Assembly (NCBI GenBank): GCA_018304985.1
Contig: JAGVWP010000006.1
Location: 1 to 34,278, forward strand
DNA from: Candidatus Pacearchaeota archaeon
Lineage (GTDB): Archaea; Nanobdellota; Nanobdellia; Pacearchaeales; GW2011-AR1
Length of the DNA: 34,278 nt
Reading direction: 5' to 3'
Made by a program: the position numbers and the translations under genes. The notes under the pieces were generated by a model. It was not told where the DNA came from. It searched no databases and worked only from the letters and a program-made list of their open reading frames with translations. Numbering within the stretch: the first letter of the stretch is position 1; every line of letters starts with the position of its first letter. Below are positions 1 through 34,278 of this stretch, one piece after another.

Positions 1-1
1 A

Positions 2-85
2 CTAAGCTGGATTAAATGGTTCAATGAAAAGAGATTTCATAGAGGAGTTAAAGCATATCCTGCTGAAATTTATGTAAAGTATTAA
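2..85 (+). CDS. C-terminal end of a DDE transposase/integrase (partial, cut by window edge)
   Basis: The reading frame entering from the left edge ends with residues resembling WFNEKRFHRGVKAYPAEIY before a TAA. A W-F/Y-N-x-x-R-x-H stretch followed by a P-A-E-x-Y ending is typical of the C-terminal tail of rve-type integrase cores (IS3/IS481-like). Only 27 residues are present, so family and integrity cannot be judged. It ends where the minus-strand gene 82-312 ends (tail-to-tail). No terminal inverted repeat could be identified. It may be the edge of an insertion sequence lying left of the window. Confidence 0.6.
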   Translation, partial: LSWIKWFNEKRFHRGVKAYPAEIYVKY

Positions 86-312
86 GGTTTACTTAACATA
101 TACCTTTTTTCAGACTTCTCAATCCTCTCTGTAAAAGGTTTACTAAGAAGATGATATAACTTACATTCTCCATCTCTACAGGATAATTTATCATTTTGGC
201 CTCTTGAATTAGGACATCTTATTTGTTTTCTAGTTGCTTGTTTTCCAGGAGTATATCCTCCATCAACTAATACATGAATTTCTCCTTTAGTGCAATAATA
301 CATACTTGTCAT
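82..312 (-). CDS. Small cysteine-containing protein, unknown function
   Basis: A 76-residue protein not recognised as a known family. An N-terminal YYC is followed by a central cluster (RCPNSRGQNDKLSC, then ECKL) and a basic tail, so four cysteines could bind a metal. A TATA-like box (TTTATAAA on the minus strand, near 337-344) lies about 25 nt before the ATG at 312, supporting expression and this start. The gene at 1214-1462 has the same plan (YYC near the N-terminus, Cys-rich middle with ECRL, basic C-terminus), so they may be distant paralogs. It converges on the transposase tail with a 4-bp overlap. Confidence 0.5.
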   Translation of the reverse strand: MTSMYYCTKGEIHVLVDGGYTPGKQATRKQIRCPNSRGQNDKLSCRDGECKLYHLLSKPFTERIEKSEKRYMLSKP

Positions 313-400
313 TAATTCTTGTAAAACTTGTAATTTATAAACTTCATCACGTATTTTCCATCCTCATAATGCTTAAAAACGCCTTGTAAATAGGTAATTA

Positions 401-1213
401 ATGGCAAAAAGCCCAATTGTAATGCTTATCTTGACTGTTTTTCTAGTAACTACTTTAGTTAGTTTTGCCAGCGCAGACACAACAAAATTAATATGTTTAG
501 ATAATGGAGAAACAATCGAATTTTCAAAATGCAATTCAGCTATTCCCGACAGAACCTGTGAAAGCACATGGGGATGTCAGTTTTGTGTAACTGAAAAAAG
601 CTCTGGAGTTTATTGTCCTCAAAGTATAAATGCATGCAATAGCCTAACTCTTACTTGTTCAGGAGAACAGTCAGATACAGAAAGCATAGAAACCATACCT
701 GTAACACAAAATGATGAGGAAGATAATTCTGATACAGAAAGCAACACCGATACAGAAGAGACTCAAGATACAAATACCAACACAAATAATGATCAAAACA
801 CTCAAACAAATACTAATTCAAATACAAACTCAAACACTGAAACAAATACTCAAGATAACTCTCAGCAAACAAATAATGAAAATATTTTCTCTAAATTAAT
901 AAATAGATTAAAGAACAATGAAAATCAGGAGAATAATGTAAGTGTTAAAGGAACTATCTCTGCAAAAACAAACTTTGATAAAGATAATTCAATAACTGGA
1001 AATACAATAGATAATTCAAAACCAAGGACTACATTAAACATCAATCCAATATTCTTTCTTCTTGTAATAGGTCCTATAATTGAATTCATAATTCTATCAT
1101 TCTTATTGGGATATGTAATAGGAAAAAAGAAATTATCTCTTAAAAATATTAAAGGAAATAAAAGCAGTCAAGTAAAAGATATCAAAAATAAGATCAAAGA
1201 AGCTGTTTATTAA
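401..1213 (+). CDS. Secreted, membrane-anchored surface protein with Cys-rich head and Asn/Thr-rich stalk
   Basis: This is a 270-residue protein with a clear signal peptide (hydrophobic residues 6-22, likely cleavage after SFASA). A Cys-rich ectodomain follows (about eight Cys between residues 30 and 90), then a low-complexity stalk rich in N, T, Q, D and E (about 95-165). One transmembrane helix near the C-terminus (about 212-238) precedes a basic cytoplasmic tail. This is the architecture of a type I cell-surface protein; the stalk offers many N-x-S/T sequons for glycosylation. A TATA-like box (CTTAAAAAC, near 372-380) sits about 25 nt before the ATG, implying a leaderless message. No enzymatic motif is seen; adhesion or envelope function is inference. 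Confidence 0.8.
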   Translation: MAKSPIVMLILTVFLVTTLVSFASADTTKLICLDNGETIEFSKCNSAIPDRTCESTWGCQFCVTEKSSGVYCPQSINACNSLTLTCSGEQSDTESIETIPVTQNDEEDNSDTESNTDTEETQDTNTNTNNDQNTQTNTNSNTNSNTETNTQDNSQQTNNENIFSKLINRLKNNENQENNVSVKGTISAKTNFDKDNSITGNTIDNSKPRTTLNINPIFFLLVIGPIIEFIILSFLLGYVIGKKKLSLKNIKGNKSSQVKDIKNKIKEAVY

Positions 1214-1462
1214 TTATTTTCTTCCAATACTTCTTTTTCCAGCCCTTTTCATTGCAGGAAGCGGTTTTTTAACTAGATTAGAAGCAATATATTCTATTCC
1301 CCCGCACTTACCACCCATTAATCTACATTCATTATTTGAATCCTCACTTGCATTTTCTTTACCAGGATAATGCCTACAACAAATTTTAATATCTTCTACA
1401 GAACCATAATCAGCCCTAAGAGTTTTTCTGTGATGCCTACAATAATAAACTGCTTCTACCAT
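1214..1462 (-). CDS. Small cysteine-rich protein, possible zinc binder
   Basis: This 82-residue protein has Cys at an N-terminal YYCRHH, a central CC, NEC and GGKCGG, followed by a basic tail (KRAGKRSIGRK). The Cys/His content suggests metal binding and the basic tail could contact nucleic acid; neither is proven. The stop codon is immediately adjacent to the stop of the convergent surface-protein gene (1213/1214). A minus-strand TATA-like TTTAAAA near 1486-1493 lies about 25 nt before the ATG. It resembles the gene at 82-312 in plan. Family not recognised. Confidence 0.55.
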   Translation of the reverse strand: MVEAVYYCRHHRKTLRADYGSVEDIKICCRHYPGKENASEDSNNECRLMGGKCGGIEYIASNLVKKPLPAMKRAGKRSIGRK

Positions 1463-1614
1463 ACATAATATAAAAAAATCTCACTTTTAAATTTTGTTGT
1501 TACAGAAAATATAAAATAAAAATGTTCTGAAAATATGCTATATCTTTACCTAATTTATATGAGTAACCAATTTAATTATCCATTTAATCTTGGTATGATT
1601 TCAAACTAGGTTTA

Positions 1615-1646
1615 AAACTTTAGTTGGACTATGGACACTAAAGTTT
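1615..1646. repeat. Hairpin repeat, copy 1 (upstream of rhomboid-like gene)
   Basis: A perfect 9-bp inverted repeat (AAACTTTAG / CTAAAGTTT) encloses the 14-nt loop TTGGACTATGGACA. A near-identical element with the same stem core and a loop differing at one base occurs at 23388-23418 upstream of the patatin gene. Both lie upstream of a TATA box of a plus-strand gene for a membrane- or lipid-related protein. This could be an operator or a small structured RNA element. Confidence 0.6.
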
Positions 1647-1719
1647 ATTCTGATAAATAATATTAATTCCAATTCTCTTAAAACGTCATCTTTTTATAAC
1701 CTCAATTCTCAGTATATTA

Positions 1720-2286
1720 ATGCAAAAAAATAGATTTTACACAATTTGGATAGCACTTCTAATTGTCATTATATTTGTGATTCAAACAATTTTTCCGGGA
1801 TTCACAGAAGTATTTAACCTAACAAGTTCAAGCTGGACGCAATCATGGAGATTCTTAACTTCCATATTCCTGCATGGAAGCCTTGCCCATTTACTTTCAA
1901 ACTTATTTGCACTGATATTATTTGGATTAATCCTGGAAAAAACAATTGGAAGTAATAAATTCCTCCTTGTATTTATTATTTCTGGAATTTTAGCAAATTT
2001 AGTTGCAATAAATTTTTATCCTTCTTCACTAGGAGCAAGTGGAGCAATAATGGGAATTATAGGAACTTTAGCAGTTATCAGACCATTAATGGGTGTGTGG
2101 ATTTACGGAATGATTGTTCCAATGTTCATTGCATCAATAATCTGGATTGTTGTTGATGCTATTGGCATTTTCATCCCAGATAACGTATTCAGGTCAAATT
2201 ACGAAACAAGAAGAAAAAGGCACATGATTGAAGTCCCAGAACATCTTTTAAGAAAATGGGAAACTCTGTATATGGGAAGGGATTAA
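1720..2286 (+). CDS. Rhomboid-family membrane protein lacking the catalytic-His helix
   Basis: This 188-residue multi-pass protein has rhomboid hallmarks: H57-x3-N61 in the second helix and G105-A-S107-G108 carrying the nucleophile serine. In active rhomboids a later helix supplies the catalytic His in an A-H-x-x-G context, normally just after the PDN-type loop. Here the sequence passes directly from PDNV (153-156) into the soluble basic tail FRSNYETRRKRH, so that helix appears removed in frame. The C-terminal tail (EVPEHLLRKWETLYM) looks intact and functional. The protein is probably non-proteolytic (iRhom-like) or decaying. A TATA-like TTTTTATAA (near 1690-1698) about 25 nt upstream supports the ATG. 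It converges with the methyltransferase with one base between them. Confidence 0.8.
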   Translation: MQKNRFYTIWIALLIVIIFVIQTIFPGFTEVFNLTSSSWTQSWRFLTSIFLHGSLAHLLSNLFALILFGLILEKTIGSNKFLLVFIISGILANLVAINFYPSSLGASGAIMGIIGTLAVIRPLMGVWIYGMIVPMFIASIIWIVVDAIGIFIPDNVFRSNYETRRKRHMIEVPEHLLRKWETLYMGRD

Positions 2287-2287
2287 T

Positions 2288-3142
2288 TTACTTTTTTCTA
2301 GCAAGATATTGAATAAAAAGACTTTTCTCTTTCTTTTCTTCCTTAAAGTCATGATAAATTTTCTCAATAACAAAATCTTTACTTAAAATTTCTATCATAT
2401 CTTTTTGATAAATTGGATATAAATCTAATTTGCTCCATTTCTTATTTTTCTTATCATAATAATGAATAACAACAACTGTATCGCTAATGTATGCTGGAAA
2501 AGCAATTATATCTTTCTGAAATCCATGATAATAAACAGTATAATCAAATGAGAAATTTTCAAGAATTTTTTCTTTTGGTAAATTTGTTAATGATTTAATG
2601 TAATCATAATTTCTTGAATCAATAAATAAATATCCGCCTTTTTTTAAAAGGCTAGCAAATTTATCAACTACTATTTGTTGAGCTTTTTTAGTATATTCTC
2701 TTGTTCCGCCACCTATATAAGTTAGAGAATTGCCTGTTAGAAAACCAAAATCAAACAAATGTGTATATGGTGGCTCTGCCTTTGGCAAATCTAACCAATT
2801 AGCCTTATGAATGATCACTTCTTGTTTATTTTGTTTAAATAATTTGCTCGCTTGTTTAATAAATTCATCATCCCCCTCATTTACTTCTACACTTTCTAAA
2901 AGATAATTTCTTTCCTTTAACCCTTGCACAATTCCATTTAGTTCTGTTCCGCCACCAACACCAAAATCAATAACACTTTTTAGCTTATGGCTAGTTATCA
3001 AATTAAGAAAGAAATCTCTTTCTTCTTTTTTTATGTTTCCTTTAAATTTCGGATAAATTTCTTTCTCCCAACTAACAAATCTAAAATTAGAAAATTCTTC
3101 TATAGGATTACTAACGTATGGGAGAGTATTAACAAATGCCAT
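2288..3142 (-). CDS. Class I SAM-dependent methyltransferase
   Basis: A 284-residue protein whose motif I is VIDFGVGGGTEL (about 57-68), the S-adenosylmethionine-binding loop of Rossmann-fold methyltransferases. It is followed by an acidic strand end (VEVNEGDDEF) and, later, a FDFGFLTGNSL segment and the LLKKGGYLFIDSRNYDYI strand typical of the motif after the central strands. The substrate cannot be deduced; the shape is like small-molecule (glycine/sarcosine-type) methyltransferases. It lies 40 nt downstream of infB on the same strand, but a TTTTAAAA box about 25 nt before its ATG suggests its own promoter. Confidence 0.8.
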   Translation of the reverse strand: MAFVNTLPYVSNPIEEFSNFRFVSWEKEIYPKFKGNIKKEERDFFLNLITSHKLKSVIDFGVGGGTELNGIVQGLKERNYLLESVEVNEGDDEFIKQASKLFKQNKQEVIIHKANWLDLPKAEPPYTHLFDFGFLTGNSLTYIGGGTREYTKKAQQIVVDKFASLLKKGGYLFIDSRNYDYIKSLTNLPKEKILENFSFDYTVYYHGFQKDIIAFPAYISDTVVVIHYYDKKNKKWSKLDLYPIYQKDMIEILSKDFVIEKIYHDFKEEKKEKSLFIQYLARKK

Positions 3143-3182
3143 TCTATTAAAATATAACCTCCTTTTAAAACATTTCTAAGAA

Positions 3183-4991
3183 TTAACTTCCCCACCCGCT
3201 TGTTTTCTTCTGCTTTATCATCTGAATTTCACTTAATGCTTTCAACTCATCACTTGCTAACAAATCTCTATTACCCTTGAATTTTTTAAATTGATTTTCA
3301 GACAACTCACTATATAGAAACTTTTTATCAGCTAAATGCCTGTCAAAATAAATTCCAGAAATTGAAATAGCAACCTCCATTCCAGCTGTTGCTTCTTCAA
3401 CCTTTTTATTATCTGCCTGTATTCCCTTTACTCTCCCAATAACCTCTCCATTATCGTCAATTAGTTCCATTCCAGAAACAATCTTGCCAGCAGTAATTCT
3501 TACTCCAAAAACAGCCGGATTAGAATTCCTAAAAACATGCTTATGCAGAATTTCAAGCTTGCTAATTCTAGCCAATCCCATTAACCTCTCTCTTTCAATC
3601 TCTTTTGCTTTTTCTTCTCTAAACTTCTGCAAATTCTCAATCAGCTTGTAAATAACCGCTTCTGTAATTATTTTAACTCCATAAGTATCTTTAACTTCCT
3701 CATCAACAGAAACATTAAATCCAGCTACAACTGCATCAATAGGATCAATCTCAAAATTAGCTTTTGCAGAAAGCAGATCTGCCTTGTTTATATTTCCAAT
3801 ACCTGCTTTCACAAACTTGACATTTGCCTGTTTTAATAAAACAATCAATGCCTCCAAGCTTCCAAGCGAATCAGCCTTTATTATAATTCCCCTTTTATCT
3901 ATTTTAATTCCTTCTCCAATTTCTTTCTTAAACTCGCTAGTTGCCTCTTCTAAAGTATTGTATTGCATAAATGGCATTCCAGGAAGAACATCTGTTTTAT
4001 CTGAGATCTGAATTCTTATTCCAGCAGCTGCAGTTGATTCATTAACTGAAGCAAATTTTATTGAAAGGGGCTGAATTTCCTGAATTGCCTTAACCTTTGT
4101 TAAAATTGGCTTATCAAAAGTTGCAATTGCAACCTCATCATTAACTTTTAAAATACCATCATATAAAACACATTCAACATAATTAAATGCCTTTTCTTTT
4201 TTAATCTCTAAAATAACCCCCTTGGCTTTATCTCCAAGTTTCAATCTGTCTTTTAAAAATCTCTGAGATAACCCGCATAACATCATTAATATTTCAGGAA
4301 TTCCCTCTCTTGTCTTTGCAGAACACGGAACAAGTGTTAATTGCTTTGTAAAATCACTTATTTTGTAAAATAATTCTGCATCAAATCCATAACTGTTTAA
4401 AGCTCCGACAATTGTATAAAACTTCTCATCAAATTCTTGCTTAACATGCTGCGGCTGTTGCTGAAGGCTGTTTTTCAGTTCATCATTAGCTTTTTTCCAC
4501 CCGCTTATTCTGTCAATTTTATTCAGCGCAACAATAAATGGAGTTTTATTTGATTTTAAAATTTGTATAACTTCAGCAGTTTGTGGTTTTATTCCCTCAT
4601 TAATATCAATAACAAGAATAGCTAAATCAGCTAAACTTCCCCCTCTTTTTCTTAAATTATTAAATGCAGCATGTCCTGGAGTATCAATAAACAGAAATCC
4701 GGGAATTTCAAGTTTAATTCCCTGCTTGTCAATAAGCGGACAGCTTGCTTTAAGATGATCTGCTGTAAATACTGTAAAAGAAATTCTCTGGGTTATCCCT
4801 CCTGCTTCCCCTTCTGCAACAGAGCTCTCTCTAATTGAATCAAGAATGCTTGTCTTACCATGATCAACATGACCTGCAACTGTTACAATTGGCTGTCTAA
4901 TTATTTGTGTTTTCATTTTCAGATAATTTTGGGGACCTTTGGTTTGCATAATTGCGAACCCTTTAGTTTTTTCTAAAGGTTCATTAGTCAT
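3183..4991 (-). CDS. infB: Translation initiation factor aIF5B (IF-2 family GTPase)
   Basis: A 602-residue GTPase of archaeal aIF5B size, promoting ribosomal subunit joining during translation initiation in the cytoplasm. The G-domain motifs are present: G1 AGHVDHGKTS (39-48), G3 DTPGH, G4 NKID and G5 SAK. Domain II (GVILEIKKEK onward), domain III (GSLEALIVLLK) and the C-terminal domain IV follow in normal order with no intein or gap. Met15 and Met26 are alternative starts, but a TATA-like TTTAAAAATA on the minus strand near 5011-5020 is about 25 nt from the ATG at 4991, fitting a leaderless start there. The N-terminal ~25 residues are poorly conserved in the family. Confidence 0.95.
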   Translation of the reverse strand: MTNEPLEKTKGFAIMQTKGPQNYLKMKTQIIRQPIVTVAGHVDHGKTSILDSIRESSVAEGEAGGITQRISFTVFTADHLKASCPLIDKQGIKLEIPGFLFIDTPGHAAFNNLRKRGGSLADLAILVIDINEGIKPQTAEVIQILKSNKTPFIVALNKIDRISGWKKANDELKNSLQQQPQHVKQEFDEKFYTIVGALNSYGFDAELFYKISDFTKQLTLVPCSAKTREGIPEILMMLCGLSQRFLKDRLKLGDKAKGVILEIKKEKAFNYVECVLYDGILKVNDEVAIATFDKPILTKVKAIQEIQPLSIKFASVNESTAAAGIRIQISDKTDVLPGMPFMQYNTLEEATSEFKKEIGEGIKIDKRGIIIKADSLGSLEALIVLLKQANVKFVKAGIGNINKADLLSAKANFEIDPIDAVVAGFNVSVDEEVKDTYGVKIITEAVIYKLIENLQKFREEKAKEIERERLMGLARISKLEILHKHVFRNSNPAVFGVRITAGKIVSGMELIDDNGEVIGRVKGIQADNKKVEEATAGMEVAISISGIYFDRHLADKKFLYSELSENQFKKFKGNRDLLASDELKALSEIQMIKQKKTSGWGS

Positions 4992-5103
4992 GAAAATAAG
5001 ATAATAAAGGTATTTTTAAACCTTGATAAAAGAAAAATTAACTAAAGTTTAACTTATATAAATCATCTAAATTAATCAAAGATCAAACAATTAAAAGTAA
5101 TTA

Positions 5104-5134
5104 TTAAGTAGCTACATATAGAAAGATTTAAAAA
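5104..5134 (+). promoter_or_regulatory. Shared promoter block P1 (palindrome plus TATA box)
   Basis: TTAAGTAGCTACAWATAGAA-type block (here with T at W) followed by AAGATTTAAAA, ending about 22 nt before ATG 5156. The core GTAGCTAC is a perfect 8-bp palindrome. The same block occurs at 7949-7986 and 10511-10548 upstream of two other orphan genes, where the palindrome is GTAGTTAC. The TTTAAAA part is the TATA box, and the palindrome directly upstream looks like a common activator/repressor site. Confidence 0.75.
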
Positions 5135-5155
5135 GTATTGATATAAATAAGATTA

Positions 5156-5551
5156 ATGACAAAAGTTACCACAGAACAAACTCAAGAAAAAAGATTACAA
5201 GAATTAGTAGTTTATCACATAGTTTCAGAAGATTTTTTATATCCGGGAATAGTTTATAGATCAGTTGCTAATCGTCCAGACCCATTTAATATTGCAAATG
5301 AATATGGATGTAAAATTGAACTTCGTGAAGGGCAATTTAAGAATTTATCAGATTCTGATCCTATATGTTCTAGTTATAATTTAAGTCATTTTCCCATTGA
5401 TAAAAATGGAAGATGTTTAAGTGCCGTTATTATTGGTAAAGATATAATTCGGCTCGTTAAGACAAGAGAAGCAATACATCGTCTATGTGGTGTCGAAAGA
5501 TTAGACTTAGGTGGTTTTGTTGATGTTAGCGAAAAAAGGGCATATAATTAA
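5156..5551 (+). CDS. Orphan protein in the shared-promoter group, unknown function
   Basis: A 131-residue soluble protein (start MTKVTTEQTQEKR). It has no signal peptide, no transmembrane helix and no motif I recognise. Cysteines at four scattered positions do not form a CxxC pair. The ATG is about 26 nt downstream of the TATA part of promoter block P1, so the message is probably leaderless. The shared promoter predicts co-regulation with the zinc-finger-like gene at 8010 and the PLP-enzyme-like gene at 10572. Its function is unknown. Confidence 0.7.
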   Translation: MTKVTTEQTQEKRLQELVVYHIVSEDFLYPGIVYRSVANRPDPFNIANEYGCKIELREGQFKNLSDSDPICSSYNLSHFPIDKNGRCLSAVIIGKDIIRLVKTREAIHRLCGVERLDLGGFVDVSEKRAYN

Positions 5552-5619
5552 ATCAATTTCTCTAAATTATATACCAAATTTTAATTCAATACTTAATTTA
5601 AACGCCGTATTTTAAAGAA

Positions 5620-5679
5620 AAAGAGGTGTTTAAATCTAAGAGTTATCAACAGACAATCCCTAGACTATTCCACCTCTTT
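5620..5679. other. Long-loop inverted repeat in intergenic region
   Basis: AAAGAGGTG (5620-5628) pairs perfectly with CACCTCTTT (5671-5679), leaving a 42-nt loop. It follows the gene ending at 5551 and precedes the promoter of the gene at 5768 (TATA-like GATTTAAATAAT near 5739-5750). It could be a 3'-UTR structure or a small RNA. No terminator-type T-run follows directly. Confidence 0.35.
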
Positions 5680-5767
5680 CACAATATTTCTAAGATGTCC
5701 AAATATATAAGGTTTTCTTAAATATGCAAAAACAAAGATTTAAATAATAGGCAGGTTATAATTTTTC

Positions 5768-5992
5768 ATGGCAGAAAATACAATTGTTAGTGAAAGAATA
5801 ATCGGAACAGGTAGACTAGAACTTATTGGTTCAAATGGAGCAATATTAAAAATAGATTTTACCCATACTTACAATCCCGAATCTGGAGAAACCGCAGGCA
5901 GAGTTAATTTGCCTCTTACGGATCTTATGCAAGAATTACGGGGAGAATACCCTGATTCAAGAATTCAATGCCATTATCAAGACAATCAATAA
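5768..5992 (+). CDS. Small orphan protein, unknown function
   Basis: A 74-residue protein beginning MAENTIVSERI with a predicted beta-rich N-terminal half (GTGRLELIGSNGAILKIDF) and no Cys pair, signal or membrane segment. The TATA-like GATTTAAATAAT lies about 25 nt before the ATG, supporting a real leaderless gene. Family not recognised. Confidence 0.6.
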   Translation: MAENTIVSERIIGTGRLELIGSNGAILKIDFTHTYNPESGETAGRVNLPLTDLMQELRGEYPDSRIQCHYQDNQ

Positions 5993-6089
5993 AATTTCTC
6001 ATTAAAATTATTTTTACTTCTATAATTATATTTCACAAGACAAACTATAAATACTCGATAATCATCCCATTTTTAACATAAATTAACCT

Positions 6090-6134
6090 CTTATGTAAAG
6101 GGAAGCTTCATAAGAGAAACCGTAGGTGTCTTTT
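6090..6134 (+). repeat. Dispersed 34-bp-type hairpin repeat, single diverged copy
   Basis: This stretch (TTCATAA, then GAGAAACC, then AGGTGTCTTTTATT) aligns with the third unit of the tandem repeat at 31901-32006 and, inverted, with 23321-23360. The hairpin here is degenerate. It ends just before the ATG at 6138, so it forms the 5' flank of that gene. Confidence 0.5.
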
Positions 6135-6137
6135 ATT

Positions 6138-6458
6138 ATGGTAAAACCAGAAGACGAAAAAACAAACAAGGAGAAATTAGAAGAAGACATAGCAGAGCTT
6201 AGAACAAGAATCAAAAATACAGAGTATGATCTTACCCATTCATTTAAGGGAAATTCTTTATTAGAGCAAAAACTGGCAATATCTAAAAAATCTTTGGAAG
6301 ACAAAGAGAAGTTACTTGTAGAACTAACTGATAATCAAACAACCAAGACAAAGCAAATAAGAAAAATGGAAGGGGAAGTAACTGAAGTGAAAAATGAATC
6401 AATTTCAGAAGCACAGGAAGAAATTGTTGAAGAAGAAATTGAAAAGGAATTCTTATAA
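6138..6458 (+). CDS. Small coiled-coil protein
   Basis: About 106 residues from ATG 6138 (MVKPEDEKTNKEK). A GTG four codons upstream also fits the frame, but it lies inside the repeat element, so I prefer the ATG. Nearly the whole chain is charged heptad-like sequence (EKLEEDIAELRTRIKN, KKSLEDKEKLL), predicted to be coiled coil, ending in an acidic EEEIEKEF. No catalytic motif is present. The next gene (Cas4-like nuclease, 6481) starts 22 nt downstream; its TATA box overlaps this gene's 3' end, so the two may be transcribed separately. Confidence 0.65.
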   Translation: MVKPEDEKTNKEKLEEDIAELRTRIKNTEYDLTHSFKGNSLLEQKLAISKKSLEDKEKLLVELTDNQTTKTKQIRKMEGEVTEVKNESISEAQEEIVEEEIEKEFL

Positions 6459-6480
6459 ACCAGTTAAACTAATAATAGTT

Positions 6481-7140
6481 ATGCAATTCAAACTCTCTCC
6501 CCACACTATAAGCTTAATGCAGGAATGTCCGAGATGTTTCTGGCTTACACAACATAAAATATGGCAAAGGCCAGAAGGAATAACAGCAAGTTTAATGAAT
6601 GGTATGGATAGAATTCTAAAAACTCATTTTGATAAATTTAGAGACAAAGGAGAATTGCCTCCAGAATTGCAAAACAATGGAGATTGCAATAATCTAATGC
6701 TTTTTGATGATCCTGAATTATTAGAAGTATGGAGAAATTACAGAAAAGGCATAGTATGGGAGGATGAAAATGGGAATATATTAATGGGTGCTGTTGATAA
6801 TGTGCTTGTAAATACAAAAAATAATAAGTTAATTATCCTTGATTACAAAACCCGTGGTTTTCCTTTAAAGGAAAACACTCATGAATATTATCAAAACCAG
6901 CTGGACATTTACAACTTCCTTTTAAGAAAAAATAACTATGAAACAGAAGATTATGCTTTCCTGTTGTTCTACATTCCAAAAGAGGTCCTCCCTACTGGCG
7001 TGGTTTTATTTGACACAACTTTAAAAAAAGTAAAGATAAATATTCTTAATGCTGAATATCTTTTTAATAAAGCTATTAAGCTTCTAAACTCACAATGCCC
7101 AGAGGAAAGATGTAAGTGGTGTGAGAATGTTGAATATTGA
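6481..7140 (+). CDS. Cas4/RecB-like PD-(D/E)XK nuclease with putative Fe-S cysteines
   Basis: From ATG 6481 the product is 219 residues. Nuclease signature: a His in ILKTHFDKF, the catalytic Asp in GAVDNVLV, and the D-x-K of LIILDYKTR. Cysteines C16 and C19 (ECPRC) near the N-terminus and C206, C211, C214 (CPEERCKWC) at the C-terminus match the split 4Fe-4S arrangement of Cas4/AddB-type exonucleases. The frame stays open further upstream, but a TATA-like CTTATAAACC at 6452-6461 is about 25 nt before this ATG. No cas genes or CRISPR array are present, so this is a solo Cas4-like repair or maintenance nuclease. Confidence 0.8.
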   Translation: MQFKLSPHTISLMQECPRCFWLTQHKIWQRPEGITASLMNGMDRILKTHFDKFRDKGELPPELQNNGDCNNLMLFDDPELLEVWRNYRKGIVWEDENGNILMGAVDNVLVNTKNNKLIILDYKTRGFPLKENTHEYYQNQLDIYNFLLRKNNYETEDYAFLLFYIPKEVLPTGVVLFDTTLKKVKINILNAEYLFNKAIKLLNSQCPEERCKWCENVEY

Positions 7141-7290
7141 ATAAATAGAAACATCACTTAAATAACTACCAAATCTGGCATAAATTTTAATATAGAAAAT
7201 TTATTTATTATATGTTTTCAAAAAAATTCTTGAAATAATGCAATATTTTTCCCTGCTTTATTCACTAGAATTACTTATTTCACTTCTAAT

Positions 7291-7623
7291 TTATCTTGTA
7301 AATATATCCACAAGCTTTTTCTCTACTTCCTTGATCTTTTCGGGTTTTATTTTCCCTGCTTTATAATTTACAGTAGAAGATTCAACAGTAAATAAAATTG
7401 AAGGCATAATAAGACTATCCATTTTTAAAACACCCGAAATAAAATCTGTTTTTTTAAGAGTTAATGCATCTTCGTCATCCCTATGTTTTGTAGTTATTTG
7501 AGCAAGAATAATATTCTCACCTTTCAATGTTGCAACAATTAAAGCAGGTCTTTTCTTAATTGTTGACAAATCTGTATATGGAAAAGGCAAAATAACCACT
7601 TCTCCTTTTACAAATCTTTCCAT
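7291..7623 (-). CDS. MazF/PemK-family toxin (endoribonuclease)
   Basis: A 110-residue protein with the MazF/PemK fold signature: GEVVILPFPYTDLS near the N-terminus, KKRPALIV, LAQITTKHRDD, then SGVLKMDSLIMPSILFTV. Members cleave mRNA at short motifs; the conserved Arg (KKRP) and a downstream Ser/Thr are in place. Its start overlaps the end of the AbrB/MazE-type gene by 16 bp, indicating translational coupling in a type II toxin-antitoxin operon. Cleavage specificity cannot be read from sequence. Confidence 0.85.
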   Translation of the reverse strand: MERFVKGEVVILPFPYTDLSTIKKRPALIVATLKGENIILAQITTKHRDDEDALTLKKTDFISGVLKMDSLIMPSILFTVESSTVNYKAGKIKPEKIKEVEKKLVDIFTR

Positions 7624-7865
7624 GCTTCTTCATCCTCTTTTGAAAGCCAATTTTTTGCTAAAACAGGTTCACTTGCCAGCATTGCCATCATAGCATCACT
7701 CATACTTTTTTTCATAGGCCTAATTTCAACCTTATCGCTATATACAATAAGATTAACTTTAGACCCTTCTTCAAAACCCGCTAAATCCCTCGCTTCTCTA
7801 GGTATGCAAATCTGGCCTTTCTCGGTAATTTTAATTGTTTTTATTTCCTTAATTTCCTGTTCCAT
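7608..7865 (-). CDS. MazE-like antitoxin with AbrB/SpoVT DNA-binding domain
   Basis: An 85-residue protein. Residues 10-52 form the AbrB swapped-hairpin domain (KITEKGQICIPREARDLAGF, KVNLIVYSDKVEIRP). The acidic C-terminal part (ASEPVLAKNWLSKEDEEAW) is the expected toxin-wrapping segment. It is first in the operon, before mazF-like 7291-7623. A 14-bp perfect palindrome at 7900-7913 lies between its TATA-like box (near 7925-7935) and the ATG at 7865, the usual place for autorepression. Confidence 0.85.
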   Translation of the reverse strand: MEQEIKEIKTIKITEKGQICIPREARDLAGFEEGSKVNLIVYSDKVEIRPMKKSMSDAMMAMLASEPVLAKNWLSKEDEEAWKDL

Positions 7866-7899
7866 TTTAGTATATTTTTGTATATCTCCTTGATTTATT

Positions 7900-7913
7900 T
7901 CTTACTAGTAAGA
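7900..7913. promoter_or_regulatory. Putative operator of the mazEF-like operon
   Basis: TCTTACTAGTAAGA is a perfect 14-bp palindrome between the minus-strand TATA-like ATATATAAAG and the antitoxin start, close to the predicted transcription start. A further half-site (CTTAC) sits at 7917-7921 on the minus strand. AbrB-type antitoxins commonly repress their own promoters. Confidence 0.65.
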
Positions 7914-7948
7914 TATGTAAGAACTTTATATATTTTACTATATTTAAA

Positions 7949-7986
7949 TATAACTCTTAAGTAGTTACAAATAGAAAGGTTTAAAA
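7949..7986 (+). promoter_or_regulatory. Shared promoter block P2 (identical to P3)
   Basis: A 38-bp block identical base for base to 10511-10548. It contains TATAACTC, the near-palindrome AAGTAGTTACA and the BRE/TATA part AAAGGTTTAAAA. It ends 23 nt before ATG 8010. Identity stops exactly after the TATA box, so the conserved unit is the promoter and not the gene. Confidence 0.8.
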
Positions 7987-8009
7987 ATATAATTAATATC
8001 ATAAGAGGC

Positions 8010-8624
8010 ATGGTTAAACAAATTTATAGTTGTGGAGTATGTGGTAAACTAGGCTCTAGTCCTGATTCTCTAGCAAAGCATGAAGCACTTCCAGTTAGAG
8101 ATTGGACTTTTAAAGGAGGAGAGTTATTTTCTTATGGGCCTTGTATGGGTTCTGGAGTAAGTGTTGCACTTATTTTAGAACCATTAATATTGAATGAGGC
8201 ACATGTTCAAAGATATTCTGTTTTAGGTCTCGATGTGTTATCTAAAGAATTAAGTAGTGAAAATCTTTTAGTTAGCCATGCAGGATTTCCCCCAATAAAT
8301 TATAATCCTTTTATTCCACAGCATAAAATGTCTCGTGCACCCCATATAAGACATTTAAAAAATCAGTTCGCAAAAGTAAAAGAATTAGAATATAGATGGT
8401 ATGAAGAAACTATTAAATTGCTTAATGAAAGAAAAGAATTAACAAAACGTGTTTGGAAGGGATATATTGAAAAAGCATTTGGAAAACCAGAAATGAATTA
8501 TGACGAACTACAAAAAATTACTCACTCTCATTTTGAAGCAATCCAACATTTTTACCCACATATTCAACAGTTATCAAGAGGATGTTTAAAAGAAGGTGAT
8601 GAATTCTTCTATGCTAGATACTGA
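8010..8624 (+). CDS. Protein with N-terminal half zinc finger, unknown function
   Basis: A 204-residue protein beginning MVKQIYSCGVCGKLGSS with C8-x2-C11 and a His at the end of SPDSLAKHE, i.e. the C-C-H part of a C2H2-like finger. Residues 35-75 are mixed strand sequence. Residues 105-160 are helical and charged (RHLKNQFAKVKELEYRWYEE), and the end carries a further Cys/His cluster (HSHFEAIQHFYPH, RGCL). Nucleic-acid binding is possible. Promoter block P2 places it in the same putative regulon as genes 5156 and 10572. Confidence 0.7.
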   Translation: MVKQIYSCGVCGKLGSSPDSLAKHEALPVRDWTFKGGELFSYGPCMGSGVSVALILEPLILNEAHVQRYSVLGLDVLSKELSSENLLVSHAGFPPINYNPFIPQHKMSRAPHIRHLKNQFAKVKELEYRWYEETIKLLNERKELTKRVWKGYIEKAFGKPEMNYDELQKITHSHFEAIQHFYPHIQQLSRGCLKEGDEFFYARY

Positions 8625-8688
8625 AAATATCTCAAAAAAACTTTCTCACATTAAAAAATTAAGTCTACTTAACGGACTAAAGAAGTTT

Positions 8689-9093
8689 CTAGAAAACATT
8701 ATTTATCTTTAAAGGCAAATAAGGTTTAATTGCCTTTCTTAATTGTGGGTAAGTCCACATTCTATTAAAAGTAGGATGATCTAAGTTATTCAAATGAGAA
8801 TATTTACCCCCAATTATCTTTCTAGAATCTGTTACATCTAAAACAATTATTCTCTTTCCTTTTACTTTGTAATGCTTTTTTAAGAGTGGTTTGTGCTTTT
8901 TTCTTACAACAATTATAACCTCTGCCCAGTCAATATCTTCTTGTTTAAACGGATTATGTGCTTTCTCATGAATTATTCCAAAACCAATTCCCCCATACCT
9001 TGTTCTATAACCTTTATTTTTAAGATAATTCGCAAGATATTTGCTTCTGTTAATTCCCATAGAACATATACATAAAACTTTAGGTTTTTTCAT
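8689..9093 (-). CDS. Low-molecular-weight phosphotyrosine-phosphatase-like protein
   Basis: A 134-residue protein. VLCICSMGINRSKYLANYL near the N-terminus contains the C-x5-R-S phosphatase loop (C10-SMGIN-R16-S17). This fits the compact LMW-PTP/COG4551-type predicted phosphatases. A later acid in VLDVTDSRK could be the general acid. The substrate is unknown; protein tyrosine, or RNA ends, are both possible for such small CX5R proteins. A TATA-like TTTTTAAG box is seen on the minus strand near 9111-9118. Confidence 0.75.
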   Translation of the reverse strand: MKKPKVLCICSMGINRSKYLANYLKNKGYRTRYGGIGFGIIHEKAHNPFKQEDIDWAEVIIVVRKKHKPLLKKHYKVKGKRIIVLDVTDSRKIIGGKYSHLNNLDHPTFNRMWTYPQLRKAIKPYLPLKINNVF

Positions 9094-9128
9094 ATAAAAC
9101 TTAATTAAATCCTACTTAAAAATCTTTT

Positions 9129-9172
9129 CCCGCAACCTTTATAAATTCCCATTATAGTAAGTTATCTATCGC
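9129..9172. repeat. 44-bp direct repeat, left copy (lhr promoter duplicate)
   Basis: This 44-bp stretch (CCCGCAACCTTTATAAATTC and onward through TAGTAAGTTATCTATCGC) recurs at 12073-12116 with a single C/T difference. The right copy carries the TATA box (CTTTATAAAT) ahead of lhr. The left copy overlaps the last three codons and stop of ATPase 9162-10406. The pair therefore brackets ATPase 1 and the PLP-enzyme-like gene, as expected if that segment was inserted at the lhr promoter. Confidence 0.85.
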
Positions 9173-10406
9173 TTATTAATGTAGAAATTTGGAATATTGG
9201 AAAAAATTCTATAACACTTTTTTTAAGCTCCATTTTGCCGCTAAACTCTGTTGAAAGAACAATTCCTTTTTTGGGGCTATATTCTTCAATAAAACTTCTA
9301 AAAGATCTTGTAATATTTTTATTCTTTAAAGTGGTTTTTATTTCAAGAGGAAGAATAATGCCATCTTTTTCTAAAATAAAATCTACTTCTGCACCTGCTT
9401 TGGTTTTCCAATACCTCAATTCAATATCACTTTTAACAAGCTCTGAAGCCACAAAATTTTCATTAATAGCTCCTTTATCTGTTCTCTCCTCTAGTCTTTG
9501 AAAATTATTTAATATGATGTTCCTAAACCCATTATCCAAAAAGAAATATTTTGGAGATTTAACAATTTCTTTTCTTTTATTTGTGAAAAATGGCCTATTT
9601 TCAATACAAATAAATGTTTTTTTAAGAATATTAAGATTTTTCATCAAATCATGATAGCTAAAATCAGTAGAAGATGAAAGTTCATGGTAATTCGCAATAC
9701 TGCCAGTTTGAATAGCTAAGAGTTTAATTAGCCTGCTTAGTTTAAAGTCTTCTTGAAGCTGCAATATTTCTTTTATTTCTTTTAAAAAATAAGTATTATA
9801 TATATTTTTCAGAACTTCAATCTTTTCTTCTTTATCATTAGAGATAATAACCCTTGGATAGCCGCCATAAGTAACAAACTCCTCATAATATTGGTTTACT
9901 TTGCCAATTAATTGGCTTGATAAATCTTTTTTCTTATATAAATAATATAGTTTCCCATCTTTATAACTTAAAAATTCCCCAAAAGAAAAGGGGTATAATG
10001 TAAAAACAAATATTCTGCCAACAAGATATTTAATGCTATGAATTGATAAGTCGGATGAAGACGATCCAGAAATAATAATTTTTACATCAAAATTATCATA
10101 GATATATTTAAGTTGCTTGCCTCCTTGTTTTGCATACTGAAATTCATCTATAAATAAATATTTGTTATTTTTTACATATAATTCTATAAATGATTTTAAG
10201 TCCTTAGAAAAAAACTCTAGTATTTCTCTATCTTCAAATGTTATAAATTTGGCATTTTTCAGCCCAAGAAGGATATGTTTCATTAAAGTTGTTTTTCCGC
10301 ACTGCCTTGCTCCAACTATTGCAATGACTTCTTTCTTATCAAGATACTTGCTTATTTTACTCTCTAAAAATCTGGGAATATAATTTTTATCTGTCTTTTC
10401 TGCCAT
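9162..10406 (-). CDS. DUF4143-type AAA ATPase 1
   Basis: A 414-residue protein. The N-terminal AAA_14 ATPase has Walker A GARQCGKTT (32-40), Walker B KYLFIDEFQ and sensor-like ISGSSSSDLS. The C-terminal DUF4143 domain includes KYFFLDNGF, then INENFVASEL, AEVDFILE and PLEIKTT, which together retain the E, D and E-x-K of a PD-(D/E)XK-like fold. It is more distant from the other three ATPases here and lacks their WKWLLEE ending. Its promoter has an 11-bp inverted repeat (10421-10463). Its stop lies within the 44-bp duplicated lhr promoter. Members of this family are widespread, mobile and poorly understood; a defence or addiction role is inference. Confidence 0.9.
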   Translation of the reverse strand: MAEKTDKNYIPRFLESKISKYLDKKEVIAIVGARQCGKTTLMKHILLGLKNAKFITFEDREILEFFSKDLKSFIELYVKNNKYLFIDEFQYAKQGGKQLKYIYDNFDVKIIISGSSSSDLSIHSIKYLVGRIFVFTLYPFSFGEFLSYKDGKLYYLYKKKDLSSQLIGKVNQYYEEFVTYGGYPRVIISNDKEEKIEVLKNIYNTYFLKEIKEILQLQEDFKLSRLIKLLAIQTGSIANYHELSSSTDFSYHDLMKNLNILKKTFICIENRPFFTNKRKEIVKSPKYFFLDNGFRNIILNNFQRLEERTDKGAINENFVASELVKSDIELRYWKTKAGAEVDFILEKDGIILPLEIKTTLKNKNITRSFRSFIEEYSPKKGIVLSTEFSGKMELKKSVIEFFPIFQISTLISDR

Positions 10407-10420
10407 AAAATTCTTTATTT

Positions 10421-10463
10421 TAACCTCACTAAAATTTATTATATTTTAATAATAGTGAGGTTA
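10421..10463. promoter_or_regulatory. Inverted repeat at promoter of ATPase 1
   Basis: TAACCTCACTA (10421-10431) and TAGTGAGGTTA (10453-10463) are perfect 11-bp arms with a 21-bp spacer. The minus-strand TATA-like TTTATAAATA overlaps the outer arm, so the two arms flank the predicted start of transcription. This looks like an operator. No separate regulator gene is adjacent. Confidence 0.65.
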
Positions 10464-10510
10464 TTTATAAACCTTTCTATTACCCTTTTTAACATCCTTT
10501 TCCCCTTTAA

Positions 10511-10548
10511 TTATAACTCTTAAGTAGTTACAAATAGAAAGGTTTAAA
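10511..10548 (+). promoter_or_regulatory. Shared promoter block P3 (identical to P2)
   Basis: The 38 bp are identical to 7949-7986 and include AAGTAGTTACA and AAAGGTTTAAAA. The block ends 23 nt before ATG 10572. Like P2 it diverges immediately after the TATA box. The block sits inside the segment bracketed by the 44-bp repeats. Confidence 0.8.
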
Positions 10549-10571
10549 AGGGAATTAACCATTATTAATTT

Positions 10572-11837
10572 ATGATGAAACTAAAAGAAATTACACAGGT
10601 GTTTGATGTAAGTAATGTTAGCGAAGCTTATCATGGATCTATTGATATTACAGATTTAAAAGATGAATTAGGGACAAAAGGACATGTTCTTGTAGTAAGA
10701 GGAGATAAAGCTTATGTAGATGTTTTAGGAGATAATGCACATTTAGCAAATCCTAAATTTTGGTTATACGAAAATTTAATTAATTCTCCAAGAGTTCAAG
10801 AACAATTAAAAGGCAACCCAAATCATAAATTATTTGATGGGGTTGGATTTTCTTCATTAGAAGCATTGGGTTATCATGCAAAACGATTAGGCAGAAAAGC
10901 GGTTGTTGTAATGGCTCACGAGCATGTACCAGATGATAAAGTTTTTGAAAGATATGATATGGAAGTTATTCACGGAGATAAACCAGCTGAAGAAGGTTAC
11001 GTTGAAAAACAAAGAGAAGTTCTTTCTCAGAGAGATGATTTAATACCCCTTCATCAAGCATTATACGGAGCACAGGCGTTAGCCCCGATCGGAAACGCTG
11101 TAGCAAATAGGCTTGAAGAATTATGTATTATACCTGATGAAACTTTTTGGTCTATGGCAAGTGGCTCAAATTTATATGGAATTGGAAACAAAATAAAAAG
11201 TAGGTTTCATAGTAAAACTGTACTAGTAGAACCCAAAAAGGGAAGAACTGTTGATCCTTCTCTAGATCTATCAAATCCAGAAGAAGTTAAATCATTTGCA
11301 AAAAGGAAACTTAGAGATTATTCCCTAGACGATTGGAATAGAATAAATCCTGGTATTTTTCCACTTCATGTTAAACATCCTAATAGATACTTATTAATTA
11401 ATTGGTTATATAAAGGATATACTGGGATTGATTCAACAGTAGGGATAAGTTCCAGTGAAGTAAATAAAATACAAAAAAGATTAAGGAGATTATCGCCGGA
11501 ATACGATTGGACAAAAACAACCGCTCTAACAATGGTTCCAGCAATTGAAGCTGCAAATAGAGGCAAGAATGTTTTAGTTATGAGTTACGGAAAAAATAGG
11601 GAAAATAAAAGTAGAGATATAACATTTATAGATCAAATTCCTTGGATTTTAAGAAATGAAACTCCCTTTCAGAAAGTTGCTGCTTCAATAATGCTTGCTG
11701 GATATTTAGCTGCTGCATCGTATGCTTCTTGGGATATTATATTTCAAAATATTCCTGCTTTTAATGGGTCTGCGGTTGTTGATAAAGACGAAAAAACATG
11801 GGTTTCTAGATTAGCAGATATGGACAATTTACATTAA
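10572..11837 (+). CDS. Fold-type II PLP-enzyme-like protein with C-terminal membrane segment, probably frameshifted
   Basis: A 421-residue protein whose order of elements resembles the cysteine synthase/threonine synthase superfamily. KLFDGVGFSSLEALGYHAKR stands where the substrate loop and following helix should be, then AVVVMAHEHVPD, then ASGSNLYGIGNKI where the PLP-phosphate loop (GTGGT-type) should be, then TVLVEP. I do not find a convincing Schiff-base Lys in the NPxGSxKDR position (it reads NPKFWLYEN) nor the SGNTG loop, so it may be a non-catalytic relative. A hydrophobic helix (about 373-393) precedes the stop. An EF-hand-like segment continues downstream in another frame (11854-12058). 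Promoter block P3 drives it. Confidence 0.6.
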   Translation: MMKLKEITQVFDVSNVSEAYHGSIDITDLKDELGTKGHVLVVRGDKAYVDVLGDNAHLANPKFWLYENLINSPRVQEQLKGNPNHKLFDGVGFSSLEALGYHAKRLGRKAVVVMAHEHVPDDKVFERYDMEVIHGDKPAEEGYVEKQREVLSQRDDLIPLHQALYGAQALAPIGNAVANRLEELCIIPDETFWSMASGSNLYGIGNKIKSRFHSKTVLVEPKKGRTVDPSLDLSNPEEVKSFAKRKLRDYSLDDWNRINPGIFPLHVKHPNRYLLINWLYKGYTGIDSTVGISSSEVNKIQKRLRRLSPEYDWTKTTALTMVPAIEAANRGKNVLVMSYGKNRENKSRDITFIDQIPWILRNETPFQKVAASIMLAGYLAAASYASWDIIFQNIPAFNGSAVVDKDEKTWVSRLADMDNLH

Positions 11838-11853
11838 GGAAATAGGATTTTGA

Positions 11854-12058
11854 AGCTTTGAGAAATTATTTAGTGGAGGAGGGTTAGCAGATAAAGATAA
11901 AAATGGTATTATTAATTATGAAGAACAATTTGATGTTTGGAATAGGATGAGATTACTTGACAGAGATAAAACTTATTTTGAGTCTGAGGGTACAAATCAA
12001 TTCCCTAAACCAAAAAAAGAGGACTTAGAAAGAGCAATTGAAAGTTATGAAACTGAAT
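11854..12058 (+). pseudogene. Out-of-frame EF-hand-like tail of the PLP-enzyme-like gene
   Basis: In the +1 frame relative to the preceding gene, about 67 open codons run from 11854 to the TAA at 12058 without a good start codon. They encode a clear EF-hand loop, DKDKNGIINYEE, followed by DVWNRMRLLDRDKTYFESEG. The upstream gene stops only 17 nt earlier, after a similar DKD-containing stretch. The most economical reading is a frameshift near 11838-11853 that cut off a calcium-binding-type tail. It could also be a relic of a separate gene lost at the insertion boundary. Confidence 0.5.
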
Positions 12059-12072
12059 AAAAAATTTCTTCC

Positions 12073-12116
12073 CCCGCAACCTTTATAAATTCTCATTATA
12101 GTAAGTTATCTATCGC
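12073..12116 (+). repeat. 44-bp direct repeat, right copy, containing the lhr promoter
   Basis: The partner of 9129-9172 (43 of 44 identical, same orientation). CTTTATAAAT at 12081-12090 is a good archaeal TATA box, with transcription expected near 12110, leaving about a 45-nt leader before the lhr ATG at 12156. Confidence 0.8.
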
Positions 12117-12155
12117 CATCACTTAGTTATTAAATTAAATTCTTTATTCTAAAAA

Positions 12156-13565
12156 ATGACCAAGATAGTGCAAGCTGTAAAACGTGAAAGCAGGCAGGTA
12201 GAGAAAGCTCTGCATCCGCTTGTTAAAGAATGGTTTTTTACAAAATTCAAGGAGTTCTCCTTAACACAGCTATATGGGGTTGGAGCAATCTGGGAAAGAA
12301 GGAATATTTTAATTTCAGCTCCAACAGGCGGAACAAAAACATTAACAGCCTTTCTTTCAATTTTAAATTACTTAGTTATTTTAGCTGAAAAACAGGAATT
12401 AGAAAACAGAATTTATTGTGTTTATACTTCGCCCCTTAAAGCGCTATCTAATGATATTCATAAAAATCTTGTAGAACCTCTAGAACAAATCTATCAATTA
12501 GCAGAATCTAAAGGAATAAAGTTACAAGAAATAAGAGTTGGCTTAAGAACAGGAGATACAACTCTGGCTGAAAGAGCTAAAATGGCAAGAAAAATCCCGC
12601 ATATTTTAGTAACAACTCCCGAATCTCTGGCAATTATCCTCACAAGCAAGAACTTTGTTAACGCTCTAAATGGTGTGGAATTCTGTATTGTTGATGAAAT
12701 TCATGCCCTAGATAATAAGCGTGGAGCTTACCTAAGTATCAGCTTAGAAAGACTAAATGAAGTAAGCAAAATATGGCCTGTAAAAATTGGTTTAAGCGCA
12801 ACAATCTCTCCTTTAGAAGAAGTTGCTAAATTCCTTGTAGGAATAGATGATGAAAGAGAAGTTGAAATAGCTCAAGTAGAGTTACAAAAAAAAATTGATA
12901 TTGAAGTTCTCACTCCTGTTAAAAATATAATTGATGATGAAAACATTCAAAACGATATGTATAGTTTAATTGACGCTTTAATTCAAAAGCATAAAACAAC
13001 TCTTATCTTCACAAACACACGAGCTGGAACAGAAAGAGTTGTTGCCCATCTAAAAGATAAATTCCCGACAATTTACGGAGATGATAATATAGCGGCTCAT
13101 CACGGCTCTTTAAGCAAAACTCTAAGATTTAATATTGAAGAGCGTTTAAGAAATGGAGAACTAAAAACAGTTGTCTGTTCAACAAGCCTGGAATTAGGAA
13201 TTGATATTGGCTATATTGATTTAGTTATAATGCTAGGCTCTCCAAAATCTTCAGCAAGAGCATTACAGAGAATGGGAAGAGCGGGCCATAAACTGCACGA
13301 CACAGCTAAAGGAAAGTTTATTGTAACAGATAGAGATGATTTAATAGAATGTGCTGTTATACAAAAAGAAATGATTGAAAGAAAAATAAACACGGCAAAA
13401 TTCCCAAAAAATGCCCTAGATGTCTTAGCTCAGCAGATTTACGGCATGGCAATATACAAAATCTGGGATATTGAAGAACTTTTCTCTTTAATAAGAAAAG
13501 CTTATTGCTATCACGATTTAAGCAAAAACGATTTCTATGATATTATAAGTTATCTAGCAGGATAA
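12156..13565 (+). pseudogene. lhr: Lhr-type superfamily 2 helicase, N-terminal part of a broken gene
   Basis: 469 residues covering the two RecA-like domains and the start of the winged helix: motif I APTGGTKT (55-62), TSPLKALSNDI, TTPESL, motif II VDEIH, GLSATI, CSTSLELGIDIG and motif VI QRMGRAGHKL. Lhr proteins are 3'-5' DNA helicases in archaeal repair. Two anomalies are visible. Motif I normally reads G-x-G-K-T, but here the Gly before Lys is Thr. The frame ends at YLAG-stop where the family continues for about 40 residues before R-x-I-Y-x-T-N-x-G-T-I-P; that last motif reappears in another frame at 13559. An out-of-frame deletion is the simplest explanation. The part may be inactive, or may pair with the downstream part as a split protein. 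Confidence 0.85.
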
Positions 13566-13570
13566 TTTAC

Positions 13571-14659
13571 TTGACAAATATTGGAACAATTCCAGAAGAA
13601 TCATACATTACAGTCAAGTTAGCCGGAAGTGAGGAAAGAATAGGAGCAATAGATGAAGGTTTCTTAGAAAGAATGAAACGAGGAGATGTTTTTGTTTTAG
13701 GCGGAAGTAAATACGAATACGGATATGTAAGAGGAATGAACTTATATGTCCGATCCGCAACACACAAAAACCCGACAATTCCTTCATGGTTCTCAGAAAT
13801 GCTGCCATTAAGCTTTGACTCTGCTAATGAAATAAACAGATTCCGTTTATTAATTAAAGAAAAACTGGATAAAGGAAAAGATGGAAAAACAAAAAAGCAG
13901 GAAATAATTAAGTTTATTCAAGAATATTTGTATCTGCCTGAACAAACCGCAGAAGCTATTTACAATTACATGAATGAACAGTATAAATTTTCAGAAATAT
14001 CAACATCAAGAAAAATAATCATTGAAAGATACAAAGGAGAGAAAAATTACTTGTTAGTTAACAGTATGTATGGCAGAAGAGTCAATGATGCCCTTTCCAG
14101 ATCGCTGGGTTTTTTAATGGGAACAGTTGGAGGGAGGGATATTGAAATAGGTGTTACAGACTCTGGATTTTATATTGCAGGAGAGAGTCTGAAAATTGAA
14201 AAAGCACTGGAATTCTTAAATTCTAAAAATCTTCACGAAGTTTTAGTAGAAGCAATTGAAAAAACAGATTTATTAGCAAGAAGATTCAGGCATTGCGCAT
14301 CAAGATCTTTAATGATTTTAAGAACATATAAAGGCCTTAGAAAAAGTGTGGGCAAACAACAAATGAAAAGCCATTTCTTATTAAGCGCTGTAAGAAAAGT
14401 CTCAAATAAATTTCCTATTTTAAATGAAGCCCGCAGAGAAGTTTTGGAAGATGTCATGGATATTGCCAGCACAAAACTAGTCTTAGAGCAAATTGAATCA
14501 GGCTTGTTGAAAGTAGAAATAAAAGACGTCAAGCTTCCCTCACCCTTTACTTTAAACTTAATAATTCAAGGCCACAGCGATCTCATAAAGATCGAAGACA
14601 AACAGGCTTTCCTAAAGCGTATGCATGAGTTGCATATGAAAGCGATAGGCGAGGAATGA
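13571..14659 (+). pseudogene. lhr: Lhr-type helicase, C-terminal part of a broken gene
   Basis: The 362-residue frame contains the Lhr C-terminal region: TNIGTIPEESYI, FVLGGSKYEY, PTIPSWFSEMLPLSFDSA and the following helical domain. Homology starts at codons RIIYLTNIG from 13559, before the possible TTG start at 13571, so it is a continuation of 12156-13565 after a deletion of roughly 40 codons and a frame change. The gene ends FLKRMHELHMKAIGEE at 14659, and this terminal stretch is duplicated three times downstream (16166, 17611, 19120). The absence of other stops says the break is recent or that the half is still selected. It converges with ATPase 2. Confidence 0.85.
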
Positions 14660-14724
14660 TTGTTTACACAAAGTATATCAAAAATGGTTCTTTTTCTATT
14701 TTTCTTCAAGAAGCCATTTCCAAA
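14606..14724. repeat. lhr 3'-end repeat R1 (in the resident gene)
   Basis: The last ~50 bp of lhr, its stop, about 27 bp of downstream flank, and the 3' end of ATPase 2. The lhr part and flank recur at 16166-16240 (R2) and 17611-17700 (R3), and the lhr part alone at 19120-19164 (R4). R1 and R3 also share the following ~45 bp because they abut homologous ATPase 3' ends (WKWLLEEK-stop). Confidence 0.9.
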
Positions 14725-16009
14725 GGGGAATAAACTTGATTTTTCTTCGTATGCCAAACCATTCTGTGCTCTCCTCTCCTGAATAGTTTTGATTAATTAT
14801 TAATAAATTATTGCATTTTAGCTCTTTGCTTGCTTTTAACAAAGCCCTTATTTCTCTCTTTTTTGTATCGGGGTCTGTAAGGTCATAGCAAACCTGTATT
14901 AATTGGCTAATTTTTGTGTCTTTTTTTATCACAAAATCAACTTCTTCTTTTTCCGTATTTTTCCAATAATAACTTTCTTCTTTCTTTCTTTTCAGTTCAA
15001 TGGCAACAATATTCTCATAAAGCCGCCCGTAATTATTCATAAACTTGGTTGAAATTGAATTAATAAAAGAGTTGTCTATAAAATATATCTTTTTAGGATA
15101 TTGTATTTGATCTTTAATTTTATAAGAAAAAATAGGCAAGCTAAATGCAAAATAAGAATTTTCAATGTAAGAAATATACTTTTGTACAGTTGATTTGCCA
15201 ACTTCATTTCCCAAGCTTTTAAGGTTATTGTAAGCTTTGCTTATAGAATAATCTCTTGAATCTAAAAGTAACTTTATCAAAGTTTTCAAAGATTCCTCAT
15301 TTTTTATGCCATATCTTTCAACAATATCCCTTTTTATTGCTGTAGCATAATAAGACTGTGCCAACTCAAACTTTTTATTTTTATCTTCAAGAACTATTTC
15401 AGGCAAGCCGCCATAAAGAAGGTATTCAGTAAGTGCCTTAAGAATAATAGGCCTCTCTTTTTCAGAATATTCTAATATTTTAAAGTCAAAATTAAGGTTC
15501 TTAAATTTTAAAAATTCTTTAAAAGATAAGGGAAATACTTTAACTTCCAGGAATCTGCCCCTTAACTCTGTAGGGATCTCTTCTTCAGACATTCTTGAAG
15601 AAGAGCCGGAGACAAAAATTCTCATGTTTTGATTGGCATCATATACCCTTCTAAGCCACTTGCTCCAGTTAGGAATATTGTGAAGTTCATCTAAAAACAA
15701 ATATTTAATTTTTTTATTAAATATTTCCTCGGATGTTGGAAGCAAATCGCTTAAAAATTCCGTCTTTAGGGGAATTCTTTCATCTTCAAAATTAATAAAG
15801 ACCACTTCTTCACGAGAATTAAGCTTAAGCAGCTCATTGGCTAAACCATAAAGAATATAGGTCTTTCCAACTCTCCTAAAACCATTTAATACAACTATCT
15901 TATTAATCTTCATATTAAGATAGCTTTGAAGGTCTAATTTTCTTGGAATTATTAAGGGAATGTCTTTTCCCTTCCATTCTGCCAGTATTGTTTTTATTAT
16001 ATTATTCAT
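14696..16009 (-). CDS. DUF4143-type AAA ATPase 2
   Basis: A 437-residue protein with Walker A GFRRVGKTY (about 43-51), Walker B YLFLDELHNI, SGSSSRM sensor and the DUF4143 half: IYFIDNSFI, LYENIVAIELKRK, EKEEVDFVIKK, LIQVCYDLTD. It ends PLWKWLLEEK like ATPase 3. The E-x-K seen in ATPase 1 is replaced by QVC, so a nuclease-type active site is not complete. It lies between lhr tails R1 and R2, convergent to lhr. Its promoter holds TAGTACAA-N13-TTGTACTA (16009-16037) directly over the start. A diverged copy of this promoter and first codons survives at 19051-19095. Confidence 0.9.
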   Translation of the reverse strand: MNNIIKTILAEWKGKDIPLIIPRKLDLQSYLNMKINKIVVLNGFRRVGKTYILYGLANELLKLNSREEVVFINFEDERIPLKTEFLSDLLPTSEEIFNKKIKYLFLDELHNIPNWSKWLRRVYDANQNMRIFVSGSSSRMSEEEIPTELRGRFLEVKVFPLSFKEFLKFKNLNFDFKILEYSEKERPIILKALTEYLLYGGLPEIVLEDKNKKFELAQSYYATAIKRDIVERYGIKNEESLKTLIKLLLDSRDYSISKAYNNLKSLGNEVGKSTVQKYISYIENSYFAFSLPIFSYKIKDQIQYPKKIYFIDNSFINSISTKFMNNYGRLYENIVAIELKRKKEESYYWKNTEKEEVDFVIKKDTKISQLIQVCYDLTDPDTKKREIRALLKASKELKCNNLLIINQNYSGEESTEWFGIRRKIKFIPLWKWLLEEK

Positions 16010-16037
16010 AGTACAATTTTAGTATATTATTGTACTA
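16009..16037. promoter_or_regulatory. Inverted repeat at promoter of ATPase 2
   Basis: Arms TAGTACAA (16009-16016) and TTGTACTA (16030-16037) with a 13-bp spacer, placed between the TATA-like TTTAAATA (minus strand, 16037-16044) and the ATG at 16009. Occupancy would block initiation. A diverged copy is at 19059-19087. Confidence 0.65.
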
Positions 16038-16165
16038 TTTAAACTTTACTATCCATAGTTAGAGATATTTCTTTAAGATGTTATATTATAAAATTCTTTG
16101 AACTTTCTAAAGTGTTACATTTTTTGTTACACTTATTGTAAAAACCGATCTATATTTTGTTACAT

Positions 16166-16240
16166 TTTCCTAAAGCGTATGCATGAGCTGCATATGAAAG
16201 CTATTGGTGAGGAATGATTATTTACACAAAGCATACCAAA
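16166..16240. repeat. lhr 3'-end repeat R2 (relic)
   Basis: It starts TTTCCTAAAG and encodes the same terminal residues as lhr (FLKRMHELHMKAIGEE-stop), then follows the lhr downstream flank to about 16240. Upstream of it there is no lhr sequence. Differences from R1 in coding positions are synonymous (TTG/CTG, GCG/GCT, ATA/ATT, GGC/GGT). It separates ATPase 2 from the AbiE-like pair. Confidence 0.9.
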
Positions 16241-16255
16241 AAAGATATACCTCCC

Positions 16256-16939
16256 TTAAATCTTTTGCAAATCTAAAATTGCTTTTTTATGTTTCTCAAA
16301 AACTTTATCATCTATAATTCCATAAACTCCCTGTAAAGTGTCTTTAAATTGTTTTGAAGTTATCTTTTCCTTAATCTTTAAATATAATCTATTAAAATCA
16401 TACTTTTTTGAAATCTCTTCTTTTACCCATTTTTTATTTTTTATGTTTGGGGCCAGCATAAAAATATCTCTTATATCTGTTAAACGACAGCTCACAAATT
16501 TCAAGACAAATAAAGCATCTAAGTTTATGATTCTTAATTTTAGTTCTTCTGTAATTGTCTTTCCCCTTAGAGTTCTTATCTCTGAATTATTAAATACCCA
16601 ATCAGCAGAAAAAGTAGCATTGGTTTGCCTGTCCAAAACTTCTTTGATTAAAATATCAATACTTACTTTAATATTATCTCCTAAATCTTTCTCTAATCTT
16701 AAAAAATCTCCATAATAAGAAGCATTATCTTTGTTATTCTCTTCTCTTGCATAACCAAAATCTACTAGAACTTCTTCAATTTCCATTAATTCCTCTTTAT
16801 CTTTAACTACAATATCGCAATCAACTGAAAATCTTGGAAGAGTGTAAGCATTCACAGCATATCCGCCAATAATTACAAACTTGAATTTTCCCATTCGCTT
16901 TAAGGTTTCAAAAATCTCTTTTTCTCTAAGCTGTAGCAT
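16256..16939 (-). CDS. AbiEii/MNT-like nucleotidyltransferase, probable type IV toxin
   Basis: A 227-residue nucleotidyltransferase. IIGGYAVNAY (23-32) followed by RFSVDCDIVV gives the G-G and D40-x-D42 catalytic motif, and FVLKFVSCRLTDIRDI matches the conserved Lys/Asp helix of AbiEii-type enzymes. Such toxins nucleotidylate tRNA and act in phage defence. It is shorter than typical AbiEii (~300 residues). Its start overlaps the upstream winged-helix gene by 14 bp. The pair occupies the slot between lhr relics R2 and R3. Confidence 0.75.
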   Translation of the reverse strand: MLQLREKEIFETLKRMGKFKFVIIGGYAVNAYTLPRFSVDCDIVVKDKEELMEIEEVLVDFGYAREENNKDNASYYGDFLRLEKDLGDNIKVSIDILIKEVLDRQTNATFSADWVFNNSEIRTLRGKTITEELKLRIINLDALFVLKFVSCRLTDIRDIFMLAPNIKNKKWVKEEISKKYDFNRLYLKIKEKITSKQFKDTLQGVYGIIDDKVFEKHKKAILDLQKI

Positions 16940-17528
16940 TTTTATATTTATTTTTCATGTAATTGTAAGCATACAAATACATTTCATTTAATTTTGCTAA
17001 TTTAATTGTTTCTTTTAAATTATCAATTTTATAATTTTCTTTTTCTACAAAACTTAATTTTTCAACAGGAATTAATATTATATATTCTCCTATGGTCGTT
17101 CCTTCATTAACATAATTTGGGATATTATGTTTGTTAAAGAAATTTTTCCAATATTTTAAATCTTTCTTTAAAACTTTAATAAAATAAGGTGATTTTTCTA
17201 TTCCTCTTTGAACATAGGAATAATCGCTCCAAATTTCTATAGCAGACAAATTAGTGAAAGCATAATCTTTTTCTGCTTCTTTTACTATTTGGGGGACTTT
17301 AAATTCTAATAAACTCCTGATTATTGTCTCTGGATTTAAGCATACATAAGTATTATTTGATTGCTTTTTGATCCAACCAGCCCTTAATAATAATGCAAAT
17401 ATCTTTTTTTTCATGCTTTGCCCAACTATCCAATCTAACTCTGACTGTTTGAATCCTTCTTTATCTTTATGCTTTGAAAAAAACAAAGCATATGCCTTTA
17501 AGCCATATTGGGGTATTTCTGTTGCCAT
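16926..17528 (-). CDS. AbiEi-like winged-helix antitoxin/regulator
   Basis: A 200-residue protein with an N-terminal helical/winged-helix region (QSELDWIVGQSMKKKIFALL, then RAGWIKKQSNNTYV) and a mixed C-terminal domain. Its position directly upstream of and overlapping a nucleotidyltransferase toxin fits AbiEi-type antitoxins. Those bind inverted repeats to repress their own promoter, and a near-perfect palindrome is present at 17555-17571 between TATA-like TTTAAATAT and the ATG. Identification rests on size, order and operator more than on strong motifs. Confidence 0.6.
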   Translation of the reverse strand: MATEIPQYGLKAYALFFSKHKDKEGFKQSELDWIVGQSMKKKIFALLLRAGWIKKQSNNTYVCLNPETIIRSLLEFKVPQIVKEAEKDYAFTNLSAIEIWSDYSYVQRGIEKSPYFIKVLKKDLKYWKNFFNKHNIPNYVNEGTTIGEYIILIPVEKLSFVEKENYKIDNLKETIKLAKLNEMYLYAYNYMKNKYKNATA

Positions 17529-17554
17529 TTTTCTATTTGTTTAAGTTTTATATA

Positions 17555-17571
17555 GTTACCTAATAGGTAAC
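17555..17571. promoter_or_regulatory. Putative operator of the AbiE-like operon
   Basis: GTTACCTAATAGGTAAC has perfect 8-bp arms around one base and lies immediately downstream of the minus-strand TATA-like TTTAAATAT (near 17573-17581). This placement fits autorepression by the AbiEi-like protein. Confidence 0.65.
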
Positions 17572-17610
17572 CAATATTTAAAGGTTTCTGTTTCATAACC
17601 CTTGTTTAAA

Positions 17611-17728
17611 GCTTTCCTAAAGCGTATGCATGAGCTGCATATGAAAGCTATAGGTGAGGAATGATTGTTTACACAAAGTATATCAAAAATGGTTCTTTTT
17701 CTATTTTTCTTCAAGAAGCCATTTCCAA
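17611..17728. repeat. lhr 3'-end repeat R3 (relic)
   Basis: It carries the lhr terminal codons and stop, the downstream flank, and then the 3' end of ATPase 3, collinear with R1 over about 118 bp. To the left it shares the extra block CCTTGTTTAAAGCTTTCC with R4, a block absent from R1 and R2. Coding differences from R1 are synonymous (TTG/CTG, GCG/GCT, GGC/GGT). Confidence 0.9.
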
Positions 17729-18969
17729 ACAGGCATTACCTTTATTTTTTTGCTTTCTATTTTAATTTCTTCTTCTTGGCTATTTGTTAAAAGCAATCCT
17801 TCATTTAATTTAAATTTATCCATTGCTTCAGAGAGTCCAGAAATCTCTCTTTCTCTGTTATCTTCATTTAAATCATAACAAACCTGAATTGCATTAATAA
17901 CAGTTTTATTTTTAACTAATAAAAAATCGCATTCATTTTTATTAGAATAATAAAAAACATCATTATTTTTATTTAAAGAGTTAAATACTAAATTTTCCAG
18001 TAGCCATCCTTTATCTTTTGTAAGCTTCTTAGATAAAACTCCAATAAATCCATTATCTATTACATAAAATTTCTTATCATTTATTAGCTGCTTTTTTAAT
18101 GAATAATCAAACTTGTTTATTGTTCTTGCAAAATAAGTTTCTTCAAGATAATGTATAAATTTTTTAATTGTATTAACACTATTAATATCAGTAATCTTCT
18201 TTAAGGAATTAAAGCTGAATTTATTGGCAAAATTAGATATTAAAATAGAATATAAATTTCTTAAAACAATTATATTATTTACCTTATGCCTAACCGCTAT
18301 ATCTTTTAAAATAGTATCTTCATAAACTTTTGTTAAAAGTTCAAAATCATTATAAATCAAATATTCAGGCATTCCTCCACCTATTAAATATTCTTCAAAA
18401 TATTTTTTTATTTCAACTTTTGATTCAGTTTTATACACTGAGTCTTTCTCAATATTAAACTCTCTTAATTCTAAAAATTCTGAAAAAGAGAAAGGCCTAA
18501 CAACAATATCAACATGCCTTCCCGTAAGTTTTGTCCCTAATTCCTTGCTTAATAATGTTGCAGAAGAACCGGTAATAAAAAACTTAAATCCTTCTTCATA
18601 AAATCTTCTTATAAAAGTTTCAAAGTTAGTTACATTTTGAATTTCATCTAGAAAGAAAACTTTTTTCTTTCCATATAAGCTTATTAACCCTTCATAAAGT
18701 TTGTTAAATTCATTAGCAGGAAAATTAAATAATCTTTCATCTTCAAAGTTAATATAATAAAAGTCTTCATCATTGTATATTTTTTTTATTAGTTGTCTTA
18801 AAAGAGTAGATTTTCCGCTTCTTCTTAAACCAGTTAAAACAACAACATGAGGAAGCTTAATTTTAGATTCAATTTTTCGGAGTATAGTTCTCTCTATGCC
18901 ATATTTTTTATTAAATATGGTTTCTCTCTGTTTCACTAATATTTCTTTTATTTGTTCTTCTGATAACAT
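17701..18969 (-). CDS. DUF4143-type AAA ATPase 3
   Basis: A 422-residue protein: Walker A GLRRSGKSTLLRQ (about 46-58), INFEDERLFNF, Walker B VFFLDEIQNV, TGSSATLLSKELGTKLTGR, then DUF4143 elements FYVIDNGFIG, ENLVFNSLNK, ECDFLLVKNK, IQVCYDLNEDNRERE and the ending VMPVWKWLLEEK. It is closest in this window to ATPase 4 (shared ELGTxLTGR, DNREREI-GL-EAMDKFKL). It lies between relics R3 and R4. Its promoter (TATA-like TTTAAAAAC near 18992-19000) is preceded by a 10-8-10 inverted repeat at 19013-19040. Confidence 0.9.
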   Translation of the reverse strand: MLSEEQIKEILVKQRETIFNKKYGIERTILRKIESKIKLPHVVVLTGLRRSGKSTLLRQLIKKIYNDEDFYYINFEDERLFNFPANEFNKLYEGLISLYGKKKVFFLDEIQNVTNFETFIRRFYEEGFKFFITGSSATLLSKELGTKLTGRHVDIVVRPFSFSEFLELREFNIEKDSVYKTESKVEIKKYFEEYLIGGGMPEYLIYNDFELLTKVYEDTILKDIAVRHKVNNIIVLRNLYSILISNFANKFSFNSLKKITDINSVNTIKKFIHYLEETYFARTINKFDYSLKKQLINDKKFYVIDNGFIGVLSKKLTKDKGWLLENLVFNSLNKNNDVFYYSNKNECDFLLVKNKTVINAIQVCYDLNEDNREREISGLSEAMDKFKLNEGLLLTNSQEEEIKIESKKIKVMPVWKWLLEEK

Positions 18970-19012
18970 GATAATATAACCAATACAGAGTTTTTAAATG
19001 TTTTCATTATGG

Positions 19013-19040
19013 TTGCACAAAATAGCCAATTTTTGTGCAA
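19013..19040. promoter_or_regulatory. Inverted repeat upstream of ATPase 3
   Basis: TTGCACAAAA and TTTTGTGCAA are perfect 10-bp arms separated by 8 bp (19023-19030). The repeat lies about 12 bp upstream of the TATA-like box of ATPase 3. A 10-8-10 repeat with different arms occurs at 34218-34245. Confidence 0.6.
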
Positions 19041-19050
19041 TGATAGTAAT

Positions 19051-19095
19051 ATTATCCATACTGCAATTTTAGTGTATTATTGTACTATTTAAATG
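19051..19095 (-). pseudogene. Relic promoter and start codon of a lost ATPase gene
   Basis: This segment matches the start region and promoter of ATPase 2 (16001-16045) with few differences, including CAATTTTAG, TATTATTGTACTATTTAAA and an ATG (minus strand, 19057-19059) followed by codons M-D-N-I versus M-N-N-I in ATPase 2. The frame closes after about 22 codons. It lies just left of relic R4, so an older ATPase unit once stood here. Confidence 0.6.
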
Positions 19096-19119
19096 TTCCA
19101 TTTTTATCCTTGTTTAAAG

Positions 19120-19164
19120 CTTTCCTAAAGAGAATGCATGAGCTGCACATGAAAGCTATAGGGG
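19120..19164. repeat. lhr 3'-end repeat R4 (relic, degenerate end)
   Basis: It encodes FLKRMHELHMKAIG like the other copies but then reads GGA ATA AAA instead of the Glu-Glu-stop, and the downstream flank of R1-R3 is missing. Differences from R3 before that point are synonymous (CGT/AGA, CAT/CAC, GGT/GGG). It is the last relic before plus-strand genes resume. Confidence 0.85.
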
Positions 19165-19259
19165 GAATAAAATATTTATCACCAAGATGATAGAGGTTTG
19201 ATTCTATATGGGCAATATTTTTCGAAAAGCTTAAATATTTAATAAATTAAGTGATTATA

Positions 19260-20285
19260 ATGAAAAGTAAGGTGTATCAATGTCCTTTTTGTGCTAGTTA
19301 TATTTCTAAGGAAAAGTATGAACAAGTAATTCGAGAAAATGAAATATTAAAGAAAAAAATAGAAAGTTTAGAAAAAGAACGTGAACAATTTAAGGAGAAA
19401 GAAAGGAAATTTGAAGAAGAGAAGAAAAATTTGAAGAAACAAATGCAAGAATCTCTAAAATCTCAAATAACTAAAGAGAGACAAAAATTAAATATTGAAC
19501 TTCTAAAATATCAAGAACAAATTAAGAAGTTCAAAGAAAAAGAAATTCAACATAAAGAAGAAATTAAAAAAGTAAGAATCAATGAAATGAAGAAAGCGGG
19601 TAGCCAATTAAGTAAATATGAGTCAACTATAAAAAAACAGGCAATAGAGATTGAAAATTTAAAAAAAGGAAAAACTGCTCAAGAATTAGGTTTTGATTTT
19701 GAGAATGAAATGTATGAAATATTAAAAAAAGAGTTTCAAAATGATGATGTTCAACATACTGGAAAAAAGGGAGACGCAATAATTTATATCAAAGCAAGAA
19801 ATAATGAGATTATTGGTACAATATTAGTTGAATGTAAAAGGACGGAGAAACATGCATCTGCTCACGTAGAAGAAGTTAAAAGACACAAAATAGATGCAAA
19901 AGCAGATGTAGGAATTCTTGTTACTAATGGAGATTTTGGGAAAACTAAGATGGATGGTTTCAAAAATGTTGATGATATTCTTATTATTAGACCCTTTAGT
20001 GCAGTTGATTTTATCAAACATATTAGAAAGGGATTAATAGATATTGATTCCCTTAAATTAACTAAAGATGAAAAGAATAAAGAAATGACTAAATTATGGA
20101 ATTTTATACATAGTCCAGAATTTGAATCTCAAATGAACTCCATTTTTCGATTAATTAATCTACTTATGGAATTAGACAGTAAAGAAATAGATTTAATCGA
20201 TAGAAGAAAGATAATTGAGAATAATTTATTAAAGGCACATAAATTGATTTCAGAAGGAATACAAAATTCTAAAAAATTGAGTTGA
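19260..20285 (+). CDS. Coiled-coil PD-(D/E)XK nuclease-like protein
   Basis: A 341-residue protein from ATG 19260; a GTG three codons earlier (19251) is also in frame, but the TATA-like CTTAAATATT near 19230 places a leaderless start at the ATG. An N-terminal CPFC pair (C8, C11) is followed by a long charged coiled coil (about 20-150). A nuclease-like domain then follows, with a Glu in GFDFENEMYEIL, the Asp in KKGDAIIYI and the E-x-K of VECKRT (about 155-215), resembling DUF2130/restriction-endonuclease-like proteins. It sits between the last lhr relic and a HepT-MNT pair, in a defence-like setting. Confidence 0.75.
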   Translation: MKSKVYQCPFCASYISKEKYEQVIRENEILKKKIESLEKEREQFKEKERKFEEEKKNLKKQMQESLKSQITKERQKLNIELLKYQEQIKKFKEKEIQHKEEIKKVRINEMKKAGSQLSKYESTIKKQAIEIENLKKGKTAQELGFDFENEMYEILKKEFQNDDVQHTGKKGDAIIYIKARNNEIIGTILVECKRTEKHASAHVEEVKRHKIDAKADVGILVTNGDFGKTKMDGFKNVDDILIIRPFSAVDFIKHIRKGLIDIDSLKLTKDEKNKEMTKLWNFIHSPEFESQMNSIFRLINLLMELDSKEIDLIDRRKIIENNLLKAHKLISEGIQNSKKLS

Positions 20286-20345
20286 AAATAACCTTATCCC
20301 CCCTATTCCAAAAACCCTCTCGCCCCTAAATTAATAAGAATCTTT

Positions 20346-20687
20346 TTACTTTCTCTCCTCAACAATCCTCTTAAGAGAAGCTTTCAAATCTGGTAGCTTA
20401 TTCTTAACAACATCCCAGACAATTTCCAAATCAACTCCAGAATAAGCATGAATTAATATATCTCTCAACCCAGAAATCTTCTTCCATTCAATCTCGCTAT
20501 GTTTTTCTTTTAATTCTTCAGAAATATTTTTTGCAGCTTCTCCAATTATTTCAAGATTCCTTAAAACTGCATCGCAAACTAATCCATTACCCTTAAACTT
20601 ATCATAAGAAAATCCTTTTACATATTGCTCAATTTTCTTTATTGATTTTAGTATATCATTTAGATAAACATCTTGTTCTTTAGGCAT
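20346..20687 (-). CDS. hepT: HepT-like HEPN toxin (DUF86)
   Basis: A 113-residue all-helical HEPN protein with the catalytic R-x4-H-x-Y motif (R75, H80, Y82 in LRDILIHAYSG) and the family's RNLEIIGEAAKNI helix. HepT toxins are RNases held inactive when the partner MNT enzyme AMPylates the motif Tyr. The start overlaps the end of the MNT-like gene by 8 bp, indicating coupled translation. Function is confidently predicted from motif and neighbour. Confidence 0.9.
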   Translation of the reverse strand: MPKEQDVYLNDILKSIKKIEQYVKGFSYDKFKGNGLVCDAVLRNLEIIGEAAKNISEELKEKHSEIEWKKISGLRDILIHAYSGVDLEIVWDVVKNKLPDLKASLKRIVEERK

Positions 20688-21165
20688 AAATTACCTCTTT
20701 TTTTATATAATTCAATTCAGGCTTTAATCCTTTCTCTATAATCAAATCAACACTTCTCCCAAATAAACCTTCCAAAAAAAGTTTCAACCCCATATAATTA
20801 TCAAAACTGGCATTGGAAAATTCCACCAATATATCTACATCACTTTTTTCATTCTGCTTGCCTTTAGCAAAAGATCCGAATAAGCCTATTTTCTTAACTC
20901 CATAATTATTTATTTCGCTTTTATGCATATTAAGAATTTTAATTATTTCTTTAGCAGTTAAATTTCCTGTTTTGCTTTTTTCATCCGCTTTAATTCCAAC
21001 ACCAGTCAGCATATCTTCTTGAACTTTTTTTACTATCAAAATATCTCCCTCTAAAACAAACAATACTTTTTCTCCATCTCCTATTCCAAGCTTCCTCCTG
21101 ACGCCCGCAGGTATAGCTATCTGTCCTCTTGAGCTGACAGTGCCTATTTCAATTATTTTTTCCAT
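20680..21165 (-). CDS. AbrB-MNT fusion antitoxin (DNA-binding domain plus minimal nucleotidyltransferase)
   Basis: A 161-residue protein. Residues 5-50 are an AbrB/SpoVT domain (GTVSSRGQIAIPAGVRRKLG), and residues 70-160 a minimal nucleotidyltransferase with G97-S98-x10-D109-x-D111 (LFGSFAKGKQNEKSDVDILV). MNT antitoxins usually lack their own DNA-binding domain; here AMPylation of HepT and promoter control may reside in one chain. An 18-bp perfect palindrome at 21182-21199 lies between its TATA-like TTTAAATAC and the ATG, as expected for autoregulation. Confidence 0.85.
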   Translation of the reverse strand: MEKIIEIGTVSSRGQIAIPAGVRRKLGIGDGEKVLFVLEGDILIVKKVQEDMLTGVGIKADEKSKTGNLTAKEIIKILNMHKSEINNYGVKKIGLFGSFAKGKQNEKSDVDILVEFSNASFDNYMGLKLFLEGLFGRSVDLIIEKGLKPELNYIKKEVIYA

Positions 21166-21181
21166 TTTAACATATCTTATT

Positions 21182-21199
21182 TACAAGATATATCTTGTA
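21182..21199. promoter_or_regulatory. Putative operator of the AbrB-MNT/hepT operon
   Basis: TACAAGATATATCTTGTA is a perfect 18-bp palindrome next to the minus-strand TATA-like TTTAAATAC (near 21197-21205), with a further half-site (ATATCTT) toward the ATG. The AbrB domain of the first gene product is the likely ligand. The divergent phosphoesterase promoter is nearby and could also be affected. Confidence 0.7.
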
Positions 21200-21247
21200 T
21201 TTAAACTTTTCGGTTCATTTTTAAAACCCTTATAGTTATAAAAGATA

Positions 21248-22003
21248 ATGAAATTATCAAAAACAAATAAACAAGGCTTCGAATTCCTCGGCAAAGCAGT
21301 ATACTTCCCAGAACAGGAAATACTTGCAATTGGAGACTTGCATCTTGGCTATGAGTATATGTTAAGAGAGGCTGGAATAAACCTTCCTCTTCAACAAATT
21401 AAAAATACAATTAATGATATTATAAAAATAATCAACAGCATAAGAATTTCAGGCAGAAAAGTAAGCAAAATTATCTTTTTAGGAGATATAAAACACTATT
21501 TTGCATTTCATAAAGGCGAGAGGAACTTATTCCTGGATTTAATGCAGGAAATTGAAAAGCACATTAAAAGAGAAAACATAATTGTTATTAAAGGAAACCA
21601 TGAGAAAATGGAAAACCTCGCTGACAAGCATTTTCTGGATTTCTATATAGAAAAAGACTTGGCTTTTATCCATGGTGACGAGCCAATAAAACAAGCCTTC
21701 AGCAAAGAAATAAAAACAATCATCATGGGTCACTTACATCCTGCCATAACAATTAGTGATTCACAGCAGATAAAATCAGAGAAATATAAATGTTTTCTTG
21801 TTGGAGATTATAAAAGCAAACAAGTAATTATTCTTCCAAGTTTCCTTCCACTAGTAGAAGGAACAAGCGTTAATGAATATCTAAGTGATAGCTCTTGCAT
21901 GATTCCAAAAGACAAACTCATAAATTTCAATGTTTATGCAATCGGGGAAAGTAGTATATATGATTTTGGAAAGCTGAAGAAACTGATAAGAAAAAGAGAT
22001 TGA
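21248..22003 (+). CDS. COG1407-like metallophosphoesterase (ICC/PdeM-like)
   Basis: A 251-residue calcineurin-fold phosphoesterase with all metal motifs: GDLHLG (29-34), FLGDIKH, KGNHEKM, FIHGD and GHLHPAI. The size and the GDLHLGYE motif fit the archaeal ICC-like phosphoesterases (COG1407), which commonly sit beside lhr genes and relate to the bacterial ligase/Lhr-associated DNA-repair phosphoesterase. Here lhr is about 6.5 kb away with the ATPase/toxin array between them. A TATA-like TTTTAAAACC lies about 20-25 nt upstream of the ATG. Confidence 0.85.
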   Translation: MKLSKTNKQGFEFLGKAVYFPEQEILAIGDLHLGYEYMLREAGINLPLQQIKNTINDIIKIINSIRISGRKVSKIIFLGDIKHYFAFHKGERNLFLDLMQEIEKHIKRENIIVIKGNHEKMENLADKHFLDFYIEKDLAFIHGDEPIKQAFSKEIKTIIMGHLHPAITISDSQQIKSEKYKCFLVGDYKSKQVIILPSFLPLVEGTSVNEYLSDSSCMIPKDKLINFNVYAIGESSIYDFGKLKKLIRKRD

Positions 22004-22021
22004 GAATATTTCACTGAATCT

Positions 22022-22297
22022 TTAATTCAGGCCAAAAGACTCGGTAAAATCAGCTATTAAAGAATATTTATTCAGGTAATTAAGGCCTTTTTCAGTTACA
22101 GAATATGTCTTTCCTTCTTTAGATTTATGTTCCACTATAAACTTTTTTTCTATAAGCTCCTGAAGATATTCTTCCATCATCTGATATGAAAGGTTTGACT
22201 TATATAGGATATGGGTGGGTTTTATCCTCCCGTTCCGGCTATTTATGACTTGAAGAATATCTCTTATTACTTCTAGGCGATTTCTTTTTTTGCTCAT
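22022..22297 (-). CDS. Winged-helix DNA-binding protein
   Basis: A 91-residue winged-helix protein of the archaeal HTH_45-like type. It has NRLEVIRDILQVI, then KPTHILYKSNLSYQMMEEYLQELI (recognition helix region), and a wing KEGKTYSVTEKGLNYL. Its start lies inside the upstream membrane-protein gene (59-bp overlap), so translation is likely coupled. Probably a transcription regulator working with the membrane protein. Confidence 0.8.
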   Translation of the reverse strand: MSKKRNRLEVIRDILQVINSRNGRIKPTHILYKSNLSYQMMEEYLQELIEKKFIVEHKSKEGKTYSVTEKGLNYLNKYSLIADFTESFGLN

Positions 22298-22952
22298 TTT
22301 TTATGATTAGGATAAGTCCAAATAAGATTAGTATGTAACCTGCTAATGATATTGAATGGCCTATAACATAATATATATAACTTCTTGCCGCAAATATAAA
22401 ATAAATATGGCTTACAAATAACAAAGCAAAAGCAACTAATATGATTAACGATTTTGAATTTCTATTTTTAATATAACTTGTTAAATGAGTCGCTGCAATA
22501 TAGCCAAAAAATAGTGTTGCTAATACATAATAAGCGCTTCCTTTGCTTTCAGTCATAAATAAAGCAAGAACTGATAAAATAAAAAGAAGAGAGAAAACCT
22601 TTGCATTATTCACTTTTAGATTAGTATAAGTTACAGTCAGTAATCCTATAATAAATAAAAATATATGAGTATACACTCCAATCATTCCAAGTGAAATTAT
22701 ATTGCTCAACTCTACTGCAGCAATTCCATCGCTTAATCTGTCAATTAAAGATAGGTTAACAACCGCCCATAGAACATATGAAGCAGATATAAAAGCAAAA
22801 CCCATGCTCAACAGCTTGGATTCATTCTGCTTGCATAATAAATAAACTCTAAAAGCATAAAATGCAACAAATCCGGTTATAAGAGCAAAGATAATTTCAA
22901 AGATAACACTGTAAATGAAGAACCAATTTGGAAGAAGATATAACGTCGCCAT
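22239..22952 (-). CDS. Multi-pass membrane protein (about seven helices), coupled to winged-helix regulator
   Basis: A 237-residue protein with about seven hydrophobic helices and few polar loops, ending in a basic tail (KNEQKKKSPRSNKRYSSSHK). No catalytic motif is seen. The large overlap with the winged-helix gene suggests a membrane sensor/regulator pair, but this is inference. The minus-strand TATA-like CTTTAAAAG near 22976-22984 supports the ATG at 22952. Confidence 0.7.
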   Translation of the reverse strand: MATLYLLPNWFFIYSVIFEIIFALITGFVAFYAFRVYLLCKQNESKLLSMGFAFISASYVLWAVVNLSLIDRLSDGIAAVELSNIISLGMIGVYTHIFLFIIGLLTVTYTNLKVNNAKVFSLLFILSVLALFMTESKGSAYYVLATLFFGYIAATHLTSYIKNRNSKSLIILVAFALLFVSHIYFIFAARSYIYYVIGHSISLAGYILILFGLILIIKNEQKKKSPRSNKRYSSSHK

Positions 22953-23100
22953 AATTATTATATTCTGTTTTAGCTTTTAAAGCTTATGGAAGAGCTTTCT
23001 GTATTGATTTTCTTTAGGTTTCTTTAACAACCCCTTAATAAAGGGTTTTCTTGATTTCTATAAAGTTATTGATTAACACTAAATAAAAATTGAGGATAAA

Positions 23101-23211
23101 ATGCAACACCCACACCAACACGAACACAAACCAACAAAACCTAACACGAACAACACACCGTATGAACTAAAAATTTATATGTTCAAACCTCCGCCAGATT
23201 TTTGCAGTTAA
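23101..23211 (+). CDS. Possible His-rich microprotein
   Basis: A 36-codon frame starting MQHPHQHEHKPTKPN. The first 27 codons avoid the T-rich composition of the surroundings and are rich in C and A on the plus strand, which stands out in this A+T-rich intergenic stretch. HPHQHEH could bind metal. A GAGGATAAA precedes the ATG, and TATA-like boxes lie at about 23057 and 23081. The alternative is a non-coding RNA extending to the hairpin at 23271-23309. Confidence 0.3.
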   Translation: MQHPHQHEHKPTKPNTNNTPYELKIYMFKPPPDFCS

Positions 23212-23320
23212 ACCTTATCATATCACACATTATTCATACTCGTTCTTTAAAATAGGATAAGTCATCACTCGGACGCATGATTTCACACCCTCTTTAACTT
23301 CATGCGTCCTTTATATTATA

Positions 23321-23360
23321 AAAAGGACCAAGGTCCTTCTTATGACATCTCCTTTTAATG
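23321..23360 (-). repeat. Dispersed 34-bp-type hairpin repeat, inverted single copy
   Basis: On the minus strand it reads AAAAGGAGATGTCATAAGAA followed by the hairpin AAGGACC-TT-GGTCCTT. The first part matches the second unit of the tandem array at 31901-32006 over 20 bases. The stem here is perfect, and compensating changes in the other copies (AGAACC/GGTTCT) suggest the structure is conserved. Confidence 0.6.
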
Positions 23361-23387
23361 TTAATATATTTTCAAATTAAAGTTTAT

Positions 23388-23418
23388 AACTTTAGTTGGA
23401 CTATAGACACTAAAGCTT
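23388..23418. repeat. Hairpin repeat, copy 2 (upstream of patatin gene)
   Basis: Stem core CTTTAG/CTAAAG (23390-23395, 23410-23415) with the 14-nt loop TTGGACTATAGACA, one base different from the loop of the element at 1615-1646. It lies about 15 bp before the TATA-like box of the patatin gene. Confidence 0.6.
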
Positions 23419-23464
23419 CTTTCAATAATATAACTTTATAAGCTAAAAAATCCTAATTATATAT

Positions 23465-24280
23465 ATGAAGAGAGGTAAAAAAACAAGAGGGAAAGAAAAA
23501 GAAGGGATAACTCTTGTTTTAAGCGGTGGAAGCGCAAGGGGCTTAGCGCATATCGGAGTTATAGAAGTTCTTCAGGAGAACCAAATACCAATAAAAAGAA
23601 TAATCGGAACAAGCGCAGGAGCTTTAATAGGGGGGTTGTACAGCGCGGGAAAATTAAAAGAAATTAAAAAACTATTTTTAGGGATGCATAAAAAAGAAGT
23701 AAGAAAATTTTTACATTTACATCCATCAAAACAATCAATTTTCAACGTAGAAAAATTGGATGAATTATTAAAAAAATATACAGACGGGATATATATAGAA
23801 AATCTTGCTCCTCCATTTATCGCTGTCTCATTCGATGTGGCCAAGGGAGAGAAATACTTATTTAAAAAAGGAGGGTTATTTGATGCGATAAGAGCGAGCA
23901 TTTCAATTCCAGGATTTTTTAAGCCATTCAAAAGAGGGGAATCATTATTTGTTGATGGTGGAGTGACAGACATTGTTCCAGTAGATGTGGCAAAAAAATA
24001 CAAAGATAAAATAGTCGTAGTAAATGTTGAGCATCCTCCAAAATTAAATATTAAAAAAGAAATAGAAAGTATAAACATAATTAAGATGATTGATTATACA
24101 ACAGCTTTTGGCCTGTCAGAGCTTGCAAAACTTGAGGAGAAGGGAGCTGATGTTATCATACATCCATACACAAAAGTAAAGCGCTTTGATTTTTACAAAG
24201 CTCATCAAATTATTAAAGAGGGTCGCAAGTCTGCATTAAAAGCATTGCCAAAGATAAAGAGATTGTTGAGGAAAAAGTGA
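23465..24280 (+). CDS. Patatin-like phospholipase (RssA type)
   Basis: A 271-residue protein with the patatin catalytic dyad: oxyanion loop SGGSARG (20-26), nucleophile elbow G-T-S50-A-G and the D164-G-G of FVDGGVTDIVP. Members hydrolyse acyl chains from phospholipids or act on membrane lipids. There is no signal peptide; the basic N-terminus (MKRGKKTRGKEKE) suggests membrane-surface association. The TATA-like CTTTATAAG near 23433-23441 is about 25-30 nt before the ATG. All motifs are intact. Confidence 0.9.
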   Translation: MKRGKKTRGKEKEGITLVLSGGSARGLAHIGVIEVLQENQIPIKRIIGTSAGALIGGLYSAGKLKEIKKLFLGMHKKEVRKFLHLHPSKQSIFNVEKLDELLKKYTDGIYIENLAPPFIAVSFDVAKGEKYLFKKGGLFDAIRASISIPGFFKPFKRGESLFVDGGVTDIVPVDVAKKYKDKIVVVNVEHPPKLNIKKEIESINIIKMIDYTTAFGLSELAKLEEKGADVIIHPYTKVKRFDFYKAHQIIKEGRKSALKALPKIKRLLRKK

Positions 24281-24285
24281 ACATC

Positions 24286-24504
24286 CTTATGGCAAGACCA
24301 TAGGGCATCTAAGAATTATCCAAACTTAATATTTAATTTTATTACTTATTTGAAAACATACCATAAGAAATTTTTCACTTGGAAAAATTTAACCTTATTC
24401 AATATTCATCAACTTTTAATCTATAGCTAAATTACTCTTTATTATTATACATTTTTACATGTTGTGTTTTTATCCCTATGACAAGACCTCAGGGTATTCG
24501 GAAG
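24286..24504. repeat. Two related hairpins downstream of patatin gene
   Basis: CCTTATGG-CAAGA-CCATAGGG near 24286-24306 forms a strong stem. A related sequence CCCTATGACAAGACCTCAGGG occurs near 24475-24495 with the same CAAGACC core. The stretch 24281-24534 otherwise has no open frame; the second copy is near the end of the convergent gene 24535. Confidence 0.45.
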
Positions 24505-24534
24505 AATAAAAAAGAATTGCAGTATTTTCAAAAA

Positions 24535-25224
24535 CTAACTAAAATGTTTTTCTAAACTTCTTTCAGACACCCCGAAAGCCCTGTCATCGCCGCCCAAGCC
24601 CCAGTCCCTGCAACCAAGGCCAGAACCAACATCAGGCCAGTCGAACCACAGATAATTAACAGCACATTTATCTCTAGGCAATTTTTTCATCAAACCTTGA
24701 TCTAAAAGATAAACTTTAATTGAAGGATGATTAAATTTTTTAAAATAATCTGCTGTTTGGTTTCCCAATATAAACTTAGCATCATCCATTTCAGGAGTTA
24801 AATTATAATCTTCCATATTCTGAAGAATAACAGCTGTTCTATCTTCTGGCTCTAAACTTAATTGTCCTTCAGCAGTTTCTCTTGCAATTTCATAAAATTC
24901 TCTATTTTGAGTAGGATATTCATTTCTAGCATGAGCATTTACTGCCATAACTGCCATTGTTTCATTCATAAAAGGAGATTCTTTTATTAAAACTGGTTTC
25001 TCACCATAAACTCCAACAGGCGCAAAAGAAGTTCTTGTATAATCATTAGATAATCCTGCTATTCTAATTCTAGCTGTTTCTTCAGGAGTAACTAATCTTG
25101 CTCCTTTTTCTTTTAAAGCATGAATTTGTTTGTGCAATGGGGCGCCAACTTGGTAAATCTTGCCTAATCCCTCTATATCACCAATTTCTTTTGCTTCATA
25201 TTTAATTTCTGTTGCTGTTGCCAT
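24535..25224 (-). CDS. Orphan protein with G+C-rich, Trp/Gly-rich C-terminus
   Basis: A 229-residue soluble protein, family not recognised. The N-terminal 170 residues are ordinary mixed sequence (TPEETARIRIAGLSNDYTRT). The last ~45 residues (NYLWFDWPDVGSGLGCRDW, then GLGGDDRAFGV) are rich in Trp, Gly and Asp, and their codons are visibly more G+C-rich than the rest (about 24560-24650). This suggests a separately acquired or specially constrained C-terminal module. It has a minus-strand promoter of its own (TTTAAAAGG near 25243-25251). Confidence 0.7.
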   Translation of the reverse strand: MATATEIKYEAKEIGDIEGLGKIYQVGAPLHKQIHALKEKGARLVTPEETARIRIAGLSNDYTRTSFAPVGVYGEKPVLIKESPFMNETMAVMAVNAHARNEYPTQNREFYEIARETAEGQLSLEPEDRTAVILQNMEDYNLTPEMDDAKFILGNQTADYFKKFNHPSIKVYLLDQGLMKKLPRDKCAVNYLWFDWPDVGSGLGCRDWGLGGDDRAFGVSERSLEKHFS

Positions 25225-25275
25225 AATTTTTCATTTATTCAATCCTTTTAAAGATTTATATACTATTTTCAAATT

Positions 25276-27042
25276 TTATCTCTTCCCATTGCTTCCTTCA
25301 GCGCTCTGCTCCATCCATAAAGCATGATAAAGTCCTTTCTTTTTTAATAACTGGTTATGAGTTCCAGACTCAACAATCTTTCCTTTTTCTAAAACATAAA
25401 TCCTGTCAGCGCGCGCAACTGTTGATAATCTGTGAGCAATTAAAACACTTATTAAACCCGGTTTAAATTTAGTGATATTCTCAATTGTCTTTGTTATTTC
25501 TTTTTCAGTAATTGAATCCAGGCTGCTTGTTGCCTCATCAAAAATAATTAAGTCAGGATTTCTTAATAACGCTCTTGCAATTGCCAGTCTCTGCCTTTCT
25601 CCTCCAGAAAGCTTTATTCCGCCCTCTCCAATTTTAGTATCCAAGCCTTTTCCACCTCTTTCAAGAATGCCTGTAACAGCTGCCATTTTCAGCACCTCCA
25701 TGCACTGCTTGTCATTTGCATTTGGATTTACAAAAAGCAGATTCTCTCTTACAGTTCCTGCAAATAACTGCGTTTCCTGCGAAACAAGGCCAATTCTTTT
25801 TCTTAAATTTTCATAATCTATTTTCTTTGATTCAAGATTATTAAAAGAAATAGTTCCTTTTGTATTATCATACAAACCAACAAGCAATTTTACAAGAGTT
25901 GTCTTCCCGCTTCCAGAAGGGCCGACAAAAGCAACAGTCTCCCCTGCTTTAATTTTTAAATTCACATTTTTAATAGAAGCGCTGTCTGCAGAACTATACT
26001 TAAAATCAACATCTTTAAATTCAATCTCCTTAAGTTTTTCAACTTTAACCGCATTTTCAGGCTTTGCCTTTGGCTTTAAGTTTAAAATTTCTCTTAAATT
26101 CTCATTACTTGCCCTTGCTTCCTGGTATTGCGAAGCAAAATTGCCAAATTCAGCCAAAGGAGAAAATATAAAGAAAGAATAAACAAACAAGCTGAAAAAC
26201 TCTCCAAGAGTTATATTTTGATTAAATATAAGCCAAAGCATAAGCAAAACAAGAATTGCTCTAGTTGCATTAATTAAAGTTCCCTGAACAAAGCTAAGCT
26301 TTCTTATCATTCTTATTTTTTTCAGTTCAAGTTCAAGTATTGCATTATTAACTTTGTTTAATCTGGAAATCTCCTGCCCCTCCAAACCAAGACTTTTTAC
26401 TAGCTCAACATTCCTGATTGTCTCTGTTGTCGAACCAGCTAATTCAGCAGACTCTGTAACAATATCTTTTTGAGCAGCTCTTATTCTCCTGCTTAAAATA
26501 AAAGTTGTTGTGCCAAGTATTGGAATAAGCAAGAAATAAGTTAATCCAATGCTCCAATGAACTGTAAAAGCATAAGTAATAACAAATATCATGCCAATAA
26601 GCGAAAGAAACACAACATTAACAAAAGTTACAAGCATTGTCTGAGAATCAATTCTAGCTTTTTGCAATTTCTGCAGCAACTCTCCCGATCTTCTATCCTC
26701 AAAAATATCATAAGGAAGTGAAAAAGTGTGTTCAACACTATGCGCATACATTCTTGCCCCAATTCTCTGGCTTATAGCGCTTACAAAATAATCCTGGAAA
26801 TTCTTGGCAACTCTTGAAACAAAAGCCACTCCAACGAAAGCAAGCAATAAAAGAAATACTCCTTTTAGAAAAACATCCTTAGGCATCTCAGCAGATTTAC
26901 TTGCATAATTATCAATAAGCAATCTAAATACCTGCGGATCAAGAAGAGAGAAAACCTGATTAATCGTAGCAAGAAGCAATGCTAAAAATAAAAGTTTTTT
27001 ATAATCTTTCAAATATCCCCATAATAGCATTCTTTTTTCCAT
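25276..27042 (-). CDS. ABC exporter, fused membrane and ATPase domains (MsbA/MDR-like)
   Basis: A 588-residue half-transporter of standard length. Six hydrophobic helices in residues 1-310 form the exporter membrane domain; the nucleotide-binding domain has Walker A GPSGSGKTTLV (about 375), a Q-loop SQETQLF, signature KLSGGERQRLAIARAL, Walker B LIIFDEATSSLD and H-loop IAHRLST. It should act as a homodimer exporting lipid or drug-like substrates; the substrate is not deducible. TATA-like TTTAAATATT near 27064-27073 supports the start. Confidence 0.93.
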   Translation of the reverse strand: MEKRMLLWGYLKDYKKLLFLALLLATINQVFSLLDPQVFRLLIDNYASKSAEMPKDVFLKGVFLLLLAFVGVAFVSRVAKNFQDYFVSAISQRIGARMYAHSVEHTFSLPYDIFEDRRSGELLQKLQKARIDSQTMLVTFVNVVFLSLIGMIFVITYAFTVHWSIGLTYFLLIPILGTTTFILSRRIRAAQKDIVTESAELAGSTTETIRNVELVKSLGLEGQEISRLNKVNNAILELELKKIRMIRKLSFVQGTLINATRAILVLLMLWLIFNQNITLGEFFSLFVYSFFIFSPLAEFGNFASQYQEARASNENLREILNLKPKAKPENAVKVEKLKEIEFKDVDFKYSSADSASIKNVNLKIKAGETVAFVGPSGSGKTTLVKLLVGLYDNTKGTISFNNLESKKIDYENLRKRIGLVSQETQLFAGTVRENLLFVNPNANDKQCMEVLKMAAVTGILERGGKGLDTKIGEGGIKLSGGERQRLAIARALLRNPDLIIFDEATSSLDSITEKEITKTIENITKFKPGLISVLIAHRLSTVARADRIYVLEKGKIVESGTHNQLLKKKGLYHALWMEQSAEGSNGKR

Positions 27043-27242
27043 GAATATAAAATGAATTGTTAATATTTAAATTGGCATAAATAAACTAAAATTAACAATA
27101 GTGAAGTTTATTCTAAAATAAAGATGAGTTTATAAATATTCTGAATGAACATGAAACCAAATTAAAACTCTTTAAATTATAAACAATAGTATGCCTCTAC
27201 ATTTTTACGTAATTTCTTATTTTAATAAATATTGTAGTGGTA

Positions 27243-27325
27243 CGCCCGCACCAGGAATCGAACCTGGATGCCTATTTCTAGGCAAGGATTTCCAATCCTT
27301 TGCAATACCATTATGCGATGCGGGC
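27243..27325 (-). tRNA. tRNA-Ser (anticodon GGA)
   Basis: The minus strand folds as a class II tRNA. The acceptor stem is GCCCGCA/TGCGGGC and the D arm GCATAATGGTATTGC. The anticodon stem AAGGA/TCCTT has loop TTGGAAA (anticodon GGA). A long variable arm, GCCTAGAAATAGGC, and T arm CCAGGTTCGATTCCTGG follow, with discriminator G. The variable arm plus anticodon identify serine. CCA is not encoded. A TATA-like GGTTTATAA (near 27356-27364) lies about 35 nt upstream. It is about 1.7 kb from serS. Confidence 0.97.
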
Positions 27326-27414
27326 ATTTTTGCTACGACAAAAATACAAAAACCAGTTATAAACCTTATTGCCAAGAACAATAATGATTAAAAAGCCACA
27401 AAGTATCTAATTTT

Positions 27415-27570
27415 ATGACAGAAATAATAAGGTACAGATGTGAAGACTGCAAAGACACAGGAATTGTAAAAGAAAGGGACGGAAATATTCATACATGCTG
27501 GAAATGCCTGCAGGAAGGCAGGTTAAGTCAGCATTCTGACAAACTGCCTTCACACAATATTAAGATTTAA
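27415..27570 (+). CDS. Small zinc-ribbon protein
   Basis: A 51-residue protein, MTEIIRYRCEDCKDTG then CWKCLQEGR, i.e. CxxC-x15-CxxC, a classic zinc-ribbon spacing. The TATA-like GATTAAAAAGCC about 25 nt before the ATG supports a real leaderless gene. The stop codon is immediately adjacent to the stop of the convergent tmk gene (27570/27571). The function is unknown; nucleic-acid or protein binding is likely. Confidence 0.75.
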   Translation: MTEIIRYRCEDCKDTGIVKERDGNIHTCWKCLQEGRLSQHSDKLPSHNIKI

Positions 27571-28233
27571 TTAGAATTTAACTAAATATCTGCTTCTAAA
27601 TTCTCCTCGTATTCTATCTTGAACCTTTTCAATTCCATCAACATAAGGAATAAGAACACATCTCTTTGGATTGTTTCTTGCAATCTCTCTAAACCCTTCT
27701 GCAACTTTCTGGTGATACATAATGTCCCTCTCATCAATCCTTGATGTTCCGCGTCCCTTGCTTTTTTTAGCATTTTTAATTCCAATTTCTGGGCTGACGT
27801 CTATAATAAAAGTCATATCTAGAATTCTTCCTGAAGTAGCCTCATAATTAAGTTGATTTATGAGTTCCCTATTTATATTCCCCGCATAACCCTGATAAGC
27901 AAGTGTTGAATCAATGGATCTATCACATAAAACACTTAACTTGTTTCTTAAACTGGGATTTATAACTGAAGAATAAAGTTGTGATCTTGCAGCTTCAAAT
28001 AAAAACAATTCAGACATACTAGATATAGAATTTCCTTTACTCAATAAAATATCTCTAATTTTTTCTGCAACAGGCTCTCCTCCTGGCTCTTTTAAAAGAA
28101 TAGCTTCTCCATAGTTTTTCACAAACCAAGAATAAAATCCTTCTACTTGATTTGTTCCTTTTAATTGAGTAGTTTTCCCACTCCCTTCACCACCTTCAAA
28201 AGTAATTAGTAAAGGTCTTCTTTTAACATTCAT
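27571..28233 (-). CDS. tmk: Thymidylate kinase
   Basis: A 220-residue dTMP kinase converting dTMP to dTDP for DNA synthesis. P-loop FEGGEGSGKTTQ (12-23), the LLKEPGGEPVAEKIRDILL substrate segment with its Glu-Pro-Gly-Gly, the D-R motif LCDRSIDSTLAYQGY and the LID region KSKGRGTSRIDE are all present. The insert around residues 25-32 (KGTNQVEG) after the P-loop helix is slightly unusual. The minus-strand promoter TTTTTAAAC near 28253-28261 supports the start. Confidence 0.93.
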   Translation of the reverse strand: MNVKRRPLLITFEGGEGSGKTTQLKGTNQVEGFYSWFVKNYGEAILLKEPGGEPVAEKIRDILLSKGNSISSMSELFLFEAARSQLYSSVINPSLRNKLSVLCDRSIDSTLAYQGYAGNINRELINQLNYEATSGRILDMTFIIDVSPEIGIKNAKKSKGRGTSRIDERDIMYHQKVAEGFREIARNNPKRCVLIPYVDGIEKVQDRIRGEFRSRYLVKF

Positions 28234-28496
28234 AAAGTTTAATAAAAATGTTAGTTTAAAAATAAATCTATTGTAAGAAGTATATGTTAAATCAAGAATT
28301 ATTAATACTATATTAATATAAAATAGTTTAAAACACTATAAATCATGCCAAATTTTTCTTAAATGAAAAATTTAGTATTGTATTGATTCAAGAATAATTT
28401 ATGAAATAACTAATATCATTTCCTCATTTATTCGCTAGAGCTTCTAAGTTTTTAATTTACTTTTCTAGAATTTTTATGTTCTTATTATATCAGAAT

Positions 28497-28805
28497 CTAA
28501 CTCTTCATTTCAATTTTTATATTAACACTTCTAGGAATAGGAAGTCTCATAATGCTATGCAATACCCTGTCATTTGAAGGAAGATCAATAACTCTTTTAT
28601 GAATTCTCATCTCAAATCGGTCAAAAGTTGCTGTTCCGCTGCCGCCGGGAGCTTTTCTTGTAGTGACTTTAAGTTTTTTTGTAGGCATTGGAATCGGACC
28701 TCTGGCTGAAACTCCTGCTTTAGATGCTATATCTTTTATAGTATCAGAGATAATATTCAGCTGGTTAACATCTATGCTGCTTAGTTTTATTCTTACAATT
28801 GCCAT
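28497..28805 (-). CDS. rps10: 30S ribosomal protein S10
   Basis: 102 residues, standard archaeal S10 length: MAIVRIKLSS at the start, SARGPIPMPTKKLKVTTRKAPGG-type loop in the middle, and FEMRIHKRVIDL near the end. The frame is open 22 codons further upstream, but those residues are unlike S10 and contain the promoter; the ATG at 28805 is about 30 nt from the TATA-like TTTTTAAACC (minus strand, 28834-28843), so it is the start. S10 is usually next to the EF-1A gene in archaea; here it stands alone. Confidence 0.95.
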   Translation of the reverse strand: MAIVRIKLSSIDVNQLNIISDTIKDIASKAGVSARGPIPMPTKKLKVTTRKAPGGSGTATFDRFEMRIHKRVIDLPSNDRVLHSIMRLPIPRSVNIKIEMKS

Positions 28806-28831
28806 TTTGTATAATATTATTATGGTTGAAG

Positions 28832-28843
28832 TTGGTTTAAAAA
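28832..28843. promoter_or_regulatory. Symmetrical TATA box between rps10 and the putative RNA
   Basis: GGTTTAAAAACC reads as GGTTTTTAAACC on the other strand, so it presents a TATA-like box in both directions. On the minus strand it is about 30 nt from the rps10 ATG. On the plus strand it lies about 25 nt before the hairpin beginning at 28863. Confidence 0.5.
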
Positions 28844-28860
28844 CCTTTTCAATTAAAAAG

Positions 28861-28915
28861 TAGGGCAGCACACGCCGCGTGTGGCTGCCCAGTCTCTACA
28901 GCCATGTGTAAAGAC
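28861..28915 (+). ncRNA. Candidate structured RNA: two adjacent G+C-rich hairpins
   Basis: GGGCAG-CACACG-CCG-CGTGTG-G-CTGCCC (28863-28890) is a long stem with a single bulge, immediately followed by GTCT-C-TACA-GCCATG-TGTA-A-AGAC (28892-28915). The G+C content is conspicuous against the A+T-rich genome. Both flanking genes (rps10, serS) point away, so this cannot be the terminator of either. A plus-strand TATA-like box at 28832-28843 fits a start near 28861. A minus-strand transcript from GGTTTTTAAGCC near 28935-28946 is equally possible. Confidence 0.45.
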
Positions 28916-28987
28916 AAAAATATAAAAAAGTTCTGGCTTAAAAACCTTGTTAAAAACCTTTAAATATAATATAAACTAATTATCAAT

Positions 28988-30280
28988 ATGCTTGATATAA
29001 ACTTAATAAGAAAAAACCCTGAGATTGTAAAGCAAAGCCAGAAAAAAAGAGGCATTTCTGAGCAGGAAGTTGATAAAGTCTTAAAGCTTGATAAAGAATG
29101 GAGAGAATTAAAAGAAGAAGTTGATAATTTAAGGAACAAAAGAAACAAGGTTTCAGAGCAGATTAATCAGGCTAAAAAACAGAAAAAGCCTATTAATAAT
29201 CTGATTGAAGAAGCGAGAAAAATTCCCCAATTGCTTGCTGAAAAAGAAAAGCAGGAAAGCGAGAAAAAACAGGCAAGAGATAATATTCTTAAAGATATTC
29301 CAAATATTATTGACAAGTCAGTTCCTGTGGGTGATGCTTCAAAAAATAAAGTAATAAAAACTTACGGAAAACCAAAAAAAACAAAATCAAAAACAGGTTT
29401 CAAGCCAAAAGACCACGCAGATATTCTGGAAACGTTGGATTTGCTTGATACAAAAAAAGCGTCCGAAGTCGCCGGCTCAAGATTCTATTATTTGAAAGGT
29501 GATTTAGTCAAGCTGAATTTTGCAATAATTAATTTTGCTCTGGATTTTTTAAGAAACAAAAAATTTATATTAGTTCAGCCGCCTTACATGCTAAGAAGAG
29601 AAGTATTGGGTGGAGCTATTCCATTATCTGATTTTGAGGATGTAATTTATAAAATACAGGATGAAGACTTATATTTAATCGGAACCGCAGAACATGCTTT
29701 AAACGCTTATTATTCAAATGAGATCATAGACATTAAAAATCTTCCAATAAGACTCGCAGGAGTATCTCCATGCTTTAGAAAAGAAGCAGGGGCTCACGGA
29801 AAAGACACTAAAGGAATATTCAGAGTTCACCAGTTTGAAAAAGTAGAGCAGTTTGTTTTCTGCAATCCAAAAGATTCATGGAAAGAATTTGATTTAATCC
29901 TTAACAACACTATAAGCATGTTCAAATTATTAGGAATACCATTTAGAACAATTGTTCTTGCGTCAGGAGATACAGGAAGAGTTCCTGCAAAAACAATTGA
30001 TGTAGAGGGCTGGTTTCCAAGCCAAAATGCTTACAGAGAGCTAGCTTCTTGCTCAAACTGTTTAGACTATCAGGCAAGAAGATCAAATACAAGATATCAA
30101 GATAAAAATGAAATAAAATTCCTCTATACTCTAAATAATACTGCTATTGCAACAGAAAGAATGATAGCTTGTATTGTAGATAATTTCCAGCAGAAAGACG
30201 GAAGCATTAAAATACCAAAAGCTTTATGGAAATATACTGGCTTTAAAGAGATAAAAGCTAATAAAGCCAAGAAAAAATAA
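28988..30280 (+). CDS. serS: Seryl-tRNA synthetase (class IIa, common type)
   Basis: 430 residues of normal length. The N-terminal tRNA-binding coiled coil spans about 25-105 (EEVDNLRNKRNKVSEQINQA). The catalytic core has GTAEHALNAYYS, motif 2 CFRKEAGAHGKDTKGIFRVHQF, and motif 3 LNNTAIATERMIAC. This is the common type and not the rare methanogen type. The TATA-like CTTTAAATATAA near 28960 is about 25 nt before the ATG. Its substrate tRNA-Ser(GGA) lies 1.7 kb upstream. Confidence 0.96.
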   Translation: MLDINLIRKNPEIVKQSQKKRGISEQEVDKVLKLDKEWRELKEEVDNLRNKRNKVSEQINQAKKQKKPINNLIEEARKIPQLLAEKEKQESEKKQARDNILKDIPNIIDKSVPVGDASKNKVIKTYGKPKKTKSKTGFKPKDHADILETLDLLDTKKASEVAGSRFYYLKGDLVKLNFAIINFALDFLRNKKFILVQPPYMLRREVLGGAIPLSDFEDVIYKIQDEDLYLIGTAEHALNAYYSNEIIDIKNLPIRLAGVSPCFRKEAGAHGKDTKGIFRVHQFEKVEQFVFCNPKDSWKEFDLILNNTISMFKLLGIPFRTIVLASGDTGRVPAKTIDVEGWFPSQNAYRELASCSNCLDYQARRSNTRYQDKNEIKFLYTLNNTAIATERMIACIVDNFQQKDGSIKIPKALWKYTGFKEIKANKAKKK

Positions 30281-30284
30281 GATC

Positions 30285-30415
30285 TGAAAATTTCTGAAAA
30301 CATACTACATCTTTACATAATTATTAGAGAAAGTGTCTAATTTTAATAACTTAAACTTACATAATTCATTGAATAAATCAGGTAAAGTTATTGCAGTATT
30401 TTCAAAATATTTTAA
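30285..30415. repeat. Imperfect inverted-repeat element after serS
   Basis: A forward arm beginning CTGAAAACATACTACATC (from about 30295) and an inverted arm whose reverse complement reads TTTTGAAAATACTGCAATAA (about 30386-30405) face each other. The forward arm also resembles 1527-1560 (TCTGAAAATATGCTATATC), and the inverted arm recurs near 24518-24536 (ATTGCAGTATTTTCAAAA). This appears to be a decayed family of dispersed elements. Confidence 0.4.
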
Positions 30416-30437
30416 AAAAATATCTTTAGAATAATAT

Positions 30438-31274
30438 TTAATTAACTAACAATTTCTTCCTCATCTTCCTTGCCTTGCCTTTAAACCTCTCAATTTCATC
30501 ACTGCCAAAAATAGTATTTTTTTCAAAAAAATTACCTATCTCACTAAATAGCTTATCCTTAACTTTATGAAATAAAATATCATGCCTGTTAACATCAAAT
30601 ACAAGTAATTTTTTTACATCAGAGTTAACCTTCTCAGAAATAATCCTAATACTGTCATGTTTTGCAAAAATATCCTTTTTTGTATGCACCATCAATATGG
30701 GAGAATTAACTTTATTTAACAAGGTATCTATATGCCTCCTTGCCTTTCTGAGAATTCTTACTGCATTAACATGAAGTTCGTCATAATAAAAATAAGGGTC
30801 TTTAGGGCTTAATCTTATTTTATTTCTCTTGCTCCAATGTTTGCCAAAAACCCATGCAAGATTAGCAATTTTCAGATTAAACGGAAATTTAAGTTCATAA
30901 GGAATAACAACATGAAAAATCCCGCTAACCGGATATTTTGAAGCAAGATACAATGTAGGATAGCTTCCAAAGCTGAATCCCCCAACAACAATTTTCCTGC
31001 CTTTCCTTAGCTCTTTGACAAACTCTTCCTCAACCTGATTTAAAAAATCCTCATAACCTAGATTATCAAGGGAACTTATAGTTTTCCCATGGCCCAAAAG
31101 CCTGATAATCTTAACATTTGCATTAAACCTCTCATGAAGATAATTGCCCAATCCATTAAAATCAGTAGGACTTCCAGTATAACCATGAATTAAAAAGAAC
31201 TCTCTATCAGAGTCTGCTTCAAGCTCAATTGTTTCAGCCCTTGGATCAACTAAAGTTGTTATTTTGTCTGTCAT
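30438..31274 (-). CDS. Alpha/beta hydrolase (carboxylesterase/monoacylglycerol-lipase-like)
   Basis: 278 residues from ATG 31274. An in-frame GTG at 31289 is too close to the TATA-like AATATAAAG (minus strand, 31298-31306), so the ATG is preferred. The oxyanion segment is FFLIHGYTGSPTDF (27-40), and the nucleophile elbow is GG-F-S101-F-G. The acid in HTKKDIFAKHD and the His in VNRHDILF complete the triad. Shape and length match Est30-like esterases acting on short acyl esters or monoacylglycerols. No signal peptide, so it should be cytoplasmic. Confidence 0.88.
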   Translation of the reverse strand: MTDKITTLVDPRAETIELEADSDREFFLIHGYTGSPTDFNGLGNYLHERFNANVKIIRLLGHGKTISSLDNLGYEDFLNQVEEEFVKELRKGRKIVVGGFSFGSYPTLYLASKYPVSGIFHVVIPYELKFPFNLKIANLAWVFGKHWSKRNKIRLSPKDPYFYYDELHVNAVRILRKARRHIDTLLNKVNSPILMVHTKKDIFAKHDSIRIISEKVNSDVKKLLVFDVNRHDILFHKVKDKLFSEIGNFFEKNTIFGSDEIERFKGKARKMRKKLLVN

Positions 31275-31431
31275 TTTAATAAAAGTCACTAAAATCTTTA
31301 TATTTTAATGCATAACTTATATTTATTCTTTGTGGAAGATCAATTGTATTTAGAAAACTGCTTATATTTAAAACTTGCGGAAAAATCAGTTTTGTGGAAA
31401 ACTATATAAACCAGATTAGGTTAAAATATCT

Positions 31432-31548
31432 ATGAAAATAGGGCAAGAGAACAAAACAAAAAGAGCATATTCATTTAGCATGTTGTCTATTATATCATCA
31501 ATTTCAGTCTTAATTCTCGTTTTATCCACCAGCTTAATTCTCGCTTAA
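31432..31548 (+). CDS. Small single-helix membrane protein
   Basis: A 38-residue protein: a basic N-terminus (MKIGQENKTKRAYSF) and then one hydrophobic helix to the end (SIISSISVLILVLSTSLILA). A strong TATA-like CTATATAAACC at 31402-31412 lies about 25 nt before the ATG, which makes it a convincing small leaderless gene. It would insert with its N-terminus in the cytoplasm. Function unknown. Confidence 0.6.
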   Translation: MKIGQENKTKRAYSFSMLSIISSISVLILVLSTSLILA

Positions 31549-31633
31549 AAAACATTAAGTTTGGTGGGGCATTGTTTTATCTTTATTAGTTATGATTAAT
31601 TTCTATTAAATTAACTTCAACAAAATTTATGCT

Positions 31634-31795
31634 ATGAAAAGAATATATGAACCAAAAACAGACGAATGCAATGAAAGTCGTGAATCAACACAAGAAAGAT
31701 TTAGTCAGGACTTTCAACCAGTTTCAGCTTATGCTGCTGGAAAGGAAACAGAAGTAGACTATGCAAGTAAGTGGTATACAGCAGGATCTGATTAA
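31634..31795 (+). CDS. Small acidic orphan protein
   Basis: A 53-residue open frame starting MKRIYEPKTDECNESRE, polar and acidic, ending EVDYASKWYTAGSD. No signal, helix or metal motif is seen. The composition and codon use look like coding sequence; the promoter is weak (ATTAAATTAA near 31608). It precedes the tandem repeat array. Family not recognised. Confidence 0.45.
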   Translation: MKRIYEPKTDECNESRESTQERFSQDFQPVSAYAAGKETEVDYASKWYTAGSD

Positions 31796-31900
31796 ACAAA
31801 CTGAATAAAACTAAAAGAAGAATGAGCTAGTTGGGCTTATGGGCAATTGCATAATCCTAAGATATATTTATGAATATCTACAATACTAAATTCCTTCTTT

Positions 31901-32006
31901 TAAGAAAAATTCATAAAGAAAACCTTGGCTATTAAAAGGAGATGTCATAAGAAGAACCTTGGCATTTAAAAGGAGAGTTCATAAAGAGAACCATTGGTTC
32001 TTTTTA
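31901..32006 (+). repeat. Three tandem copies of a 34-bp hairpin repeat
   Basis: The phrase TCATAA recurs at 31911, 31945 and 31979, a period of exactly 34 bp. Each unit has AAAAGGAGA-like sequence (less clear in the first), TCATAA(A)GA, and a G/AAACC-TT/ATT-GG stem. The last unit forms a full hairpin AGAACC-ATT-GGTTCT followed by a T-run. Single relatives are at 6090 and 23321. Within 31796-32145 (350 bp) no gene is seen; the rest is this array and the 83-bp repeat. Confidence 0.75.
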
Positions 32007-32060
32007 TTAAGTAACTTACATTGATAAATTATGTAAGAATATGGTATGATTTAAAATTAC

Positions 32061-32143
32061 TCTCCCTTCTCTCCACCTTCAAAAATTTTCTCCCTTCAGA
32101 AATAAAAAACTATAATCTAAAAACAATTGCTTGATAATTTTCA
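32061..32143. repeat. 83-bp direct repeat, left copy (relic 3' end of gene 33755)
   Basis: Aligned without gaps to 33706-33788, 73 of 83 bases match. On the minus strand it encodes a relic ENYQAIVFRL-stop corresponding to the C-terminus ENYQAVVFGL-stop of gene 33755-34135, then the same downstream flank. The two copies bracket ATPase 4, copying the arrangement seen at lhr. Confidence 0.88.
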
Positions 32144-32145
32144 TT

Positions 32146-33510
32146 TTATAAAGCGTGTCTTTTTGCAATTCCCTTATTAACTTTTCTTCCTATGTCTAAA
32201 GCATCCTCTTCTTTAAGTTTGCTTTTTGATAATATTTTATCCATCATTTCAAGCTTGCTTTCTTCTAAGAGCCATTTCCAGACAGGTTTTACAATAACTT
32301 GCTTATTTCTTTTTAATGCTATTTCTTCTTCTTGGTCATAAGTTAAAATTAAGCCTTTTTTTAATTTGAATTTATCCATAGCTTCAGTTAATCCTGTAAT
32401 TTCTCTCTCCCTATTATCTCTTGTCAGTTCATAACAACATTGAATAACCTGAGTAATTTTAGCCCCATCTTTAATTACAAAATCACATTCTTTTTTATCT
32501 GAATAATAGTATGTCTCTTTTGCCCTTCTTTTTAATTCTATAAAGGTAATATTCTCAAGAAGTTTGCCATTATCTGGAGTAAATCTAAAACCGAGATATT
32601 TCGCTAAGCCATTGTCAATACAATAAACTTTCTTGTTATAATACATCTGCTTTCTTAGAGAATAATCAAACTTTGGGACTAAGAAAAGAAGAAAACTATT
32701 TTCTAAATAGTCAAAATAATCTTTTATAGTTGTTGAGCTTCCAAGACCAAGAATTTTCTTTATCGAATTGAAACTTATTTCCTTAGAGATATTATTGATA
32801 GCAAGATTAACTAACTCTTTGAGACTCTTTTCATTCGGTATTTTGTATCTTACTAAAATATCTCTATAGACTATATTTTCGTAAAGAGTCTTTAAATAAT
32901 CTACATTTAGCTCTCTAAGATATTCGGGAAATCCACCATTAATGAAATAGTCTGAAAAATTCTTTTTTATTTTTGCTCGTGATGTAGTAAGATATGCTGA
33001 CTTTTCATCAAGTTCAAATTTCTTTAGAGATAAAAACTCTTTAAATGAAAAAGGAAACATTTGTAGCATGAGATACCTTCCCGTAAGATGAGTCCCAAGC
33101 TCTCTGCTTAACATAGAAGCATTTGATCCAGTTATAAATACTTTTTTTCTCTCATCATACAATCTTCTGACAAATCGTTCCCACATAGGAATATTTTGTA
33201 TTTCATCAAAATAGAATATTTTCTTTTCTCCATATAATTCTATGAACAATTCTTCTAATATTTTGAAGTCTTCAATTTTAAAATTAATTAATCGTTCATC
33301 ATCAAAGTTAAGGTAATATCCATGATATTTTTTTCTTATCTGAGACAATAATGTAGATTTCCCGCATCTCCTTATTCCTGAAATAATTATCACAAAATCA
33401 TTTTGTATATATGATTCGACTTTGGAAAATATCTCTCTATCTACTAAGTTCTCCTGCTCTTGCCTGTTGTTTTGGTCAAGTATTACTTCCTTTAATTCTG
33501 TTCTATTCAT
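32146..33510 (-). CDS. DUF4143-type AAA ATPase 4, with C-terminal extension
   Basis: A 454-residue protein. Walker A GIRRCGKSTLLSQ (about 45-57), INFKIEDFKI, Walker B IFYFDEIQNI, TGSNASMLSRELGTHLTGR, DUF4143 elements VYCIDNGLAKYLGF, LENITFIELKRR, ECDFVIKDG, IQCCYELTRDNRERE. It reaches VWKWLLEES, where ATPases 2 and 3 stop, but continues for about 37 residues (MDKILSKSKLKEEDALDIG, then RKVNKGIAKRHAL). That tail resembles the N-terminus of archaeal VapB-type antitoxins; the resemblance is from memory. Its promoter has TATA-like TTTATAAAGG and an adjacent inverted repeat at 33541-33561. Confidence 0.88.
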   Translation of the reverse strand: MNRTELKEVILDQNNRQEQENLVDREIFSKVESYIQNDFVIIISGIRRCGKSTLLSQIRKKYHGYYLNFDDERLINFKIEDFKILEELFIELYGEKKIFYFDEIQNIPMWERFVRRLYDERKKVFITGSNASMLSRELGTHLTGRYLMLQMFPFSFKEFLSLKKFELDEKSAYLTTSRAKIKKNFSDYFINGGFPEYLRELNVDYLKTLYENIVYRDILVRYKIPNEKSLKELVNLAINNISKEISFNSIKKILGLGSSTTIKDYFDYLENSFLLFLVPKFDYSLRKQMYYNKKVYCIDNGLAKYLGFRFTPDNGKLLENITFIELKRRAKETYYYSDKKECDFVIKDGAKITQVIQCCYELTRDNREREITGLTEAMDKFKLKKGLILTYDQEEEIALKRNKQVIVKPVWKWLLEESKLEMMDKILSKSKLKEEDALDIGRKVNKGIAKRHAL

Positions 33511-33540
33511 GTTTTTATTATGTTTAAGGCCTTTATAAAC

Positions 33541-33561
33541 ATTTCCATTGATAATGGAAAT
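33541..33561. promoter_or_regulatory. Inverted repeat at promoter of ATPase 4
   Basis: ATTTCCATT (33541-33549) and AATGGAAAT (33553-33561) form perfect 9-bp arms with a 3-bp spacer, immediately upstream of the minus-strand TATA-like TTTATAAAGG. A half-site ATTTCCAC follows at about 33575-33582. The arms differ from those of the other three ATPases. Confidence 0.65.
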
Positions 33562-33705
33562 ATAAGCTATATTATTTCCACTACTAATAGAATATAAACA
33601 ATAGTTTTAAGAGCATAATATTATGGTTTGGCTAACATAAGGAGCCTTTTGGTAAATAGAATTACCTTTTCTTCAACCAGAAAAATGTGTTAATAAAATT
33701 TTTAT

Positions 33706-33788
33706 TCTCCCTTCTCTCCGCCCTCAAAAATTTCATCACTTTAGAAATAAAAGATTATAATCCAAAAACAACTGCTTGATAATTTTCA
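33706..33788. repeat. 83-bp direct repeat, right copy (3' end of gene 33755)
   Basis: The resident copy: the last ~11 codons of gene 33755-34135 plus its downstream flank (CTCCCTTCTCTCC block). It matches 32061-32143 at 73 of 83 positions. ATPase 4 and its promoter lie between the copies. Confidence 0.88.
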
Positions 33789-34135
33789 GGAGATAAAGTA
33801 GCACCAGTTAATTTAATCTTCAGTCCTTTTTTAGTCATTAAATCAAAAGATTTTTGAGTAATTGGAACTAATCCTAAAACATCAGGTTCTTTTGATTTTT
33901 CTTCAATAAAAGCTTCCAAATTATTATTTGGGATTTCACGCCCCTGAGAAAAATGTATTGCTATTGTACCTTCCCCAACTGGAAAGGTATTATATCTTGT
34001 ATCTGAAACAATATAAACCTTACCCTTAGCTTTACGTTCGCTTGGCATCACTAATGATTGAACAGCAAAATTCGTTCCATACACCATTGTTTCTTCTTCA
34101 GTCATTTCTCTAGTAACTTGATTTTCTATTGTCAT
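33755..34135 (-). CDS. Orphan protein, 3' end used as insertion site
   Basis: A 126-residue soluble protein starting MTIENQVTREMTEEE, without signal, membrane segment or recognised motif. It has mixed alpha/beta character (GKVYIVSDTRYNTFPVGEG). The TATA-like AGTATAAAAAGTA on the minus strand near 34153-34165 is about 25 nt from the ATG. Its final codons and downstream flank are duplicated at 32061-32143 on the far side of ATPase 4. The resident end is intact, so any insertion restored the gene. Confidence 0.7.
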   Translation of the reverse strand: MTIENQVTREMTEEETMVYGTNFAVQSLVMPSERKAKGKVYIVSDTRYNTFPVGEGTIAIHFSQGREIPNNNLEAFIEEKSKEPDVLGLVPITQKSFDLMTKKGLKIKLTGATLSPENYQAVVFGL

Positions 34136-34217
34136 GAAAATCCCATAAATTAGTACTTTTTATACTTTTCTATATTGATAGCATTGCGTATATATTATTT
34201 AATTTTATTAAAATAAG

Positions 34218-34245
34218 ATAATCTTGCTCTGTTATGCAAGATTAT
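34218..34245. promoter_or_regulatory. 10-8-10 inverted repeat at right edge
   Basis: ATAATCTTGC (34218-34227) and GCAAGATTAT (34236-34245) are perfect 10-bp arms with an 8-bp spacer. The geometry equals that of the repeat upstream of ATPase 3 (19013-19040), with different arms. It could be an operator for a gene beyond the window or part of the promoter region of gene 33755. Confidence 0.45.
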
Positions 34246-34278
34246 TCTTGCACTAATTTGAACAAATTTACTATGGCA

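Follow-up and report, generated by a model that had tools for sequence, protein, structure and literature searches.

A DUF4143 ATPase gene between likely relics of the gyrA 3' end, and possible tail-replacing insertion of small cassettes at conserved genes, in a Pacearchaeota archaeon

The dif/pdif modules of Acinetobacter are XerCD cassettes that carry toxin-antitoxin (TA) genes. The cassettes considered here resemble them as small TA cassettes that would be moved in trans and that form arrays, several with an 11-6-11 palindrome nearby. In contrast to the modules, most of the sites, including that of our main subject (ATPase 4), have no palindrome, and the repeats are the tails of host genes. 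Integrated elements of Thaumarchaeota (iMGEs) lie in the 3' ends of protein genes in 14 of 68 cases, and the att sites reported for crenarchaea measure 29-69 bp (PMC6563490). Features common to these elements and to the present loci are 3'-distal integration in a protein gene, a new stop codon that comes with the element, direct repeats in a similar length range, and tandem occupation. However, the thaumarchaeal elements are larger and as a rule carry an integrase or casposase, whereas the units described here consist mostly of 1-3 genes without a recombinase. Mitochondrial mORFs replace the C-termini of genes, namely atp6, atp9, cox2, and nad3 in Glomus and atp6 in Allomyces (PMC3630166). As appears to happen here, a C-terminus of foreign origin, diverged at synonymous sites, arrives with the inserted gene, and the native one survives downstream as a displaced relic. 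The mORFs encode LAGLIDADG or GIY-YIG homing endonucleases, whereas here several kinds of cargo occur and the catalytic lysine is missing from most DUF4143 domains. What is new relative to the archaeal 3'-end elements and the mORFs is a unit with neither integrase nor homing endonuclease and with varied, mostly defence-type cargo.

The window, a stretch of 34,278 nucleotides, is the whole of contig C28 in a Candidatus Pacearchaeota archaeon genome (G000; 972 kb, 44 contigs, 88% complete). Its ATPases 1-4 all match the PF13173, PF13635, and PDC-S01 models, with a P-loop AAA_14 domain followed by DUF4143, which we take to be a PD-(D/E)XK-like domain. ATPase 4 resembles the PADLOC candidate defence family PDC-S01 (PDLC04787) in sequence over almost its whole length (E-value 4e-117), and its defence role is that of a candidate. 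We know of no gene-end insertion for PDC-S01, and a search of the available literature for DUF4143 in archaea found no paper. The gene is flanked by a direct repeat (32057-32153 and 33702-33798) with 85% identity over 97 bp. BLAST of the genome aligns the copies at 87% over 87 bp (108 bits) and finds the repeat to be unique, the next best place reaching 34.6 bits. The flank alignment scores 68, against 47 for the 99.9th percentile of mismatched pairs made from the flanks of other genes. The 83-bp copies around ATPase 4 described in an earlier note on this DNA are therefore real.

The same note took both copies for the 3' end of gene 33755, intact on the right and a relic on the left. The 3' end of gene 33755 indeed lies within the right copy, and ENYQAIVFRL-stop can be read from the left one, but this end makes up only ~33 bp of each copy; the remainder includes a 36-bp stretch that appears to be a relic of a gyrA 3' end. 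In the sister species G001, the closest relative with the ATPase 4 region, gyrA occupies the corresponding site and ends in DEIFEGGEKGE-stop. Beyond the gene-33755 end, the right copy holds GATGAAATTTTTGAGGGCGGAGAGAAGGGAGAATAA, which encodes the same DEIFEGGEKGE residues, with 4 synonymous and 0 non-synonymous codon differences from G001 gyrA. Because the right copy encodes these C-terminal residues and the left copy a decayed version of them, the 83-bp repeat is read as the end of gene 33755 followed by the old end of gyrA. The GGEKGE tail is common to G001 gyrA and the right relic, and recurs less exactly in the left relic and at the end of the G001 PIN gene. The two gene-33755 ends alone show 0 synonymous and 2 non-synonymous differences, that is, no synonymous excess. 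From these comparisons the ATPase 4 repeat is most likely a scar that stems from the 3' end of gyrA, a gyrase gene, and the host role proposed for gene 33755 was dropped. This gene has no Pfam, NCBIfam, or PADLOC match, no protein homologue among the 37 related genomes searched, and none in phage records or viral contigs; it is probably itself cargo of an array at the gyrA end. The orientation contrast implied in the note remains: ATPase 4 and gene 33755 lie on the same strand, whereas the ATPases at lhr lie on the strand opposite lhr.

The gyrA gene of G000 is on another contig (C36:142-2220), its 3' end ~140 bp from the contig end (start of C36). It ends DEIFEGTNSEKDNEK-stop, matching G001 through DEIFEG and then continuing in a new tail; this tail in use is found neither in the two relics nor in the sister species. 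Since the 3' ends of gyrA and serS face each other in genomes G004 and G006, synteny places C36 beside the window, on its right, and in G001 serS and a hydrolase gene stand beside gyrA. We infer that C36 adjoins the window there, on the basis of synteny and across a junction that is not joined in the assembly. The present gyrA would accordingly carry a tail from elsewhere, with its native tail displaced beyond the inserted genes. At positions 1-77 of C36 (L133) is the end of a gene convergent with gyrA; it reads KFGSGAKIDAPKEFLGKKVYILIRK and by eye resembles DUF2080 transposon-encoded proteins.

In G001 the site is not empty but holds other genes, in the order serS, hydrolase, PIN-domain toxin gene, 73-aa vapB-like antitoxin gene, 148-aa gene, gyrA. 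Window positions 32134-32260 match the end of the 73-aa ORF, on its 3' side, with 96% identity over 127 bp; this ORF is intact in G001, upstream of the PIN-domain gene. It has no Pfam match and is named vapB-like only because it precedes and overlaps the PIN-domain gene. ATPase 4 has thus captured the end of a vapB-like antitoxin gene (Table 1), and the vapC-like remnant that follows joins the gene-33755 tail relic via a 10-bp microhomology, TGAAAATTAT, as read from the sequence. Several insertions and one or more deletions have taken place at this site. Nearby, at 31880-32020, and again at 23328-23359, the window has a dispersed repeat family (CATAAGAAGAACCTTGGCATTTAAAAGGAG-like, ~34-nt units) found in dozens of places in G001 and in a few in G003 and G004.

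Table 1. Features at the ATPase 4, lhr, and ATPase 1 sites (window coordinates) and places of two recurrent motifs (locus coordinates)
Feature	Position	Strand	Remarks
ATPase 1 (9162-10406 -) and gene 10572-11837 (+), in divergent promoter region before lhr	9118..12116		
Tail c1, the lhr 3' end in use, plus 25 bp of 3' sequence	14608..14684	+	
DUF4143 ATPase cassette at lhr	14696..16009	-	
Displaced lhr tail c2	16166..16242	+	reading frame intact
AbiEi-like/AbiEii-like pair between lhr tails, non-ATPase cassette	16256..17528	-	PF08843 in 16256-16939
Displaced lhr tail c3	17613..17689	+	reading frame intact
DUF4143 ATPase cassette at lhr	17701..18969	-	
Most distal lhr tail c4	19121..19163	+	
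Second putative gyrA 3'-end relic, EKIFEGGEKGE-stop	32057..32092	-	second part of left repeat copy; slightly decayed
Gene-33755 3'-end relic (ENYQAIVFRL-stop)	32110..32143	-	first part of left repeat copy
First 11 bp of former vapC-like gene (ATGAAAATTAT)	32134..32144	-	comparison with G001 L365
ATPase 4 C-terminal 36 codons, derived from vapB-like antitoxin gene	32146..32256	-	G001 comparison
ATPase 4, AAA_14 + DUF4143	32146..33510	-	PF13173 3.7e-38, PF13635 2.4e-21
Putative gyrA 3'-end relic, DEIFEGGEKGE-stop	33702..33737	-	inside right repeat copy; same 11 residues as G001 gyrA C-terminus
Gene 33755, 126-aa orphan	33755..34135	-	host gene in the earlier note
11-6-11 palindrome	L024 2998-3031, 4431-4456; L113 881-906, 2387-2412, 3795-3820; L112 1119-1144, 1964-1989		
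Motif TTATTCGGTTTATGTAGGAGATTTAATCCTAA	L020 4748-4779, 6152-6183; L130 1498-1529; L220, L212, L243, L367, L368, L369		

The lhr 3' end of G000 carries three cassettes and four tails. One cassette is an AbiE-like pair rather than an ATPase, and a homologous pair sits between other direct repeats in G005. Tail c4 differs from c1 by 5 synonymous and 0 non-synonymous changes in 14 codons, followed by a short deletion before the stop. The lhr tail of G001 is closer to the proximal copy, which counts against the explanation we prefer (below), so that either lhr tail may be the foreign one. Duplicated lhr tails occur in only 2 of 74 lhr loci of the genome collection; insertion at lhr is therefore rare outside G000. 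Weak lhr-tail matches in L285, L311, and L326 were rejected, as they lie inside genes and are at chance level. The lhr gene itself (window 12156-14659) is split in two ORFs by a frame change near 13565-13571, and G001 lhr is also split, elsewhere (L100 3815-3843).

The earlier note regarded ATPase 4 as an independent site and argued that lhr is not the only gene whose end is duplicated around DUF4143 ATPases. This view is upheld, as the pattern is also found in several relatives and, within G000, at aEF1B and at a second C40 gene; at C23 there is a short repeat on the 3' side. Direct repeats span the host-gene 3' end and leave the gene intact at lhr, aEF1B, and gyrA (gyrA by synteny). G001, which has no DUF4143 gene, has empty sites corresponding to ATPase 1, lhr, aEF1B, and C23. 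At aEF1B the copies are a mosaic: at the few informative sites, the G001 sequence is matched by the proximal copy in the left part and by the distal copy in the right part, as expected from one crossover inside a short core. A foreign tail in use with a displaced native tail fits gyrA (by synteny) and aEF1B; at lhr the direction could be either one.

Flanking direct repeats were counted at a score of at least 30, for G000 over 684 kb taken as stretches. They flank 6 of 12 single DUF4143 genes in G000, compared with 16 of 566 other genes (p=1e-6), and 13/73 compared with 21/399 among relatives, taken as independent genomes of the order (p=7e-4). Against length-matched genes of the same loci in the relatives (4/45, few controls), the excess is not significant at score 30 (p=0.14). 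Where a repeat overlaps a neighbouring gene, it does so at the 3' end 12 times and at the 5' end 3 times, with neighbouring ends available at 82 to 79 (p=0.02, post hoc).

The data do not bear out a link peculiar to DUF4143, given this length-matched result and the fact that TA and defence genes and metabolic operons are flanked likewise. Examples are an AbiE-like pair, HEPN/MNT, MazF, NYN, Fic, an xseAB operon, and a sugar-metabolism operon. When ten flanked non-ATPase genes were typed with Pfam, nine were of NYN, MazF, HepT, nucleotidyltransferase, Fic, or Schlafen/AlbA_2 type; these nine are TA or defence-like. The two operons, from two other families of the order, lie between lhr tails (xseAB in G024, sugar metabolism in G035). 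In the complete genome Pace33H (L098 3692-9848), a 5.9-kb sugar-metabolism operon with genes for ROK kinase, GPI, SIS, RpiB, PRPP synthetase, and a trehalose synthase-like protein lies between two lhr tails (151 bp, 91%).

Based on the repeats, the empty sites in G001, the synonymously differing tails, the gyrA tail unlike the relic tails, and the non-ATPase cassettes, we somewhat favour a tail-replacing, att-like insertion of defence and TA cassettes at the 3' ends of conserved genes, by enzymes proposed to act in trans. Small cassettes, usually one DUF4143 ATPase or a TA pair with its own promoter, would insert into the 3' ends of gyrA, lhr, and aEF1B, one crossover falling within a short stretch of the host gene. 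The host gene would then run into the tail supplied by the cassette and stay intact, and the old tail would be left as a relic on the far side. Repeated insertion would build arrays with tails as separators, the ATPase 4 site being such an accessory-gene array at the gyrA 3' end. The process would work like attL/attR formation by an integrase or like the C-terminus swap of mitochondrial mORFs. No tyrosine recombinase or integrase gene is present in the window (no PF00589 match on C28), and the three tyrosine recombinases of G000 are all on other contigs. The crossover would be performed in trans, by a tyrosine recombinase of the genome or by homologous recombination with incoming DNA.

A less probable alternative is that cassettes insert in the ordinary way and duplicate a long target site (30-150 bp) as two distant nicks are filled in, after which the far copy decays and selection keeps only insertions at gene ends and promoters. 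ATPase 1 fits it well. This gene was inserted in the divergent promoter region of lhr, so that gene ends are not the only targets. The insertion made a clean duplication of ~50 bp (9118-9172 and 12062-12116), both copies of which resemble the empty, uninterrupted G001 site. Gene 10572-11837, inserted with it (421 aa), has no Pfam or NCBIfam match. Near-identical non-coding repeats, such as 32/32 bp at C23 and a 119-bp pair in L260, and the lack of a common motif in the repeats also agree with target duplication. The coding tails, however, do not. Neutral decay of one copy should by a simple expectation yield ~60% non-synonymous differences, whereas the pooled tail pairs show 36 synonymous and 11 non-synonymous codon differences (p=4e-7), for example 5:0 for lhr c1-c4, 4:0 for gyrA, 15:4 for G024 lhr, and 5:0 for the first 41 codons of G035 lhr. 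Therefore, most tails are not simple target duplications that later decayed, and the gyrA tail in use, unlike both relics and the sister species, also argues against this alternative. GC3 did not single out a foreign tail at G024 lhr. The marks of a transposon, terminal inverted repeats and identical target duplications, are lacking, as there is no common terminal motif and coding copies differ synonymously, with the ATPase 1 duplication as the exception; with its plain-looking target duplication, ATPase 1 suggests that two insertion routes may exist.

It is rather improbable that the DUF4143 ATPase itself, through its PD-(D/E)XK-like C-terminal domain, is the mobile enzyme, cutting the uninserted gene end so that its gene is copied in with a resistant tail, as by a free-standing homing endonuclease. 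Tail swapping is identical in form to that of mORFs (PMC3630166), and repeats are enriched around DUF4143 genes. However, only 32 of 93 ATPases keep an intact D-ExK motif (the catalytic lysine is missing in ATPases 2-4), and flanking repeats are equally frequent with the motif (7/31) and without it (12/54), which speaks against a homing nuclease; the same scars also surround genes that encode no such protein. The DUF4143 nuclease was thus rejected as the driver, and the ATPase would be cargo rather than the mobilising enzyme.

The repeats have no motif common to all, and the palindrome AAAGTATATC-N6-GATATACTTT, present at some loci only, was rejected as a general att site. An 11-6-11 dif-like palindrome, CAAAGTATATC-N6-GATATACTTTC, occurs in 5 places in G000, 3 of them close to DUF4143 genes, and in 3 copies around TA cassettes in G005. 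Xer-like palindromes are found at C9, C2, G005 C4, and G004 C20, with a half-site in lhr tails c1-c3 and none at ATPase 4; as an Xer-like site the palindrome is a lead only. The motif TTATTCGGTTTATGTAGGAGATTTAATCCTAA is conserved across genera; two copies flank a C23 ATPase, whereas the empty G001 site lacks the motif.

Local tandem duplications and deletions, with tail exchange by homologous recombination between related strains and no mobility at all, are very unlikely, for although the left junction owes its present form to a 10-bp microhomology deletion and to fusion with the vapB-like gene, and an ATPase copy 88% identical in DNA sits in another context in G004, the empty G001 sites require insertion, as does the variation in cargo between families at one and the same host gene.

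Tail-replacing insertion may, more tentatively, be part of a DPANN cassette system that has no enzyme gene of its own. Through recombination at essential-gene 3' ends, defence and TA genes would pass from strain to strain, with a spare tail on every cassette, so that arrays at gyrA, lhr, and aEF1B would be harmless to the host gene. If true, tail-replacing insertion would account for the way in which defence genes enter and accumulate in very small archaeal genomes although no transposases or integrases lie next to these genes. The displaced, still readable tail of a conserved gene would be a simple sequence signature for unknown defence genes. Finally, conserved archaeal genes may have had their C-termini exchanged by horizontal transfer, a point of relevance to phylogeny.
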